Shown: positions 1-64,000 of the stretch, one piece after another
How positions within the stretch are numbered: position 1 is the first letter of the stretch
Layout of the letters: the number at the start of each line of letters is the position of its first letter
From: Geobacillus icigianus
GTDB taxonomy: Bacteria; Bacillota; Bacilli; Bacillales; Anoxybacillaceae
Direction: 5' to 3'
Assembly: GCF_000750005.1 (NCBI RefSeq)
Contig: NZ_JPYA01000123.1
Span: 15,295-79,294, forward strand
DNA length: 64,000 nucleotides
Notes under the pieces: model-generated
The model's database searches: none
Told to the model about the DNA's origin: nothing
What the model saw: the letters and a program-made list of their open reading frames with translations, nothing else
Position numbers and translations under genes: made by a program

Positions 1-3000
1 CGCTTTCATCTTCAAGCCAATCAACCTCCTCTAATTTGCGGATGACAACGAACAAGTCGCGTTGGTTGCCCGTCGGTCCGTAATAGTTGAATCCGTAGCT
101 TAATTGCGCGTATCCGCCGATCATATGCGTCGGTTTCACATGGATGCGTGTCGGGCTGTTGTGCGTGCCGCCACGGTTGTTCGTCAGCTTCGTGCCCGGC
201 ACGTTAATATGGCGGTCTTGCGCGTGGTGCATAAACGCCATGCCGCGCGGCAGCCGGTGCGAGACGACGGCGCGGGCGACGACGACGCCGTTTTCGTTGA
301 AACATTCAATCCAGTCGTTGTCCGCAATGCCGGCTTCGGCTGCGTCGTCTTTGTTCATCCAGACGGTCGGCCCGCCGCGGAACAGCGTCAACATCGGCAG
401 CGAATCGAAATACATGCTGTGAACCGACCATTTGTTATGCGGCGTCAAATAGTTTAAAACGACTTCTTTTCCGTTTTTCGTCGGCCGTTTGTTCGAGAAC
501 GGACGGTGCGGCAAGACCGGTTTGAACGTTGCCATCGCTTCGCCGAACTCGCGCATCAGTTCATGGTCGATGTAAAACGACTGCCGGCCGGTCAACGTCC
601 GCCATGGGATGAGCCGTTCGACGTTCGTCGTAAACGGTGAATAGCGGCGCCCCCCTTTTTCCGAACCGCTGAATGCCGGTGACGTGATGACCGTTTTCGG
701 CTGCGCGGTGATTTGTTCAAACGTGAAGCACTCTTCTTCGCGTTCTTTCGCCAAGTCGGCAAGCTCCAAATTCGTCTTTTTCTCGAGCGCTTCCCATGCC
801 TTGACGGCCATTTTTCCGTTTGTGGTCGATGACAGCGTCAAAATCGCTTCGACCGCTTTTTTCGCTTCGCTGATGTCCGGGCAGCCATCGGCGATCGAGG
901 CGCGCGGGACGGTACCAAGCCGGCGTTTCAGCTGTTCGTATTCCTCTTTCGCCGTCCAGGCGATCCCTTTTGTGCCGATCGGCTGGCGGGCGACATTTGT
1001 ACCTAAGGCAGTCATTTGATCGTAAAGAAGCGTATAGTCGCGTTCAATGACGTGAATGTTCGGCATCGTTTTGCCCGGGATCGGTTCGGTTTCGCCTTTG
1101 CTCCAGTCTTTCACCTCGCCAAACGGCTGCGCCAGCTCTTGCGCCGTATCGTGTAAAAGCGGGGTGGCGACGACTTCTTTTATCGGCTTCAAGCCGGCTT
1201 GTTTGGCGACATCGGATACGGCTTTCGCGAGCGATTTGAAAATATCCCAGTCCGAGCGCGCTTCCCAGAGCGGAGGCACGGCCGGATTGAACGGGTGAAT
1301 GAACGGATGCATATCCGTGCTGCTTAAGTCATGTTTTTCATACCATGTCGCTGCCGGCAGGACGACATCGGAGTAGAGCGCGGTGCCGGCCATGCGGAAG
1401 TCCAGGTTGACAAGCAGATCGAGCTTGCCTTCCGGCGCTTCGTCGCGCCAGCGGATTTCTTCCGGGCGCAGGCTGTTGCGGTCATCGTTTAACAAGCCGT
1501 TCGTCGTACCAAGCAAATGTTTTAAGAAGTATTCGTGCCCTTTGCCGGAGCTTGAGATTAAGTTGGCGCGCCAAACGATCAAGTTGCGCGGGAAGTTCGC
1601 CTCGTTGTCCGGATCTTCGATCGCAAACTGCAATTCTTTCTTTTTCAGCTGTTTCGCAACATAGGCGCCGATCTCTTCCGGCGTGCGGGCTCCATGGCTT
1701 ACCGCTTCGTTGTACAGCTCGATGCCGTTTTTGTTAAACGTCGGGTACGACGGCAGCCAGCCGAGCCGGGCGGCTAACACGTTGTAATCGCCAGGGTGCG
1801 AATAGCGCGCTTTTTTGGCCAGCGGCGAGACGAGCTCATCGATCGGCCGCTCTTCATAGCGCCATTGGTCGGTCGCAAAGTAAAAGAACGACGTGCCGTT
1901 TTGCAGTTTCGCCGGTCCGACCCAGTCGCGCGCTAGGGCGATCGTCTGCCATCCTTCCGCCGGGCGCAGCTTTTCTTGCCCGACGTAATGAGCCCAGCCG
2001 CCGCCATTCACCCCTTGAGCGCCGACGAACAAGACAAGGTTCAGCACAGCGCGGTAAATCGTATCGGAGTGAAACCAATGGTTAATGCCGGCCCCGACGA
2101 TGATCATCGACCGGCCGTTCGTATCGATCGCATTGTCGGCAAACTCGCGGGCGATTTTCACGACGAGTTCGCGGTCCACGCCGGTGATCGCTTCTTGCCA
2201 CGCCGGGGTGAACGGCACCTCGTCATCGTACGAGCGGGCAACGACGCCGCCGATGCCGCGGTCGATGCCGTAGTTGGCCAAAATCAAGTCATAGACGGTC
2301 GTGACATAAACGTCGCCCGCTTCGGTGTGCACTTTTTTCACCGGGACCGCGCGTTCGATCGTTTTTCCGCCTTCAGCGGTGAAATACGGAAGCTTTATCG
2401 ACATGACCGCATCTTCGCTTCCTAAAAACGACAGGCGCGGCTCAAGCGGCTGTTCCGTTTCCTCATCAACAAGGCGCAAGTTCCATTTTCCTTTGTCTTC
2501 CCAGCGCGTGCCGATCGTTCCGTTCGGCACGGCAAACGTGCCGGTGTTCTCGTCATAGATGACCGGTTTCCATTCGGCGTTTCCCGTTTGTTTGCCAAGA
2601 TCTTTCGCCAATAAGAAGCGGCCGGCCGTCCATGCGCCGCCGTCTTGTTTTAACGTGACGACAAATGGAAAATCGGTATACGTTTTTGCATATTGTTCAA
2701 AATACGGGACAGTCCGTTTGACATAATATTCGTTTAAAATGACGTGCCCCATCGCCATCGCTAAAGCGCCGTCCGTTCCTTGTTTCACCGACAGCCAATC
2801 ATCGGCAAATTTCGTCGACTCGGCGTAATCCGGGCTGACGGACACGACTTTCGTGCCGCGGTAGCGCACTTCCGCTAAAAAGTGGGCGTCCGGCGTTCGG
2901 GTGAGCGGGACGTTTGAGCCCCACGTGATGATGTAGCCGGCGTTGTACCAGTCGCTCGATTCCGGCACGTCCGTTTGGTCGCCCCAAATTTGCGGCGATG

Positions 3001-3691
3001 CCGGCGGCAAGTCGGCGTACCAATCATAAAAGCTTAATATCGGGCCGCCCATCAGCTGCATAAACCGCGCCCCAGCGGCATGGCTGACCATCGACATGGC
3101 TGGAATCGGGGAGAAGCCGACGTTGCGGTCCGGGCCGTATTTGACGACCGTATACAATAAAGAAGCGGCGACAAGCGTCAATGCTTCATCCCAGCTGACA
3201 CGCACGAATCCGCCTTTCCCGCGCGCCTGTTTGTAGCGCTTCGCTTTTTCGCGGTCTTCAACGATGCTTTTCCACGCCTCAAGCGGGTTGTTTGGATGAT
3301 GGGAGAGCGCCTCGCGCCACATGTCAAGCAAAATGCCGCGGATATACGGGTATTTGACGCGCAGCGGGCTGTACATATACCACGAGAAGCTCGCGCCGCG
3401 CGGGCAGCCGCGCGGTTCAAAGTCCGGCATATCTGGCCCGGTCGACGGATAGTCGAGCTGCTGCCCTTCCCAGGTGACGATGCCGTTTTTGACGTAAATG
3501 TTCCAGCTGCACGACCCCGTGCAGTTGACGCCATGGGTCGAGCGGACGACTTTGTCGTGCTGCCAGCGGCGGCGGTACGCGTCTTCCCAGGCGCGGTCGC
3601 CGTAGGTTGTTTCGCTATGGCCGTCGGCTTGGCGCTCGATCGGCCGAATATATTTGAAACGGTTGGTGAGCGGAGATCGTTTTCGTTTCAT
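1..3691 (-). CDS. narG: Respiratory nitrate reductase alpha subunit (partial, 3' end outside window)
   Basis: Catalytic subunit of membrane-associated NarGHI, which reduces nitrate to nitrite at a bis-MGD molybdenum centre on the cytoplasmic side. About 1230 residues are visible, close to the full family length, so only the last few codons lie beyond base 1. Near residue 50 there is the H-x3-C-x3-C part of the FS0 iron-sulfur motif (THGVNCTGSC), followed by RGCPRG. SSDWYNAGYIITWGSNVP carries the Asp expected to bind Mo, and TRTPDAHF follows it. The start ATG at 3689-3691 is preceded by AAGGAGTG on the minus strand. The rest of a narGHJI operon would lie to the left of the window. The long plus-strand ORFs here are shadows. 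Confidence 0.96.
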   Translation of the reverse strand, partial: MKRKRSPLTNRFKYIRPIERQADGHSETTYGDRAWEDAYRRRWQHDKVVRSTHGVNCTGSCSWNIYVKNGIVTWEGQQLDYPSTGPDMPDFEPRGCPRGASFSWYMYSPLRVKYPYIRGILLDMWREALSHHPNNPLEAWKSIVEDREKAKRYKQARGKGGFVRVSWDEALTLVAASLLYTVVKYGPDRNVGFSPIPAMSMVSHAAGARFMQLMGGPILSFYDWYADLPPASPQIWGDQTDVPESSDWYNAGYIITWGSNVPLTRTPDAHFLAEVRYRGTKVVSVSPDYAESTKFADDWLSVKQGTDGALAMAMGHVILNEYYVKRTVPYFEQYAKTYTDFPFVVTLKQDGGAWTAGRFLLAKDLGKQTGNAEWKPVIYDENTGTFAVPNGTIGTRWEDKGKWNLRLVDEETEQPLEPRLSFLGSEDAVMSIKLPYFTAEGGKTIERAVPVKKVHTEAGDVYVTTVYDLILANYGIDRGIGGVVARSYDDEVPFTPAWQEAITGVDRELVVKIAREFADNAIDTNGRSMIIVGAGINHWFHSDTIYRAVLNLVLFVGAQGVNGGGWAHYVGQEKLRPAEGWQTIALARDWVGPAKLQNGTSFFYFATDQWRYEERPIDELVSPLAKKARYSHPGDYNVLAARLGWLPSYPTFNKNGIELYNEAVSHGARTPEEIGAYVAKQLKKKELQFAIEDPDNEANFPRNLIVWRANLISSSGKGHEYFLKHLLGTTNGLLNDDRNSLRPEEIRWRDEAPEGKLDLLVNLDFRMAGTALYSDVVLPAATWYEKHDLSSTDMHPFIHPFNPAVPPLWEARSDWDIFKSLAKAVSDVAKQAGLKPIKEVVATPLLHDTAQELAQPFGEVKDWSKGETEPIPGKTMPNIHVIERDYTLLYDQMTALGTNVARQPIGTKGIAWTAKEEYEQLKRRLGTVPRASIADGCPDISEAKKAVEAILTLSSTTNGKMAVKAWEALEKKTNLELADLAKEREEECFTFEQITAQPKTVITSPAFSGSEKGGRRYSPFTTNVERLIPWRTLTGRQSFYIDHELMREFGEAMATFKPVLPHRPFSNKRPTKNGKEVVLNYLTPHNKWSVHSMYFDSLPMLTLFRGGPTVWMNKDDAAEAGIADNDWIECFNENGVVVARAVVSHRLPRGMAFMHHAQDRHINVPGTKLTNNRGGTHNSPTRIHVKPTHMIGGYAQLSYGFNYYGPTGNQRDLFVVIRKLEEVDWLEDES

Positions 3692-3725
3692 TTGCTTCAC
3701 TCCTTATTCGTGTTGTGTACTTTTA

Positions 3726-3768
3726 ACGATAGCCATGATGTCAATAACGCGATGTTAACTTTGTCACA
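3726..3768 (-). promoter_or_regulatory. FNR-type site and promoter of narG
   Basis: On the minus strand 3753-3768 reads TGTGACAAAGTTAACA. This matches the TGTGA-N6-TCACA Fnr consensus with one mismatch in the second half. A weak -10 hexamer TATCGT lies at 3726-3731, which places the site near -41.5, the usual spacing for Fnr activation. A further TTTGTGACA half-site lies about 18 bp upstream (3781-3788) and could be an additional regulator half-site, for example ResD-like. Anaerobic control is inferred from the motif and the gene. Confidence 0.55.
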
Positions 3769-3821
3769 CCTAGCGCCATTGTCACAAATTCGTCAAAGAA
3801 ACGAACAAATATTCTTTGCTA

Positions 3822-3830
3822 TGGTATAAT
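3822..3830 (+). promoter_or_regulatory. Extended -10 promoter element
   Basis: TGGTATAAT is a TGn-TATAAT extended -10 box 34 bp before the chosen TTG start at 3864. Because it overlaps the ATG at 3816, that ATG is unlikely to be the translation start. Confidence 0.5.
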
Positions 3831-3863
3831 GGGGAAAACGATGGAAGTTTGAGGGGATGTTTG

Positions 3864-4367
3864 TTGCGATACTCCAGCCATGTCATTGCTACATTATGTC
3901 TCGGCGCGGCGGTTTCCGCCCATACCGAGCTTCCGTTTACCGCTGCTTATACGGCGGGGCTTGTCATCGGCAGCCTTCTTCCTGACATCGATGAGCCGTC
4001 GTCGTATGTCGGCCGCCGTTCGTTCGGCGTCGCGGGGAAAGTAAAAGAAGCGTTCGGCCATCGCGGGATGACGCATTCGCTCATCGTCTGGGGGGTGCTT
4101 GCTGCGCTTGTTTGGCGCGAATCGGCGTCACCGTTTGCTGCTGGGGTTGTGCTTGGCTATTTGTTTCACATTATCGAAGACTTTTTTTCCGTCCAAGGGG
4201 TGCCGTTGTTTTGGCCGTTTTCGTCCAAGCGGTGGAAAGTGCCGCTCTATCGGACGGGAAAAGGGATGGAAAAGCTGTTCGTGGCTGCTGCCTGGGTCGG
4301 CTTCGTTTATTTCGGCGTCAGCGGGCTGTTTTACGAATGGTGGCGGTCACTTTTGGCCATTTGGTAA
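3864..4367 (+). CDS. YdjM/DUF457-type membrane-bound metal-dependent hydrolase-like protein
   Basis: Integral membrane protein of about 167 residues, PF04307-like (LexA-binding membrane-associated hydrolase family). Visible conserved signatures are LLPDIDEPSSYVG, FGHRGMTHSL and HIIEDFF, which give the usual set of Asp/His residues, and several hydrophobic segments. The biochemical role of the family is not established. The start was placed at TTG 3864, seven bases after GAGGGG at 3851-3856; TTG 3861 is possible. The ATG at 3816 sits on the -10 box and was rejected. The lipase gene follows 80 bp downstream, probably in the same transcript. Confidence 0.75.
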   Translation: MRYSSHVIATLCLGAAVSAHTELPFTAAYTAGLVIGSLLPDIDEPSSYVGRRSFGVAGKVKEAFGHRGMTHSLIVWGVLAALVWRESASPFAAGVVLGYLFHIIEDFFSVQGVPLFWPFSSKRWKVPLYRTGKGMEKLFVAAAWVGFVYFGVSGLFYEWWRSLLAIW

Positions 4368-4447
4368 TCAATTTGAAAAAGGAAAATGGGACAAAACGGC
4401 GAATCACCTATGTGGACAGCCAAAAATGGACAGGGGGAGAGGGGAAA

Positions 4448-5200
4448 ATGAGCGAACAATATCCTGTATTGCCTGGCGCCGAGCCGTTTTACGTCGAAAA
4501 CGGGCCGGTCGGAGTGCTGCTATCGCACGGATTTACGGGCACGCCCCACAGCATGCGCCCGCTCGCTGAAGCGTATGCGAAAGCCGGTTATACCGTTTGT
4601 CTGCCGCGTTTAAAAGGGCACGGGACGCACTACGAAGACATGGAGCGGACGACGTTCCACGATTGGATCGCCTCGGTCGAAGAAGGATACGAGTGGCTGA
4701 AACAACGGTGCTCAACCATTTTTGTCACCGGATTGTCGATGGGCGGGACGCTCACGCTTTATTTGGCGGAACGGCATCCGGAAATCCGCGGGATCGTGCC
4801 GATTAACGCCGCGGTCGACATCCCGGCCATCGCCGCTGGAATGGCGGGCGGGGGCGAGGTGCCGCGGTATCTTGACTCGATCGGATCGGACATAAAAAAC
4901 CCCGATGTGAAAGAGCTGGCGTACGAAAAAACGCCGACGGCATCGCTCCTTCAGCTCGTCCAATTGATGGAGCGCGTGAAAAACGAACTCGGGCGCATCA
5001 CCTGCCCGGCGCTGATTTTCGTTTCCGATGAAGACCATGTCGTGCCGCCCGGGAATGCTGATCTCATCTTTCAAGGCATTCGTTCGTCAGAGAAGGAAAT
5101 GGTCCGCCTTCACAACAGCTATCATGTGGCAACGCTCGATTACGATCAGCCGCTCATCATTGAACGATCGCTGCAGTTTTTCGCCAACCATGCCGGTTGA
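4448..5200 (+). CDS. Thermostable monoacylglycerol lipase / carboxylesterase
   Basis: An alpha/beta hydrolase of 250 residues that should hydrolyse monoacylglycerols to glycerol and fatty acid in the cytoplasm. From memory the sequence closely resembles the Bacillus sp. H257 monoacylglycerol lipase. HGFTG forms the oxyanion loop, the nucleophile is Ser97 in GLSMGG, the acid is the Asp in VSDEDHV and the His lies in NSYHVATLD. There is no signal peptide. The ATG at 4448 follows GGGGGAGAGGGG; the open frame reaching back to 4112 overlaps the upstream gene and is not coding. A hairpin terminator follows. Confidence 0.92.
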   Translation: MSEQYPVLPGAEPFYVENGPVGVLLSHGFTGTPHSMRPLAEAYAKAGYTVCLPRLKGHGTHYEDMERTTFHDWIASVEEGYEWLKQRCSTIFVTGLSMGGTLTLYLAERHPEIRGIVPINAAVDIPAIAAGMAGGGEVPRYLDSIGSDIKNPDVKELAYEKTPTASLLQLVQLMERVKNELGRITCPALIFVSDEDHVVPPGNADLIFQGIRSSEKEMVRLHNSYHVATLDYDQPLIIERSLQFFANHAG

Positions 5201-5210
5201 GCGGCCAGCC

Positions 5211-5253
5211 TATGGCCGGTCCTGTTCAAAACGGGGCCGGCTATTTGTTTTTT
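5211..5253 (+). terminator. Rho-independent terminator after the lipase gene
   Basis: TATGGCCGGTCC (5211-5222) pairs with GGGGCCGGCTAT (5233-5244), allowing G-U pairs, and is followed by a T-rich run. Confidence 0.75.
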
Positions 5254-5359
5254 GTCGTTATTTTTGTGAAAAAATAGATGGTCGTTTCCGAAAAATTCGT
5301 CTAAACTTATAGTATAGTAGAAGTGGAAAAGCCTAATTTCGAAAAGGAGCTCCGACTTT

Positions 5360-8300
5360 ATGAATATAGAACGCATCCGTTTGCTTGTTCAGGAAAAGAA
5401 AATCGTGGACGCTCTCGCCGAAGTGCGGCCGCAGCTAGAAAAAGCCGAACCGTTCGGATGGCGGCCGTTATTGGCGTCATGGGACAGCATTGAACCGTTC
5501 CGGGCGCTCGTCCGGCTGTTTGATTATGCGCTCATGTACCGTCATAGCGGGATTGTGGCCCGCTATGCCCATCGCCGGCTGAACACGCTGCAGACGTTGG
5601 CTTGGGTGTGCGATGAGTGGCTGGACAGCCGGCGGCCGCTCGATGTCGAAGAGGCGCTGGGGCCGCGCCTAGCCGAAGCGTTGGACGGGCGAACCGCTGA
5701 GCCGCAGGAGGCGGTGGCGCGGGCGGCGTTTGTATTCGTGCGCGCGCTGCTCGATATGCAGCGGATTGATGAGGCGCGGGAATGGATGGAGGTGGTGGCC
5801 CGCTATGAGACGGCGTCCATGCATGATAAATGGGGGTATTTTTATATCGAGGCCGGCGACCGGCAGAAGGCCGAACAAGTGATTCGGGCCGGGCTGGACG
5901 ATCCGGAGCGCGGCGACCTATGTCATTTGCTTCTTGCCGATTTGTATGCGCTCGATGGGCGTCATCATGAGGCGCTAGCCGTCTTGGAAGAAGGGCGGCG
6001 GCGCTTTCCGCAAGTGCTGTCGTTTTACGCGGAGCGCGTGCGCCGGCTTCGCGATGTGCGCGCCCACCGTGAGGCGTTGGCGGCGATGGAGGAGCTTGAC
6101 CGCTTGAATCCGTTCCATATGCATCGCCGTTATTTCAACCATTTGCGCGCTGAACTGTATTATCAGCTCGGGGAATGGGAGAAGCTGGAGTCGTTGGTGA
6201 GCGCCGTGCCGCAGCTTGAGAAAACGCCGTACGCCCGCGCGGTGGGGAGAACGAACGAGCGGGCGGTCGTGCTGCCGCTTGTTCCGGTCGTGCAAAAGCA
6301 TAACTATTGCGTGCCGGCGAGCGTCGAAATGATGCTTCGCGTCCTTGGCGCTCCGCGGACGCAAGATGAGGTGGCCGAACAGATTTTTGATGTGCGCGGC
6401 TCCAAATTATCGACGACGGTTCATTATCTCGAAGGGCTTGGATTCGTCTGCCGCTTTTTCATCGGTTCGCCTGCGCGCTGGAAGCGGCTTATTGATGAAG
6501 GGATTCCCGTGCTTTTAAGCGTTGACTATGAGCAGTCGTCCCATGTGCAAGTGCTGTTCGGCTACGATGAGCGGCTTGAGGCGTTTTATGTGCAAGACCC
6601 TAACGTCTTTGAACCGTTTGTGGTTTCGGAAAACGAGCTCGAAAAATGGTACGCGGGAACACATTATTTGTCGATCGTTGCGCTTCCCCGGGAAAAAGCG
6701 GCGCTCGCTATCGAGCTTCCTGACGAGGAGGACCGCTATTTCCGCGCGCTCCACGCTTTTGCCGAAAAAATGGATGAAGATGAACGAGCCCATTTCGCGG
6801 CGTTTGTCGCTTTTTTGCGCCGCCATGAGCACATTCCGTATACATGGCTGTATGTCATGAAACATTTTAGCAGCGACGAGGCGAAACCGCTCGTGTTGGA
6901 TTATACGGAGCGGGTCTTGACCAAGTATCCTGAGCACGACGATTTGCGGCTGGTGGCGGCGAAAGCATACGTGTATGCCCAAGAGATGGAACGGGCGGAA
7001 CAAGCGCTCAAGCAGGCAAAAGGAAAAAGCCAAAGCCCGCTCTATCATTACTTGCGCGGCCGCATCGCCTTTTTCGCGAGCCGCTATGAAGAGGCGGCCC
7101 GCTATTTCCGCGCCTCGCTCCAGTTGGATCCAGACCAGCCGGAAGTGTGGAGCTATTTGGCGCTTGCTTTGGCGTATGCCGGCCGTACGGAGCGCGGGCT
7201 TGTCTGTTCACAAGTGGCCGTCCGCTTGTATCCGGGCGATCTGTTTATTGAAACGAATCATGGTGTGCTGCTGTTCCACGCCAAGCGCACGGCTGAGGCG
7301 CGCGCCTGGTTTGACATGCTTGTGCGCCGCGAACGGCGCGATGCCCAGCTTTGGTATGAGCGAGCTCGCTGCGATATGGAGCTTGGCCGCCGGCGCAAGG
7401 CGGAGCGCGGGTTTTACGTAGCTAAGGCGCTCGATCCGCGCGAACCGCATCCATATGGGATGTTAGCCGATTTGTATCATGAAGCCGGTGAGCGTGAAAA
7501 GGCGAAGCAGCTGCTGCAAGAGGGGATTGCCGCCGCCGAACGGCCGGCGCCGCTTTACGTTCGGCTTGGCGATTTCTATATCGATGAAGGGGAAGCGGAA
7601 AAAGCGGCCGCCTGCTACGAGCAGGCGCTGGCTTTGGATGAGGATGACGTGTTCGCCCATCTCGGACTGGCCTCGGCTTTGGCGGAGCGGGGAGAGCGAG
7701 AGGCGGCAAGACGGCGCGTGGCTGAACTATGCACCCGTTTTTCCAACAACAGCGAGTATTGGCTGAATGTGGGCAAGTGGCTGATGGCTTACGGCTTCGC
7801 CGATGATGAAGAGGGGCGAGCGACGGCGCTCGCATGGCTTGAGGAAGGGCTGCGCCTCGCTCAGTTTGACGTGGAAGAGGCGTACGAGTTTTACATCAGC
7901 CAGCTGACTACCCCGTCGCTCACAAGACGCGGCCTCCAGTTTTTGGAGAGGCTCGCTGCCGACCGTCCCCGCCTCGCCGCCGCTCGCTGCGCCCTTGGTG
8001 TTCTTTATGAGCGGCAACATCGGCCGGCTAAGGCTATGGCCGCATACCGCGAGGGCGCTGCCATGGGCCACCCGCTTTCGCTGTTCCGTCTCGCCGAGCT
8101 GTGCGCGTCGCTTGGGCGCGAAAACGAGGCGAAGCAGCATTACGAAGCGTGCCTCGGCGCCGATCCGTCCTTTGCCCTTTGCCATTTTCGGTTGGCTGTG
8201 TTATACGGAGGGGAAGGAAAGGAAGAAGAGGAGCGCGCCCATTTGCTTCAAGCGGTCCGCCTCGCCCCGCTGCGCGCCGATATCGAATCGATGGCGGCGC

Positions 8301-9520
8301 TCATCGAACCGTCGGCGCTTCTTTCGGCGTTGGCTGACGCCCGCCGGCAGGCTGGGGAGGCGTGGTATTATGACAACCTCGGCTACGTATATGGAGCGCT
8401 CGGGCAGAACGAGCGGGAGAAAGAAGCGGTGGAAAAGGCGCTCTCGCTCGCTCCGCACGATCACGAGGCGCTTCACCATTACGCCAAAGTGATGATAAAG
8501 GAAGGAAAAGCGAAAGAAGCGATGGAGATGCTCGAGTCGTTGATCGTCGAGCAGCCGGGCGATGAATCGCTGTATGTTACTTATCTCGCCCTGTTTCCGA
8601 AACATGGGCGCGGCTTGGCGCAGCTGCGCCGCCGACTGGAGCGTTTGCAGACTGACCGCCAGCGAAAACGCGCGATCTATGTGCGTGCTGCCGCAGCTCT
8701 TCTTCCCTATTGGGAAGAGGAGTTAGGGAGGATGGATGAAATGCCCGGGCGGTGGTGGACGAAAATGAAGGCATGGGTCGGGAAGTTTTCGTTGTTTTCC
8801 GCCATTGTTGATTTGTACGAAGAGGCGATCAGCCTTGACCGCGAAAACCCGGAAGCGTATGCCGAGCTGGCTCGCTTTTATGCGGCGGTTGAACTGGAGG
8901 ACGATGCCGCGAAAATGTGGCGCAAGGCGCTGGCGCGCGGCGAGGAGCCTGAATTGGCGCGGGAATTTGTCAAGCATTTGTTGGCGGCTGACGACGTCAA
9001 TCAACGTCAAGAGGCGCAAACATGGCTCGATCGGCTGCGCGCCGATGATCCCGATGATGTCGAGCTGCGCGTTTTGCAGGCCATCGTTTGGCTTCAGGAC
9101 GGGCGGCAGGAACAAGCCGAACGGCAGTTGCAGGCGATCGTGGCGGAAGAGCCGCTCTCCCGTGGCGCGCTCTTCCTGCTTGCCGAGCGATATGAGGAAA
9201 CAGGGCGCTGGCAAGAAGCGACAGCGCTTTGGGAACGATACGCCGATTGGTATTCGGAAGACGGAGAGTGGCATCTGCACCTCGCCGCGATGTACGAAGA
9301 AATGGGGCGTCTCGACAAGGCGCTGGCCGCCATCGACTGGTGCGTTCGTGCCAAGGAAGATGTCCGTCTTCAGTATGAGCGCGCTCGCTATCTTGCTCTG
9401 CTTGGGCGTTTCGATGAAGCGAAGCGGGAACTGGACCGGGTTCTTTCCGACGATGAAAGCGGGGAGTGGGCGGCGCTGGCGGCCGAGGAGCCGGCCTTTC
9501 AGCGCATGGCTCGGGTGTGA
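5360..9520 (+). CDS. Giant TPR-repeat protein with embedded C39-type peptidase-like domain
   Basis: A 1386-residue soluble protein without signal peptide. Residues 1-300 and about 440-1386 are built of tetratricopeptide-like helical repeats, recognisable by recurring A-x-x-x-Y, G-x-Y and P-x-x-x-x-A spacing. Between them, about residues 305-430, lies a papain/C39-like fold: VVQKHNYCVPAS carries Cys317 preceded by a Gln, SSHVQVLFGYD carries His395 and VQDPN carries Asp413, a plausible Cys-His-Asp triad. This suggests a TPR scaffold that may cleave or bind peptides. The start ATG follows AAAAGGAGCTCC. It stands alone between two terminators. Substrate and role are unknown. C39 domains usually belong to exporters or bacteriocin processing, but no transporter or peptide substrate is visible nearby. 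Confidence 0.85.
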   Translation: MNIERIRLLVQEKKIVDALAEVRPQLEKAEPFGWRPLLASWDSIEPFRALVRLFDYALMYRHSGIVARYAHRRLNTLQTLAWVCDEWLDSRRPLDVEEALGPRLAEALDGRTAEPQEAVARAAFVFVRALLDMQRIDEAREWMEVVARYETASMHDKWGYFYIEAGDRQKAEQVIRAGLDDPERGDLCHLLLADLYALDGRHHEALAVLEEGRRRFPQVLSFYAERVRRLRDVRAHREALAAMEELDRLNPFHMHRRYFNHLRAELYYQLGEWEKLESLVSAVPQLEKTPYARAVGRTNERAVVLPLVPVVQKHNYCVPASVEMMLRVLGAPRTQDEVAEQIFDVRGSKLSTTVHYLEGLGFVCRFFIGSPARWKRLIDEGIPVLLSVDYEQSSHVQVLFGYDERLEAFYVQDPNVFEPFVVSENELEKWYAGTHYLSIVALPREKAALAIELPDEEDRYFRALHAFAEKMDEDERAHFAAFVAFLRRHEHIPYTWLYVMKHFSSDEAKPLVLDYTERVLTKYPEHDDLRLVAAKAYVYAQEMERAEQALKQAKGKSQSPLYHYLRGRIAFFASRYEEAARYFRASLQLDPDQPEVWSYLALALAYAGRTERGLVCSQVAVRLYPGDLFIETNHGVLLFHAKRTAEARAWFDMLVRRERRDAQLWYERARCDMELGRRRKAERGFYVAKALDPREPHPYGMLADLYHEAGEREKAKQLLQEGIAAAERPAPLYVRLGDFYIDEGEAEKAAACYEQALALDEDDVFAHLGLASALAERGEREAARRRVAELCTRFSNNSEYWLNVGKWLMAYGFADDEEGRATALAWLEEGLRLAQFDVEEAYEFYISQLTTPSLTRRGLQFLERLAADRPRLAAARCALGVLYERQHRPAKAMAAYREGAAMGHPLSLFRLAELCASLGRENEAKQHYEACLGADPSFALCHFRLAVLYGGEGKEEEERAHLLQAVRLAPLRADIESMAALIEPSALLSALADARRQAGEAWYYDNLGYVYGALGQNEREKEAVEKALSLAPHDHEALHHYAKVMIKEGKAKEAMEMLESLIVEQPGDESLYVTYLALFPKHGRGLAQLRRRLERLQTDRQRKRAIYVRAAAALLPYWEEELGRMDEMPGRWWTKMKAWVGKFSLFSAIVDLYEEAISLDRENPEAYAELARFYAAVELEDDAAKMWRKALARGEEPELAREFVKHLLAADDVNQRQEAQTWLDRLRADDPDDVELRVLQAIVWLQDGRQEQAERQLQAIVAEEPLSRGALFLLAERYEETGRWQEATALWERYADWYSEDGEWHLHLAAMYEEMGRLDKALAAIDWCVRAKEDVRLQYERARYLALLGRFDEAKRELDRVLSDDESGEWAALAAEEPAFQRMARV

Positions 9521-9554
9521 GCGGCGGCCGTGTGAGTAAAGTATTTGTGGTGAC

Positions 9555-9596
9555 GTTCAAGAAGGATCCCCGACGAGGGGGCGAACTTTTGTTTTT
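9555..9596 (+). terminator. Probable terminator after the TPR gene
   Basis: GTTC(9555-9558)...TCCCC pairs with GGGGGcGAAC (to 9585), followed by TTTTGTTTTT. The stem is short and interrupted. Confidence 0.5.
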
Positions 9597-9663
9597 CAAA
9601 CTTTTCTTTTGCCGAGAAGTTTGCTATTGTGAGAAGAGAGGCTAAGGGAGGTGAACGGGACGG

Positions 9664-9927
9664 ATGGAAGCGCCGATCGAATTATTCGTCTATATGTCGC
9701 TTGTCGGGGCATTGTGGATGATCGTAAAAGGGCATAAGGGCGTGCGTCGGAGAGCCGCTTCACTGTTTTGTGAGCCAATGTTGGCCTCTGTTCGCGAGCA
9801 AGGGGCGAATGGGAGCGCCATGGGCGCGGCGCTTCCATCGCGCCCGCTGTTTTTGCCGCGGCGGCGGAAAATCCCGATGCGGGAACAGGCCAGCCGAACG
9901 GATGAAGATGGAAGGCCCTCTCCTTGA
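9664..9927 (+). CDS. MifM-like leader / arrest-peptide candidate upstream of yidC2
   Basis: An 87-residue ORF with an ideal GGGAGGTGA ribosome binding site eight bases before the ATG. Residues 5-22 form one membrane segment followed by the basic stretch KGHKGVRRR. The middle is low in complexity. The C-terminus is LPRRRKIPMREQASRTDED followed by GRPSP. B. subtilis MifM, which senses YidC activity by ribosome stalling, has the same order: N-terminal membrane segment, Arg/hydrophobic arrest region (RKVFRM) and an acidic DEED cluster near the end. The last codons and the stop form the left arm of a hairpin that sequesters the yidC2 Shine-Dalgarno. The reading frame, RBS and hairpin are seen; the arrest function is inferred. 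Confidence 0.6.
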   Translation: MEAPIELFVYMSLVGALWMIVKGHKGVRRRAASLFCEPMLASVREQGANGSAMGAALPSRPLFLPRRRKIPMREQASRTDEDGRPSP

Positions 9928-9963
9928 TGAACGCGCATCATGTTTGGACAAGATCAAGGAGGG
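9916..9963 (+). promoter_or_regulatory. Hairpin masking the yidC2 Shine-Dalgarno
   Basis: CTCCTTGAT (9920-9928) is perfectly complementary to ATCAAGGAG (9953-9961), extendable with CCC(9916-9918)/GGG across a small bulge. The right arm contains the AAGGAGG ribosome binding site of yidC2 (9957-9963). The left arm lies in the last codons and stop of the upstream ORF. A ribosome paused at codons 80-83 would cover the left arm and free the site. Confidence 0.7.
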
Positions 9964-9969
9964 TTTTTT

Positions 9970-10719
9970 ATGAAGAAATGGATCATGATTTTATTGGGCG
10001 CTGTTTTGCTTCTTTCCGGTTGCAGCCGCAACGAACCGATCGACGAACATAGTCAAGGCATTTGGAACCATTATTTTGTCTACCCGATGTCGAAGCTTTT
10101 GTTGACGCTTGGCCATTGGTTTGGCGACAACTACGGCATCGCCATTATCGTGCTGACGCTTATCGTTCGCTTTTGCTTGCTGCCGCTCATTTTGAAGCAG
10201 TTTCGCGCCTCGCTCGCCATGCAAAAACTGCGTCCGGAATTGTTGAAGCTGCAAGAAAAATATAAAAGCAAAGATCCGGAAACGCAGCGCAAGCTCCAGC
10301 AAGAAATGATGCAGCTGTATCAAAAACACGGCGTCAACCCGGCGAGCGGCTGCCTGCCGGTGCTCATTCAAATGCCGATTTTTATGGCGCTTTATTATGC
10401 GATTTCGCGGACGCAGGCAATCAAAACCCATTCGTTTTTGTGGGTCGAACTCGGCCATCGCGATCCGTATTTCGTTTTGCCGGTATTGGCGGCGTTGACG
10501 ACGTTCATCTCACTCCGCCTGTCGCCATCGATGACCGAAGAACAACTGCCGCAAATGGCGATGATGTCATACATCATGCCGGTGATGATCTTTATCGGCG
10601 CCAGCTCCGTCCCATCGGCGCTGTCGCTCTATTGGGTCGTCGGGGGCTGCTTCTCGATCATTCAGTCGCTCCTTTTGCGCAGTCAGCTGAAAACGGCGAA
10701 AGCGGCGGAAAACAACTAG
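9970..10719 (+). CDS. misCB: Membrane protein insertase YidC2 (MisCB/OxaA2)
   Basis: Inserts and folds membrane proteins in the cytoplasmic membrane, alone or with SecYEG. The 249-residue protein starts with a lipoprotein signal peptide ending LLLSGC (Cys18). The Oxa1/Alb3/YidC core follows: membrane segments around residues 45-65, 130-150, 165-185 and 200-230, with a charged cytoplasmic loop (KYKSKDPETQRKLQ, then MMQLYQKHGVNP) and the typical GCLPVLIQMPIFMALYYAI. A conserved Arg lies in IVRFCLLP. The start is ATG 9970, because the upstream extension covers the regulatory hairpin. Translation is probably controlled by the upstream ORF and hairpin, as for B. subtilis yidC2 (yqjG). Confidence 0.93.
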   Translation: MKKWIMILLGAVLLLSGCSRNEPIDEHSQGIWNHYFVYPMSKLLLTLGHWFGDNYGIAIIVLTLIVRFCLLPLILKQFRASLAMQKLRPELLKLQEKYKSKDPETQRKLQQEMMQLYQKHGVNPASGCLPVLIQMPIFMALYYAISRTQAIKTHSFLWVELGHRDPYFVLPVLAALTTFISLRLSPSMTEEQLPQMAMMSYIMPVMIFIGASSVPSALSLYWVVGGCFSIIQSLLLRSQLKTAKAAENN

Positions 10720-10723
10720 CCCG

Positions 10724-10772
10724 CATCCCCTGTTTGCTTTCCAAACCAAAAGCAGGCAGGGGATGTGTTTGT
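10724..10772 (+). terminator. Terminator after yidC2
   Basis: CATCCCCTG (10724-10732) pairs with CAGGGGATG (10757-10765), extended by TTTGCTTT/AAAGCAGG in the inner stem. A T-rich tail follows. Confidence 0.75.
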
Positions 10773-10773
10773 T

Positions 10774-10930
10774 AAATCACCTCCCCTCAAGGAGACCGGT
10801 GATTTAAGGGGACAAGCCGCTTATCAAGACCGTTTCTCAAATAGAAAAGCCTTGTCGCATCAGGATTACCTTTCAAACGATCTCCCATTGCTCAAAAGGA
10901 ACAACCGTTTTTCACCAGCCTTCTAGAAAA
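10774..10930. repeat. Dispersed inverted-repeat element, copy A
   Basis: The 372-bp gap between yidC2 and pncA holds a noncoding element. AAATCACC (10774-10781) pairs with GGTGATTT (10798-10805) at its left, and TTTTTCACCAGCCTTCTAGA lies near 10908-10926 at its right. The interior (TTTCTCAAA, then CCTTGTCGC, then GCTCAAAAGGAAC) matches copy B at 50819-50954 over most of its length. It looks like a MITE-like or structured intergenic repeat. No gene was seen in the gap. Confidence 0.6.
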
Positions 10931-11090
10931 TCGCTGCAAAAATGATTCGGACAAAAAAGCCATAAGGGAAGGCTCGATGGACTCGCTCGTTGATGGCTTC
11001 TGCTTGCCCAAATTTTGCATGTTGGAGTAGAGTAAAAGTATAGCAGTGCCAATGTACAATGTGATCGACAAATACACGGGAGGGATGTTG

Positions 11091-11642
11091 ATGGAGAGAG
11101 CACTGATCATCATCGACTACACGGTCGATTTTATCGCCGATGACGGCGCGCTGACATGCGGCAAACCGGGGCAGGCAATCGAGGCCGAACTGGTGCGCGT
11201 GACGAAACAGTTTATAGATCATGGCGACTTTGTCGTGTTTGCCATTGATCAACATACGGCAGGGGATCGTTACCATCCCGAATCGAAGCTGTTTCCGCCG
11301 CACAACATTGAAGGGACAGAAGGCCGAAAGCTGTACGGAGAGCTTGAAGCCGTCTATGAGGCGAACAAGCATAAAGACCATGTGTACTGGATCGACAAAA
11401 CGCGCTACAGCGCATTCGCCGGAACCGATTTGGAGATCAAATTGCGCGAGAGAGGCATTACGGAAGTGCATTTGGTCGGCTGCTGCACCGATATTTGCGT
11501 TCTCCATACGGCCGTCGATGCCTACAACAAAGGGTTTCGCATCGTCGTTCACCGGCGGGCGGTCGCGAGTTTTGACCCGGCGGGACACGAGTGGGCGCTT
11601 CGCCATTTTCGCCATACGTTGGGCGCGGAAATAGTGGAATAA
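11091..11642 (+). CDS. pncA: Nicotinamidase
   Basis: Hydrolyses nicotinamide to nicotinate and ammonia for NAD salvage. A 183-residue isochorismatase-fold protein with the catalytic set Asp9 (IIDYTVDF), Lys in IDKTRYSAF and the nucleophilic Cys in VGCCTDICV. DQHTAGDRYHP carries the metal-binding Asp and His residues. The start at ATG 11091 is six bases after GGGAGGG; ATG 11085 is too close to that site. pncB follows 81 bp downstream, so nicotinamide is taken to nicotinate mononucleotide by neighbouring genes. Confidence 0.92.
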   Translation: MERALIIIDYTVDFIADDGALTCGKPGQAIEAELVRVTKQFIDHGDFVVFAIDQHTAGDRYHPESKLFPPHNIEGTEGRKLYGELEAVYEANKHKDHVYWIDKTRYSAFAGTDLEIKLRERGITEVHLVGCCTDICVLHTAVDAYNKGFRIVVHRRAVASFDPAGHEWALRHFRHTLGAEIVE

Positions 11643-11723
11643 TGGCGAAAACGTGATAGAATAGACGATGAACGTTCTCTTTTGCTGCGGCGCAGTCATT
11701 TGTACGTTGGAGGTTCTGCATTC

Positions 11724-13196
11724 ATGAACGGAAAATATGCCGATGACAGTTTGATGCTTCATACGGACTTATATCAAATCAATATGGTCGAAACGTACTG
11801 GGAAGACGGGATGCATGAGCGCCGCGCCGTGTTTGAGGTGTTTTTCCGCAAGCTGCCGTTTGGCAACGGCTATGCGGTGTTCGCTGGGTTGGAGCGCGTC
11901 ATCCAGTTTTTGCAACAGTTCCGCTTCTCGGCCAGCGACATCGACTATTTGCGGCAAGAACTTGGCTACCGCGACGATTTTTTGGATTATTTGCGGACGC
12001 TTCGCTTCACCGGCACGGTCCGTTCGATGCGCGAAGGGGAAGTGGTGTTTGCCAACGAACCGATCATGCGCATTGAGGCGCCGCTCGCCGAGGCGCAGCT
12101 CATTGAAACGGCCATTTTAAACATCATCAATTTTCAGACGCTCATCGCCACGAAAGCGTCGCGCATTAAGCATATTCTCGGGGACGAACCGGCTTTGGAG
12201 TTCGGCAGCCGGCGGGCGCAGGAGATGGACGCCGCGCTTTGGGGCGCGCGCGCGGCGTACATCGGCGGGATAGAGGCGACATCGAACGTGCGCGCTGGCA
12301 AGCTGTTTGGTATTCCGGTCGCCGGAACGCACGCCCATTCGATGATTCAAGCGTATCACGATGAATACACCGCCTTTTTGAAGTATGCCCGCCGCCATAA
12401 AGATTGCGTTTTTCTTGTCGATACGTATGATACGTTGAAATCGGGAGTGCCCAACGCCATTCGCGTCGCTAAGGAGTTGGGCGACCGAATCAACTTTATC
12501 GGCATCCGCATCGACAGCGGCGACTTGGCCTATTTGTCGAAGGAAGCGCGGAAAATGCTCGATGAAGCCGGATTCCCGAACGCGAAAATTTTTGCCTCAA
12601 ACGATTTGGACGAAGATACGATTTTAAACTTGAAGTCGCAAGGGGCGAAAATCGATGTCTGGGGGATCGGCACAAAGCTCATTACCGCGTACGATCAGCC
12701 AGCGCTCGGCGCCGTGTACAAAATGGTGGTGATCGAAAACGAACAAGGGGAAATGGTCGATACGATCAAAATCAGCGGCAATCCGGAAAAAGTGACGACC
12801 CCGGGGTTGAAGCGGGTGTACCGCATCGTCAACAAAATCAACCAGAAAGCGGAAGGCGACTACATCGCCTTAGAGAGCGAAAACCCGCAGCAAGAAGAAC
12901 GATTGAAAATGTTTCATCCAGTGTACACATTCATCAGCAAATTCGTCACCAATTTCGAAGCGCGCGATTTGCATGTGACCGTTTTCGACCATGGCAGACT
13001 TGTCTATACGTCGCCGCCGCTTGCCGACATTCAGGCGTATGCGAAAGAAAGCTTGCGCTTGTTTTGGGAGGAGTACAAACGGACGCTCAATCCCGAGCAA
13101 TATCCGGTCGATTTAAGCCAGGCGTGCTGGGACAATAAGATGGAAAACATCCGCAAAGTGAAAGAAGCGGTGGCGCGCATGTCGATGAACGAGTAG
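11724..13196 (+). CDS. pncB: Nicotinate phosphoribosyltransferase
   Basis: Converts nicotinate, PRPP and ATP to nicotinate mononucleotide in the Preiss-Handler NAD salvage pathway. 490 residues, the length of the Firmicutes type (YueK). Family signatures include LHTDLYQINM at the N-terminus, EFGSRRAQEMDAALWGARA, VAGTHAHSMIQAYHDE with the conserved His, and GIRIDSGDLAYLSK of the phosphoribosyl-binding part. ATG 11724 follows TTGGAGGT. It pairs functionally with pncA immediately upstream. Confidence 0.95.
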   Translation: MNGKYADDSLMLHTDLYQINMVETYWEDGMHERRAVFEVFFRKLPFGNGYAVFAGLERVIQFLQQFRFSASDIDYLRQELGYRDDFLDYLRTLRFTGTVRSMREGEVVFANEPIMRIEAPLAEAQLIETAILNIINFQTLIATKASRIKHILGDEPALEFGSRRAQEMDAALWGARAAYIGGIEATSNVRAGKLFGIPVAGTHAHSMIQAYHDEYTAFLKYARRHKDCVFLVDTYDTLKSGVPNAIRVAKELGDRINFIGIRIDSGDLAYLSKEARKMLDEAGFPNAKIFASNDLDEDTILNLKSQGAKIDVWGIGTKLITAYDQPALGAVYKMVVIENEQGEMVDTIKISGNPEKVTTPGLKRVYRIVNKINQKAEGDYIALESENPQQEERLKMFHPVYTFISKFVTNFEARDLHVTVFDHGRLVYTSPPLADIQAYAKESLRLFWEEYKRTLNPEQYPVDLSQACWDNKMENIRKVKEAVARMSMNE

Positions 13197-13408
13197 CCGG
13201 CCGCTGGACGCGGACAAGCTGAGAGGCCGGTCGGCGCTCGCGCGACAGGCGGCGATGGGATGGTGAACCCACTAGGCGTCTCGCTGTACCTCGTTCTCGG
13301 CTGGTGGAGCGGCGGATGACGCACCGCCTCCTTTTTGTTTGTCGCGGATGGCGGAAGTTGCGGGTGCAACGCCATGGGCTTGCCGTCCGGAAAACAGCGG
13401 GACGGCCG

Positions 13409-13521
13409 CCACGACGAAAGCAAGGTGTGCGGAATCGGCACGGGATGAGAAACGGATTGGTCAATGACGAGCTGAACAGCCACGACGAAAGCAGGGTGTC
13501 CCGAATCGGCACGGGACACCC
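13409..13521. repeat. Two-copy repeat with terminator-like hairpin
   Basis: The 369-bp gap between convergent pncB and the peptidase gene has no convincing gene. It holds two copies of a 37-bp unit (13409-13445 and 13480-13516), both starting CCACGACGAAAGCA and ending GAATCGGCACGGGA. In the second copy GGGTGTCCCG (13494-13503) pairs with CGGGACACCC (13512-13521), which may act as a bidirectional terminator, although the T run is poor. Confidence 0.6.
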
Positions 13522-13565
13522 TCTTCCATCGCGACATCGTACGTATAGAACGTTTTGCTTGAGAC

Positions 13566-15458
13566 TTATGAAGACAGCCGCCCTTTTAAGTTAGTCTCTT
13601 GCAGTGTGGACGGTTGCCGGTTTTGGCTTGACAGCTGCCGATCGAGTTCGTCAACGAGGAAGGCGAAATGGCGCAAGACGCGCTCGACCGGTTCGGGGCT
13701 TGTCATATCCACTCCGGCCCGCTTAAGCAGACGGATCGGGTCATCGGATGCGCCGGCGCGCAAAAATTGTTTGTACCGCTTTACCGCTTCGCCGCTTTGA
13801 TCGGTTTTGATAGCGCGCACAATGGCGTGCGAGGCCGCGAGCGAAGTGGCATATTTGTATACATAAAAGGCGTCGTAAAAATGCGGGATGCGCAGCCAGC
13901 CGCGCGCGGCGCCGGGATCGGCAGCGTACGCCGGGCCGTAATACGTTTTGAGCAGGCCAAGCCAAAGATCGTTCAATTCGTCCGCCGTGAGACTGCCGCC
14001 TTGGCGCACCTTGTCGTGAATCGTTCGCTCAAATTCAGAATACATCACTTGCGTGTACAATGTGCCGCGAATTTGCTCGATTTGTTCGATGAGCAGGCGG
14101 AGTTTTTCTTCTTTTGTTTTCGCCTGTTTGTACAAATAATCGAGCAGGAGCCATTCGTTCGCCGTTGATGCCACTTCCGCGGTGAAAATCGAATGGCCGG
14201 AATAATGGTACGGCTGCGTCTCGTTCGTGTACACGGAATGCATGGCGTGCCCAAGTTCGTGGGCCATCGTCAACACGCTGTCAAGCGAACCGTTGTAATT
14301 GAGCAAGATGAACGGATGGGTGTCATACGCTCCGGTGTTATAGCCGCCCGTATATTTTTTCGGGCGCGGGTAGACGTCCAACCATCGTTCTTGAAACGCG
14401 CGGTGCACGCGGCGAATATAGTCGGCACCGAGCGGCTTGAGCCCTTCCATGATGAGCGTCTTCGCCGTTTCAACAGGAATTGGCTTCATTGTTTCACTGA
14501 CAAGCGGTACGTACAAGTCATAGCTATGGACGCGGTCCAGCCCGAGCGCGCGCCGCCGCAGTTCGACATAGCGGTGAAGCGCCGGCAAGTGGCGGCGGGT
14601 GGCGGCGATCAAATGATCAAACACTTCCTTCGGTACGTCATCGGCGGCGAGGGCGGCGGCGAGGCCGGACGGATAGCGGCGCACGTTCGCATACAATTCA
14701 TCCGCTTTGACCGAAGCATACAGCGTCGCGGCGGCGGTTTGTTCCATGGCTTCATAGCTTTTGGCTTTCGCTTCAAACGCTGCTTTTCGATAGCGGCGGT
14801 CCGAGTGTTCAAGCATGGCGGCGTATTGGTCGTCGGTCAATGTCACCGTTTTTCCGTTCGGCATCTTGACAGACGGCGGCTCATAATCGCCGCGGGCGGC
14901 GTGGTCATAAATGTTCTCCGCTTCCCCGAGCGCCGGCGATAGTTTCGCGAGCAGCTGCTCTTCGCGTTTCGTGAGCGTATGCGGTTTTTGTTCGCACAAC
15001 TCATGGAAGTAATAGCGGTACGCCTTCAGCGGCTCGCTTGTTTGCAGCTTTCTGAGCGTTCGCTCCGGGAGGGCGAGCAGCTCTGGCTCGATAAACGCTG
15101 TTTTCGCCGCATAGTGGGCGGCGAGCGCTTCCACTTTTGCCCCGAGCCGCGCGGCCGTCTTGTCTTCGATGTTCAAGTCGCGTTTTAAATGGGCGTAAAG
15201 CGACAGTTTTTCGAGCTTGCGGGCCGTTTGTTCGTTGAGGGCGAACAGTTGGGCGATCGTCTTGGCATCGTCAAGCTTCCCTGCAAACGCCGCCAGTTTC
15301 GGCAAGGCGTTTTGCACCGCCTGATAGTCGCGCATCCACTCGTGCTCGGATGGGTAAATGTCAGCTACATTCCATTCGTATGCGGTTTCGGCGGCCGATG
15401 TCGGCCATGGGGAGGTTAAAAGAAGCCCGGCAGCGAGCCCAAGGAGCCAGCGCTTCAT
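13566..15458 (-). CDS. pepF: Exported oligoendopeptidase F (M3 family zinc peptidase)
   Basis: A zinc metallopeptidase that cleaves medium-length peptides. 630 residues from ATG 15456-15458; the open frame extends further upstream but the true N-terminus is MKRWLLGLAAGLLLTSPWP followed by TSAAE, a clear signal peptide. This is unlike the cytosolic PepF of B. subtilis. The catalytic motif is MAHELGHAMHS (HExxH), with a downstream Glu in FTAEVASTANEW as third ligand. It is probably extracellular or wall-associated and used for peptide feeding. It is divergent from the aldo/keto reductase gene, with 87 bp between them. Confidence 0.92.
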   Translation of the reverse strand: MKRWLLGLAAGLLLTSPWPTSAAETAYEWNVADIYPSEHEWMRDYQAVQNALPKLAAFAGKLDDAKTIAQLFALNEQTARKLEKLSLYAHLKRDLNIEDKTAARLGAKVEALAAHYAAKTAFIEPELLALPERTLRKLQTSEPLKAYRYYFHELCEQKPHTLTKREEQLLAKLSPALGEAENIYDHAARGDYEPPSVKMPNGKTVTLTDDQYAAMLEHSDRRYRKAAFEAKAKSYEAMEQTAAATLYASVKADELYANVRRYPSGLAAALAADDVPKEVFDHLIAATRRHLPALHRYVELRRRALGLDRVHSYDLYVPLVSETMKPIPVETAKTLIMEGLKPLGADYIRRVHRAFQERWLDVYPRPKKYTGGYNTGAYDTHPFILLNYNGSLDSVLTMAHELGHAMHSVYTNETQPYHYSGHSIFTAEVASTANEWLLLDYLYKQAKTKEEKLRLLIEQIEQIRGTLYTQVMYSEFERTIHDKVRQGGSLTADELNDLWLGLLKTYYGPAYAADPGAARGWLRIPHFYDAFYVYKYATSLAASHAIVRAIKTDQSGEAVKRYKQFLRAGASDDPIRLLKRAGVDMTSPEPVERVLRHFAFLVDELDRQLSSQNRQPSTLQETNLKGRLSS

Positions 15459-15545
15459 ATGATCACGTCCTTTGCCTGTTTTCCTCTTGTTGGTAGTATG
15501 CGCAAGCAGCACGATTTTAGCCAAAAAAAGAAAGGGAGACGATCC

Positions 15546-16436
15546 ATGGAACGAATCCGTTTAGCAGACGATTTGACTTTTTCTCGCCTGATTCACGGCT
15601 GTTCGCGGCTTGCCGACTGGGGCTATTCGGCCGAGCAGCTGCTCGGGCTCATCGAATTTTGCCTTGAGCGCGGCATCACCACGTTTGACCATGCCGATAT
15701 TTACGGCAACTACACGTGCGAATCGCGCTTTGGCGAGGCGTTGGCGTTACAGCCAAGCTGGCGCGGCCAGATGGAGATCGTGACGAAATGCGGCATTAAG
15801 CGGCCATCGAAGTACGGAATGAAGTCGTACGATACAAGCAAAGATCATATCATCGCTTCGGTCGAGCAGTCGCTGCGGAATTTCCGCACCGATTATATCG
15901 ATGTGCTGCTCATCCACCGCCCCGATCCATTCATGAACCCCGAAGAGGTGGCCGAGGCGTTTTTGCGGCTGAAACAGGATGGAAAGGTGCGTTATTTTGG
16001 CGTCTCGAACTTTAAACGTTCGCAGTGGGAAATGTTGCAGTCGTATTTGCCGTTTCCTCTCGTCACCAACCAAATCGAAGCATCGGCGTACCGGCTCGAA
16101 AATTTTGCAGACGGCACAGTGGATCTTTGTCTGGAAAAGCGGGTTCCGCCGATGGTGTGGTCGCCGCTTGCCGGTGGAGCGATTTTTTCCGCTGACGATG
16201 ACCGGGCGGTGCGTCTGCGCGGGACGCTTGAACAAGTGCGGGGCGAAGCGGGCGCTGCGACGATCGATGAAGTGCTGTATGCGTGGCTTCTCGTTCATCC
16301 AGCGCGGATGATGCCGATTGTCGGATCGGGAAAACGAGAACGCATCGAGCGGGCGGTGCGGGCGCTGTCTTTGCCGCTTTCCCGCGAGCAATGGTTCGCC
16401 ATTTGGCAAAGTTCCATGGGGCATGAGGTGCCATAA
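15546..16436 (+). CDS. Aldo/keto reductase
   Basis: An NADPH-dependent oxidoreductase of the YcsN/YdhF type, 296 residues, (beta/alpha)8 barrel. The catalytic tetrad is visible as Asp in FDHADIYGNY (with Tyr), Lys in VTKCGIK and His in DVLLIHRPD. GVSNFKRSQWEML is the typical barrel strand, and PIVGSGKRERIERA binds the cofactor phosphate near the C-terminus. The start ATG 15546 follows AAAGGGAGACGATCC. topB begins 12 bp after the stop, so the two genes are probably cotranscribed. The natural substrate cannot be told from sequence. Confidence 0.9.
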   Translation: MERIRLADDLTFSRLIHGCSRLADWGYSAEQLLGLIEFCLERGITTFDHADIYGNYTCESRFGEALALQPSWRGQMEIVTKCGIKRPSKYGMKSYDTSKDHIIASVEQSLRNFRTDYIDVLLIHRPDPFMNPEEVAEAFLRLKQDGKVRYFGVSNFKRSQWEMLQSYLPFPLVTNQIEASAYRLENFADGTVDLCLEKRVPPMVWSPLAGGAIFSADDDRAVRLRGTLEQVRGEAGAATIDEVLYAWLLVHPARMMPIVGSGKRERIERAVRALSLPLSREQWFAIWQSSMGHEVP

Positions 16437-16448
16437 GGGGAGAAGCCG

Positions 16449-18605
16449 ATGAAAGTCATTATTGCGGAAAAACCGGACCAAGGGGCGACGCTCGCCTCGA
16501 TTTTTCAGACGAAAAAACGGCAAGGCTATATCGAAATTTTGCCGAATGACTTGTTTCCGGATGGGGCGTATATGACATGGGCGATCGGGCATTTGTTCCA
16601 GCTCGCCCCGCCCGAGCGGTACCGCCCGGAGTGGAAACGGTGGACGCTCAACACGTTGCCGATCGTCCCGGAACGGTTCGAGTATGAGATCGAAAAAGCG
16701 AAGGCGAAACAGTTTCAAGTGATTAAGGAGTTGCTGCGGAAGCCGGAAGTGACGGAAATCATCCATGCGGGAGACGCCGGGCGCGAAGGGGAGCTCATTG
16801 TACGTAACGTGATCCGCCTGAGCGGCGTTAACAAGCCGATCAAGCGGCTTTGGCTGTCGTCATTAACCCCGAAGGCCATCGCGGAAGGGTTCCGCCGTTT
16901 GCTTGACGAGAGGACGACGCGTCCGCTCTATGAAGAAGCGTACGCCCGCGCCTGCGCGGATTGGCTCGTCGGCATGAACGCTTCGCGCGTGTACAGCCTG
17001 TTGCTGAAAGAGCGCGGGATGAACGATGTGTTCTCCGTCGGGCGCGTGCAGACGCCGACCTTGGCTCTTATTGTCCGGCGCGAGCGGGAAATTGAGCAGT
17101 TCCGCTCGGAGCCGTTTTGGGAAGTCGTCGCTTCGTTTGTCATCGGCGATAAGCGCTATGAAGGAAAATGGACCGATGAAAACGGTCAAACGCGCCTCAA
17201 GGACGAGGAGATGGCGAAACAAATCGCGGCCTTTTGCCAAGGAAAACGAGCGGAAGTCGCCGACGTCCGCACCGAGCGGAAAACGTATCAGCCGCCGCTG
17301 TTGTTCAACTTATCGACGCTGCAGGCGACAGCGAACAAGCTGTACCGCTTCTCGCCGAAAAAAACGCTCGATGTGCTGCAATCGCTCTACCAAAAAGGAA
17401 TCGTTTCGTACCCGCGTTCGGATTCGATGCATGTGACTAGGGGAGAGGCGGAAACGTTCCCGGCCATCTTGCAAAAGCTGTCGTCGTTTCCGGCGTACGC
17501 TTCGTATTTTCCGCTGCCGCGGCCGTCGATTTTACAGAATAAACGTTATGTAAACGAGAAAAAAGTGACCGACCACTACGCGATCATTCCGACGGAACAG
17601 GTCGTTGACCCGGAGAAGCTGTCGGCCGACGAGCGAAAAGTGTACGATTTAGTCGTCCGCCGCTTGCTCGCCGCCCACCATCAAGCGGCGGTCATGGATT
17701 ATACGACCGTCACGACGTTGGTTGACGGTCGGGCTCGCTTCGTTTCGAAAGGAAGGCAAGTCGTTGACGAGGGGTGGCGCACCGTCATCCGTCCGCATGA
17801 GGAGGAGAAAGACGCGGTGTTGCCGCCGCTCGAGCGGGGCGAAGCGGGGGAGGCGGCCGCTGTCAAGGTGAAAGAAGGGAAAACCGAGCCGCCGAAACGG
17901 TATACGGAAGGCGAACTCATCACCTTGATGAAAACGGCGGGAACATTTTTGGACGATGAGGAGCTGGAAAAAGTGCTCGCCAAAACGGAAGGGCTTGGCA
18001 CGGAAGCAACAAGGGCGGCGATCATTACGATGCTGAAGGAACGAAAATACATTGAAGTAAAAAATAACCTCGTCTATCCGACGGACAAGGCGAAAGTATT
18101 GATCGAGGCGCTTGGCGGCACGATTCTCGCCTCGCCGGAAATGACAGCGAAATGGGAGCAGCGCCTAAGCGAAATCGGCGAAGGAGCGGCCTCGCCCGCC
18201 GCGTTTATGGAACAGGTGAAAAAGCTGGCGCAAAAAGTGGTCGCTGACGCCATCGCCGCCGCCCCAGCTTGGAATTTCAACGGGGTCAACACCGCCTCGA
18301 TCCAGCGGACGAGAACGAAAAAAACGATCGGTGAGAAGCTCGGGCCGTGCCCGCTTTGCGGAGGGACCGTCATCGACAAAGGAACGTTGTACGGTTGCGA
18401 CCAGTACGCGAAAACAAAATGCTCGTTTACGATCGCCAAACGCATTCTCGGCAAATCGATTTCGGCGGCCAATGTGAAAAAGCTGCTGGCAAAAGGAAAA
18501 ACCAATGTCATTAAAGGATTCAAAAAAGGCGGAAAAACGTTTGACGCTGTCCTTGTGTGGGATGAAAACGAGAAGAAATTGTCGTTTCAGTTTCCGAAGC
18601 GGTAA
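16449..18605 (+). CDS. topB: DNA topoisomerase III
   Basis: A type IA topoisomerase that passes and decatenates single strands of DNA. 718 residues. The N-terminal Toprim domain has MKVIIAEKPDQGATLAS and HAGDAGREGELIVRNV with its acidic metal-binding residues. The catalytic Tyr lies in GIVSYPRSDSMHV, about residue 322. The C-terminus carries one zinc-ribbon-like unit, CPLCGG then YGCDQYAKTKC. GGGGAGAAGCCG precedes the ATG. Confidence 0.96.
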   Translation: MKVIIAEKPDQGATLASIFQTKKRQGYIEILPNDLFPDGAYMTWAIGHLFQLAPPERYRPEWKRWTLNTLPIVPERFEYEIEKAKAKQFQVIKELLRKPEVTEIIHAGDAGREGELIVRNVIRLSGVNKPIKRLWLSSLTPKAIAEGFRRLLDERTTRPLYEEAYARACADWLVGMNASRVYSLLLKERGMNDVFSVGRVQTPTLALIVRREREIEQFRSEPFWEVVASFVIGDKRYEGKWTDENGQTRLKDEEMAKQIAAFCQGKRAEVADVRTERKTYQPPLLFNLSTLQATANKLYRFSPKKTLDVLQSLYQKGIVSYPRSDSMHVTRGEAETFPAILQKLSSFPAYASYFPLPRPSILQNKRYVNEKKVTDHYAIIPTEQVVDPEKLSADERKVYDLVVRRLLAAHHQAAVMDYTTVTTLVDGRARFVSKGRQVVDEGWRTVIRPHEEEKDAVLPPLERGEAGEAAAVKVKEGKTEPPKRYTEGELITLMKTAGTFLDDEELEKVLAKTEGLGTEATRAAIITMLKERKYIEVKNNLVYPTDKAKVLIEALGGTILASPEMTAKWEQRLSEIGEGAASPAAFMEQVKKLAQKVVADAIAAAPAWNFNGVNTASIQRTRTKKTIGEKLGPCPLCGGTVIDKGTLYGCDQYAKTKCSFTIAKRILGKSISAANVKKLLAKGKTNVIKGFKKGGKTFDAVLVWDENEKKLSFQFPKR

Positions 18606-18647
18606 TGAAGGCAACAGAGGAAATAGGGAGCGGGGCGCTTGGCGCAA

Positions 18648-18678
18648 GGGCGGACCGATGGCGTCCCGTCCTTTTTTG
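18648..18678 (+). terminator. Terminator after topB
   Basis: GGGCGGAC pairs imperfectly with GTCCCGTCC around a short loop, followed by TTTTTT (18672-18677). Confidence 0.55.
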
Positions 18679-18855
18679 CCGGTTCCCCCGTTTGCGTCTC
18701 TTGAATCCGTTCCATCAGCCGCTCCGGCTCGCTTGGCGCGGCGGCCTCCTTTTTCATAAAGGATACACCGAATCGGATCAGATGGAAATGATTTTGTTTT
18801 TAAACAATAATAATATTATGTAAACTAAAATTCCGGTCTTCTCTCTGAAGGCTAG

Positions 18856-19014
18856 TCAATGGTCGGGCGGCCGGCGGCAAGCGGCGATGCGAGCTGGGCG
18901 GTCGGGATAGTCGGTAAAGATCCCGTCCACGCCCATGGCGCATAGGCGCGCCAGATCGTGCGGGGCCGTTTTTTCGTTCATCGGACAGCGAGGACGAGCC
19001 AATACGTTCAACGT
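18856..19014 (-). pseudogene. 3' relic of a glycerophosphodiester phosphodiesterase gene
   Basis: On the minus strand, 52 codons end at TGA 18856-18858. They contain NEKTAPHDLARLCAMGVDG followed by IFTDYPDRPARIAAC, the characteristic C-terminus of GlpQ/UgpQ-type phosphodiesterases (hydrolysis of glycerophosphodiesters). An in-frame stop lies at 19015-19017, and the residues before NEKTA do not match the family, so only the tail survives. The surrounding 18.68-19.13 kb has no intact gene; 18790-18830 is AT-rich. It looks like gene decay. Confidence 0.65.
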
Positions 19015-19130
19015 CTAGTTTAGCAAACTCCACATCTTTTTCAAATATAAACAGCGCCGCAAAAAAAAGCGTAGTCGGCAGGACTTTGGCGAATGGCGGC
19101 GAATGCAAAAAGGGAAAGGGGAGAGCGACA

Positions 19131-19616
19131 ATGAAAACAGCCGATTTATGCGATCAATTTTTAGACGAGCTGCAAGTATGCGAGGTGCCGTTCCAATCAT
19201 ATGGGGGAAAACAGATGTTTTCCGGACCGATTGCGACAGTTGACGTGTTGGAGGACAACGTGCTTGTCCGCGAAGCGCTCGAGACCGTTCCAGCGGGGAC
19301 GGTGTTGGTTGTCGACGGAAAAGGGTCGCGCCGCGTTGCGTTATTCGGCGACCGATTGGCGCAAATTGCCTGCGAGAGAGGGCTCGCTGGCGTCATCATC
19401 CACGGCTGCATCCGCGATTCCGCAGAAATCGGTGCGATGCCGATCGGCGTCATGGCCATTGGCACGTGCCCGGTCAAAAGCCGAAAAGAAGGAAAAGGCG
19501 CCCGCGACGTTGCGCTCGAGTTTGGCGGCGTCCGTTGGGAACCGGGAGCGTACGTCTACGCCGATGCGGATGGCATCGTCGTGGCCCGCGCCGATTTGTC
19601 GGCAAAAAACGGTTGA
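19131..19616 (+). CDS. RraA-family protein (HMG/oxaloacetate aldolase-like)
   Basis: 161 residues of the RraA/MenG-like fold: in other organisms a regulator of RNase E, or a divalent-metal 4-hydroxy-4-methyl-2-oxoglutarate aldolase. Visible signatures are TADLCDQFLDELQV, FSGPIATV, GTVLVVDGKGSRRVALFGD, and the G-x-R-D motif as HGCIRDSAEIG, plus YADADGIVVA at the C-terminus. This R-x20-D-like set supports metal binding. RNase E is absent from Bacilli, so an aldolase/decarboxylase-like role is more likely. Start ATG 19131 follows AAAGGGGAGAG. Its stop overlaps the promoter of the cobalamin riboswitch. Confidence 0.85.
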   Translation: MKTADLCDQFLDELQVCEVPFQSYGGKQMFSGPIATVDVLEDNVLVREALETVPAGTVLVVDGKGSRRVALFGDRLAQIACERGLAGVIIHGCIRDSAEIGAMPIGVMAIGTCPVKSRKEGKGARDVALEFGGVRWEPGAYVYADADGIVVARADLSAKNG

Positions 19617-19642
19617 CGGTAGCGTTTTGCTTGTACTACGAT
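19613..19642 (+). promoter_or_regulatory. Promoter of the cobalamin operon
   Basis: TTGACG (19613-19618), an 18-bp spacer and TACGAT (19637-19642) lie directly before the riboswitch. The -10 is imperfect. Confidence 0.4.
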
Positions 19643-19689
19643 GGAGACAGATGCTTGTTCCATGACAGTGTAGATATGGTGAAGAACCC

Positions 19690-19855
19690 ACAAGGTGCCT
19701 GAGCTCGTCAAACCGGCTCGGGTGAAAAAGGGAAGTCCGGTGAAAATCCGGCACGGTGCCCGCCACTGTGATGGGGAGCGTTGCGGCAACAAGTCACTGA
19801 AGAGAACTTCGGGAAGGCGCCGCAAGCGATGATCCTAAGTCAGGAGACCTGCCTT
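19690..19855 (+). promoter_or_regulatory. Cobalamin (B12) riboswitch
   Basis: AGGTGCCTGAGC opens the element. GGGAAGTCCGGTGAAAATCC and GCCCGCCACTGTGATGGGG form the conserved core. The B12 box TAAGTCAGGAGACCTGCC lies at 19836-19853. Coenzyme B12 binding is expected to repress the downstream cobalt-uptake and corrin-synthesis operon, through the terminator at 19963-19989. The 441-bp gap from 19616 to 20057 is wholly accounted for by promoter, riboswitch and expression platform. Confidence 0.95.
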
Positions 19856-19962
19856 GTTTGGGTCGGACGGATGCCTACGGGACTATAGGCAGACGTGCGG
19901 GAGAATGAGGGCTGCATAAGGCCTGTTTGGGTCGTTTAAGACTTTTTTGTATACATTTTTCT

Positions 19963-19989
19963 GCACCTCTGCTGTAGAGGTGCTTTTTC
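19963..19989 (+). terminator. Riboswitch-controlled terminator
   Basis: GCACCTCT (19963-19970) pairs with AGAGGTGC (19975-19982), followed by TTTTTCTTTT. It lies between the aptamer and the first operon gene. Confidence 0.85.
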
Positions 19990-20056
19990 TTTTGCCTGAA
20001 ACCTGCTCGTCTGTCTGCATCTGAATTCTATCATTCTAGCCAAAAGGGGGGATTCG

Positions 20057-20461
20057 ATGGCGACGTGGGATTTGCGGGGAATGAGGCATCATTTGTTCAT
20101 TTGCAACGGCGGGACGTGCCTCCGTCATGGCGGGGAGGAAGTGACGCTGGCGGTGCGCGAAGAGATCGCCCGTCTTGGTTTGGACGATCTTGTTCATACG
20201 ACACGAACGCGCTGCAACGGCCGCTGCCAGGATGCATGCGTGATGATCGTCTATCCGGAGGGCGTCTGGTACCGAGAAATGACGCCGGAAAAAGCGCGGG
20301 AGGTGGTGCGCATCCATCTTTGTGAAGGGGCGCCGATTCGCGAATGGGCGACGTATGAGTTTGATGAGGAGGCAGGATGCAAATGGGCGCCAGCAGGGGA
20401 AAGCGAGGCGCCGGTTGGGAAGCGGAAAACGGCCAATGAACCGAAGGAGGCGAATCGATAA
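20057..20461 (+). CDS. Thioredoxin-like (2Fe-2S) ferredoxin, first gene of the cobalamin operon
   Basis: 134 residues. [13 protein letters not shown] and [17 protein letters not shown] supply the Cys set typical of thioredoxin-fold 2Fe-2S ferredoxins. It is preceded by AAAGGGGGG and followed by cbiM, whose ATG overlaps the stop by one base. Its position at the head of the operon recalls cbiW of Bacillus megaterium; equivalence is inferred, not shown. It could supply electrons for the iron-sulfur CbiH60 or for cobalt reduction before adenosylation. The last 35 residues are Glu/Lys-rich and probably disordered. Confidence 0.85.
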
Positions 20462-21204
20462 TGATGCGAACAAGCCGTTGGGTTGTCATCGCAGCGCTAT
20501 TGACAAGTTACTTCTTCTTGACGAATGAACAAGACGCGTACGCCATGCACATTATGGAAGGATTTTTGCCAGCGAAATGGGCGCTGTTTTGGTGGGGATT
20601 GTTTCTCCCATTTTTCTTGGTTGGTTTACGTCGTCTCGTCCGCACGCTGAAAGAGCATCCGGAGCAAAAGCTGCTCATGGCCTTGGCCGGGGCGTTTACG
20701 TTCGTGTTGTCGGCGCTGAAAATTCCGTCCGTCACCGGCAGCAGTTCCCACCCGACCGGCATCGGCTTCGGAGCCGCGTTGTTTGGGCCGTGGGTGATGG
20801 TTGTCATCGGCACGCTAGTTCTTCTGTTCCAAGCGTTGCTGCTTGCTCATGGCGGATTGACGACATTGGGGGCGAACGCTTTGTCGATGGCGGTCGTTGG
20901 GCCGCTGGTTGCGTTTAGTGTGTATCAGCTGCACCGACGCGGTCTTGTTTCACATCGGGTGGCGCTATTTTTAGCTGCCTGTTTGTCAGATTTGGCGACC
21001 TATGTCACTACATCCGTTCAATTGGCAGTCGCGTTTCCAGCGCCGGATGGCGGCGTGCTCGCTTCGTTTTTAAAATTTGCCGGCATTTTTGCCATCACTC
21101 AAGTGCCGCTGGCGGTGACGGAAGGTATTTTGACGGTGATGGTCTGGAACTGGCTCGCTTCATACCAAGCTTCTCCGCTATTTGAACGGGAAAAGGGGGC
21201 GTGA
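20461..21204 (+). CDS. cbiM: Cobalt ECF transporter S component CbiM
   Basis: Substrate-binding membrane component of the CbiMNQO cobalt importer. 247 residues. The N-terminal export segment (residues 1-28, ending QDAYA) would be removed to expose MHIMEGFLP, whose N-terminal Met-His binds the metal in this family. [18 protein letters not shown] and [21 protein letters not shown] are strong family motifs. Six or so membrane segments. The AAGGAGG site lies eight bases before the ATG. Controlled by the upstream B12 riboswitch. Confidence 0.95.
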
Positions 21205-21208
21205 TTCG

Positions 21209-21502
21209 ATGAAGAAAAACCGGTGGTTGTTCGCTTTCGCCTTGGTGTTGATCCTTCTTCCGCTTTGGTGGGCGCGCGGCTCGGAATTTGGCGGCACCGA
21301 TGACCAGGCGGAACGGGCGATTCAAACGCTCGCTCCGCATTACCGGCCGTGGTTTGAATCGATTTTCACCCCGCCGGGCGGCGAAGTGGAAACGCTGCTG
21401 TTTTCGCTGCAAGCCGCCCTTGGCGCCGGCGTCATCGGCTACGTGATCGGCCTGTATAAAGGGCGGTCGGAACGGAAGAACGGGCATGATTCGCGAGTTT
21501 GA
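21209..21502 (+). CDS. cbiN: Cobalt transport protein CbiN
   Basis: Small auxiliary component that stabilises substrate loading of CbiM. 97 residues with two membrane segments (about 5-22 and 68-86) joined by an extracytoplasmic loop holding EFGGTDDQAE and FTPPGGEVE, both typical of CbiN. ATG 21209 follows AAAAGGGGGCGTG. The 3' end overlaps cbiQ by 17 bases. Confidence 0.93.
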   Translation: MKKNRWLFAFALVLILLPLWWARGSEFGGTDDQAERAIQTLAPHYRPWFESIFTPPGGEVETLLFSLQAALGAGVIGYVIGLYKGRSERKNGHDSRV

Positions 21503-22214
21503 TCGGTTCGCCTACGACAATCGGCTGCGAACGTGGCGAGCGGAATGGAAGCTGGCGATGGCGCTGATTTTGTTGGTGCTTGGGATGATAAGCAGCTGGC
21601 GCGAACAGCTGCTCATTATGGCGGGGATGACGTATTGGATCATCGGTCGCGCCGGTGTACCGCTTTCGCTGTATGGAAAAGCAATGGCCGCCGCTTCAGT
21701 TTTTTTAGGAGTCAGCTTATTGACCATGGTCATTTCTATTTCCCTTCCCTTTCATTTGTCTATTTCCTATAGCCAGCTGCGGCCGGCCGCTGAATTGGCC
21801 GTGCGCTCGTTGGCGGCGTGGTCTTGTTTGTTTTTCCTTTTGATCACTACGCCGGCGCCGGAATGGTTTGCCGTCCTGCGGCGTTGCCGTCTTCCGGCGG
21901 CGGTTATTGAGCTTTGTTTTTTGATGTACCGCTTCATCTTTTTGCTTGAGCAGGCGGCGGCTGAGCTGTGGCTGGCGTTGCGCGCCCGCAACGGGGGAAC
22001 ACATTGGCGGCATGGGGGGATGCTCATGTACCAATTGTGGCTGAAGGCCGGGCAATCGTACGAAGCGCTCGGGCGTGCGCTTACCGCTCGCGGAGGAATC
22101 GACTCGTTTGTCTATCGGCATCAGCCGTTGGACACAAAACCACATAGCATTGATATGGCGGCCGGCGCCGCGTTAATCGGGCTGCTGCTCGGCATGGTTT
22201 GGTGGAAAGGGTGA
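21486..22214 (+). CDS. cbiQ: Cobalt ECF transporter T component CbiQ
   Basis: Membrane scaffold coupling CbiO ATPases to CbiM. 242 residues with several hydrophobic helices in the first 130 residues. The cytoplasmic coupling motifs ALRARNGG and ALGRALTARGG match the two A-R-G-type motifs of T components. N-terminal FDRFAYDNRLRTW is typical of CbiQ. It overlaps both cbiN and cbiO, indicating translational coupling. Confidence 0.94.
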   Translation: MIREFDRFAYDNRLRTWRAEWKLAMALILLVLGMISSWREQLLIMAGMTYWIIGRAGVPLSLYGKAMAAASVFLGVSLLTMVISISLPFHLSISYSQLRPAAELAVRSLAAWSCLFFLLITTPAPEWFAVLRRCRLPAAVIELCFLMYRFIFLLEQAAAELWLALRARNGGTHWRHGGMLMYQLWLKAGQSYEALGRALTARGGIDSFVYRHQPLDTKPHSIDMAAGAALIGLLLGMVWWKG

Positions 22215-23035
22215 AAAAGGTGCTGCTACGGATGGAACAAGTGCGCTATGCTTACGATTCCTCGCGCGATGTGCTCAACGGGGTTGATTGGGAAATTCCA
22301 GCAGGAAAAAAATGCGCGCTCATCGGCGCAAACGGCTGCGGCAAAACGACGCTGTTTCTTCATCTGAACGGATTGCTGCGGGCACGGTCGGGCGCGCTGT
22401 ATTGGAAAGGGAGCAACATGTATGAGCGCGGGGCCGATTGGCGGCGCTGGCGGCGTGAAGTCAGCCTCGTTTTTCAAAATCCGGAACATCAGCTGATTGC
22501 GCCGCTCGTGCGCGATGAATTGGCGATTAGCCTCGCTCACGCTGGGTTCAATGAAGAACAGATGAGAACCGCTTTGTCGGCGCTTGTTGATGAATACGGA
22601 CTCGGTGATTGGCTCGATCGCCCGACCCACCAGCTCAGCCTTGGACAGAAAAAGTGGCTGACGCTTTGTTCGGCGATGGCGACAAAGCCGGACTTGCTTG
22701 TGTTGGATGAACCGACGGCGTATTTGGACCAGCATCAAACGAAACAGTTTTTGCGGCAAATCGATGTCATTCATCAAAAGGGAACGACCGTCCTTATCGC
22801 CACACATGACATGGATTTCGTCTGGCAATGGGCCGATTGGGTCGCCGTCATGCACGGAGGCCGGATTGTCAAGCAAGGACCGCCGGAAGACGTTTTTGCC
22901 GATCGCCGCCAGCTGCTCGCGGTCCGTTTGGATGTGCCGCTGTTTGTTCGGTTCTGGAAGGAGTGGGGGCCGAAGGGAGTTTCGATGCCGCGGCCATGGC
23001 CAGAAGAACAAGGAGGGGAAACGCATGGGAGGTAA
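22199..23035 (+). CDS. cbiO: Cobalt ECF transporter ATP-binding protein CbiO
   Basis: ATPase that drives cobalt uptake. Up to 278 residues. Walker A is GANGCGKTT, the Q-loop is VFQNPEHQL, the signature is LSLGQKKWL, Walker B is LLVLDEPTAYLD and the switch His lies in IATHDMDF. The exact start is unclear: TTG 22199, GTG 22202, GTG 22211 or ATG 22232 are in frame inside or just after the cbiQ end. It overlaps cbiH60 by 11 bases. Confidence 0.94.
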   Translation: MVERVKKVLLRMEQVRYAYDSSRDVLNGVDWEIPAGKKCALIGANGCGKTTLFLHLNGLLRARSGALYWKGSNMYERGADWRRWRREVSLVFQNPEHQLIAPLVRDELAISLAHAGFNEEQMRTALSALVDEYGLGDWLDRPTHQLSLGQKKWLTLCSAMATKPDLLVLDEPTAYLDQHQTKQFLRQIDVIHQKGTTVLIATHDMDFVWQWADWVAVMHGGRIVKQGPPEDVFADRRQLLAVRLDVPLFVRFWKEWGPKGVSMPRPWPEEQGGETHGR

Positions 23036-24758
23036 GTTGTTGATCGTCGGCTTCGGACCCGGCAGTGTTGACCATATGACGAAGCGGGCCCGCGAAGCCA
23101 TTGAAGAAAGCGACGTCATCATTGGCTACAAAACATACATTGAGCTGGTGCGCGATTTGATCGCCGGAAAGGAAATCATCAGCACTGGCATGACCGAAGA
23201 AGTAAGCCGCGCCCAAGCGGCGGTGAAATGGGCGGAGCGCGGCAAAACGGTCGCCGTCATTTCCAGCGGCGACGCCGGGCTGTACGGCATGGCCGGGCTC
23301 GTCTACGAAGTGTTGATTGAAAAAGGCTGGACGAAAGACGATCCGATTGAAGTGGAAGTCATTCCGGGCATTTCCGCCATTCACTCGTGCGCCGCTTTGC
23401 TTGGGGCGCCGATTATGCACGATGCGTGCACGATCAGCTTGAGCGACCATTTGACGCCGTGGGAGCTGATTGAAAAGCGGCTCGAAGCCGCGGCGGCGGC
23501 CGATTTTGTCATCGCGCTTTACAACCCGAAAAGCGGGCGGCGCACGCGGCAAATTGTGGAAGCGCAGCGCATTCTGCTTCGCCACCGGTCGCCCGAGACG
23601 CCAGTCGGACTAGTGAAAAGCGCGTACCGCGAACGCCAGCAGATCGTCCTCACCGACTTAGCCCATATGCTTGATCATGAAATCGGCATGTTGACGACGG
23701 TCATTATCGGCAATTCAACGACGTTTGTTCACGATGGGCTCATGATCACGCCGCGCGGCTATCAGCGCAAATATCATTTGACCGCGGCCGTCCAGCCGCT
23801 CAAACCGCATGAGCGGCTGCGCAAAGAAGCGGAGCCGTGGGCGCTCGAACAGACGAAGCCGTTGAACGGTGGCCCCGTTCTTGAACCCACCAGCGAGCCA
23901 GAGACTGAGCGACCCCGTGTTTCTCTGCCATCCGCGTCTCTACCTCTCTCTGCTTCGAGCGCCCCTCTGCCGGCAGCGGCCCGACAGGCGAAGGAGTCGG
24001 GTTCGGCCATACCGCCTGTGCAAACGGAAGGAAACCGTCCCATGGCGGCGAAAGAAGTTGCCGAAGACGCGCTCGCTGCCTTAACCCACCGGTCTATGCG
24101 CCCAGTCCCGGTGCTGTTCGAGGCGGCCGTCAGTCCGGGCGTGGCCAATAAACAATTCACTCCGGAACAGCTTATCGTGCTCGCGGAAGTAGTCGGGCCG
24201 GATGGAAAGATGACTTACACTCCGGACCATTATATGAAAATTGAACGGTTAACAGAGGATCCGGCTGGGCTGACGGCCCGTCTTGTGGCCGCCGGACTGA
24301 CAGTGATGCCGGTCGGCGAAGTGCTGACCGTGAAGGCATGCGACTTTTGTGACGGGGAGAAAAAAGACGCCATTCCATACGCCGAGGAATTGGCGCGGCG
24401 ATTGGGCGGGATGACGCTGCCGAAAGAGTTGAAGCTCGGCGTCAACGGCTGCGGGATGGCGTGCTACGGCGCGGTGCGCGAAGACATCGGCATCGTGTAT
24501 CGGAAAGGAAAATTTGATTTGTTTTTAGGAGGAAAGACGGTCGGCCGCAACGCTCACCCTGGCCAGCTTGTCGCCGAGGGCATTCCAAAAGAAGAAATCA
24601 TTACCGTCATTGCTGATATTATTGAATACTATAAAGAACACGGTCATCCGAACGAACGGTTTCATAAGTTTTTCGCCCGCGTCAAGCAAATCGGCCCGTT
24701 TCGTCACGAAGAAGCAACGGCTGCCGCTGCTGTGGAAACGGCCGCCTGCGGCGACTGA
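23025..24758 (+). CDS. cbiH60: Precorrin-3B/cobalt-factor III C17-methyltransferase with Fe-S domain (CbiH60)
   Basis: Methylates C17 and contracts the ring in anaerobic corrin synthesis. 577 residues. The first 245 are a CbiH SAM-methyltransferase: LLIVGFGPGSVDHMT, SSGDAGLYGMAG and VEVIPGISAIHS. A Pro/Ser/Glu-rich linker (about 270-340) leads to a C-terminal nitrite/sulfite-reductase-like half domain, with Cys439-x2-Cys442 (ACDFCDG) and Cys476-x3-Cys480 (NGCGMACYG), a likely [4Fe-4S] site. This two-domain form is known from Bacillus megaterium. ATG 23025 follows AAGGAGGGG. The codon choice of the linker is looser than around it. Confidence 0.95.
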   Translation: MGGKLLIVGFGPGSVDHMTKRAREAIEESDVIIGYKTYIELVRDLIAGKEIISTGMTEEVSRAQAAVKWAERGKTVAVISSGDAGLYGMAGLVYEVLIEKGWTKDDPIEVEVIPGISAIHSCAALLGAPIMHDACTISLSDHLTPWELIEKRLEAAAAADFVIALYNPKSGRRTRQIVEAQRILLRHRSPETPVGLVKSAYRERQQIVLTDLAHMLDHEIGMLTTVIIGNSTTFVHDGLMITPRGYQRKYHLTAAVQPLKPHERLRKEAEPWALEQTKPLNGGPVLEPTSEPETERPRVSLPSASLPLSASSAPLPAAARQAKESGSAIPPVQTEGNRPMAAKEVAEDALAALTHRSMRPVPVLFEAAVSPGVANKQFTPEQLIVLAEVVGPDGKMTYTPDHYMKIERLTEDPAGLTARLVAAGLTVMPVGEVLTVKACDFCDGEKKDAIPYAEELARRLGGMTLPKELKLGVNGCGMACYGAVREDIGIVYRKGKFDLFLGGKTVGRNAHPGQLVAEGIPKEEIITVIADIIEYYKEHGHPNERFHKFFARVKQIGPFRHEEATAAAAVETAACGD

Positions 24759-24817
24759 CAACCGCAAGCCGTTTCCGACGGCGGCGGAAACAGCGGCCGG
24801 CTTCATTGCCGCTTGCG

Positions 24818-24891
24818 TTAGAAGGTCGGTGAAAAACCGCAGAAATGATCCCAAAAAGCGGTTGCGCGAGTGAATCACCGTCCTTCTAGAA
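24818..24891. repeat. Dispersed inverted-repeat element, copy C (short)
   Basis: TTAGAAGGTCGGTGA (24818-24832) is the near-perfect inverse of TCACCGTCCTTCTAGAA (24875-24891). The inner stem is AACCGC/GCGGTT. It lies in the 173-bp gap between cbiH60 and cbiX, inside the cobalamin operon. The ends match those of copies A (10774-10930) and B (50819-50954). Confidence 0.65.
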
Positions 24892-24931
24892 GGCAAGAGG
24901 CGAGCCAATACATGAAGAAGGAGAGAAAACG

Positions 24932-25765
24932 ATGAAAGCCATTTTATTTGTCGGCCATGGAAGCCGCGATCCGGAGGGAAACGAACAAGTGGTGCAGTTT
25001 GTTGAGCGGCTGCGGCCGCGCCTTGCTGCTTCCTTTCATGTCGAAACGTGCTTCCTTGAATTTGGCCGTCCGTCGATCGGCGAAGGAATCGAACGGTGCG
25101 CGGCGGCCGGGGCGACGGACGTCGCGGTCATTCCGCTCATTTTATTGCCGGCTGGGCATTCGAAGCTCCATATTCCAGCGGAAATCGACGAAGCGAAAGC
25201 GCGCTATCCGCATATCACGTTTCGCTACGGCCGCCCCATCGGCATTCATGAGCAGACGTTTGCCATTTTGCGCGACCGGCTGCAGGAAATCGGCGAGCGT
25301 CCGGAACAGCCGGGCGACGGAACGGCGGTCATTTTGCTCGGCCGCGGCGGCAGCGATCCAGACGCGAACAGCGATTTATACAAAATCGCCCGCTTGTTTT
25401 GGGAACAGACCGATTATTCGCTCGTTGAGCCGGCGTTTATGGGCGTGACCACCCCGTCGCTCGATGATGCCGTTCACCGCTGTTTGGCGCTTGGGGCGAA
25501 ACGGATCGTCATCTTGCCGTATTTTTTGTTCACCGGCGTGCTCATCAAGCGGCTTGAGCGGCAAGTGGCGCAATACCAAGCTGAGCACTCGCATCTCTCA
25601 TTTGCGCTTGCCGGCTATTTCGGCTTTCATCCGAAGCTGGCTGACATTGTGCTCGACCGGCTCGAGGAGGCGCTCGGGCAAACAGCGGCGATGAACTGTG
25701 ATGTCTGCCAATACCGAATTCACGCCGCCCATCACCATCACCACCATCATCACCATCATCATTGA
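24932..25765 (+). CDS. cbiX: Sirohydrochlorin cobaltochelatase CbiX with poly-His tail
   Basis: Inserts Co2+ into sirohydrochlorin, the first committed step of the anaerobic pathway. 277 residues with two CbiX/CbiK-type half domains: HGSRDPEGNEQV with the active His, then LLPAGHSKLHIPAEI with a second His, and ILLGRGGSDPDANSD in the second half. The tail has MNCDVCQY (Cys-x2-Cys, possible Fe-S ligand) and 11 consecutive His, probably for cobalt storage or delivery. Poly-His tails are known in this family. Start ATG follows AGAAGGAGAG. Confidence 0.95.
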   Translation: MKAILFVGHGSRDPEGNEQVVQFVERLRPRLAASFHVETCFLEFGRPSIGEGIERCAAAGATDVAVIPLILLPAGHSKLHIPAEIDEAKARYPHITFRYGRPIGIHEQTFAILRDRLQEIGERPEQPGDGTAVILLGRGGSDPDANSDLYKIARLFWEQTDYSLVEPAFMGVTTPSLDDAVHRCLALGAKRIVILPYFLFTGVLIKRLERQVAQYQAEHSHLSFALAGYFGFHPKLADIVLDRLEEALGQTAAMNCDVCQYRIHAAHHHHHHHHHHH

Positions 25766-25777
25766 AAGGGGGAAGCA

Positions 25778-26557
25778 GTGATGATTTTGTTGTTGGCTGG
25801 AACAAGCGATGCCCGCGAATTAGCGGTGATGATTCAGCACGCCGGATATGACGTGACGGCGACCGTCGTCACCGATCACGCTGCGGAACAGTTGCGAGCC
25901 GCGGGCATTCGAACGTACGTCGGGCGGCTGGACGCCTTTCAGCTGGCCGAACTCGCCAAAGCGGAAGGGGCGAAGGTGATTGTCGACGCGAGCCATCCGT
26001 TTGCCGAAGAGGCGTCGAAAAACGCCATGCAGGCGGCAGCGGAGATGGATTTGCCGTACATCCGCTATGAGCGGCGCGAGACAGCGATTGCCTCGGAGCG
26101 GGTGACATTTGTCGACAGCTATGAAGAAGCGGCGGACTTGGCGGCGGAAAAGGGCGGCGTCGTCATGCTCACCACCGGCAGCAAAACGCTTGACATTTTC
26201 GCCACTAGGCTCATCGGCCGCCCGAACGTCAAGGTGATCGCGCGAATGCTGCCGCGCAAAGACAATCTTGATAAATGCGAGCGGCTCGGTTTTTCCCAAG
26301 AGCAGATCGTCATGATGCAAGGGCCGTTCACCAAAGAGCTCGACCGGGCGCTGTACCGCCATTTTGGCGTCACGGTCGTGGTGACGAAAGAAAGCGGCAA
26401 AGTCGGGTTTGTCGATGAGAAAATCGCCGCCGCCGAGGAGCTCGGCATCGATGTCATCGTCATCCGCCGTCCGCGCTTGGCGTACGGCATTGTGCATCAC
26501 GAGTTTGCCGGCGTGCTGGCGGCATTGAAAGAGCGCGTTCCGCTCCCCGCGGGCTGA
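25778..26557 (+). CDS. cbiJ: Cobalt-precorrin-6A reductase
   Basis: NAD(P)H-dependent reductase of the corrin macrocycle. 259 residues. The N-terminal LLLAGTSDARELA is the nucleotide-binding G-T-x-[DE] motif of CbiJ/CobK; VIVDASHPFAEEASKNA, YIRYERRE and VTKESGKVGFVDEKI are further family motifs. GTG 25778 or ATG 25781 may be the start; spacing from AGGGGG favours ATG 25781. Follows cbiX by 12 bp. Confidence 0.93.
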   Translation: MMILLLAGTSDARELAVMIQHAGYDVTATVVTDHAAEQLRAAGIRTYVGRLDAFQLAELAKAEGAKVIVDASHPFAEEASKNAMQAAAEMDLPYIRYERRETAIASERVTFVDSYEEAADLAAEKGGVVMLTTGSKTLDIFATRLIGRPNVKVIARMLPRKDNLDKCERLGFSQEQIVMMQGPFTKELDRALYRHFGVTVVVTKESGKVGFVDEKIAAAEELGIDVIVIRRPRLAYGIVHHEFAGVLAALKERVPLPAG

Positions 26558-26736
26558 GGCGCGCCGCCCAAACGTCCCGCGCGGCGGCAAACGATTGCCG
26601 CCCGCGCGCTTGTCTTCATTTCCTTCGTTTCTGCAGCGACAGGAAGCGGTTCGGCCTTCATTCTCTTCTTCGCCGCGGCGGGGAAAAGAGACGGAACGCA
26701 CGTGTGGATATGGAAAAAGGAAAGGAGCGAGTGAGC
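26557..26736 (+). other. Intra-operon gap with strong GC hairpin
   Basis: The 180 bp between cbiJ and cbiC contain CGCGGCGGCAA near 26580 facing TTGCCGCCCGCGCG near 26595, a long GC-rich hairpin without a proper T run. It may stabilise or process the operon mRNA, or partly terminate transcription. No gene is seen. Confidence 0.5.
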
Positions 26737-27384
26737 ATGGAATTTCATACAACATTTCGCCCGGTGACCGTCCAACCGGAACAGATCGAAGCGCGCAGTT
26801 TCCAAATCATTGACGAGGAGATCGGCGAGCACTCCTTTACGGCTGAGCAATATCCGATCGTCCAGCGCGTCATTCACGCCTCGGCTGATTTTGAGCTCGG
26901 AAAAAGCCTTCTCTTTCATCCCGACGCCGTTCGCGCCGGCATTGACGCCATTCGCAGCGGCAAGCTTGTCGTTGTCGATGTGCAAATGGTGCAAGCGGGC
27001 GTCAATCAAGCGCGCCTTGCGAAATTCGGCAGTTCGGTGCGCGTGTATATTTCCGATGAAGATGTTATCGCTGAAGCGAAGCGGCTCAATACGACGCGGG
27101 CGATCGTCGCCATGCGCAAAGCAGTGAAGGAGGCGGAAGGCGGCATTTTCGCCATCGGCAACGCCCCGACCGCGCTGCTGGAGCTCATTCGTTTGATCAA
27201 GGAAGGAAAAGCGCGGCCCGGATTGATCATCGGCTTGCCGGTCGGATTTGTGTCGGCGGCGGAGTCAAAGGAGGAGCTCGCGAAACTCGATGTGCCGTTT
27301 ATTACCAACCGGGGGCGCAAAGGGGGAAGCACGGTGACCGTCGCCGCTTTAAACGCTTTATCGCTGTTGGCCGAACGGGTGTGA
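26737..27384 (+). CDS. cbiC: Cobalt-precorrin-8 methylmutase
   Basis: Moves the C11 methyl group to C12, forming cobyrinate. 215 residues. Conserved parts are YPIVQRVIHASADFELGK with the catalytic His, RSGKLVVVDVQMVQAG, AIGNAPTALLELI and GLPVGFVSAAESKEEL. ATG 26737 is nine bases after AAAGGAG; GTG 26731 is in frame but too close. It follows the GC hairpin gap and precedes cbiD by six bases. Confidence 0.95.
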   Translation: MEFHTTFRPVTVQPEQIEARSFQIIDEEIGEHSFTAEQYPIVQRVIHASADFELGKSLLFHPDAVRAGIDAIRSGKLVVVDVQMVQAGVNQARLAKFGSSVRVYISDEDVIAEAKRLNTTRAIVAMRKAVKEAEGGIFAIGNAPTALLELIRLIKEGKARPGLIIGLPVGFVSAAESKEELAKLDVPFITNRGRKGGSTVTVAALNALSLLAERV

Positions 27385-27390
27385 CGGGCG

Positions 27391-28509
27391 ATGGGGGCAA
27401 ACAAAACGCTGCGGGAAGGGTACACGACCGGATCGTGTGCGACGGCGGCAACGAAAGCGGCCCTCACCGCGCTCGTTACCGGTCAGGTGCAGACGGAGGC
27501 GACGATTCGGCTGCCGATCGGCCGGGTCGTCACTTTCGCTGTTGAATCGTGCGTGGTCCACGGCGCGGCGGCGACCGCGGCGGTGGTGAAAGACGGCGGC
27601 GATGACCCGGATGCGACGCATGGCGCCCGCATCGTTGCCACCGTTTCTTGGGCGCCGGAGCCCGGAGTCCATCTTGACGGCGGAGAAGGGGTCGGGCGGG
27701 TCACGAAGCCGGGATTGCCGGTACCGGTCGGCGAAGCGGCGATCAATCCAGTACCGCGCAAAATGATTCACGAAGCCGTCAACGAAGTGCTCGCGCAACA
27801 CGGCGTTGACCGCGGGGTGAATGTCGTCATTTCCGTGCCGGGCGGCGAAGAGATTGCGAAAAAAACGTTGAATGCTCGTCTGGGGATCATCGGCGGCATA
27901 TCGATTTTAGGAACGCGCGGCATCGTCGTTCCGTTTTCCACCGCCGCTTATCGGGCGAGCATCGTGCAGGCGCTGCAAGTGGCGAAGGCGAACGGCTGCC
28001 GCCATGTCGTCATTACAACCGGGGGGCGGAGCGAGAAATACGCCATGCAAGAATATCCCCATTTGCCGGAAGAAGCGTTTATCGAAATGGGCGATTTTGT
28101 CGGATTTACGTTAAAGCAGTGCAAACGGCTCGGCATGGAAATGGTGTCGATGGTCGGCATGATGGGGAAGTTTTCCAAAGTCGCCCAAGGCGTCATGATG
28201 GTGCACTCGAAAAGCGCGCCGGTTGACTTCGGTTTTTTGGCAGCGCTCGCTCGACAAGCCGGGGCTTCCAAGGAGCTGGTTGACGCCGTGCGAGGGGCGA
28301 ATACAGCGGCGCAAGTCGGCGACATGATGCAAGAAGCCGGCTGCACGAAGTTTTTCGAGCTGTTGTGCGAAGCGTGCTGCCAGGCGGCGCTCAACGAAGT
28401 CGGGGGCGGCTTGAACGTGGCTGTGTCCATTTACACGATGAACGGACAACGATTAGGAAAGGCGGTGCTGTTGGATGGCGACGATGAAGTTGATCGGAGT
28501 GGGAGCTGA
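27391..28509 (+). CDS. cbiD: Cobalt-precorrin-5B C1-methyltransferase
   Basis: SAM-dependent methylation at C1 in the anaerobic pathway. 372 residues. N-terminal [18 protein letters not shown] is diagnostic of Cbi[30 protein letters not shown] and FVGFTLKQC follow. Its 3' end overlaps cbiET by 35 bases. Confidence 0.96.
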
Positions 28510-29680
28510 CGGGCCAGCGAGCCTTCCTGAGCTGTATCGACGCTGGATTGACGAAAGCGAATTGCTTGTCGGCGGCGAACGGCAGCTGGCGATGTTTCCG
28601 GCATATGAAGGAGAAACGATCGTGATTCGCAGCGGGCTGAGCGAGCTCGTCGAGCGGCTCCGCCATGAAACGCGCAACACGGTCGTGCTCGCTTCCGGTG
28701 ATCCGCTTTTTTATGGAATCGGCAGTTATTTAGCCGGCAAACTGCCGATCGAAGTGTATCCGGCTGTCAGCTCGGTGCAATGGGCGTTTGCCAAAATGGG
28801 CGAGTCTTGGCAAGACGCGGTGTTCCTCAGCGTCCATGGCCGGCCGTTAACGGGCTTGGCCCAACGGATTGACGGGAGGCGCAAAGTCGCGATTTTAACG
28901 GATGAGACAAATTCACCAGCCGCCATCGCCCGCTACTTGCTGGCATACGGCATGACGGAGTATGAGGCGTTTGTCGGCGAGGAGCTCGGCGGGCCGAATG
29001 AGCGGTGTCGGTTTTTCAAACTAGAAGAAATGGCGGAAGCCGAGTTTCTTCCATTAAATGTAGTGGTGCTGCGGAGGACGGCGCCCAGTCCTTCTTGGCC
29101 GCTCGGCATTGAGGATGATGAGTTTTTCCAGCGCAAACCAGACAAAGGGTTGATTACGAAAAAAGAAGTGCGCGTGCTCAGCTTGAGCGCTTTGCGTTTG
29201 CGCCCGGACAGCGTCGTCTGGGATATTGGCACGTGCACCGGTTCGGTCGCGATTGAAGCGGCGAAAATCGCTCGCGACGGGGCGGTGTTCGCCATTGAAA
29301 AAAATGAACATGATGTGGAAATTTGCCGGCAAAACTTGCGCAAATTCCGCGTCGACATCACGCTTGTGCACGGCAAGGCCCCTGATCGGCTTGATGAGTT
29401 TGCTGATCCGGATGCCATCTTTATCGGCGGCACGTCAGGGGCGATGGCGCCGCTGTTGGACGTCTGTGCGAAACGGCTGAAGAAAAACGGGCGCATCGTG
29501 ATCAACGCAGCGACGGTGGAGACGCTTGCCGAAGCGTGCGCCGCTTTGCGCGAGCGCGGGTTTCAAGTGGACATTACGCTGGCGCAAGCATCGCGCAGCA
29601 AACCGATTTTGGACTTGACGCGCTTTGAGGCGTTAAATCCGGTTTATATCATCACGGCAAAACGGGAGGGAGACGAATGA
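28475..29680 (+). CDS. cbiET: Fused cobalt-precorrin-7 C5-methyltransferase / C15-methyltransferase-decarboxylase
   Basis: A natural CbiE-CbiT fusion of 401 residues (CobL-like). Residues 1-205 are CbiE ([29 protein letters not shown]). Residues 210-401 are CbiT with [18 protein letters not shown] and the SAM site [18 protein letters not shown]. The product methylates C5 and C15 and decarboxylates the C12 acetate. ATG 28484 (MKLIGVG) is an alternative start. Overlaps cbiL by four bases (ATGA). Confidence 0.95.
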
Positions 29681-30378
29681 CCGGCACGTTGTACGGCGTT
29701 GGCGTCGGTCCCGGTGATCCGGAGCTCATGACGGTGAAGGCGTATCGCCGCCTGAAAGAAGCGGACGTGATCGCGTATCCGAAGAAAGGGCGACAAAGCA
29801 AAAGTTACGCGGAACAAATGGTTGACGCCTATTTTGCTCCGGATGAAAAGCGGCGTCTCGGCTTGCATTTTCCAATGACAAAAGACCCAGCAGTGCTTGA
29901 GCCGAAATGGGACGAGGCGGCGGACGCCATCTGGGCGGAACTGGCGGCCGGACGCGATGTGGCGTTTGTGACCGAAGGCGATCCGCTGCTGTACAGCACG
30001 TTCATCCATTTGATGCGCGTGATGGAACAGCGTTATCCAGAAGCGCCGATTGAAGTCATCCCAGGGATCAGTTCGGCGAACGCTGCCGCCGCTCGGCTGC
30101 GTCTGCCGTTGGCGGATGGGGATGAAACGGTGGCGATCGTGCCGGCGCGCGACGATTACGAGGCGATGAAAGCCGCGCTTCTTCGACACGATTGCGTCGT
30201 TTTTTTTAAGGTGGCGAAAGTGATCGATCTCCTGCTCGACTTGCTGCGGGAGCTCGATTTGCTTCAGCGCGCCGCCGTCATCACGAAAGTGACGTCCGGC
30301 GAGGAAGTGGTGTGGAACGTTGAGGAATTGGCTGGCGCGTCGCTCGAATATTTGACATTGATGGTGGTGAGAAAGTGA
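29677..30378 (+). CDS. cbiL: Cobalt-factor II C20-methyltransferase
   Basis: SAM-dependent methylation at C20 of cobalt-factor II. 233 residues of the tetrapyrrole methylase fold: [17 protein letters not shown] at the N-terminus, [13 protein letters not shown], and [13 protein letters not shown]. Overlaps cbiET and cbiF by four bases each, typical of translational coupling in this operon. Confidence 0.95.
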
Positions 30379-31163
30379 AGCTGTATATCGTAGGGGCGGG
30401 GCCGGGAGCGCCGGACTTGATCACCGTCCGCGGCGCCGCGCTTTTGGCTGCGGCGGATGCCATTTTTTACACCGATTCGTTGGTGAGCGAGGAATTGATT
30501 GAACGCTACCGGAAGCCGGAAGCGGACGTTTTTCATACCGCCGGCATGCATTTGGAAGAAATGGTCGCGGCGATGGTTGAGCAAGTAAAGCAAGGCCGGC
30601 TTGTCGTGCGCGTCCATACCGGTGATCCATCGATTTACGGGGCAACGCTTGAGCAAATCGCTTTGTTGAAAGAAGAAGGAGTGGAAGTGGAAATCGTCCC
30701 CGGCGTCAGTTCGGCGTTTGCCGCCGCCGCCGCTGTGCAGGCTGAACTCACCGTTCCGGAACTGACGCAGACGGTCATTTTCACGCGCGCTGAGGGGCGG
30801 ACGCCGGTGCCGCCGCGCGAACGATTGGAAGAGCTGGCCAAACATCATTGCACCCTCGTCTTGTTTTTAAGCGCGACATTGGCGAAAAAAGTGAGCGCGG
30901 CGCTGCTTGACGCCGGCTGGAGCGGCGATACCCCAGCAGTGATCGTCTACAAGGCGACATGGCCGGATGAGCGGATCATTTGCACGACCGTCGCCGCTAT
31001 GGCGGAAGAGATGCGCCGTCATCGAGTGACGAAGCACGCGATTATGCTGATCGGTTGGGCGCTTGACCCGTCCGTTCATGAACGTGGCTACCGTTCGCGC
31101 CTGTACGACCGCACGTTTACGCACGGATACCGGAAGGGGGAAGGACAGCGTGAACAAGATTGA
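30375..31163 (+). CDS. cbiF: Cobalt-precorrin-4 C11-methyltransferase
   Basis: SAM-dependent methylation at C11. 262 residues beginning at GTG 30375. YIVGAGPGAPDLITVRG, VVRVHTGDPSIYGATLEQ and VPGVSSAFAAAAA are the SAM-binding loops of CbiF/CobM. The C-terminal 30 residues overlap the start of cbiG. Confidence 0.95.
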   Translation: MKLYIVGAGPGAPDLITVRGAALLAAADAIFYTDSLVSEELIERYRKPEADVFHTAGMHLEEMVAAMVEQVKQGRLVVRVHTGDPSIYGATLEQIALLKEEGVEVEIVPGVSSAFAAAAAVQAELTVPELTQTVIFTRAEGRTPVPPRERLEELAKHHCTLVLFLSATLAKKVSAALLDAGWSGDTPAVIVYKATWPDERIICTTVAAMAEEMRRHRVTKHAIMLIGWALDPSVHERGYRSRLYDRTFTHGYRKGEGQREQD

Positions 31164-32322
31164 GGAACACGGACGATATGCGGTTGTCGCCATTACGAAG
31201 CATGGGGTGGAGACTGCCCGTCGGCTGGGCCGCACCCTAGCTGGAGCAGACGTCTATTATACGGACAAGTTTGCTCGCGGCGACGAACAAGAACAACAGA
31301 TTCGCCTGTTTTCCGGCAACGTCCGGGCGCTGTTGCCGGAACTGTTCGCCCGCTATGACGGCCTTATTTGCCTCATTTCGCTTGGCGCTGTCGTGCGGAT
31401 GATCGCCCCGCTCTTAAAAGACAAAAAGACCGATCCGGCGGTCGTTGTCATCGATGATAAGGCGGAGCATGTGATCAGCGTGCTGTCCGGTCATTTAGGC
31501 GGGGCAAACGACTTGACGCGGCGCGTCGCTGCGATTCTTGGCGCCCGCCCGGTGATTACGACCGCTTCTGACGTGCAGCAGACGATCGCCGTTGATTTGT
31601 TCGGCCGCCAGTTCGGCTGGGAATGGGAGTCGGATGCCAAGCTGACGCCGGTGAGTGCTGCGGTCGTGAACGAAGAGCCGGTGGCGATCGTGCAAGAGTC
31701 CGGGGAACCGGATTGGTGGCCGGAGGGGCGGCCGCTGCCGAAAAACATCACCGTGTACGGCTCAATTGCGGAGGCGCTTGCCGCCCGTCCGGCGGCCGCG
31801 CTCGTGGTCACTCATCGTCTGCTTGAGCCGGATGAAGAGGCGATTTTGCAAAACGGCGTGCTGTACCGCCCGAAGGTGATCGCCCTTGGCATCGGCTGCA
31901 ACCGCGGCACAGCGGCTGATGAAATCGAAGCGGTCATCCTCGAGACGCTCCATGAGCTGCGTTTTTCGCCCAAAAGCGTCAAAGCGGTGTGCACGATCGA
32001 TTTGAAAAAAGACGAGCCCGGGCTTCGCGAAGTTGTCGGCAAATACGGCTGGGAGTTCGTCACGTACACGCCGGAGGAGCTGAACGCGGTGCCGATCGAA
32101 GCGCCGTCCGAGACCGTCTACCGCTACACCGGCGCGTATGGGGTGAGCGAGCCGGCGGCGAAATTGTACAGCGGGGCCGAGCGGATGGCGCTCGTGAAAA
32201 AGAAAGCGGGCAATGTGACGATTTCCGTGGCGTTGATTCGCCATAGACGAGGAAAGGGGAGCGAGTCATGCGACGATTGGTCATCGCCGCCCCGGGAAGC
32301 GGCGCCGGCAAAACAACGGTGA
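31150..32322 (+). CDS. cbiG: Cobalt-precorrin-5A hydrolase
   Basis: Opens the delta-lactone with loss of acetaldehyde. 390 residues. GTG 31150 after GGGGGAAGGA was chosen as start; the open frame upstream lies inside cbiF. Visible motifs: AITKHGVETARRL, LICLISLGAVVRMIAPLL, VISVLSGHLGGANDLTRRV, ALGIGCNRGTAADEIE and the C-terminal EPAAKLYSGAERMALVKKK. The C-terminus overlaps cbiA by 55 bases, an unusually long overlap. Confidence 0.94.
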   Translation: MNKIEEHGRYAVVAITKHGVETARRLGRTLAGADVYYTDKFARGDEQEQQIRLFSGNVRALLPELFARYDGLICLISLGAVVRMIAPLLKDKKTDPAVVVIDDKAEHVISVLSGHLGGANDLTRRVAAILGARPVITTASDVQQTIAVDLFGRQFGWEWESDAKLTPVSAAVVNEEPVAIVQESGEPDWWPEGRPLPKNITVYGSIAEALAARPAAALVVTHRLLEPDEEAILQNGVLYRPKVIALGIGCNRGTAADEIEAVILETLHELRFSPKSVKAVCTIDLKKDEPGLREVVGKYGWEFVTYTPEELNAVPIEAPSETVYRYTGAYGVSEPAAKLYSGAERMALVKKKAGNVTISVALIRHRRGKGSESCDDWSSPPREAAPAKQR

Positions 32323-33632
32323 CACTCGGCTTGATGGCGGCGCTGAAGCAGCGAGGCTATACGGTGCAAGGGTTTAAATGCGGCCCGGACTACATCGATC
32401 CGACTTACCATACGGCGGTCACCGGCCGGCCGGCGCGCAACTTGGACAGCTGGATGATGGGAAGCGAAGCGGTCAAAACGGTGCTCACCAACGGCTGTCA
32501 AGGAGCGGATATCGCCATCATCGAGGGTGTGATGGGGCTGTTTGACGGGAAACAGCCGCTCTCGGATGAAGGATCGACGGCGGAAATTGCCGTGCTGACG
32601 CAAAGCCCGGTGTTGCTTGTCGTCGATTGTTCCGGGATGGCCCGCAGCGCGGCCGCCATCGTTCGCGGCTTTCAGACGTTCCGTCCCGACGTGCATATTG
32701 CTGGCGTATTTGCCAACCGCGTTGGCAGCGAAGGGCATTTTCGGCTCGTCAAAGCGGCGATTGAGCAGATGTGTGGAATACCGGTCGTCGGCTATTTGCC
32801 AAAAGCGGAAGAGCTGACCTTGCCGGAGCGCCATCTAGGGTTGGTGCCGTCCGTAGAGCGGGGGGAGCTCGACTCGTTTTTTGCCGAACTGGGAAAAAAA
32901 GTGATGCGCACGATCGATTGGGAGTTGCTGCTTTCCATCGCCGAAGCGCCGGCTTTCGGACCGTCCGCGCCGCTCATTCGCCCCTCGCGGCCGTATCGGG
33001 CGCGCATAGCGGTCGCGAAAGATGCCGCGTTTCATTTTTACTATCCTGAAAATCTAGAAATGCTTTCGGCCTGCGGCGCGGAGCTAGTCTACTTTTCCCC
33101 GCTCGCCGGCGAACCGCTTCCTGATCGGGTGAACGGCTTGTACATCGGCGGCGGGTTTCCGGAGGAGTTTGCCGACCAGCTCGCGCGCCAGACGGCGGTC
33201 AAGCAGTCGATCCGCGCCGCCATCGAACGCGGGCTGCCGACGCTCGCCGAATGCGGTGGGTTTATGTTTCTCACGGAACAGCTTGTCGCGACGGACGACA
33301 CGGCTTATGAGATGGCCGGCGTCATCCCGGGGCGGGTCGTGATGAAAACGAAGCTGGCTGCTCTTGGATATCGTGAAGTGCACGGAAGAAAAGGAAACGT
33401 TCTTTTGCCGGAGGGAGAGCAGGCGCGCGGCCATGAGTTTCACTATTCCGTGTACGAACCGCGGGGCGAGGTGCCGTTTGCCTACGAAACGAGCGGCCGG
33501 AAAGGAACGAAACCGGACGGGTATTTGGCGCACCGGCTCGTTGCCGGCTATGTCCACTTCCATTTTGCGTCCGCACCGATGATGGTTGAGCGCTGGCTCG
33601 CTGAATGCGAGAAGGTGACGATCCATGGCTAA
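32268..33632 (+). CDS. cbiA: Cobyrinate a,c-diamide synthase
   Basis: ATP-dependent amidation of the a and c side chains using glutamine. 454 residues. N-terminal dethiobiotin-synthetase-like P-loop IAAPGSGAGKTTVTLGLMAA, then FKCGPDYIDPTYH. The C-terminal class I glutaminase domain has the nucleophile in LAECGGFMFL and a distal His in VHFHFAS. Overlaps cbiP by eight bases. Confidence 0.96.
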   Translation: MRRLVIAAPGSGAGKTTVTLGLMAALKQRGYTVQGFKCGPDYIDPTYHTAVTGRPARNLDSWMMGSEAVKTVLTNGCQGADIAIIEGVMGLFDGKQPLSDEGSTAEIAVLTQSPVLLVVDCSGMARSAAAIVRGFQTFRPDVHIAGVFANRVGSEGHFRLVKAAIEQMCGIPVVGYLPKAEELTLPERHLGLVPSVERGELDSFFAELGKKVMRTIDWELLLSIAEAPAFGPSAPLIRPSRPYRARIAVAKDAAFHFYYPENLEMLSACGAELVYFSPLAGEPLPDRVNGLYIGGGFPEEFADQLARQTAVKQSIRAAIERGLPTLAECGGFMFLTEQLVATDDTAYEMAGVIPGRVVMKTKLAALGYREVHGRKGNVLLPEGEQARGHEFHYSVYEPRGEVPFAYETSGRKGTKPDGYLAHRLVAGYVHFHFASAPMMVERWLAECEKVTIHG

Positions 33633-35127
33633 AGCGCTGCCCATCATGTTTCAAGGCACCCATTCCGATGCCGGTAAAAGCGTCATCGCCACCGCTTTTT
33701 GCCGGCTGTTTGCCCAAGCCGGCTGGAAAACGGCCCCGTTCAAGGCGCAAAACATGTCGCTGAACGCCTACGTTACGCCGGACGGGAAAGAAATCGGACG
33801 GGCGCAAGGCATTCAGGCCGAAGCCGCCGGTGTGCCGGCGCGGGCGGAAATGAATCCGATTTTGCTGAAGCCAAGCCGAATGAATGAATCGCAAGTGGTT
33901 GTGCTCGGCCGACCGTACGCCACCATGCCGGCGATGGCTTACCGAAGTGAATTTTTTGAGCAAGGATTGGCCATCATTCGCCAGTCGCTTGACACGTTAA
34001 TGAGCGAGTATGAGCGGATCGTCATCGAAGGAGCGGGCAGCCCGGCCGAGGTGAATTTAAACGACCGTGAGCTCGTCAACATGCGCGTCGCCCGGCTTGC
34101 CAACGCCCCGGTCGTGCTGATTGGCGACATTGAGCGGGGTGGGGTGTTCGCGAGCCTCGTTGGAACGTTGACGCTGCTGGAACCTAGGGATCGAAAGCGG
34201 GTCATTGGCGTGATCATCAACAAGTTCCATGGCGATCGGTCGCTTTTGCAGCCGGGCCTCGATTGGTTTGAGCGTTACACCGGGGTGCCGGTGCTCGGCG
34301 TCGTTCCGTACTTGCCCGATTTGGCAATCGATGCCGAAGATTCGCTGGCGCTAGAGCGTTTCGCCGCCTCATCTGGTGGCGAGCGGGCGATTGACATCGC
34401 TGTCATCCGCTGTCCGAAAATCGCCAATTTCACCGATATTGACCCGCTGCTCGCTGAACCGGATTGCCGCGTCCGGCTAGTGACACACGCCGCCGAGCTT
34501 GGCGAGCCGGATGTCATCGTGCTTCCCGGCAGCAAAAACACGATCGAAGACCTTGTGTACATGAAACAGCGCGGGCTCGCCTCCCGCATCGCCGCGCTTG
34601 TCGCCGAAGGCAAAACAAGGGTTGTCGGGATATGCGGCGGCTATCAAATGCTCGGAGCGGTCATCCGCGATCCCCATGGGGTCGAGACATCGCTTCCCGA
34701 GGTCAAAGGACTCGGGCTGTTGCCGATCGAGACGACGCTGGAGCGGACGAAAGTGACCGTTCGTTCGAAAGCGGTGCTGACATGGAACGGGAACCGATTG
34801 GCCGTGCAAGGATACGAGATTCATATGGGGCGCTCGACACCGCTTGCCGGTTATGTTCCGCTGATGGAGGACGATGGGGGCCAGATGGGGGCGAAGCGCG
34901 ACGATGGCCGCGTTCTCGGCACCTATATGCACGATTTGTTTCATAACGATGCGTTTCGCGCGGCGTTTTTCAACGACATTCGCAAGGAAAAAGGGCTGTC
35001 GTTATCGGAACCCGTCCCGTTTCGCGCTCTCAAGGAAGCGGCGTTTGACCGGTTAGCCGCCCACGTTTGCCGACATGTGGCGGTCGAACGGATCGAACAG
35101 ATGATGCGGCAATTTCAGCATGAGTAA
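33625..35127 (+). CDS. cbiP: Cobyric acid synthase
   Basis: Amidates the b, d, e and g side chains of adenosyl-cobyrinate diamide. 500 residues. P-loop FQGTHSDAGKSVIATAFCRL, then PFKAQNMSLNAYVTPDG. The glutaminase nucleophile lies in VVGICGGYQMLG and the distal His in GTYMHDLFHND. cobT follows after 240 bp without a clear gene. Confidence 0.96.
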   Translation: MAKALPIMFQGTHSDAGKSVIATAFCRLFAQAGWKTAPFKAQNMSLNAYVTPDGKEIGRAQGIQAEAAGVPARAEMNPILLKPSRMNESQVVVLGRPYATMPAMAYRSEFFEQGLAIIRQSLDTLMSEYERIVIEGAGSPAEVNLNDRELVNMRVARLANAPVVLIGDIERGGVFASLVGTLTLLEPRDRKRVIGVIINKFHGDRSLLQPGLDWFERYTGVPVLGVVPYLPDLAIDAEDSLALERFAASSGGERAIDIAVIRCPKIANFTDIDPLLAEPDCRVRLVTHAAELGEPDVIVLPGSKNTIEDLVYMKQRGLASRIAALVAEGKTRVVGICGGYQMLGAVIRDPHGVETSLPEVKGLGLLPIETTLERTKVTVRSKAVLTWNGNRLAVQGYEIHMGRSTPLAGYVPLMEDDGGQMGAKRDDGRVLGTYMHDLFHNDAFRAAFFNDIRKEKGLSLSEPVPFRALKEAAFDRLAAHVCRHVAVERIEQMMRQFQHE

Positions 35128-35367
35128 GCTCTGAAAAACGAGGCGCTCGCATGACTGACCCGCGCTTCGACCTTTGCGGTTTTCCGGAGTCCGGCGCCGG
35201 CGAAGCGAGCCCGGTCGCGCGCTTGAGGCAGGAAGTGGAAAGCAAGTGTTGTTCGTTCGTTTCTTTTCCCACGGCACCGGCTGAAAATAAAGGCTTTTGC
35301 GCTCCTGCAATCCTAGATGAGAAAGGAGGAAGCGCCTATTCCCGTAAAAAGGGAGGATGGCGCGTCC
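35128..35367 (+). other. Gap between cbiP and cobT
   Basis: No convincing gene is seen. An open frame from 35151 runs into cobT but its composition and lack of a good ribosome site argue against coding. Two AAGGAGG-like sequences (35323 and 35351) precede cobT. Confidence 0.4.
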
Positions 35368-36426
35368 ATGATGAACGTTTCCATCCCGCCGATCCGCCGC
35401 GAAATGGCGGAACAAGCCCGTGCTTATATTGATCAATTGACCAAACCGCCCGGCAGCCTTGGCCGGCTTGAAGACATAGCGGCTGAGCTCGCCGGCATGA
35501 CGGGGGAGCTTCTCCCGCGCGTCACTCCGCCCGGAGTGCTTGTGTTTGCGGCCGATCATGGCGTGGCTGCCGAAGGGGTATCGGCCTATCCAGCTGAAGT
35601 AACAGCGCAAATGGTGTCCAATTTTGCCAACGGTGGAGCGGCCATCAACGCCTTCAGCCGGCACATCGGCGCGTTGCTTCAGGTGATCGATGTCGGTGTC
35701 GCCGCACCAATCGCTGATGAACGCGTGATTCAGAAAAAGGTGCGCCCGGGGACAAACAATTTCGCCACCATGGAAGCGATGACGATGTCTGAGGCAGAAC
35801 AGGCGCTTCATGTCGGCTACGAGCAAGCGGTGTCCGTCATTGGCCAAGGCGGCCGCACGCTCATTGTCGGCGAGATGGGCATCGGCAACACCACCGCCGC
35901 CAGCGCCTTGTTGGCCACCTTGACCGATGAGCCGCTTGAACGCATTGTCGGCAAAGGAAGCGGGATTCGGGAAGAGAGATTGGCTCATAAACGGGACGTC
36001 ATCCGTCGAGCACTTTTGCTTCATCAGCCGGATCCGGCGAAGCCGATCGAATGGCTGGCGAAAATCGGCGGGCTGGAGATCGCGGCGATGGCTGGAGCGA
36101 TGTTGGCCGCAGCGGAGCGGCGCATTCCGATTTTGCTTGATGGCTTTATTTGCACGGTGGCTGCCCTTGTGGCCCGCCAATTTGCCCCCAACGTCGCAGA
36201 GTATATGATCGCTGGCCATCGTTCGCAAGAGCTGGGGCACGACATCGCTCTTCGCTTGCTTGGCAAAGAGCCGCTGTTGGATTTGCGCATGCGGCTTGGC
36301 GAAGGAAGCGGAGCCGCTGTAGCGTTCCCGCTCTTCGTGGCGGCAACCGCCATGGTGAATGAGATGGCGACGTTTGCGTCCGCCGGCATTTCGACAGGGG
36401 AAGAGAAAGGGGAGAAACAAGCATGA
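35368..36426 (+). CDS. cobT: Nicotinate-nucleotide--dimethylbenzimidazole phosphoribosyltransferase
   Basis: Activates the lower ligand base to its alpha-ribotide for nucleotide loop assembly. 352 residues. LTKPPGSLGRLEDIA, VFAADHGVAAEGVSAYP, VGEMGIGNTTAASALLA (with the family Gly-rich loop), HRSQELGH and the catalytic Glu in RLGEGSGAAVAFP are visible. ATG 35368 or ATG 35371 after GGGAGG is the likely start, although an in-frame ATG at 35317 exists. Overlaps the next gene by four bases. The dedicated partners cobU and cobS are not in the window. Confidence 0.95.
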   Translation: MMNVSIPPIRREMAEQARAYIDQLTKPPGSLGRLEDIAAELAGMTGELLPRVTPPGVLVFAADHGVAAEGVSAYPAEVTAQMVSNFANGGAAINAFSRHIGALLQVIDVGVAAPIADERVIQKKVRPGTNNFATMEAMTMSEAEQALHVGYEQAVSVIGQGGRTLIVGEMGIGNTTAASALLATLTDEPLERIVGKGSGIREERLAHKRDVIRRALLLHQPDPAKPIEWLAKIGGLEIAAMAGAMLAAAERRIPILLDGFICTVAALVARQFAPNVAEYMIAGHRSQELGHDIALRLLGKEPLLDLRMRLGEGSGAAVAFPLFVAATAMVNEMATFASAGISTGEEKGEKQA

Positions 36427-37193
36427 CCGTCGGCAAAGTGTATTTGGTCGGCGCCGGACCGGGGGATGAAAGGCTCATCACGGTTTACGGCCGCGAATGC
36501 CTAGAACGGGCGGACGTTGTCGTTTACGACCGGCTCATCAACCGGAAGCTGCTCCGCTATGCGAAGCCCGGCGCCGAGCTTCTTTACTGCGGAAAGGAGC
36601 CGGGAAAACATGATACGGTGCAGGAACAGATTCATGACTTGCTCGTTGACCGCGCGCGTCAAGGCCAGACGGTCGTCCGCTTAAAAGGCGGCGATCCGTG
36701 CGTCTTTGGCCGCGTCGGTGAAGAGGCGGAAGTGTTGGCGAAAGCCGGAATTCCGTTTGAAATCGTTCCAGGGGTGACATCCGGCATCGCGGTGCCGGCG
36801 TACGCTGGCATTCCCGTCACCCACCGTGATTACGCCGCCTCGGTGGCGATGGTCAGCGGCCATCGGAGCGAGCGGATCGACTGGGAGGCCCTCGCCCGCG
36901 GCTGCGATACGATCGTCGTGTACATGGGAGCGGCCAACTTGCCGGATATTTGCGGCCGGCTGCTGGCGGCCGGAAAGCCGGCGAATACGCCGGCGGCCAT
37001 CATCGAATGGGGGACGACGGAGCGGCAGCGCACGGTAGCGGCGCCGCTTTCGACACTGCCAGACGAGGCGAAAAAAGCGGGCATTTCCCATCCGGCCATC
37101 ATCATCATCGGTGAGGTCGTTCGTCTGCGTGAGACGCTCCAATGGTTTCCCGAGCGGCAAGGGGGCATGGTCGATGCCGACGCCTCGTCGTAG
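36423..37193 (+). CDS. cobA: Uroporphyrinogen-III C-methyltransferase (SUMT)
   Basis: Methylates uroporphyrinogen III at C2 and C7 to precorrin-2, the entry to cobalamin and siroheme. 256 residues. YLVGAGPGDERLITVYG, VVYDRLINRKLL, VVRLKGGDPCVFGRVGEE and IVPGVTSGIAVPAYAGIPVT are typical. No CysG-type dehydrogenase domain is fused. Oxidation of precorrin-2 to sirohydrochlorin must come from another gene. Overlaps the adenosyltransferase gene by 20 bases. Confidence 0.96.
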   Translation: MTVGKVYLVGAGPGDERLITVYGRECLERADVVVYDRLINRKLLRYAKPGAELLYCGKEPGKHDTVQEQIHDLLVDRARQGQTVVRLKGGDPCVFGRVGEEAEVLAKAGIPFEIVPGVTSGIAVPAYAGIPVTHRDYAASVAMVSGHRSERIDWEALARGCDTIVVYMGAANLPDICGRLLAAGKPANTPAAIIEWGTTERQRTVAAPLSTLPDEAKKAGISHPAIIIIGEVVRLRETLQWFPERQGGMVDADASS

Positions 37194-37719
37194 CGGGCGG
37201 GTCATCGTTTATACCGGCGATGGAAAAGGGAAAACGACGGCCGCCTTGGGCTTGGCGTTGCGCGCCGTCGGCCGAGGAATGCGAGTCGCTGTGCTGCAGT
37301 TTATCAAGTCACCTGAGCGTACGTATGGCGAGCAGTTGGCGTTGCGGCGTCTCGGTGTCGAAGTGCGCCAGCTCGGCGCCGGCTTCACATGGACGAAAAC
37401 GCCGGAAGTGCACCGCGAAGCGCTGCGGCGCGCTTGGGCAGTGACGAACGAGTATGTCCATTCCAGCCGGTATGACGTCATCGTGTTAGATGAATTGAAC
37501 AACGCCTTGGCGATTGACCGGTTTCCGATCAGCGACATCTTATCAGTCAATGATGTGCTGGAACTGATCCGCACCCGACCGCCGGCGCTCCACCTTGTCA
37601 TCACGGGCCGCGCGGCGCACCCCGAGCTGATGGCGGCCGCCGATATCGCCACGGAAATGAAGCTAGTGAAGCACGACTATGAACAAGGGACAACGGCGAT
37701 GAAAGGGATTGAATTTTAG
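37174..37719 (+). CDS. btuR: Cob(I)yrinic acid a,c-diamide adenosyltransferase (BtuR/CobO type)
   Basis: Transfers the adenosyl group of ATP to Co(I) corrinoids. 181 residues. The P-loop-like VYTGDGKGKTTAALGLALRA is diagnostic; VLQFIKSPERTYGE, VIVLDELNNAL and HLVITGRAAHPELM follow. The ATG at 37174 is eight bases after AAGGGGG. Last gene of the operon, followed by a strong terminator. Confidence 0.95.
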   Translation: MPTPRRSGRVIVYTGDGKGKTTAALGLALRAVGRGMRVAVLQFIKSPERTYGEQLALRRLGVEVRQLGAGFTWTKTPEVHREALRRAWAVTNEYVHSSRYDVIVLDELNNALAIDRFPISDILSVNDVLELIRTRPPALHLVITGRAAHPELMAAADIATEMKLVKHDYEQGTTAMKGIEF

Positions 37720-37725
37720 TAGCAC

Positions 37726-37757
37726 AAAAAAGCGGCGCAACCAAGGCCGCTTTTTTG
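37726..37757. terminator. Bidirectional terminator ending the cobalamin operon
   Basis: AAAAAAGCGGC (37726-37736) pairs with GCCGCTTTTTT (37746-37756). It serves both btuR and the convergent small gene at 37762-37911. Confidence 0.9.
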
Positions 37758-37761
37758 CAGG

Positions 37762-37911
37762 TTACGGATGTTCATCGGTTTTGTCATGTTGGGCTTTGTT
37801 TTGCCGCCGCCCTTTGCTGTTGTCACCGGAAACCGGACCGTCGAGCAGCGCCATCGGATCTTGCGTCGGCGTGTTTTGCTTCCGGCTTCCTTTATTTGGC
37901 CGCTTCGTCAT
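37762..37911 (-). CDS. Small hydrophilic protein, possibly SspP-like spore protein
   Basis: A 49-residue ORF starting MTKRPNKGSRKQ on the minus strand, behind a perfect AAGGAGGTGG site, and ending at the bidirectional terminator. It is basic, without hydrophobic segments; DPMALLDGPVSGDNSKGRR followed by QNKAQHDKTDEH recalls the LDG...RQKH tail of small acid-soluble spore protein P, but the likeness is loose. The coding call rests on RBS, length and terminator. Its neighbour is another spore-type small gene. Confidence 0.6.
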   Translation of the reverse strand: MTKRPNKGSRKQNTPTQDPMALLDGPVSGDNSKGRRQNKAQHDKTDEHP

Positions 37912-37983
37912 CGCCGCCACCTCCTTATTGCGCCGGGTTGCATCATTAGCATCCGCCTCTCAACCGATTTTATTCGCGAACGC

Positions 37984-38021
37984 AAAAAAACGGGGCAACG
38001 CCATCAGCGGCGTCTCCCCGT
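37984..38021 (-). terminator. Terminator of the YjcZ-type gene
   Basis: On the minus strand ACGGGGAGACGCC pairs with GGCGTTGCCCCGT, followed by TTTTTTT (37984-37990). Confidence 0.8.
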
Positions 38022-38064
38022 CGTTCGTTCGGATGCTGGCAAACAAGCGGCCAAGGCGAACAGG

Positions 38065-38160
38065 TTAGTAAGCGTAACCGCCGAAAGCGGCACCGACAAT
38101 AATCAACAAAATAAACAAGACGACGATCAAGGCAAATCCGTTGCCATACCAAGCGCCCAT
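38065..38160 (-). CDS. YjcZ-family tiny sporulation membrane protein
   Basis: 31 residues: MGAWYGNGFALIVVLFILL then IIVGAAFGGYAY. This is a very typical YjcZ-type peptide (PF09680) with a Gly/Tyr-rich N-terminus and one membrane helix (about 9-25). GGGAGGTGA stands seven bases before the ATG and a terminator follows. Members are made in sporulating Bacilli, and their role is unknown. Confidence 0.85.
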   Translation of the reverse strand: MGAWYGNGFALIVVLFILLIIVGAAFGGYAY

Positions 38161-38248
38161 CCCGATTCACCTCCCCATCAAGCCTACCATATGATATGCC
38201 GCATCGGCGTGAATGACTGAGGGAATTGTCGATAGGTGACGAAAATGA

Positions 38249-38284
38249 GAAAAACGCCTTGCCAGAACAGCGAAGGCGTTTTTT
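38249..38284. terminator. Terminator downstream of metA
   Basis: AAAACGCCTT (38251-38260) pairs with AAGGCGTTTT (38273-38282), symmetric A and T tails, downstream of metA on the minus strand. Confidence 0.85.
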
Positions 38285-38363
38285 CGACATGTTCTTTCTT
38301 TTCGCGGGCGAGCGCGGCATCGTCCGGGTGGCCAAGCGAGCCGCTTTTTCGCCGACATGCCGC

Positions 38364-39272
38364 TTATTCCCACTCGTAAGGCGTCTCTTGATAAACGTAA
38401 TAGTTCAGCCAGTTGATAAACAGCAAATTGGCGTGCGAACGCCATGTATTGAGCGGCATCTGGCTCGGGTCGTCGTTTGGAAAATACGATTCCGGCGGTT
38501 GGATGGGCAGCCCTTTCGCCAAATCTCGTTCATACTCTTCTTTCAGCGTCGTGGCGTCATATTCCGGATGGCCGGTCAAGAAAATTTGCCGGCCGTCGTT
38601 TGAGGTGACGAGACAAACGCCTGCTTGTTCAGCCATCGACAAAATCGTCAGCTCCGGCACCTTTTCGATGTCTTCGCGCTTGACATCCGTATGGCGCGAA
38701 TGCGGCATGCGAAACACATCGTCGAAGCCGCGCAACAGCTTAACGTTTTTCACTTCCACCGTATGGTTGAACACGCCGAAACATTTTTCCGGCAGCGGAT
38801 ATTTCGGAATCCCGTAATGGTAATACAAGCCGGCTTGCGCTCCCCAACAAATATGTAACGTTGAAGTGACGTTCGTTTTCGTCCATTCCATAATGTTTGT
38901 CAATTCATCCCAATACGTCACTTCTTCAAACGGCAGTTGTTCGACCGGCGCTCCGGTGATGATCATCCCGTCGAACTTTCGATGGCGGATTTGCGGAAAA
39001 ATGGTATAAAATTGATCCAAATGATGTTTGCTTGTCGTTTTCGGTTCATGGGTCGCCGGGCGCAAAAAGGTGATGTTCACTTGCAGCGGCGAGTTGCCGA
39101 GCAGCCTAAGCAGCTGCGTCTCCGCTTTTTCTTTTTCCGGCATCAAGTTTAAAATGACGATGTTGAGCGGGCGGATGTCTTGCGAGTAAGCCCGTTCTTC
39201 GTCCATGACGAAAATGTTTTCCTGTTCGAGTATTTCCTTGGCCGGCAAGTCTTTTGGAATGTTGATTGGCAA
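38364..39272 (-). CDS. metA: Homoserine O-acetyltransferase (MetA)
   Basis: Acylates homoserine in the first step of methionine synthesis. 302 residues from a TTG start (39270-39272), seven bases after GGAGGGG. Catalytic Cys142 lies in HICWGAQAG and the His-x-Glu in TGHPEYD. Position 111 is Glu ([10 protein letters not shown]) where succinyl-specific enzymes have Gly, so acetyl-CoA is the expected donor, as known for Bacillus MetA. The gene is monocistronic. Confidence 0.95.
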
Positions 39273-39302
39273 TGGTTGTCCCCTCCGTTTCGGTCTCGCT
39301 AT

Positions 39303-39332
39303 TAAATATCTTAATTATAAAAACTTTGTCAA
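39303..39332 (-). promoter_or_regulatory. Promoter of metA
   Basis: On the minus strand TTGACA (39327-39332), then 17-18 bp, then ATATTT or TATTTA. No S-box riboswitch is visible in the short leader. Confidence 0.45.
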
Positions 39333-39391
39333 CATTCTTCAATGGCTTTTTTGCTCTGAAACCGCTCGCGAATCAAAAGGAGGGATGGCAA

Positions 39392-39904
39392 TTGGATCCG
39401 ACGGCGTTTGACAATTTAAAAACAGTGCTGGAAGGGGCCGTGTACGACGCGGACTTGCAAGGGCGCATCGCCGTCGTCGACCGCCGCGATCTTGTCGATT
39501 TGGCTCGTTTGTTGCGGGAGTACGCCATTTCATTTCGGCTCAATGATGCGCCGGATCCGTTCGTCGTCTGCACCGCGCGGCTTTCGCTCGATTTTGCTGA
39601 GCTCGCCAACGAGCGGTTCTATCGCGGCCAAGCCGGCTGCCGACTCGCTCTTTTGTTTGCCCTGCCGGTTCGCCGTTCGTCCGTTTGTCCGTTCATTGAA
39701 GGCACGCTGCGGACGATTTGGGGACGGGAGCGAATCATCCGACAAACGCTCCGCTTTCCATTTCCATATGAACAAGGTCCGTATGAAAATGAAGTCGCGG
39801 TTGAGTTTGCCCGCCTCATTTATGAAGAAAATGCGGCCGATTTGCCGGCGATGGTGCCGTATATGATTGCGTCGCTCGAGCAGCTGCAATCGTTCGTTGA
39901 CTAG
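39392..39904 (+). CDS. Hypothetical soluble protein
   Basis: A 170-residue protein that I do not recognise. TTG 39392 was chosen because AAAAGGAGGGA lies seven bases before it; the longer frame from ATG 39266 lacks such a site and overlaps the metA promoter. Mixed alpha/beta composition with moderate acidity, no signal peptide or membrane helix. Residues such as RRDLVDLARLLREYAISFRL and the C-terminal LPAMVPYMIASLEQLQSF look globular. Divergent from metA and 63 bp before the glutathione peroxidase gene. Confidence 0.75.
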   Translation: MDPTAFDNLKTVLEGAVYDADLQGRIAVVDRRDLVDLARLLREYAISFRLNDAPDPFVVCTARLSLDFAELANERFYRGQAGCRLALLFALPVRRSSVCPFIEGTLRTIWGRERIIRQTLRFPFPYEQGPYENEVAVEFARLIYEENAADLPAMVPYMIASLEQLQSFVD

Positions 39905-39967
39905 CAGCGATGCAAAAAGTGGAACGAAACGATAAAATCCGTTATGATGGGGATGAGGTGAAAAATC

Positions 39968-40459
39968 ATGAGTGTATATCAATTTAGCGCCAAAACGATT
40001 CGTGGTGAGGAACAACCGCTTTCCGTCTATCAAGGCAAGGTGCTGTTGATTGTCAACACGGCGAGCCGTTGCGGTTTTACGCCGCAGTATAAAGAACTGC
40101 AAGAGCTGTATGACGACTATCGCGATCGCGGGTTTGTGGTGCTCGGCTTTCCGTGCAACCAGTTCGGCGGCCAAGAGCCGGGGACGGAAGAGGAAATTGA
40201 GCAATTTTGCCAGCTCAATTACGGCGTGACGTTCCCGTTGTTTGCGAAAGTGGATGTAAATGGCGATCACGCCCACCCGCTGTTTCACTATTTGAAAGAG
40301 CAAGCGCCGGGCGCATTAGGAACAAAGGCGATCAAATGGAACTTTACGAAGTTTTTGGTCGACCGTAACGGCGAGGTTGTCGCTCGTTTCGCCCCGCAAA
40401 CGAAGCCGAACGAGTTGAGAAAGGAAATTGAAAAGCTGCTGTCAAACAAGGAGGGGTGA
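39968..40459 (+). CDS. gpx: Thiol (glutathione) peroxidase, BsaA type
   Basis: Reduces peroxides in the cytoplasm, probably with thioredoxin or bacillithiol since glutathione is absent from most Bacilli. 163 residues. The peroxidatic Cys lies in [12 protein letters not shown], and [13 protein letters not shown] holds the second conserved motif with Gln; [15 protein letters not shown] completes the Trp-Asn tetrad. It uses Cys, not selenocysteine. Start ATG follows GGGGATGAGGTG. Confidence 0.94.
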
Positions 40460-40462
40460 CGT

Positions 40463-41617
40463 TTGCGCATTCAAGCGATTGAACCGACGCCAAGCCCGAA
40501 CACGATGAAAATCTTGCTTGATGAAGAGTTGCCATCCGGCGTGCGCCATAACTATAAATCGGACAACATCAGCGAAGCGCCGCCGCTCATTCAAGCATTG
40601 TTGCGCATTGACGGGGTGAAAAGCATCTACCATGTCGCCGACTTTTTGGCGATTGAGCGCCATCCGAAATACGACTGGCGCGACATTTTGGCGAACGTGC
40701 GCAAAGTGTTCGGCGAGGAAGCGGATGACGGCGCCGCGGCCAAGCCGAAAGGAAACGAACATTTCGGCGAAGTGAAAGTGTTCGTGCAAATGTTGTACGG
40801 CTTGCCGATGCAAGTGAAGCTTGTCGACGGGGAGCGCGAGCATCGCGTCGGGCTGCCGAAACCGTTTATGGACGCGGTCATTGAGGCGCAAAAATACGCG
40901 GGAAATGTCGTGTTTGAGCGAAAATGGGTCGAAAAAGGAGTGCGCTACGGCACGTTTGAGGAAATCGGCCGCGAAATCGTCGATGAGCTGTCGGCCGCCT
41001 ATCCGCCCGAGCGGCTCGAGCGGATCGTCAACATGTTCCGCCGCGGCGAGCAGGAAAAAACGGCGCAAAAGCGGCCAAGCCTCAAAGTGACGAGCGAGAT
41101 GCTCGATGACCCGGACTGGCGCAAACGGTATGCCGCGCTCGAACAGATGGCTGAGCCGACCGAGGACGATATCCCGGTGTTGGCGAAGGCGCTTAAGGAT
41201 GAAAAAATGGCCATCCGCCGTTTGGCGACCGCGTATCTTGGCATGATCGGCGGCAAAAAGGTGCTTCCGTATTTGTACGAAGCGTTAAACGATCCGGCCG
41301 TTGCGGTCCGCCGCACCGCCGGCGACTGTTTGTCCGACATCGGCGATCCGGAGGCCATTCCGGCCATGATCAAAGCGCTAAAGGACGAAAGCAAGCTCGT
41401 CCGTTGGCGCGCGGCCATGTTTTTGTACGAGGTCGGCGATGAATCGGCGCTCGCGGCGTTAAAAGCGGCGGAAAACGATCCGGAGTTTGAAGTGAGTTTG
41501 CAAGTGAAAATGGCGATTGAACGGATCGAAGGCGGTGAAGCGGCGAAAGGGTCGGTTTGGAAACAAATGACCGAAAGCCGGAAAAAAGAAACAGAGGCGG
41601 AAAAAGAGGTTGACTGA
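40463..41617 (+). CDS. Nfu-N/HEAT-repeat protein (CvfC/YpgR family)
   Basis: 384 residues from TTG 40463, four bases after gpx, so the two genes form an operon. Residues 1-90 match the Nfu N-terminal domain: PTPSPNTMKILLDEELPSG and GVKSIYHVADFLAIER. Residues 210-360 contain HEAT/PBS-lyase repeats with recurring A-I-P-A-L-x-x-A-L-x-D spacing. Homologues are called conserved virulence factor C in Staphylococcus and YpgR in Bacillus. The role is unclear, perhaps in Fe-S or stress functions. Confidence 0.88.
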   Translation: MRIQAIEPTPSPNTMKILLDEELPSGVRHNYKSDNISEAPPLIQALLRIDGVKSIYHVADFLAIERHPKYDWRDILANVRKVFGEEADDGAAAKPKGNEHFGEVKVFVQMLYGLPMQVKLVDGEREHRVGLPKPFMDAVIEAQKYAGNVVFERKWVEKGVRYGTFEEIGREIVDELSAAYPPERLERIVNMFRRGEQEKTAQKRPSLKVTSEMLDDPDWRKRYAALEQMAEPTEDDIPVLAKALKDEKMAIRRLATAYLGMIGGKKVLPYLYEALNDPAVAVRRTAGDCLSDIGDPEAIPAMIKALKDESKLVRWRAAMFLYEVGDESALAALKAAENDPEFEVSLQVKMAIERIEGGEAAKGSVWKQMTESRKKETEAEKEVD

Positions 41618-41757
41618 AGAGGCCGGTGCTGTGGGGAAGCATGCCGTTTTCCGGCATCGCTGGTTTTGTCCGGGCCGGCCGCCGTCTTCGTTGCTTTTCT
41701 TGCTTGAAATGTAGTATGCTGATGACGCGATCACGATGAGATGGAGGGATGATGGTC

Positions 41758-42195
41758 ATGTCGATGGCGTACGAAGACTATATGCGCCAGCTCGTGCAAC
41801 CGATGCGCGACGAGCTCGTCCGCGCCGGCTTCCGCGAACTGCGCACGAGCGAGGAAGTCGAGCAGTTTATGGAACAAGTGGAAGGAACGACGTTTGTTTT
41901 TGTCAACTCGGTGTGCGGCTGTGCGGCTGGGTTGGCGCGTCCGGCGGCGACGCAAGCGGTGCTGCAAAGCGAGAAAAAGCCGGATCATTTGGTGACGGTG
42001 TTCGCCGGCCAAGATAAAGAGGCGACGACGAAAATGCGCGAGTACTTTGTCGGCTATCCGCCGTCCTCGCCGTCGATGGCGCTCTTAAAAGGAAAAGAAG
42101 TCGTTCATTTCATTCCCCGTGAAGAGATTGAATTTCATTCGTTAGAAGAGGTCATGGCCAATATTGTCTCCGCCTTTCAAACGCATTGCCGCTAA
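41758..42195 (+). CDS. Bacilliredoxin BrxA/BrxB (YphP/YqiW family)
   Basis: Thiol-disulfide exchange protein that removes bacillithiol from proteins. 145 residues with the unusual Cys-Gly-Cys active site in NSVCGCAAGLARP and a cis-Pro region PPSSPSMALL. ATG 41758 (MSMAYEDYM) was preferred to ATG 41749 because GGAGGG lies nine bases before it and the family starts this way. The family has two paralogues, and this copy cannot be assigned firmly. Confidence 0.92.
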   Translation: MSMAYEDYMRQLVQPMRDELVRAGFRELRTSEEVEQFMEQVEGTTFVFVNSVCGCAAGLARPAATQAVLQSEKKPDHLVTVFAGQDKEATTKMREYFVGYPPSSPSMALLKGKEVVHFIPREEIEFHSLEEVMANIVSAFQTHCR

Positions 42196-42343
42196 TGGCC
42201 GTTGCGTCCGCCTCTTTGCCGCCGGGGCCGCCTCGCGGGCGGTTGGGTGCGCCGGCATCCGCTCCCGAACAGACGCGCTGTCCTTCTTGGCTTTCGCATA
42301 CGGAGGCGCGCCGCCGGGAACGATAAAGACGGAGGTGATCGGC

Positions 42344-42475
42344 GTGCCGAAGCGGAAAAAAGATCGTTCGAAAACGGGCATCAGCGCCCCGGACGTCAGA
42401 GGACAAGGGACGACACAAGCGGAAACAGGCGCTTATGAGCTTGACTCCGCCCGCAAAAAAACGAAAGTGGACTAA
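42344..42475 (+). CDS. Small basic protein of unknown function
   Basis: 43 residues starting MPKRKKDRSKTG from GTG 42344, with GGAGGTG seven bases before it. The composition is Lys/Arg-rich at both ends (ELDSARKKTKVD at the C-terminus), like many small spore or ribosome-associated proteins. I do not recognise a family. A weak hairpin (AGGAGCTGACC/GGTCGCCTTCCT) follows. Confidence 0.6.
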   Translation: MPKRKKDRSKTGISAPDVRGQGTTQAETGAYELDSARKKTKVD

Positions 42476-42562
42476 AAAAGGAGCTGACCCAAAAGGTCGC
42501 CTTCCTTCCAGATAGGCACAACATAGTATGGCAGAAGCAGTCAGTACGTATATATAGCGAGA

Positions 42563-42602
42563 AAGAGGGCGTCCCGGTCCATTGGGGATGCCCTCTTTTT
42601 CT
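42563..42602. terminator. Terminator between small genes
   Basis: AAGAGGGCGTCCC (42563-42575) pairs with GGGGATGCCCTCTT (42584-42597), with TTTTT on the plus strand and a weaker T run on the minus strand. Confidence 0.75.
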
Positions 42603-42611
42603 TTGCCCCTG

Positions 42612-42686
42612 TTAGGCATTGGCGATGCAGCTGTAAATGAAATACAACAACGTAATGAGGCTGGCCGCAAAAAAGATCGTATTCAT
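42612..42686 (-). CDS. Possible 24-residue membrane peptide
   Basis: Minus-strand ORF MNTIFFAASLITLLYFIYSC then IANA, one hydrophobic helix. AAAGGCGGG precedes the ATG by about ten bases and a terminator lies just beyond the stop. No family was recognised. It may be a small membrane protein; chance cannot be excluded. Confidence 0.4.
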   Translation of the reverse strand: MNTIFFAASLITLLYFIYSCIANA

Positions 42687-42813
42687 ACCCCATTTTCCCG
42701 CCTTTCTGTCTATATTTTCCCCTTGAACATATGGTACACTATTCATATAACCATAGTATATACCAACGAAAGCAAAAAGGAAAAGCGGTTTTTGTCTTGG
42801 CAAGGGGAGAGGA

Positions 42814-44004
42814 ATGGCCATGAAAAAAGCGAAGCGAATGGCCGCGTTTTCGGCGTCTGTGTTTGCCGAGCTTGCGGCGTATCGAAAACAGCGGCATCAT
42901 CTTCACGACGAATGGATCGATTTAAGCGTCGGCAGCCCGGATTTGCCGCCGGCGCCGTTTGTGCGCGAGGCGCTCGCTCGCTACGCTCATGAACCAAACG
43001 CGTATGGCTATACATTAAAAGGCATTCGCGAGTTTCATGAAGCGGTCGCGGAATATTACCGGACTTCGCACGGCGTCACGCTCGATCCGGAAACGGAAGT
43101 GACGTACGTCATCGGGTCGCAGGATGGGCTTGTGCATTTGCCGATCGTGTTCGCCGACCCGGGCGATGTGATTTTGCTGCCGGACCCCGGGTATCCAGCG
43201 TACGCCGCGGGAGTGGCCATGGCGGAGGCGGAGCCGTATTTTCTGCCGCTTAAGGAGGAAAACGGATTTTTGCCCGACTTGGGAGCCATTCCGGAAGAGA
43301 TCGCCAAACGGGCGGTAATCATGTTTTTGAACTTTCCCGGCAACCCGGTGCCCGCTATGGCGACGGAATGGTTTTACCGCGAAGTAGTTGAGTTTGCGAA
43401 ACGCTACGACGTGCTTGTCGTCTCCGATTTTGCCTACGGCGAGCTGTATTATGACGGAAACAAGCCGGTGAGTTTTCTTTCTGTTCCAGGCGCAAAGGAC
43501 GTTGGTGTGGAGATCAATTCGTTGTCAAAAAGCTACCATATGGCCGGCTGCCGTGTCGGCTACGTATGCGGCAATGCCGAGGTGGTCCGCGCCTTCGCTG
43601 AATTCAAATCAAATTTGGATTACGGCATTTTTTGGCCGATTCAAAAGGCGGCTGCCGACGCGCTTCGTTACGGTGCTCCTTTTTGCGCCCAAACTCGCGC
43701 CATCTACCAAGCGCGCCGCGACGCGCTCGTTTCCGGGCTGGCCGAAATCGGTTGGCACGTGGACCGTCCACAAGCCGGCATGTTCGTGTGGGCAAAAATT
43801 CCGGACGGGTTTACATCGCTGTCGTTTACGAACGAACTGATTGACCGCGCCGGCGTCGTGGTGACGCCTGGGCACGCGTTTGGGCCGAGCGGTGAAGGGT
43901 ACGTGCGCATCGCCCTCGTTCAGCCGGAAGAAGTGTTGCGCCGCGCGGTGGCGAAATTAAGCGCGACCGGCTTGTTCGCGTCTTCAGCCGCTAGGCGGCG
44001 GTAA
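42814..44004 (+). CDS. PLP-dependent class I/II aminotransferase
   Basis: Aminotransferase of 396 residues, fold type I. Family motifs: LSVGSPDLPP, YGYTLKGIREFHEAVAEYY, DPGYPAYAAG, FLNFPGNPVPA, DFAYGELYYD and the Schiff-base Lys in INSLSKSYHMAGCRVGY. VRIALVQPEE near the end holds the carboxylate-binding Arg. It resembles LL-diaminopimelate- or aromatic/aspartate-type enzymes; the substrate cannot be fixed. ATG 42820 is an alternative start with better spacing from AGAGGA. Confidence 0.88.
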   Translation: MAMKKAKRMAAFSASVFAELAAYRKQRHHLHDEWIDLSVGSPDLPPAPFVREALARYAHEPNAYGYTLKGIREFHEAVAEYYRTSHGVTLDPETEVTYVIGSQDGLVHLPIVFADPGDVILLPDPGYPAYAAGVAMAEAEPYFLPLKEENGFLPDLGAIPEEIAKRAVIMFLNFPGNPVPAMATEWFYREVVEFAKRYDVLVVSDFAYGELYYDGNKPVSFLSVPGAKDVGVEINSLSKSYHMAGCRVGYVCGNAEVVRAFAEFKSNLDYGIFWPIQKAAADALRYGAPFCAQTRAIYQARRDALVSGLAEIGWHVDRPQAGMFVWAKIPDGFTSLSFTNELIDRAGVVVTPGHAFGPSGEGYVRIALVQPEEVLRRAVAKLSATGLFASSAARRR

Positions 44005-44019
44005 CGGGAGGTGAAAGCG

Positions 44020-44604
44020 ATGAAACTGCCGGCTTGGCTGCGAAAAGCGCTTGTTGCCGCCATTACCGTTTCCACGTTTGGACTTGTCACGCCGCCCGCC
44101 TCATTGCTGGCCGCCAAAGAGCCGCCGTCAGACGATGCCTCGTCTCCCGATTGGCAACACAATTCAGTCGGTCGTGCCGATGAAGCCGGCTCCTTGACGC
44201 GCGCCCAATTCATTGAGCAGACGATCGAAAAGGCCGCTACCCAGTCGCATGAAAAATTCGGTCGCAAAATCGCTCCGGTTATTGAAGAGGAGTTTCGCAC
44301 CGTCATTTTGCCGCGCATCGAAACGGTGATCGCCGAGCTTGCCGAGCGTTATCCAGAGGACGAACTTCGCTATTTGGCGGTTTCAGAAAATCCGTCCGGC
44401 GGGCAAGGGGAACGCATCTTTCATTTGTATCGGGTCGATACGGGGGAAGATCTGCTCCGCTTTCACGTCCGCCGCGAGCATCCGCCGCAAGACGGCTATT
44501 GGTTTCAGTTCCACTATCATACTTGTGAGGACGGCTTTCAAGCCCACTATGAGCTTGGGAAAATTTACTGGTCCAAAAATACGCCGCCGAACTGGCGCAC
44601 CTAA
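44020..44604 (+). CDS. ypjP: YpjP-like exported protein
   Basis: 194 residues with a signal peptide (residues 1-30, LVAAITVSTFGLVTPPASLL). The conserved part ends HYHTCEDGFQAHYELG then KIYWSKNTPPNW. This gene is beside thyA and dfrA in B. subtilis as it is here, which supports the name. Function unknown. ATG 44020 follows GGGAGGTG. The sequence holds four Pro-Pro pairs, noted because a Pro-Pro-endopeptidase-like gene follows. Confidence 0.85.
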   Translation: MKLPAWLRKALVAAITVSTFGLVTPPASLLAAKEPPSDDASSPDWQHNSVGRADEAGSLTRAQFIEQTIEKAATQSHEKFGRKIAPVIEEEFRTVILPRIETVIAELAERYPEDELRYLAVSENPSGGQGERIFHLYRVDTGEDLLRFHVRREHPPQDGYWFQFHYHTCEDGFQAHYELGKIYWSKNTPPNWRT

Positions 44605-44700
44605 GCGGTTCGCGGTTCTTTCCTAATTTTGCGCGTTTTTCCCCGCTTCGTTCTATGTTATGATTTTCATAGATTGAAAGAAAAAGAAGCGGGGGAAACC

Positions 44701-45405
44701 ATGATGAAACGGCTGCTTATGAGCTTGCTAGTGGCGCTGTTTGCCGTTCCGCTTCTGTCGCTCTCACCGTACCCGGCCGCACATGGCGTGCTGCTCAACG
44801 AAAGCGGCTTGAAGGTGCGAACGATTCCGTCGCACGATCTGCTTGGCCGCATCGTCATCGTGCCGGAAGCGGACTTTTCTGCCGCTCAAGCCACCAAGAC
44901 GATTCGCACGCTTGCCCGCATTGATCGCGCCATTTTGGAGCAGGCGGCTGCTCATCATATTTACATCCAGCTGGTGACGGGCCCGATCACGAATGAGCCG
45001 ACCGCTCGTCACTTGCGCGGGAAGACGCCGCGCGGCTATGCGCCGGGATCCAAAACATGGGATGAGGTGCCGGGGCTCGGCGGATCGCAGTTAGTGCTCG
45101 TCCGCCTCGGCCATAGCGAGAAAGGAAAAGGGCACGGCTCGGTCAATTTGGAGCTGCATGAGTTTGCCCATTCGCTTGATTCCATCGTTTTTGACGGCAT
45201 TCACCGTTCAAGCGCCTTTCAAGCGATTTGGCGGGAGGAGGCGCCGCGGCTGTTTCCGGGCGAGTCTTATTTTTTAACGTATCCCGAGGAGTATTTCGCT
45301 GAATCGTTCGCCTATTACTACGCCAGCGATGAAACGCGGGACAAGCTGCGGGCGTTGGCCCCGAACACGTATGCATTCATCCGTCGGCTGGCGGAGCGGG
45401 GCTAG
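44701..45405 (+). CDS. Secreted ATLF/PPEP-like zinc metalloprotease
   Basis: 234 residues. Signal peptide: MMKRLLMSLLVALFAVPLLS. The body resembles the anthrax-toxin lethal-factor-like (M34) fold and Pro-Pro endopeptidases such as Clostridioides PPEP-1. Zinc ligands are His and His in LHEFAHSLDS, and the Glu in YPEEYFAESFAYYY; the catalytic Glu is the E of HEFAH. A loop RLGHSEKGKGHGSVNLE precedes. It is expected to act outside the cell, cutting proline-rich linkers of surface proteins. GGGGGAAACC precedes ATG 44701. Relation to PPEP is by motif memory only. Confidence 0.85.
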   Translation: MMKRLLMSLLVALFAVPLLSLSPYPAAHGVLLNESGLKVRTIPSHDLLGRIVIVPEADFSAAQATKTIRTLARIDRAILEQAAAHHIYIQLVTGPITNEPTARHLRGKTPRGYAPGSKTWDEVPGLGGSQLVLVRLGHSEKGKGHGSVNLELHEFAHSLDSIVFDGIHRSSAFQAIWREEAPRLFPGESYFLTYPEEYFAESFAYYYASDETRDKLRALAPNTYAFIRRLAERG

Positions 45406-45550
45406 ACCAACACGTCGCCCGCTTGCAAAAGATCGGCGCAACCGGTCATGCGGCCGATAGAGCAAGCCCGTGTTTTCGCCGCGGTGTTTTGCGCGAAAAA
45501 TCGTTGCTTGCTGCCGTCCTTATGGTATGATAAAGCGTGAGGTGAGGACA

Positions 45551-46345
45551 TTGCGGCAATACTTGCAGCTGTTGGAAGATATTTTGGAAAACGGCGTCGA
45601 AAAAGAGGACCGGACCGGCGTCGGCACGCTGTCGGTGTTCGGCCGCCAGCTGCGCTTTAACTTGCAGGACGGATTCCCGCTCGTGACGACGAAAAAGTTG
45701 CATATCCGCTCGATCATTTATGAACTGCTCTGGTTTTTAAAAGGCGACACGAATGTCCGCTATTTGCAGGAAAACGGCGTGACGATTTGGGACGAGTGGG
45801 CGGATGAAAACGGCGACCTCGGTCCCATTTACGGCGCGCAATGGCGGTCGTGGAAAGGAGCGGACGGGAAAACGATCGACCAGATCGCTTGGGTCGTTGA
45901 GGAGATCAAGCGAAATCCGAACTCGCGCCGGCTGCTCGTGAGCGCTTGGAACGTTGGAGAGCTGGATAACATGAAGTTGCCGCCGTGCCATTATGCGTTT
46001 CAGTTTTATGTGGCGGGCGGCCGGCTGTCGTGCATGTGGCAGCAACGTTCCGTCGATACGTTTTTAGGCTTGCCGTTTAACATCGCCAGCTACGCGCTGT
46101 TGACGCACATGATCGCCGAGCAGTGCGGACTTGATGTCGGTGAACTCATTTTCACCGGCGGCGACGTCCATTTGTATAAAAATCATCTTGAGCAAGCGAA
46201 ATTGCAGCTGACGCGCGAGCCGCGCCCGCTCCCGAAACTCGTCATTAAACGGAAGCCGCCGTCCATTTTCGATTACGAATACGACGATTTCGAAATTGTC
46301 GGCTATGACCCGCATCCGGCGATACCGGCGCCGGTGGCGGTGTAA
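45551..46345 (+). CDS. thyA: Thymidylate synthase
   Basis: Converts dUMP to dTMP with methylene-tetrahydrofolate. The 264 residues from TTG 45551 match the family length exactly. [39 protein letters not shown], the nucleophile in [10 protein letters not shown] and [19 protein letters not shown] are visible. The open frame upstream lacks homology. dfrA follows 13 bp later, coupling dTMP synthesis with folate recycling. Confidence 0.96.
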
Positions 46346-46358
46346 AGGAGCGGAAGCG

Positions 46359-46853
46359 ATGATCTCGCACATTGTCGCGATGGCCGAAAACCGGGTGATC
46401 GGCCAAGACAACCGGCTGCCGTGGCATTTGCCGGGCGATTTAGCGTATTTCAAACGGGTAACGATGGGGCATGCCATCGTGATGGGGCGCAAAACGTTTG
46501 AAGCGATCGGCCGCCCGCTTCCCGGCCGGGAAAACGTCGTCGTCACGCGCAACCCGCAGTTTCGCCCGGACGGTTGCGTTGTGCTTCATTCGCTCGAAGA
46601 GGTCAAGCAATGGATCGCGGTGCGCCGCGATGAAGTGTTTGTGATCGGTGGGGCCGAATTGTTTCGGGCGACGATGCCGATGGCCGACCGGCTGTATGTC
46701 ACGAACATTTTCGCTTCGTTCCCCGGCGATGCGTTTTACCCGCCCATTTCCGAAAAAGAGTGGAAAATCGTCTCCTGTACGCCGGGAATCAAAGACGAAA
46801 AAAATCCATATGAGCACGCCTTTCTCATTTATGAGCGGAAAAAAGCGGAGTGA
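46359..46853 (+). CDS. dfrA: Dihydrofolate reductase
   Basis: Reduces dihydrofolate with NADPH. 164 residues. AMAENRVIGQDNRLPWHLPGD contains the substrate loop and the Asp27-equivalent; IVMGRKTFEAIGRPLPGREN and VIGGAELFRATMPMADRLYVT are the NADPH site. TAAAGGAGCGG precedes the ATG. In one operon with thyA. Confidence 0.96.
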   Translation: MISHIVAMAENRVIGQDNRLPWHLPGDLAYFKRVTMGHAIVMGRKTFEAIGRPLPGRENVVVTRNPQFRPDGCVVLHSLEEVKQWIAVRRDEVFVIGGAELFRATMPMADRLYVTNIFASFPGDAFYPPISEKEWKIVSCTPGIKDEKNPYEHAFLIYERKKAE

Positions 46854-46860
46854 GCGGAAA

Positions 46861-46900
46861 AACAGGGCGCTTGTTGCCAAACGGCAAGGCGCCCTGTTTG
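46861..46900 (+). terminator. Terminator of thyA-dfrA
   Basis: AACAGGGCGC...TTGCC pairs with GGCAAGGCGCCCTGTT, followed by a short T run. Confidence 0.75.
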
Positions 46901-46966
46901 CATAGAAGCGGGGCAAAAAAGACACGATAACGGTATACGAACGATGCTTGGAAATGGAGGAAGACG

Positions 46967-47416
46967 ATGAAGCATATCGTTCCGTTTGTCGTCAAGTTGG
47001 CCGCTTGGAGCGTCGTCTTGTTTTCGATATTTACGATTTTTAATGCTCCGCTCTCGTTGATTTCAGTCATGACGATCATCACGGCGCTCGTTTCCTACGT
47101 CATCGGCGATTTGTTCGTGTTGCCGCGCTTCGGCCATTTTGTCGCCGCCGCTGTTGACGTGCCGCTTTCCTTTTTGCTTATTTGGCCGGCCAGTGTGGCC
47201 CTCATTGCCCCGTCCGTCAACATGGCGTACGGCGCGTTTTTCAGCGCCTTGGCCATCGGGGCGGTCGAAGCGTTTTTCCATCTGTATATGGAAAACCACG
47301 TGCTTGAAGAAGCGGGACGGGAGGAGGCGCACCGGTGGTATGATGAAGGAAGATGGGCGATGGAGTTGGCTGAAGAGGAAGAATTTGATCAAGATCGAGA
47401 TCAAGATCGGCGGTAG
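46967..47416 (+). CDS. DUF2512 (YndM-like) membrane protein
   Basis: 149 residues with four predicted membrane helices (about 5-27, 30-50, 58-78, 85-105) and a charged C-terminal tail EEFDQDRDQDRR. The family is confined to Bacilli and its function is unknown. The tail is encoded by a perfect tandem 12-bp near-repeat (47387-47410), and the stop codon lies inside the terminator stem. GGAGGAAG precedes the ATG. Confidence 0.85.
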   Translation: MKHIVPFVVKLAAWSVVLFSIFTIFNAPLSLISVMTIITALVSYVIGDLFVLPRFGHFVAAAVDVPLSFLLIWPASVALIAPSVNMAYGAFFSALAIGAVEAFFHLYMENHVLEEAGREEAHRWYDEGRWAMELAEEEEFDQDRDQDRR

Positions 47417-47431
47417 CGCCGGTCTTTTTTT
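47404..47431 (+). terminator. Terminator of the DUF2512 gene, overlapping its stop
   Basis: GATCGGCG (47404-47411) pairs with CGCCGGTC (47416-47423), followed by TTTTTTT. Confidence 0.8.
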
Positions 47432-47580
47432 GTTTGGCGGCCGGCGAACAACTGTTTTCTTTGGAAGACGTGCCGTTGTTTCGCGCCAACCACCTACCGA
47501 GGCGGGACCGCACGGATGAGGCATTCGCTCGCCCCGGCACAAAAACTTTTCGAAAATTCCCTTTTCTTTTTGCGAATTTG

Positions 47581-47589
47581 TGATATAAT
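47581..47589 (+). promoter_or_regulatory. Extended -10 of ilvA
   Basis: TGATATAAT, 43 bp before the ilvA start. No T-box leader is visible. Confidence 0.5.
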
Positions 47590-47631
47590 CTACAAATCAA
47601 AGACAACTTAGAAAAGAAAGGGAACGAGAGC

Positions 47632-48903
47632 ATGGAACAGCAACTGAAACGAAAGCAAGGAGCGGTATACGTCGAGGACATTTTGATCGCGTACCACACG
47701 CTCAAAGATGTCGTTTTCCATACGCCGCTGCAAAAAAACCCACTCTTGTCCGAACGTTACGGGTGCAACGTTTATTTGAAGCGTGAAGATTTGCAAGTCG
47801 TCCGCTCGTTTAAGCTGCGGGGCGCGTACAACCGGATGAAGCATTTAACCGATGAGGAGCGGCGCAACGGAATTGTATGCGCCAGCGCCGGCAACCATGC
47901 CCAAGGCGTGGCTTACTCGTGCCGGGCGCTCGGCGTGCACGGGAAAATTTATATGCCGGCGACGACGCCGCGGCAAAAGGTGTCACAAGTGCAGCTGTTC
48001 GGCAAAGACATGGTCGAGATCGTCCTTGTCGGCGACACGTTTGACGACTCATACAACGAGGCGGTGAAATGCGCGGAAGCGGAAGGGCGTGCGTTTATCC
48101 ACCCGTTTGATGACGAATACGTTATCGCCGGACAAGGGACGATTGGTGTCGAGGTGCTGAACGATTGCGACGAACCGATCGACTTTTTGTTCGCCAGCAT
48201 CGGCGGCGGGGGGCTGATGGCCGGGCTGGGAACGTACGTGAAAAGCATTTCTCCGTCCACCAAAGTCATCGGCGTCGAACCGGCCGGCGCCCCGTCGATG
48301 AAAGCGGCGCTCGAGCGCGGCCATGTCGTGACGCTTGCGGAAATCGACAAGTTCGTGGACGGAGCCGCGGTCAAAACGGTCGGGGACAAGACGTTTGCGT
48401 TATGCTGTGGGGTGCTGGATGACATCGTCGTCGTTCCGGAAGGGAAAGTGTGCACGACGATTTTGGAGTTGTACAACGAAAACGCCATTGTCGCCGAACC
48501 GGCGGGGGCGTTGCCGATCGCCGCGCTTGATTTTTACAAGGAACAAATCCGCGGCAAAACGGTCGTCTGCGTCGTCAGCGGCGGCAACAACGACATCGAC
48601 CGGATGCAGGAAATTAAAGAGCGCTCGATGATTTACGAAGGGCTGCAGCACTATTTCATCGTCAACTTCCCGCAGCGGGCCGGGGCGCTGCGCGAGTTTT
48701 TGGATGAGGTGCTCGGGCCGACCGATGACATCACCCGGTTTGAATACACGAAGAAAAACAACAAAGAAAGCGGCCCGGCGCTCGTCGGCATCGAGTTGAA
48801 ACGGCGCGAGGACTACGCCCCGCTCATCGAGCGGATGAAGAAAAAAGGCTTCCCGTTCCAAGAAGTCAACAAAGATCCGAACTTGTTCCATCTGTTGATT
48901 TGA
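47632..48903 (+). CDS. ilvA: Threonine dehydratase (biosynthetic)
   Basis: PLP enzyme that deaminates threonine to 2-oxobutanoate for isoleucine synthesis. 423 residues. The Schiff-base Lys lies in QVVRSFKLRGAYN, GSxxN in CASAGNHAQGVAYS, and the phosphate-binding loop in FASIGGGGLMAGLG. The C-terminal ~80 residues form one ACT-like regulatory domain, beginning around YFIVNFPQRAGALREFLDEV, for isoleucine/valine control. AAAGGGAACGAGAGC precedes the ATG. Same neighbour order as in B. subtilis. Confidence 0.95.
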   Translation: MEQQLKRKQGAVYVEDILIAYHTLKDVVFHTPLQKNPLLSERYGCNVYLKREDLQVVRSFKLRGAYNRMKHLTDEERRNGIVCASAGNHAQGVAYSCRALGVHGKIYMPATTPRQKVSQVQLFGKDMVEIVLVGDTFDDSYNEAVKCAEAEGRAFIHPFDDEYVIAGQGTIGVEVLNDCDEPIDFLFASIGGGGLMAGLGTYVKSISPSTKVIGVEPAGAPSMKAALERGHVVTLAEIDKFVDGAAVKTVGDKTFALCCGVLDDIVVVPEGKVCTTILELYNENAIVAEPAGALPIAALDFYKEQIRGKTVVCVVSGGNNDIDRMQEIKERSMIYEGLQHYFIVNFPQRAGALREFLDEVLGPTDDITRFEYTKKNNKESGPALVGIELKRREDYAPLIERMKKKGFPFQEVNKDPNLFHLLI

Positions 48904-48959
48904 CGAAAAAAGTCGAAATCCATTCACTCATTCCGACATACTTTTTCACCAGATTGGTG

Positions 48960-48965
48960 TATAAT
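48960..48965 (+). promoter_or_regulatory. -10 element of ypmP
   Basis: TATAAT 34 bp before the TTG start; no good -35 is visible. Confidence 0.4.
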
Positions 48966-48998
48966 ATAAATAAATCGGTGAAAAAGAGGATTGATATT

Positions 48999-49250
48999 TT
49001 GCTGTTCAAAAGCCTCGAGTTTCAAAACGCGTATGGACAGAAAGTGAAGGTTATCGAAATTCCTGTATTGGAGGAAGAGAACACGTACCGATTTATGATT
49101 CAGCTGCGTTTAGAGGCGTTTATTGCAAACGTGTACCGGTCGAGAACGAACCGTTCCGTTTACTCATTTCGCGAGCATTTGAAAAAAGTGTTGAAATGGC
49201 CTGTGTATGAACAGATCTTTCAAGAAACGGTGCTCAAGCACAATGCGTAG
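48999..49250 (+). CDS. ypmP: YpmP-like conserved small protein
   Basis: 83 residues from TTG 48999 (MLFKSLEFQNAYGQKVKV), eight bases after AAAGAGGA. The frame open from 48900 includes the promoter and is not all coding. Basic, alpha/beta-like, no membrane helix. The name rests on position between ilvA and the SCO1-like gene, as in B. subtilis. Function unknown. A strong terminator starts at the stop codon. Confidence 0.75.
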   Translation: MLFKSLEFQNAYGQKVKVIEIPVLEEENTYRFMIQLRLEAFIANVYRSRTNRSVYSFREHLKKVLKWPVYEQIFQETVLKHNA

Positions 49251-49283
49251 TTGTTTTGCCCCGCGGCAAAACAACTTTTTTTT
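49250..49283 (+). terminator. Terminator after ypmP
   Basis: GTTGTTTTGCC (49250-49260) pairs perfectly with GGCAAAACAAC (49265-49275), then TTTTTTTT. Confidence 0.92.
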
Positions 49284-49388
49284 GGTGGGATTTTAACTCG
49301 TTTCGTTATATAATGAAAAGCGGGACGAAGACCGTGCTTGAAGAGAGCCCGATGAAGTGATTCAACGATGGAAAGGAACGGATCATTG

Positions 49389-49961
49389 ATGTGGAAACGG
49401 ATGATCATGATCGCTGCCGTTTGCTTGCTTGCTTCGTGCGGCAAAACGATTCCCGATGCGAAAAACTGGCCCGTCGCCGACTTTACGTTTGTCGATCAGT
49501 CCGGTCAGCCATTTGGGCTGCGCGATTTGAAGGGAAAAGTATGGGTGGCCGATTTTATTTTTACGAACTGCGAAACAGTTTGTCCGCCGATGACGGCTCA
49601 TATGGCGAAATTAAAGAAAATGGCAAAAGAGAAGGGGCTGGATGTGGAGTTTGTCTCGTTCAGCGTCGACCCGGAAGTGGATACGCCGGAAAAACTGGCC
49701 GCTTATGCGAAACAGTTTACCGATGATCTATCAAACTGGCATTTGCTGACTGGATACAGCCCGGCTGAAATTAGCGAGCTGGCGCAAAAAAGCTTTAAAA
49801 CGATCGTGCAAAAGCCAGCCAATGACGATCAAGTCGTCCATGGCACGAGCTTTTATCTAGTCGGTCCGGACGGCAAGGTGGTCCAAACGTACAACGGGGT
49901 GCAGGATGTGCCGTACGACACCATTTTAGAGCATATTGAGATCGTGCAATCGTCGCGATAA
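49389..49961 (+). CDS. ypmQ: SCO1/SenC-family lipoprotein (YpmQ-like)
   Basis: Membrane-anchored thioredoxin-fold protein. 190 residues with a lipobox LLASC (Cys17). The copper-binding Cys-x3-Cys lies in TNCETVCPPMTAHM and the third ligand His in QVVHGTSFYLVGPDGK. SCO proteins help build the CuA centre of cytochrome oxidase or act in thiol redox control. The start ATG 49389 follows AAAGGAACGG. Confidence 0.9.
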   Translation: MWKRMIMIAAVCLLASCGKTIPDAKNWPVADFTFVDQSGQPFGLRDLKGKVWVADFIFTNCETVCPPMTAHMAKLKKMAKEKGLDVEFVSFSVDPEVDTPEKLAAYAKQFTDDLSNWHLLTGYSPAEISELAQKSFKTIVQKPANDDQVVHGTSFYLVGPDGKVVQTYNGVQDVPYDTILEHIEIVQSSR

Positions 49962-49993
49962 CGCCAAAACGGCGCGGCCGTTTGGCGTTCTTG
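49960..49993 (+). terminator. Terminator-like hairpin at ypmQ stop
   Basis: AACGCCAAA (49960-49968) pairs with TTTGGCGTT (49981-49989). T run is short; read-through into ypmR is possible. Confidence 0.5.
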
Positions 49994-50033
49994 GCGCCGA
50001 TCCCCTGTTTGCGGCAAAAGGCAGGTGTCAAAC

Positions 50034-50834
50034 ATGAAACGATGGGGATGGCTGATGGCGCTGATGGTGCTGCTCGCTGGCTGCGTCGCTTTTCCGGCCA
50101 ACGGGAGCTTGAAGCGTCCAGAAGAGGCGGCCGCCAAGCAGCAGCGGGAGTCCAAGCCGCCGCCAAAGGATCTTTACGTTGTCGCTTTCGGCGATTCACT
50201 GACCGAAGGGGTCGGGGATCAAGAGCGAAAAGGTGGATATGTCGGCCGTCTCGTGCCGCTGCTTTCCGCGGAGGATGGCGTGCGGACAGTGACGGTGGCG
50301 AATTTCGGCAAACGCGGCCGGCGTGTCAGCGAATTGGCGCCGGTCATTGACGCCCATCATAAAGAATTGGAACGGGCGAATTTGATTTGGTTGACGATTG
50401 GCGGCAACGATGTCATGAACGTTGTCCGCTCGCACTTTTTTGATCTGTCGCGCGAGCGGTTTGCCCAAGCAAGCGAAACGTTTGCCGCGCGGCTCGACCG
50501 TCTGATCCGTTCGCTGCGCACGCTCAATCCGGACGCGGTCATTGTGCTTGTCGGCCTATACAATCCGTTTTCAAGCACGCTGCCGAACGTTCCGGAAATC
50601 AATGATGTCATCGCGGAGTGGAATCGCACCAGCCAGGCGGTGCTGTCGGGCTATCCGCGAACGGTCTTTGTGGAGATTCAGGACATTTTTGCCGGCCGCG
50701 ACGATTTGCTTTACCGCGATGAATTTCATCCGAACGCAGCCGGATACGAGCAAATCGCCCGCAGGGTGCATCAAGCCTTGCGTGAACGAAAAGATTGGTG
50801 GTTGGACAGGAACAACCGTCTAGAGGGGCGGTGA
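50034..50834 (+). CDS. ypmR: SGNH/GDSL lipase-like lipoprotein (YpmR-like)
   Basis: 266 residues. Lipoprotein signal with LLAGC (Cys17). Block I FGDSLTEGVGDQ holds the nucleophile Ser, block III IGGNDV and block V DEFHPN hold the Asn and the Asp-x2-His. It probably hydrolyses ester bonds at the outer membrane face; substrate unknown. The last codons and the stop lie in repeat element B, so the C-terminus (NNRLEGR) is supplied by that insertion. Follows ypmQ, as in B. subtilis. Confidence 0.9.
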   Translation: MKRWGWLMALMVLLAGCVAFPANGSLKRPEEAAAKQQRESKPPPKDLYVVAFGDSLTEGVGDQERKGGYVGRLVPLLSAEDGVRTVTVANFGKRGRRVSELAPVIDAHHKELERANLIWLTIGGNDVMNVVRSHFFDLSRERFAQASETFAARLDRLIRSLRTLNPDAVIVLVGLYNPFSSTLPNVPEINDVIAEWNRTSQAVLSGYPRTVFVEIQDIFAGRDDLLYRDEFHPNAAGYEQIARRVHQALRERKDWWLDRNNRLEGR

Positions 50835-50954
50835 TTTCAGGAAGTATGTCGCTTCCCGGCATCATTTCTCAAAAAGCTTTGTCGCCTCGCGACTGCTTTT
50901 CACACGTTCCCTCGTTGATCAAGGGAAACGGCGGTTTTCCACCAGCTTTCTAGA
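50819..50954. repeat. Dispersed inverted-repeat element, copy B
   Basis: Bounded by TCTAGAGGGGCGGTGATTT (50819-50837) and its imperfect inverse CCACCAGCTTTCTAGA (50939-50954). The interior matches copy A, with TTTCTCAAAAAGCTTTGTCG and GATCAAGGGAAACGGCGG. It overlaps the end of ypmR and fills the gap before ypmS. Confidence 0.65.
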
Positions 50955-50967
50955 GTAAGGAGCATCG

Positions 50968-51573
50968 ATGATGAATTGGAAACGAGCGTTTTGGATCTTG
51001 GCTGCCGTGAACGCAGCGGTCATCATGCTGGCCGCTGTTTGGCTGTTTCAGCCATCGCCAGCGGTGAAGCGGCCGGCGCGTCCGAGCGCCGAGGGAGCTA
51101 CGTTTACGGTATACGCCAAAAAAGCGCATTTGAACGCGGTCATTCACGATTATTTGACGAAAAAAACGAAAGATCACCCGCTGTCATATCATGTTTGGCT
51201 AGCCGACCGCGTCTATGTTTCGAGCGACATCCCCATTCTTGGCCGCCGCGTGGAATTGGTCGTCTCGTTTGTGCCGAAAGTGGTGCAAGGGGGGAATGTC
51301 GAGCTGACCGAGCCGGTCATTTTGCTTGGCGACTGGAAGCTGCCGGTGACATACGTGCTTAGCTACTTGCAAAAGCACGCCCCGCTCCCTGACGAAGTCG
51401 CCATTGACCCGGAGAAGGCGCGCGTCTATGTGGCGCTCAATGACATTCGCTTTGGCAACGGCTATCAAGTGGCGGTGAAAAACATCGATTTGGCCGCTGA
51501 CAAAATTGTGTTTACGTTGACGATCCCAACCAAGTCGTCCAAAAACGGAAACGAAGGGTCTCCCGAGCGGTGA
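50968..51573 (+). CDS. ypmS: DUF2140 protein (YpmS-like)
   Basis: 201 residues with one N-terminal membrane anchor (about residues 6-28) and an extracytoplasmic domain of the YpmS/DUF2140 family. Function unknown. The C-terminal half is rich in amphipathic strands (ALNDIRFGNGYQVAVKNIDL). AAGGAGC precedes the ATG. The stop lies within a hairpin (AAGGGTCTC/GAGACCCTT) at 51556-51582. Confidence 0.88.
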   Translation: MMNWKRAFWILAAVNAAVIMLAAVWLFQPSPAVKRPARPSAEGATFTVYAKKAHLNAVIHDYLTKKTKDHPLSYHVWLADRVYVSSDIPILGRRVELVVSFVPKVVQGGNVELTEPVILLGDWKLPVTYVLSYLQKHAPLPDEVAIDPEKARVYVALNDIRFGNGYQVAVKNIDLAADKIVFTLTIPTKSSKNGNEGSPER

Positions 51574-51582
51574 GACCCTTGG
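51556..51582 (+). terminator. Hairpin at ypmS stop
   Basis: AAGGGTCTC pairs with GAGACCCTT; no strong T run follows immediately. Also near here, 51630-51665 has AAATCACCAGCCTCCAAGGA, like one end of the dispersed repeat. Confidence 0.5.
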
Positions 51583-51695
51583 TTCGCTGCCGTGTTTTTG
51601 CCTATATAACAGAACCGATGCAACATCAAACGATGAAATCACCAGCCTCCAAGGAGAGCGGCGGCTTTTCAAACGCGTTCTTCATTTTTGGGCGC

Positions 51696-53063
51696 CTACC
51701 CCAAGCGCAGGCCTTTCGGATAAAAGTTTTTCACCGTTCCTTTCACTTCTTTCCCCCAGGCGAATGGAAATCCATCCACGGTCACGAGCAGCCAACCGCG
51801 GTCGCCGCCGGTGGACAGCGTCTCCCCGCGCCAATAGCGGACGATTTCCTCGCTTGTGCTTGCCAGATCCAGCACATGTCGTGCTTCTTCCGCCCGAAGC
51901 GCCAAGGCGAGGGCATGGTTCGGCTCAAACCGTTCCTTTTTCGCCTCGCCAAGATGGAGGCCGACGCGAACGACTTTTAAGCCGGATAAATCAGGGCAAG
52001 GATCGGGCAAAACGGACACATGGGTTCCAAAGGATACGAACACGCCGCTTCGTTCTGTTCGCAACGCTTCTTGTTCAAACTGGCGATACAGGCGAAGAAC
52101 CGTTTTTGGCGCGTTCGATTTCGCCCACCGCCCCCGCCACGATGGGGTGGGCCGCTGCTTTTGCAGCTTGGCGATAAAGTGCCCTTCCCCTTTGACGCGG
52201 TGCGGCCAAAGGCGGGCGGTGTGCGCGAGATCGGATCGCTTCGTTTTCGTCCACTCCGGCCGCCCCGGCTCGATGCCGCCGATTTTCGCAATCGGCAACA
52301 ACCGCAAATCTTCGTACGTCTCAAGCAGCCATTCAATCGTTTGTTCGTTTTCTTCGGGGGAGAACGTGCACGTCGAGTAAACGAGAATGCCGCCCTCTTT
52401 CAGCATCGCATAAGCGCTTTGCAAAATGCGGCGCTGCCGGGCCGCGCATTCTTCTACGTGCGCTTGGCTCCAAAACGAAGCCGCCTCTTCCTCTTTGCGA
52501 AACATTCCTTCACCCGAGCACGGGGCATCGACTAAAATTTTGTCAAAAAAGCCAGGGAACCGCTCGGCGAGCGTTTCCGGCGCTTCATTGACGACCACGG
52601 TATTGGTCAAGCCAAGCCGTTCGATGTTTTCGGCCAGCGCTTTGACCCGCTTCGAATGAATGTCATTGGCGACAAGCAGTCCCTTGTTTTCCATCATGGC
52701 GCCAAGCTGGGTCGTTTTCCCACCGGGGGCGGCGCACAAGTCGAGCACCCTCTCCCCCGGGGCAGGGCGGAGCGTTTCGGCGACCGCCATGGCGCTCGGC
52801 TCTTGGATGTAGTACAGGCCGGCCGCGTGGTATGGATGTTTTCCCGGTTGTTCATTCGGGTCATAATAAAACCCGGTCGGGCAAAACGGCACCGGGGAAA
52901 GGGAAAAGGGCACCGCTTTTGCCCGGGCGTCCGGGTCGATTTTCAACGGGTTGACGCGCAAGCCGTTCGTTTTCTCCTCGCGTTCATAGATAGCCAAGAA
53001 CGCGTCGGCTTCTTGTTGAAGCAGCGTTCTCATTTTTGCGGCAAACGCTTCCGGCAACTTCAA
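51696..53063 (-). CDS. rRNA (cytosine-C5) methyltransferase, NOL1/NOP2/Sun family (RsmF-like)
   Basis: SAM-dependent m5C methylation of rRNA. 455 residues from TTG 53063 (ten bases after AAAGGAG); TTG 53072 is in frame but nearly touches the site. Motif I is VLDLCAAPGGKTTQ, the general Cys lies in VDAPCSGEGMFRKE and the catalytic Cys in YSTCTFSPEENEQ. The C-terminal part (about 300-455) has a PUA-like RNA-binding domain, as in YebU/RsmF. The precise target position is inferred. Confidence 0.9.
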   Translation of the reverse strand: MKLPEAFAAKMRTLLQQEADAFLAIYEREEKTNGLRVNPLKIDPDARAKAVPFSLSPVPFCPTGFYYDPNEQPGKHPYHAAGLYYIQEPSAMAVAETLRPAPGERVLDLCAAPGGKTTQLGAMMENKGLLVANDIHSKRVKALAENIERLGLTNTVVVNEAPETLAERFPGFFDKILVDAPCSGEGMFRKEEEAASFWSQAHVEECAARQRRILQSAYAMLKEGGILVYSTCTFSPEENEQTIEWLLETYEDLRLLPIAKIGGIEPGRPEWTKTKRSDLAHTARLWPHRVKGEGHFIAKLQKQRPTPSWRGRWAKSNAPKTVLRLYRQFEQEALRTERSGVFVSFGTHVSVLPDPCPDLSGLKVVRVGLHLGEAKKERFEPNHALALALRAEEARHVLDLASTSEEIVRYWRGETLSTGGDRGWLLVTVDGFPFAWGKEVKGTVKNFYPKGLRLG

Positions 53064-53091
53064 TGCAGCCAAACTCCTTTCTTGATTTCCG

Positions 53092-53685
53092 TCATGCGCC
53101 TTTTTTTGGCCATTTGATCTTCGGCTCGGTGTTGTTCAAAATGCGTTGAATGTTGGCGCGATGGCGATAGAAGATAAACGAGGCGAGCAACAACACCGCC
53201 ACCGTCAACGGAATATCGTCTGTGAAAAAGACCGTATACACGACCGCATACAGCGCAGCGGCCATCGATGACAGCGAGACGTAGCGCGAAATCGCCAAGA
53301 CAACAAGAAACACGGCGATGAGCGACAAAAAGAACAACGGGGAATAAAACAGCATCACCCCGCCCGAGGTCGCCACCGCCTTGCCGCCGCGGAACTTGGC
53401 GAACACCGGATACATATGGCCGACGACAGCGACCGCCCCGGCTAACAGCGGATGAACAGGGACGGAAAAAAACATCGGCAAGCTCGCCGCCAACGTTCCT
53501 TTTAGCATGTCACCGACAATGACGATCGTTCCCGCTTTCGCCCCAAGCACGCGGAACGTGTTCGTCCCCCCTAGATTGCCGCTTCCATGTTCGCGGATGT
53601 CGATTCCGTAGCCAATTTTCCCGACAAGAAGGCCAAACGGGATCGAGCCAAGAAGATAAGCGAGAAGCAAAATCAGTGCAGTCAT
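53092..53685 (-). CDS. plsY: Acyl-phosphate glycerol-3-phosphate acyltransferase
   Basis: Membrane enzyme using acyl-phosphate (from PlsX) to make lysophosphatidate. 197 residues from ATG 53685; upstream GTG 53697 and TTG 53694 are too close to the ribosome site. The three signature loops are [27 protein letters not shown] (motif 1) and [14 protein letters not shown] (motif 3). About five membrane helices. Follows no operon partner closely; the methyltransferase gene begins 28 bp downstream. Confidence 0.95.
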
Positions 53686-53860
53686 GAAGCCCAACACCCT
53701 TTACTCAACAAGTTTGTGCATGTTTCTATTTTATCATGTGCGGCCAAAAACGGTAGACAGGAATTTTGCATTTCAAGGACATAGCCGCTAAACTGAAAAG
53801 AAGAAACGGGCTGTCGGCAAGTTCGTCCGACTCCGGGCAGATGAGAAAGGAGCGACCTTG

Positions 53861-54286
53861 ATGAAAACGACGGTTGTATGGAACGGAAACATGTCATTCA
53901 GCGGCCAAAGCGCCTCCGGGGTGACGATCCCGATGGATGCCGCGAAGGATGTCGGCGGCAACGATTCGGGCGCGCGGCCGATGGAGCTGTTGCTTCACGC
54001 CTTGGCCGGCTGCACCGGCATTGATATCATCCTGATCTTGCGCAAAATGCGCCTAGAGGTCCGGGCGTTTTCGATGGAAGTGGAAGGAACGCGGGCTGAA
54101 GACCACCCGAAGCGGTTTACAGAGATTCATATCCATTACGCCCTTGAAGGCGATTTGCCGGAAGAAAAAGTCGTCCGCGCCATCCGGCTGTCGAAAGAAA
54201 AATATTGTTCCGTCTCCCATTCGTTACACGCCGCCATTACGGCGAGCTATTCGATCAACGGCGTGCGCGGGAAGGAGACGATCTAA
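53861..54286 (+). CDS. OsmC-family protein
   Basis: 141 residues. OsmC/Ohr fold, with Cys in LLHALAGCTGIDIILIL and a second Cys in KYCSVSHSL, the pair used for peroxide reduction in the family. MEVEGTRAEDHPKRF is a typical linker. AGAAAGGAGCG precedes the ATG. Likely organic hydroperoxide defence; the exact subfamily is not fixed. Confidence 0.88.
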   Translation: MKTTVVWNGNMSFSGQSASGVTIPMDAAKDVGGNDSGARPMELLLHALAGCTGIDIILILRKMRLEVRAFSMEVEGTRAEDHPKRFTEIHIHYALEGDLPEEKVVRAIRLSKEKYCSVSHSLHAAITASYSINGVRGKETI

Positions 54287-54353
54287 CAAGGAAAAGGGTT
54301 TGGCGTTCATGGCCGTTTCGTGTGGCATAGCGCCGGATAACCATATGATGAAC

Positions 54354-54388
54354 AAGGTGTTCCGATCGTTTGCGGGACACCTTTTTTG
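54354..54388 (+). terminator. Terminator of the OsmC gene
   Basis: AAGGTGTTCCG (54354-54364) pairs with CGGGACACCTT, followed by TTTTT. Confidence 0.85.
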
Positions 54389-54482
54389 TTAGAACAGATA
54401 ATGGTGATCAGTCGTTTGGAAGGAGACGACCGGCATTCGCGTTGCTCCGTTAAACAATCAAAACGCCGTCGGATAAGATTAC

Positions 54483-54536
54483 AGAGGTTGTTCGAAAAGG
54501 CCTGTCTGACGGCCTTTGGTGGACAGCCTCTTTTTC
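54483..54536 (+). terminator. Long hairpin before the nucleotidase gene
   Basis: AGAGGTTGTTC then AAAGGCC (54483-54502) faces GGCCTTTGGTGGACAGCCTCT, then TTTTT. Similar hairpins are frequent in Bacillaceae. The 362-bp gap 54286-54648 holds two terminators and the nucleotidase promoter, no gene. Confidence 0.7.
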
Positions 54537-54539
54537 TAA

Positions 54540-54606
54540 TTTACAAAAAATTTACAAAAAAGAATCCTTTTGTCCCTATTATTCTACTTATTCATAAAGA
54601 TATAAT
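54540..54606 (+). promoter_or_regulatory. Promoter with PhoP-box-like repeats
   Basis: Two TTTACA repeats (54540-54545 and 54551-54556) are spaced by exactly 11 bp, as in PhoP boxes. A -10 TATAAT lies at 54601-54606. Only two of the usual four repeats are clear, and they lie about 60-70 bp upstream of the expected start. Confidence 0.4.
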
Positions 54607-54647
54607 CGGTAGATGAAGGAAAGATACACAGGGAAGGAGAGGAAACG

Positions 54648-56270
54648 ATGAAGGGTTCGGAACGGTGGGGAAAACGGATGTTGTCGGCATTGGCGGCAGC
54701 CGCTGTATTGGCGGCAACGCCGGTTGGGGCGGCAGGGAACGGGAAAAGCAAAGGAAAGCCGCCTGCTTCTTCGCACCGTTATATTGAGGTGCAGCTTCTT
54801 GGCATCAACGATTTTCACGGCCAGCTCAACGTGACGAGAAAAGTCGGCGGGCGAGAAGTCGGGCGAGCGGATTATTTGGCCGCTTATTTGAAACAGCGGG
54901 AGGCAGAAAACAAAAACACGCTGCTCGTCCATGCCGGCGATGCGGTCGGCGCCAGCCCGCCGGTATCGGCGCTGTTGCAGGACGAGCCGACGATCGAAGT
55001 GCTGAACAAACTCGGCTTTGACGTCGGCACGCTTGGCAACCACGAATTTGACGAAGGAGTAGCGGAAATGCTCCGCCTGATCCATGGCGGGTATCACCCG
55101 GCGACCGGCGATTTCGCTGGGGCGGATTTTCCGTACGTGAGCGCCAACGTCGTTGACAAAGAAACGAAACAACCGATTCTTCCGCCGTACGTCATTAAGC
55201 GGGTCAACGGCATGCCAATCGGGTTCATCGGGGTGACATTGACAGATACACCATCGATCGTGACACCAAGCGGCGTCGCTGGGGTGGAATTCATCGACGA
55301 AGCGACGGCGATTAACAAAGCCGTGCGGGAACTGAAGAAAAAAGGGGTGCGCACGATCGTCGTTCTCGCCCATAACCCAGGCGCATCCAATCCGGATGGA
55401 ACAAACGCAAGCGGAGAAATCGTCGATATGGCCAACAACATCGACGATGAAGTCGATGTGATTTTCGCCGGTCATAACCATGCCTATTTAAATGCGGTGG
55501 TGGACGGCAAGCTGCTCGTTCAGTCGTATTCGTACGGCACGGCGTTTTCTGATGTCGATTTGAAAATCGACCCGCGCACAAAAGACGTCGTGGCCAAACA
55601 AGCGGAAATCGTGACGACGTATCATGACGGCATCACGCCGGATCCGGAAATCCGGGCCCTCGTCGAAAAATATGAAGCGAAAGTCGCACCGCTTGTCAAC
55701 CAAGTCGTCGGCACGGCGGCTGAAACGATCACCGACGAGCAAAACGCGAGCGGCGAGTCGGCTTTGGGCAATTTGATCGCCGATGCCCAGCGGGCGGCGA
55801 TGAACACCGATTTTGCCTTTATGAACCCGGGCGGCATTCGCGCGGATATTGAACAAGGTGAGGTGACGTGGGGAGAGCTGTACAACGTTCAGCCGTTCAA
55901 CAACCAGCTCGTGAGAATGACGCTCACCGGCGCGCAAATCCGCGAGCTTTTGAACCAACAATGGCAGCCGACCCAAACGCGCATGCTGCAAATCTCCGGC
56001 CTCCGCTATACATGGAGCGCCAGCAGACCGGCAGGGAACAAAGTCATCGACATTCAGCTTCCTGATGGCACACCGCTCAATCCGAACGGCGAGTACACGG
56101 TGACGGTCAACAGCTTCCTGGCTGATGGCGGCGATGGGTTCACGGTGCTGACGCAAGGGACGAACCGTGAAGTAGGGCCGGTCGATTTGGATGCCCTCGT
56201 CTCGTACATTCGCGGCCTTGCGCAGCCGTTTTCGGCGCGGATGGAGGGGCGGATCAACCGCCTTCCGTAA
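54648..56270 (+). CDS. Secreted 5'-nucleotidase / UshA-like metallophosphatase
   Basis: 540 residues. Signal peptide (LSALAAAAVLAATPVGAA). N-terminal calcineurin-like phosphatase domain with LLGINDFHGQL, VHAGDAVGAS, LGNHEFDEG and FAGHNHAYL, which provide the two-metal centre. C-terminal 5'-nucleotidase domain has GESALGNLIADAQR and MNPGGIRADIEQGEVTWGELY. It should release phosphate from extracellular nucleotides. It has no visible sortase motif. AAGGAGAGG precedes the ATG. Confidence 0.93.
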   Translation: MKGSERWGKRMLSALAAAAVLAATPVGAAGNGKSKGKPPASSHRYIEVQLLGINDFHGQLNVTRKVGGREVGRADYLAAYLKQREAENKNTLLVHAGDAVGASPPVSALLQDEPTIEVLNKLGFDVGTLGNHEFDEGVAEMLRLIHGGYHPATGDFAGADFPYVSANVVDKETKQPILPPYVIKRVNGMPIGFIGVTLTDTPSIVTPSGVAGVEFIDEATAINKAVRELKKKGVRTIVVLAHNPGASNPDGTNASGEIVDMANNIDDEVDVIFAGHNHAYLNAVVDGKLLVQSYSYGTAFSDVDLKIDPRTKDVVAKQAEIVTTYHDGITPDPEIRALVEKYEAKVAPLVNQVVGTAAETITDEQNASGESALGNLIADAQRAAMNTDFAFMNPGGIRADIEQGEVTWGELYNVQPFNNQLVRMTLTGAQIRELLNQQWQPTQTRMLQISGLRYTWSASRPAGNKVIDIQLPDGTPLNPNGEYTVTVNSFLADGGDGFTVLTQGTNREVGPVDLDALVSYIRGLAQPFSARMEGRINRLP

Positions 56271-56311
56271 CACGTGTTGACTCAAGGCGAACGCTCGCCA
56301 AGCGAATGAAG

Positions 56312-56347
56312 AAGGTGTCCCCCAAAGGCCCGGGGACACCTTTTTTC
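56312..56347 (+). terminator. Terminator of the nucleotidase gene
   Basis: AAGGTGTCCCC pairs perfectly with GGGGACACCTT, followed by TTTT. Confidence 0.9.
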
Positions 56348-56424
56348 GCTGCGAATGGCGGGGTTGCTGCCGCTTGTGATCGGACGACCGAAAACAGATC
56401 GTTCAGGCGATTGGTTTCCACCGC

Positions 56425-57660
56425 TCAAGATGATTTTTGCTCGAATAGCTTGATGATCTCGATGATCACTTCGGCCGCTTTCACCATATTGTCGGCGGAA
56501 ATGTATTCGTAGCGGCCGTGGAAGTTTTCGCCGCCGGCGAAAATGTTCGGCGTCGGCAGTCCCATATAGGAGAGCTGCGACCCGTCCGTGCCGCCGCGGA
56601 TCGGTTTCACCTTCGGCTCGATGCCCAAGTTCGTCATCGCTTCGTGGGCGATGTCAACGATATGGCGCACCGGTTCGATTTTTTCGCGCATGTTGTAATA
56701 TTGGTCGTTGATTTCGAGCGTGATTCGATCGGTTCCGTATTTTTGGGCGAGCGAAGCCGCGATGTCTTTCATGTTCGCTTTCCGCGCTTCAAATGACTCG
56801 CGGTCAAAATCGCGGATAATGTAATGGAGCTTCGTTTCCTCTACATTGCCTTGGAACGAAAGCAAATGGTAAAACCCTTCATATCCTTCTGTATGCTCAG
56901 GCGCTTCGTTCGCTGGCAGCTGTTGCTGGAACTCCATGGCGATTTTGATCGAGTTGATCATTTTTCCTTTCGCCGTGCCCGGATGGACGTTTTTGCCTTT
57001 GATCGTGATTTTGGCTTCCGCCGCGTTGAAACTTTCGTATTCCAATTCGCCGAGCGGCCCGCCATCGACCGTGTAGGCAAATTGGGCGCCGAATTTGGCG
57101 ACGTCAAACTTGTGCGGCCCGCGGCCGATTTCTTCATCCGGCGTAAAGGCGACGCGCACTTTGCCGTGTTTGATGTCCGGATGCTTGATGAGGTAGTGCA
57201 TCGCCGTCATAATTTCCGCGATTCCCGCTTTATCGTCGGCGCCCAATAGCGTCGTTCCGTCTGTCGTAATGAGCGTATGCCCTTTGTAGTGGGCAAGCTC
57301 CGGGAAATCGTTGGGCGACAAGATGATGCCTTGTTCCTTATTTAACACGATGTCGCCGCCGTCGTACGAGTCGATCAATTGCGGGTTGACGTTGGCCCCG
57401 GTAAATTCTGGCGCGGTGTCCATATGAGCCAAAAAGCCGATCACTGGCACGTTTTTGTCCGTATTGGCCGGCAATGTCGCCATCACGTAGCCGTTTTCGT
57501 CGACCGTCACTTCTTCCATCCCGATCGCTTTCAGCTCCTCGACCAGCATGTTCGCCAACTCCCATTGTCCTTGAGTCGACGGGCACGTATCGCTTTCTGG
57601 ATCGGATTGAGTGTTGACTTTCGCGTAGCGGATGAAGCGTTCGATCAGTTCCTGTTTCAT
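56425..57660 (-). CDS. pepT: Peptidase T (tripeptide aminopeptidase)
   Basis: Cytosolic M20B zinc peptidase that removes the N-terminal residue of tripeptides. 411 residues. [14 protein letters not shown] holds the first His/Asp, [20 protein letters not shown] the bridging Asp, [15 protein letters not shown] the catalytic Glu pair, and [18 protein letters not shown] a C-terminal motif. GGAGATGAATCC precedes the ATG. Confidence 0.96.
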
Positions 57661-57745
57661 GGATTCATCTCCTTATGTACAAGTTTTTTTGAATGAGCGA
57701 ATCATTCCGCCGATGCAGTAAGAAAAAAGAGGCGGTTCCCGTTTT

Positions 57746-57754
57746 ATTTTACCA
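57746..57754 (-). promoter_or_regulatory. Extended -10 of pepT
   Basis: On the minus strand TGGTAAAAT, about 85 bp before the pepT ATG. Confidence 0.35.
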
Positions 57755-57970
57755 TAGGCGGCTTCAAACGGTAAAAAAAGAGGGGACCATTTCCATGCCC
57801 AATAATGGATGTGATCCCCAGCATTCACCGGGGGGATCAACACGAGGATCGTCTTAAAAATTTTATACCGCTAAACTTGACGGGTATGGGACCATTTCCT
57901 GCTTAGCGCTATGATGCCCCGAGGTTGGCGTACGGCCGCTGTCATTACAGGCGCCGGTGGCAGAGGACGG
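57755..57970. other. Intergenic region with hairpin and direct repeats
   Basis: GGGACCATTTCC occurs twice (57784-57795 and 57889-57900). TGATCCCC and GGGGATCA near 57810-57840 form a perfect 8-bp hairpin. No gene or recognised RNA is assigned. Confidence 0.4.
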
Positions 57971-57973
57971 TTA

Positions 57974-57982
57974 TGGTATAAT
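57974..57982 (+). promoter_or_regulatory. Extended -10 before the broken threonine synthase
   Basis: TGGTATAAT, about 85 bp before the ATG at 58069; the promoter seems intact. Confidence 0.45.
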
Positions 57983-58068
57983 GAAAAGGCCAGTGCCTCG
58001 TTAGAAACGCGAACGTGGGTGCTTTCTGCCTCGGGCGGATGAAACAAACGGAAAGGAGAAGCCGAACG

Positions 58069-58799
58069 ATGCGATTTAGCTATGTGTCCCATCTGTATTG
58101 CCCCAAATGTATTTCGTCAACGGCCTCATCAGCGACGCTGGGCAAATCGTGGCGAAAGCGATCCGCGAATACGGGTGGTACGATGCGTCGACGTTGAAAG
58201 AACCGTACCGGATTGAAGGGAAGAAAACGATGGGGCTTGAGATCGCCGAGCAGTTCGCTTGGCAGCTTCCGGATGTCATTTTGTACCCGACCGGCAGCGG
58301 GGTCGGAATCATTGGCATTTACAAGGCGCTCAAAGAACTGAAAGCGCTTGGCTGGGTGGACGGCAAGATGCCGCGGCTGGTCGCCGTGCAGGCTGAGCAT
58401 TGCGCGCCGATCGTGAAGGCGTGGAACGAGAAAAAGCGCGAATCGGAGTTTTGGCCGAATTCCCATACGGTGGCGTTTGGCATCAATGTCCCGAAAGCGC
58501 TCGGCGATTTCCTTGTGCTTGAGGCGGTGTATGAAACGGACGGCTGCGCCATTGCGATCAGCGATAAGGACATTTTGGCGGAACAGCAGGCGGTGGCGAA
58601 ACTGGAAGGGGCGTTCATTTGTCCGGAAGGGGCGGCGGCGTTTGCGGCGGCCCGCAAGCTGCGCGAGAGCGGCTGGATTCGCGACGGGGAGACGGTCGTC
58701 GTACTCAACACGGGGACGGGATTGAAATACGCCAATTTGATTCAAGTCGCCCCGCCGGTGCTCGAGCCGGGGGATGAGCTGCCAAAGGAGAATGGATAA
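58069..58799 (+). pseudogene. Threonine synthase (thrC-like) with internal out-of-frame deletion
   Basis: ATG 58069, after a good AAAGGAG, encodes MRFSYVSHLYCPKC, the N-terminal zinc-ribbon start of a threonine synthase. The frame then fails and ends at 58197. From about 58100 a different frame runs to 58799 with MYFVNGLISDAG, EPYRIEGKKTMGLEIAEQF, YPTGSGVGIIGIYKAL and VVVLNTGTGLKYA, the C-terminal half of the same family. Roughly 160-170 codons are missing, including the PLP-binding Lys. A truncated product could start at TTG 58098 or ATG 58107 but could not be a functional synthase. Confidence 0.8.
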
Positions 58800-58896
58800 A
58801 TTGGCGGAGTAGGATAACGTGGAAAAAAATGATAGACAAACGAAAAGAGGTATTGTATACTAAATTCATCGGAATAATAAAAATGAATAAACGATT

Positions 58897-59025
58897 CATC
58901 TTCGGGGCAGGGTGAAATTCCCGACCGGCGGTGATGAGGCGCTTGGCCTCTCAGCCCGCGAGCCGCAAGGCAGGATCCGGTGCGAGTCCGGAGCCGACAG
59001 TATAGTCTGGATGGGAGAAGATGAA
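58897..59025 (+). promoter_or_regulatory. FMN (RFN) riboswitch
   Basis: TCTTCGGGGCAGGGTGAAA, TTCCCGACCGGCGGTGATG, AGCCCGCGAGCC, GGATCCGGTGCGAGTCCGG and GCCGACAGTATAGTCTGGAT are the conserved FMN aptamer segments in order. Together with the terminator at 59081 it controls ribU. It explains the gap 58799-59181. Confidence 0.96.
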
Positions 59026-59080
59026 GGTTTGCCGGCGTTTGGCGTCATTCGCCTGACGCTTCGTTGAGTTCGCCCTTTTT

Positions 59081-59114
59081 CTCCCTTACGCCCTTGGGTT
59101 TAAGGGAGTTTTTA
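59081..59114 (+). terminator. Terminator of the FMN riboswitch
   Basis: CTCCCTTA (59081-59088) pairs with TAAGGGAG (59101-59108), followed by TTTTT. Confidence 0.85.
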
Positions 59115-59180
59115 TTGGCGTCCCCGCTCGGCAGCCTTCTTCTTGTGAGGATGAATCACGAGAAGGAGAGGAGAACAAGC

Positions 59181-59765
59181 GTGAAATTCATCAACACCCG
59201 CACCTTTGTGGCTGTCGGGATTTTGAGCGCTGGTGCGTATTTGCTCATGATGCTCAATTTTCCGCTTCCACCGTTTCCGAACTTTTTGCTAGTCGATTTC
59301 AGCGACATCCCGGCCCTTTTCGCCGCGCTTTTGTACGGCCCGCTTGCCGGCGTGCTTGTGGAACTGCTGAAAAACGTGCTGAACTATGTTCTCGTTGGCA
59401 GTGCCACCGGCGTTCCCATCGGACAGATCGCCAACTTCACGGCCGGGGTGGCGTTCATTTTGCCTGTTTCCTTTATTTATCGAAAAGCGGCATCGAGAAA
59501 AGGCATGCTGCTTGGACTGGCGGCGGGAACAGCGACAATGGTTCTGATCATGAGCGTGCTGAACTACTACGTTTTTTTGCCGGCGTATACGCTTTTTCTC
59601 GGCGCTCCGGCGATGAGTGCGCCGGAAACAAAAGCATTGGTCATTTCTGCGATTTTGCCGTTTAACGCGGCAAAAGGAGTGCTTATGGCGGTTGTGTTTA
59701 TGCTTCTCTTTTTGCGCCTTCGCCCGTGGCTACAAAAACAGGCTGCCGCACGCCGGGCAGCATAG
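59181..59765 (+). CDS. ribU: Riboflavin ECF transporter S component
   Basis: Binds and imports riboflavin with the shared ECF module. 194 residues from GTG 59181, after GGAGAGGAG. Five to six membrane helices. LVDFSDIPALFAALLYGPLAG and VELLKNVLNYVLVGSATGVP are the RibU ligand motifs. Controlled by the FMN riboswitch directly upstream. Confidence 0.96.
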   Translation: MKFINTRTFVAVGILSAGAYLLMMLNFPLPPFPNFLLVDFSDIPALFAALLYGPLAGVLVELLKNVLNYVLVGSATGVPIGQIANFTAGVAFILPVSFIYRKAASRKGMLLGLAAGTATMVLIMSVLNYYVFLPAYTLFLGAPAMSAPETKALVISAILPFNAAKGVLMAVVFMLLFLRLRPWLQKQAAARRAA

Positions 59766-59766
59766 C

Positions 59767-59805
59767 GAAAAAACGAGGGGTTCTGTTCCAACCCCTCGTT
59801 TTTTC
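59767..59805. terminator. Bidirectional terminator between ribU and the Mo enzyme gene
   Basis: AAAAAACGAGGGGTT pairs with AACCCCTCGTTTTTT across a seven-base loop. Confidence 0.9.
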
Positions 59806-59842
59806 ATTTCTGCTGTCGATGAGTGGGGAGATTCGATTCTCT

Positions 59843-60460
59843 TCACCAAAACCGAAACTTGGATACCGATTCGGCGAACCGCTCTTCTTTAAACGGATTG
59901 GCGGTCATCGAATACCCGCGCTCTTCCCAGTAGCCCGGCTCGTCCTTTTTCATGAAGCGGATGCCGGACGCCCATTTCGCCCCTTTCCATAAGTAAAACG
60001 TCGCCGGCGGAATAAAGCGGAGCGGATAGCCGTGCTTCGGCGAGATGTCTTGCCAATCGTGATGCTTGTCTTTCCAGCGGTAGACAAACAGTGCATCATC
60101 GCCCATCAACGCGTCAAGCGGCAAGTTCGCCGAATAGCCAAACCGGTCGCCGTTTAAGTAGCCGTAAATTTTCACGTATTTGACATCGGGATGCAGCTCC
60201 ACAAAACGCAAAAATTCGCGGAAGGCGATGCCTTCGAACGTCGTGTCGAATTTCGACCACGTCGTTACGCAGTGCATATCCACGGTCGAAATCGTCTTCG
60301 GCAGCCGCATCACTTCCTCATATGACAGCGACACTTCCTCTTTCACGTCACCGAACAGCCGAAAATTCCACGTCGCTTCATCAAATAAGTATACGTCTCC
60401 TTCGTGCAAAATCGGCCATTTTTCCGTTTCAAATTGGCCGGGAGGGAGTTGTTTCGACAT
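59843..60460 (-). CDS. Sulfite-oxidase-fold molybdopterin protein (YuiH-like)
   Basis: 205 residues of the oxidoreductase molybdopterin-binding domain. The Mo-ligating Cys lies in STVDMHCVTTWSKFD; GYSANLPLD, SPKHGYPLRFIPP and WKGAKWASGIRFM are further family motifs. There is no signal peptide, so the enzyme is cytoplasmic, unlike MsrP/YedY. ATG 60460 follows AAAGGAGTGGC. The open frame further upstream runs through a structured leader and was not used. Substrate unknown. Confidence 0.9.
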   Translation of the reverse strand: MSKQLPPGQFETEKWPILHEGDVYLFDEATWNFRLFGDVKEEVSLSYEEVMRLPKTISTVDMHCVTTWSKFDTTFEGIAFREFLRFVELHPDVKYVKIYGYLNGDRFGYSANLPLDALMGDDALFVYRWKDKHHDWQDISPKHGYPLRFIPPATFYLWKGAKWASGIRFMKKDEPGYWEERGYSMTANPFKEERFAESVSKFRFW

Positions 60461-60692
60461 AAGCAGCCACTCCTTTATGATTGATGGTCGAACATCGGCG
60501 CAAGGGAGGCGAACAGACGTCATTTTCCTTTGGTGCGGCCATTGCCGACCGCCGAGTGAGCCGAGGATCATGCTCATCGGTTTTGTCGGCCGGCATGACA
60601 TCCGTTGTTTTTCGGTGGCAACGGCTTCTCCCCGCATCGAGCATCAAGGCTGGAAGATCCAACGTAGTTCTCCCTGTTTTTCCATTATATCA
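60461..60692 (-). promoter_or_regulatory. Promoter and long leader of the YuiH-like gene
   Basis: On the minus strand an extended -10 TGATATAAT lies at 60684-60692. This gives a 5' leader of about 215 bases. The leader has CCGTTG/CAACGG near 60609-60630 and several GC-rich half palindromes (GCCGGC). It is unassigned and does not match FMN, B12, SAM or TPP elements. Confidence 0.45.
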
Positions 60693-60834
60693 TAATCCGA
60701 AAGAAAGGATGGGCGCTTCCGTTTTTCTGACGTCGAGGAAGCGGAGGTTGGCCAACGTAAGGATGGGGAAAGGAATGGCGGAGTCATTTTGCCATGAAGC
60801 CAAGTTGGATACGGAACATTTTTGTCAATATTTA

Positions 60835-60906
60835 TTGATTTTCTACTTTTCCTAATTATATAATGATAATAACAAATTTGAAACAGCTGTTCCGAATTTC
60901 GGAACA
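60835..60906 (+). promoter_or_regulatory. Promoter and 19-bp palindromic operator of the DUF969-DUF979-pcp operon
   Basis: TTGATT (60835-60840), an 18-bp spacer and TATAAT (60859-60864) form a sigma-A promoter. Just downstream TGTTCCGAA-T-TTCGGAACA (60888-60906) is a perfect 9-1-9 palindrome, a likely repressor site acting as a roadblock. The regulator is not in the window. Confidence 0.6.
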
Positions 60907-61002
60907 AAGGTGGGAGGGAGAGGCTGGCGAAGAAAGGGAAGGCAAAGGCGTGATGAAAGCTGGACAGCGAAATCAGTTACGTCGAAGGGGGAAAAGAAGA
61001 AC

Positions 61003-61689
61003 ATGGTGCTTATTGGTGTTGCGATCGTGATCGTCGGTTTTATCATTCGCATCAATCCGCTGCTTGTTGTCACTTTGTCTGGATTGGCAACAGGACTCTT
61101 CGCCCATCAATCGCTCTATGAGATTATTGAACAATTTGGAAAGGCGTTTACAACCAATCGATATATGGCGGTGTTCATCGCTACTTTGCCTGTCATTGGT
61201 CTTTTGGAACGGTTTGGATTGCGCGAACAGGCCGAACATGTAGTGTCAAACATCAAGGCGGCGACAACCGGACGCATTTTGACCGCGTACTTAGTCATAC
61301 GGGAAGCGGCTGCCGCGGCTGGACTCACCTCCTTGGGCGGACATGCCCAAATGGTTCGCCCACTTGTGGCTCCGATGGCAGAGGGGGCGGCCGAGGCGAA
61401 ATACGGAACATTGCCGGATCGCGTCCGTGACGACATTCGCGCCCATGCGGCAGCCGTGGACAACATCGGGCTGTTTTTCGGCGAAGATGTGTTCATTGCG
61501 ATCGGGGCGATTTTGTTGATGAAAGGATTTTTTGATCAAAACGGCATTCCTTCTGATCCGCTGCATATGGCGTTATGGGCGATCCCAACTGCCGTAGCTG
61601 CGTTGATCGTGCACAGCTTCCGCCTTCATCGGCTGGACCGCTCCCTTCACAAACTTCTCCATCGGGAGAATGGAAAGGGGAGAGCATAA
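61003..61689 (+). CDS. DUF969 membrane protein
   Basis: 228 residues, several membrane helices, DUF969 family. VIREAAAAAGLTSLGGHAQMV and VDNIGLFFGEDVF are conserved parts. ATG 61003 follows GAAGGGGGAAAAG. DUF969 and DUF979 are found next to each other and next to pcp in many Firmicutes; together they may form a transporter, perhaps for pyroglutamyl compounds. This is inferred from gene order only. Confidence 0.85.
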   Translation: MVLIGVAIVIVGFIIRINPLLVVTLSGLATGLFAHQSLYEIIEQFGKAFTTNRYMAVFIATLPVIGLLERFGLREQAEHVVSNIKAATTGRILTAYLVIREAAAAAGLTSLGGHAQMVRPLVAPMAEGAAEAKYGTLPDRVRDDIRAHAAAVDNIGLFFGEDVFIAIGAILLMKGFFDQNGIPSDPLHMALWAIPTAVAALIVHSFRLHRLDRSLHKLLHRENGKGRA

Positions 61690-62649
61690 ATGTGGCTGTC
61701 AATGGAAGCGGTTTACATATTCTTAGGAATCGTTGTCACGTTAGGAAGCGTCTGGACGTTTGCCGACCGAAGCAACCCGAAACGCTTCACATCCGGGCTG
61801 TTTTACTTGCTTTACGGTGTGACGTTATTGTTTGGCAGCGTCATCCCGCCTTTTTATACAGGGGTGCTAGTCCTCATCATGGTGGCTATTGTAGGATTCG
61901 GAGGATTGAAGCTGGGAAAATACGAAGAAGCATCGCCGGAAGAAAGGCAACAACATCGCCAGCGTTTGAACAACCGCCTGTTCATCCCGGCGCTGTTGAT
62001 CCCGATCTTGACTGTCATCGGTGTGACTTGGCTGAAAAATGTCAAAATCGGAGGCGCGTTCCTTCTCGATCCGAACAACGTTACTCTCGTATCATTGGGA
62101 GTGGCGACGTTCATGGCGTTGCTCATCAGCATGGCGATGACTCGGTCGACTCCGTTTGCAGCGGTCAAAGAATCGCGCCGGCTGCTTGAAACGATCGGTT
62201 GGGCCGCCCTTTTGCCGCAGATGTTGGCGACGTTAGGAACGATCTTTACAACAGCCGGGGTGGGTGCCGCTGTTTCCGAGTGGATCGGTACCATCATTCC
62301 GACGCATTCGCTGTTTTGGATTGTTGTGGCTTATTGCGTTGGTATGGCATTGTTTACCATGATCATGGGCAATGCTTTTGCCGCCTTCCCCGTTATGACC
62401 GCTGGAATCGCGGTCCCGCTGCTGATTCAACAATTTGGCGTCGACGCGAATCATGTCGCCGCTCTCGGGATGTTTTCCGGCTACTGCGGCACGTTGATGA
62501 CGCCGATGGCAGCGAATTTCAACATCGTTCCCGCCGCTTTGCTTGATCTACGAGATCAACATCATGTCATTCGCGTGCAAGTGCCGACCGCGCTCATTCT
62601 GTTGGCGTTTAACATTGCGGCGATGTATGTCGTCACGCTCATGGACTGA
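61690..62649 (+). CDS. DUF979 membrane protein
   Basis: 319 residues with about nine membrane helices, directly after the DUF969 gene (no spacing). TPFAAVKESRRLLETIGWA, MGNAFAAFPVMTAGIAVP and GYCGTLMTPMAANFNIVPA resemble conserved loops of ion-coupled transporters. It likely works with the DUF969 protein. Function unknown; see the pcp operon. Confidence 0.85.
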   Translation: MWLSMEAVYIFLGIVVTLGSVWTFADRSNPKRFTSGLFYLLYGVTLLFGSVIPPFYTGVLVLIMVAIVGFGGLKLGKYEEASPEERQQHRQRLNNRLFIPALLIPILTVIGVTWLKNVKIGGAFLLDPNNVTLVSLGVATFMALLISMAMTRSTPFAAVKESRRLLETIGWAALLPQMLATLGTIFTTAGVGAAVSEWIGTIIPTHSLFWIVVAYCVGMALFTMIMGNAFAAFPVMTAGIAVPLLIQQFGVDANHVAALGMFSGYCGTLMTPMAANFNIVPAALLDLRDQHHVIRVQVPTALILLAFNIAAMYVVTLMD

Positions 62650-62681
62650 TAAAGTCATGATCAAAAGGGGATGAAGATGCG

Positions 62682-63329
62682 ATGAAAACCGTACTTGTGA
62701 CCGGATTTGCGCCGTTTGGAGGAGAAACGGTGAATCCATCGCTAGAGGCGATCAAGCCATTCGCCGGTTGGAAAACCGATACGTATACGGTTGAGACAAG
62801 GGAGATTCCAACGGTATTTGGCAAAGCGATTGAGACGTTGTATGCCGCGATGGAAGACGTGGTTCCTGATCTTGTCATTTGCGTTGGTCAAGCGGGAGGA
62901 CGGCCTGATCTTTCGATTGAAAGAGTGGCGCTCAATGTGAATGATGCGCGCATTCCGGATAATGAAGGCAATCAGCCGATTGACACGCCGATTGTTCCCA
63001 ATGGTCCGGTCGGTTATTGGTCCACATTGCCGGTCAAGGCGATAGTCCATGAATTAAGACGGCACGGCATACCGGCTTCCGTCTCGCATACGGCTGGAAC
63101 GTTTGTGTGCAATCACGTGTTCTATGGACTCATGCACTATATCGCTGAGTCGCAACGGCCCATTCGAGGCGGGTTCATCCATATTCCGTATTTGCCGGAA
63201 CAAGCCGCCCGTCATCCAGGGCAGCCGAGCATGGCGTTGGAAACGGTGGTGAAAGGATTGCGGATTGCGATCGACGTCGCATTCCGGCAGGAGGAAGATA
63301 TCGCAACGAGCGAAGGATCGATCTGTTAA
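62682..63329 (+). CDS. pcp: Pyrrolidone-carboxylate peptidase
   Basis: Cysteine peptidase (C15) that removes N-terminal pyroglutamate from peptides. 215 residues. TGFAPFGGETVNPS, the Glu in SIERVALNVNDARIPDN, the catalytic Cys in SHTAGTFVCNHVFYG and the His in GGFIHIPYLPEQ are visible. Last gene of the DUF969-DUF979-pcp operon. AAAAGGGGATGAAG precedes the ATG. Confidence 0.96.
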   Translation: MKTVLVTGFAPFGGETVNPSLEAIKPFAGWKTDTYTVETREIPTVFGKAIETLYAAMEDVVPDLVICVGQAGGRPDLSIERVALNVNDARIPDNEGNQPIDTPIVPNGPVGYWSTLPVKAIVHELRRHGIPASVSHTAGTFVCNHVFYGLMHYIAESQRPIRGGFIHIPYLPEQAARHPGQPSMALETVVKGLRIAIDVAFRQEEDIATSEGSIC

Positions 63330-63696
63330 GGAAAGAGCAGCGAGCGCCGCATCGGAAATACGAACGGTGCTGTATCCTTCACCTCTCGGCATCAATCGGG
63401 CCAAGCAAAAGCGATCGCCATCGAGGGGGAAGGCGAAGCGGCCATCGCCACAGCGAACGTTTCGCCTATGCCTGCTGTTCCAAGCGTGCGTTTCAGCGCC
63501 CGGCCTGATTGATCTTTGCGACGATGTGTTCTCCGGAGGGAAAGATCAACGCAAGGGATCAATCCGATAAGAGTATCCTAATTAAAACGAACGGTTCCGA
63601 CCAACGCGGAGCCGTTCATTTTTTATCCTCAGGCGACAGCAGCGGCAGGAATCATTTCCTTCCCCATTGCACACCGTATCCAATAGGACCATCATC
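63330..63696. other. Gap after pcp
   Basis: No intact gene. A terminator stands at 63589-63626. Open frames are short and without ribosome sites; around 63400-63510 one frame has a repetitive Ala/Glu-rich translation that may be a gene relic. Confidence 0.35.
63589..63626 (+). terminator. Terminator downstream of pcp
   Basis: GAACGGTTCCG (63589-63599) pairs with CGGAGCCGTTC (63607-63617), followed by a T run. Confidence 0.75.
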
Positions 63697-63846
63697 ATGG
63701 AAAAGATCCATGGGCAATGGTTTGCCCTCCACCTAGGAATGAAAATCCGCCCCAGCTCGGCATTTTCACGGAAAGCATATCAAAAGCGAAAAGGTCTTAC
63801 GGCGGATGGAATTGTCGGACCAAAGACATGGAATATGCTCTTCTAA
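63697..63846 (+). pseudogene. C-terminal fragment of a peptidoglycan-binding domain protein
   Basis: A 49-codon frame ends AYQKRKGLTADGIVGPKTW then NMLF, the last two helices of a PG_binding_1 domain found in spore cortex hydrolases and autolysins. The N-terminal helix and any catalytic domain are absent, and no ribosome site precedes the ATG 63697. It is probably a 3' relic. Confidence 0.6.
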
Positions 63847-63888
63847 AATTACGAACCCTGTCGTTTGGTAGGAATTAGATTTTACGTG

Positions 63889-63926
63889 AGAGGGAGGATT
63901 CCAAAAGTCATACTTTTGGCCCCCTC
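63889..63926. other. Strong hairpin near the window end
   Basis: GAGGGAGGATTCCAAAAGT pairs with ACTTTTGGCCCCCTC around a three-base loop. No T run follows on the plus strand; it may be the end of a repeat or a minus-strand terminator. Confidence 0.5.
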
Positions 63927-64000
63927 AAAACTTTAAAGATAATATCAATAAACTGTGAACCCTCTAGTCCTTGCCTTTATAAAATATGAATAAAGTACCA

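Follow-up and report, generated by a model that had tools for sequence, protein, structure and literature searches.

The closest described system is MifM (YqzJ) of Bacillus subtilis, which is encoded directly before the second yidC (yidC2/yqjG), has about 90 aa and arrests translation at codons 89-92 (PMC4423224; PMC6037786). Here, we studied a window of 64,000 nt from Geobacillus icigianus (i.e., the whole stretch of DNA that was analysed; positions 15,295 to 79,294 of contig NZ_JPYA01000123.1), in which a short leader open reading frame (ORF) lies directly upstream of the second yidC on the same strand, with 42 bases between its end and the yidC2 start codon. Respective features are provided in Table 1. 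We interpret the 87-codon ORF as a substrate that monitors YidC in the way of B. subtilis MifM and assign a probability of roughly 0.86 to this reading. It is well supported by the conservation and position of the ORF, the spacing between helix and acids, the charge topology, the hairpin and the ribosome-position calculation.

The leader of the window shares with MifM the length of about 90 aa before a second yidC, one N-out/C-in helix (predicted for the window), an acidic cluster near the end, and a hairpin over the yidC2 Shine-Dalgarno (SD) sequence that is calculated to open when the P-site is on the acids. The helix-to-acid spacing of class III, i.e., the class of the window, has a median of 57 (range 49-59, n=54), which is near the MifM median of 54 (PMC10987492). 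The two differ in that the window has three acids (DED, D80-D82) where MifM has four (DEED, residues 86-89), in RK[IV]P in place of the Trp and Met-Asn elements, in a GGA-AGG codon pair after the acids, and in a YidC2 that, unlike the target of MifM, lies outside the YqjG clade.

Two further systems are comparable in design. CliM (uC_KYxIW) from Clostridia is a YidC-monitoring arrest peptide upstream of yidC with a hairpin, as proposed for the window, but it belongs to another lineage, uses a K-[YW]-x-I-W motif and is described as stalling in a way that does not rest on an acid cluster (PMC13183943). In actinobacteria, the arrest-peptide ORF ApcA lies before yidC2 and starts with a membrane segment, like the putative one of the window, but has an R-A-P-G arrest sequence, which the window's ORF lacks (PMC7897499). 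Neither the K-[YW]-x-I-W motif nor a RAPP-type R-[AG]-P-[PG] near the C-terminus is present in the 87 residues.

A survey from 2024 of more than 30,000 GTDB genomes kept 572 MifM-like Firmicutes sequences based on clustering and local charge (PMC10987492). The window's ORF would pass its charge filter, since the five residues T79-G83 have a net charge of -3, and shows the helix plus soluble part required by the survey; it may already sit, unnamed, in this 572-member cluster. The main text of the survey does not name Geobacillus, Parageobacillus or Anoxybacillus. Among the literature on Geobacillus arrest peptides or YidC and on Bacillales MifM homologues, no title or beginning of an abstract describes the system or its motif.

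Table 1. Features of the leader-yidC2 locus, given in positions of the window.
Feature	Position	Strand	Basis or detail
Candidate promoter-like block, TTTTCT ... TGCTATTGT, extended -10-like	9602-9630	+	alignment by eye
Shine-Dalgarno of the small ORF	9644-9654	+	sequence AAGGGAGGTGA
Putative arrest-peptide ORF (MifM-like monitoring substrate)	9664-9927	+	87 aa, ATG start; 14/14 genus genomes
Predicted single N-out/C-in membrane helix, residues about 5-21	9676-9726	+	hydropathy and flanking charge
R66-P71, RK[IV]P core of the putative arrest motif	9859-9876	+	K[IVRKT]P counts
D80-E81-D82 acidic triad, predicted stall P-site	9901-9909	+	invariance in genus and Shine-Dalgarno opening calculation
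Left hairpin arm hiding the yidC2 Shine-Dalgarno, core 9916-9928	9908-9928	+	fold and arm-pairing calculations
GGA AGG codons directly following the triad (AGG is rare, GGAAGG resembles a Shine-Dalgarno)	9910-9915	+	codon counts, 37 loci
Right hairpin arm, including the yidC2 Shine-Dalgarno AAGGAGG (9956-9962) and most of the start codon	9953-9971	+	fold and arm-pairing calculations
yidC2, second YidC/Oxa1/Alb3 insertase, lipoprotein-like N-terminus, outside the YqjG clade	9970-10719	+	PF02096 E 4.5e-56; tree

The leader ORF, its motif and its conservation

A first-pass annotation of this DNA had described an ORF with a good ribosome binding site and one membrane helix. Both are borne out by the SD sequence and the predicted helix listed in Table 1. 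The ORF has a single hydrophobic stretch (mean Kyte-Doolittle value 2.0), from which, together with charge only, the helix and its orientation are predicted; the net charge is lower before than after the helix in all class III sequences counted (54/54). Pfam and NCBIfam give no match for the ORF at E 10, and a profile of 24 leader ORFs finds no relative among solved structures (best E 1.4). The promoter-like block is located between a TPR gene and the small ORF and is kept in most genus rows when aligned by eye, in an alignment that also includes one spurious antisense row (L004). A consensus scan found no promoter. In the same by-eye alignment, locus L008 carries a different upstream sequence at this position.

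The leader ORF is present in each of the 14 genus genomes, the window's own included, and is under protein-level purifying selection. Over codons 1-84 of the 13 distinct genus sequences, dN/dS is 0.32, and the values by section are 0.17 (codons 1-24), 0.47 (codons 25-57) and 0.23 (codons 58-84). Within the family, 39 of 41 genomes have a close YidC2 match, and a leader ORF is found at all of these loci (39/39). The remaining two are G006, where the leader is kept and yidC2 is broken, and G022, which is without a second YidC match.

Next to the helix, the annotation had pointed to an Arg-rich RRRKIPM followed by DED in the C-terminus, and the translation indeed reads R66-R67-R68-K69-I70-P71-M72 and then D80-E81-D82. 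The other 13 genus sequences carry Gln in place of R66, which makes the Arg run of the window longer than usual. The stretch DEDGR shows zero amino acid changes among the 13 distinct genus sequences. Typical for the window's family is RK[IV]P followed by DE[DE]G[RS], with QRKIP-x-RERS-x-x-SDEEGR as the typical C-terminus; E2, Y10, K69, P71, D80 and G83 (window numbering) are invariant in 17 aligned family sequences. The peptide beyond the acid motif varies in length and sequence, while the acid motif keeps a fixed position before the left hairpin arm. For the wider set, we counted K[IVRKT]P at most 14 residues before the acid cluster, which is found in 54/54 class III leaders vs. 0/32 YqjG-linked leaders (excluding one class III and four YqjG-type rows that are without the acid motif).

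A search of 299 genomes with the leader profile yields 43 matches. For 39 of them, the fetched locus includes a YidC; the others are the broken G006 locus and three weak matches, which were set aside. Several of these hits are not independent of the profile, since it already contains the same or a near-identical sequence, for instance for G113, G142, G233 and the family members among the hits. Likewise, class III loci from outside the window's family mostly entered the set via a hit of the leader profile, such that the presence of the leader there is no independent evidence; L068, L069, L080 and the family loci were fetched by YidC.

Some loci deserve separate mention. In the G006 locus (L109; G006:C1:1512500-1515000), the leader ORF (92% identical) and the hairpin are kept, while yidC2 starts at locus base 799 and is interrupted after about eight codons; an element ORF (963-1865) of the OrfB_IS605 transposase family (E 1.9e-36) comes next. 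Only a SpoIIIJ-like YidC match is left in this genome, i.e., G006 has naturally lost the target and retained the proposed sensor. L119 and L125 (G020:C25) form a second, decaying leader-yidC2 pair with one TGA inside the leader match and two yidC2 pieces. In L035, L040 and L118, the leader ORF extends past the yidC2 start (123-130 aa in the script's reading), with the acid motif at its usual position.

Hairpin over the yidC2 Shine-Dalgarno and calculated ribosome positions

We evaluated the complementarity between the last leader codons and the yidC2 SD that the annotation had reported for 9916-9928 and 9953-9963. It is present, and the predicted stem is longer than first stated, since 9908-9918 and 9921-9927 pair with 9954-9971, including the yidC2 start codon at 9970. 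The total folding energy of the 101-nt region is no better than that of dinucleotide shuffles (z -0.31; 73/200 as good). The specific pairing with the SD is more than chance: dinucleotide-shuffled left arms pair as well with the SD region in only 6/2000 cases for the window and in 28/7400 cases over 37 related loci. These 37 are distinct loci that were chosen by a motif combining RK[IV]P with a final acid-G-[RS], such that its presence among them is by selection; L118 is outside the set.

The stem sequences of the three lineages within this set differ, namely GGAAGGCCC with GGGCTTTTC in Geobacillus, GAGACCTC with GAGGTCTC in Parageobacillus, and CTCCTTGTTTG with CAAACAAGGAG in Anoxybacillus. 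We also provide energies for swapped arms. Over the 37 loci, the mean arm-pairing energy is -22.0 kcal/mol for cognate arms, -14.6 kcal/mol when arms are swapped between the lineages and -20.4 kcal/mol when swapped within lineages. The cognate pair beats every between-lineage pair in 20/37 loci. Both the ORF and the hairpin are kept in relatives, and a lack of such conservation, which the annotation had named as grounds for giving up its reading, is not what we find.

To relate the hairpin to ribosome positions, we computed the openness of the yidC2 SD with a modelled ribosome, which holds the RNA unpaired as far as 15 nt downstream of the first nucleotide in the P-site. At 37 C, the SD of the window has an openness of 0.011 both when free and with a ribosome ten codons upstream of D80. 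With the P-site on D80 and E81, the values are 0.003 and 0.072, respectively, and they rise to 0.604 for D82 and 0.61 for G83 and R84. For related loci, the mean openness with the ribosome at the third acid codon is 0.38-0.47 at 37 C depending on the lineage, which is lower than for the window.

As a positive control, the same script was applied to four mifM-yidC2 loci of the B. subtilis group. The closest one (L148, with a leader 97% identical to B. subtilis MifM) shows values of 0.06, 0.06, 0.38, 0.81 and 0.88 at codons 86-90. That is, the calculation recovers the known MifM stall position, with opening at codons 88-89 and arrest from codon 89. For the more distant control L152, the openness reaches only 0.38. 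SpoIIIJ-type yidC loci served as a negative control and have open SD sites; the median openness is 0.51 for these loci (n=28), 0.07 for class III (n=56) and 0.05 for the YqjG type (n=41); a leader ORF of such kind is found in 0/29 SpoIIIJ-type loci.

A hairpin of this kind could also act by itself, namely as an RNA thermometer or as a transcription attenuator in which the stem and TTTTTT sense temperature or terminate transcription and the ORF is incidental. Geobacillus are thermophiles, and six T indeed follow the stem (9964-9969). Against this, the T-run is not kept in relatives (GGGCTTTTC, GGTCTCTT, GGAGGATC), and the openness of the window's free SD is nearly constant between 37 and 65 C (0.011 vs. 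0.017). At 60 C, it is 0.014 for the free SD and 0.719 with the P-site on D82. Given in addition that the ORF is under protein-level selection and that the best match in Rfam scores 15.2 bits, far short of the gathering score of 37 bits, we consider this explanation extremely improbable.

Since the hairpin covers the last codons and the stop of the leader, any ribosome ending there would open it. The gene pair might therefore be plainly coupled in translation, i.e., ribosomes translating or terminating on a membrane mini-protein (or on any leader) would melt the hairpin without programmed arrest or YidC sensing. The three loci with an ORF that extends past the yidC2 start would fit such coupling as well. 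It leaves unexplained why the acid motif keeps its place ahead of the left arm when the sequence that follows is variable, why the helix-to-acid spacing is narrow and why the amino acids of the C-terminus are constrained, so that we rate plain coupling as improbable.

A further feature of the region is the GGA-AGG codon pair. The Gly after the triad is encoded by GGA in 37/37 loci and the next residue, if Arg, by AGG in 34/34; the other three loci have Ser (AGT or AGC) after GGA. Upstream in the same reading frames, AGG makes up 7/300 Arg codons and GGA 28/112 Gly codons, and within the long ORFs of the window the respective portions are 3.5% of Arg and 19% of Gly codons. While the pair is inside the hairpin in Geobacillus, it precedes the conserved CTCCTTG stem in Anoxybacillus, such that this stem alone does not explain it.

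Such codon usage would be expected if the rare AGG and the GGAAGG purine run, i.e., a codon- or anti-Shine-Dalgarno-driven pause, were the main stalling force rather than the nascent chain. We regard this as very improbable. It accounts neither for the conserved acids nor for RK[IV]P and the membrane helix, and the pair is absent from the Sutcliffiella/Priestia-type relatives inspected. Furthermore, GGAAGG is also part of the hairpin stem in Geobacillus, which may suffice for its conservation there.

Relation to MifM and YidC phylogeny

The MifM arrest region quoted in the annotation (RKVFRM...DEED) is correct (PDB 3j9w). Its claim that the leader is a diverged MifM depends on the level of comparison. 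When the leader profile of the window's family is compared directly with that of B. subtilis-group MifM, the match lacks significance (E 0.067, probability 0.8%). The Sutcliffiella/Priestia leader group matches the window's group end to end (E 1.2e-8), but offers no usable link, since its leaders alone vs. MifM show E 0.0035 over 14 columns. At the superfamily level, the claim holds up: when profiles are built from many Bacillales families, class III and YqjG-linked leaders match with E 2.1e-8, and 0/240 column-shuffle controls (shuffled inside windows of 4, 6, 8 and 12) are as good (best control 1.3e-7). For the window's family alone (31 rows) vs. the YqjG-linked leaders, we find E 7.3e-5, with 0/60 shuffles as high.

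The comparison comprises 55/57 class III and 36/42 YqjG-type loci with long tails trimmed. It leaves out L039 and L042, for which the script gave a wrong frame or none (a leader ORF is visible otherwise), L189 (another gene) and the YqjG-type loci L166, L170, L171, L173 and L177, which have no ORF by the criteria used; the L021 leader was entered by hand. Controls based on single sequences show a smaller margin, i.e., window-8 shuffles are as good in 84/1100 cases (YqjG profile on class III) and in 107/720 cases for the reverse, such that part of the leader signal is shared architecture. With this share taken into account, the profiles support a common descent of class III and YqjG-linked leaders. 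The YqjG-type leaders (L159-L190) are very diverse across Bacillales families, and five of the loci are without a leader by the criteria used.

The motifs of the two groups are distinct. W[ILFMVT] before the acids is present in 1/54 class III vs. 24/32 YqjG-linked leaders, and M[NK] in 2/54 vs. 8/32; R[IL]xx[WF][IVLF] is found in 8/54 and 6/32, respectively. The pattern of MifM arrest residues (R69, I70, W73, I74, M80, N81) is not characteristic of the window's class. Among 299 genomes, a MifM sequence search finds seven of one genus strongly and four weakly. A degenerate DNA pattern for RMNSPVNDEED has matches in 0/299 genomes, which says little because even the closest genome reads DDED. B. 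subtilis MifM itself has no Pfam match and one chance-level NCBIfam match (E 0.069, far under the cut-off).

We do not file the leader as MifM proper, since it lacks the arrest residues and a significant direct match and its target lies outside the YqjG clade. The annotation had also suggested a new class of arrest peptide. The motif is distinct (RK[IV]P, without Trp or Met-Asn), but a subclass of a known kind describes it better.

The genome encodes one other YidC, on contig C10 (G000:C10), which is preceded by rnpA as in SpoIIIJ loci (L208). In a YidC tree of 95 proteins (from 131 rows after thinning of near-copies), the YqjG type (40 rows) is split off by a branch with 100/99 support, with the window's YidC2 on the other side. 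Another 100/99 branch holds the SpoIIIJ type (24 rows and three unlabelled rows nested in it). The class III YidC2 proteins (28 rows, window included) are outside both types and are not resolved as one clade. When the tree is rooted with an outgroup, which is too distant, the deep forks have bootstrap values of 1-39, and we thus make no claim on which YidC group is nearest.

A YqjG-type match (E 7.6e-58 or better) is present in 137 of the order's 299 genomes and a class III leader in 38, and none has both. The two genome lists were copied by hand, and three genomes were removed from the 41 leader hits, namely G142, which is of the YqjG type and had contributed its own sequence to the profile, and G163 and G204, which are weak partial hits. 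The naive probability of zero overlap is 8e-12, which is too small since the genomes are related. The zero overlap fits one YidC2 role that is filled by either YidC2 type. An independent origin of the window's YidC2 and leader relative to YqjG and MifM has lost ground, given that broad profiles link the leaders and that the genomes do not overlap.

Proposed mechanism and its meaning

The ORF with its conservation and selection, the pairing of the hairpin and the calculated opening at D82 are shown here. Regarding the YidC-monitoring substrate, we infer arrest, its release by insertion, the feedback on yidC2 and the dependence on YidC. The predicted N-terminal helix would be an N-out/C-in client of YidC. 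If YidC capacity falls short, the nascent chain would not be pulled, and the RK[IV]P region together with the DED triad would contact the ribosome and stall it with D82 (or one of the next codons) in the P-site. The stalled ribosome would cover the left arm and keep the yidC2 SD open, so that the second insertase would be made. If insertion works, the stall would be released, the hairpin would reform and yidC2 would be shut.

A broader scenario joins several of these observations. That is, the leaders of Geobacillus, Anoxybacillus, Sutcliffiella and Priestia might form a second MifM subclass with other ribosome contacts (Arg-Lys-Ile-Pro for Trp and Met-Asn, plus the acid triad). In Anoxybacillaceae, the stall might be reinforced at the RNA level by the invariant GGA-AGG at and after the stall site, with nascent-chain and codon pausing acting together, and the peptide might have co-diverged with a YidC2 standing in for YqjG. 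We put this forward tentatively and deem the scenario as a whole rather unlikely, if well short of improbable.

The GGA-AGG pair makes it possible to test directly if a natural arrest peptide is supported by codon or anti-Shine-Dalgarno pausing. Bacillus subtilis is known to use the same design; what differs in the Geobacillus leader is the putative arrest motif. If our reading is true, the window holds a thermophile YidC sensor with another arrest motif, which would be useful to learn which nascent-chain contacts stalling needs and how an arrest sequence may drift while its job is kept. The comparison also suggests that a single leader-peptide lineage diverged alongside two YidC2 types, which were never found together in the sampled genomes.
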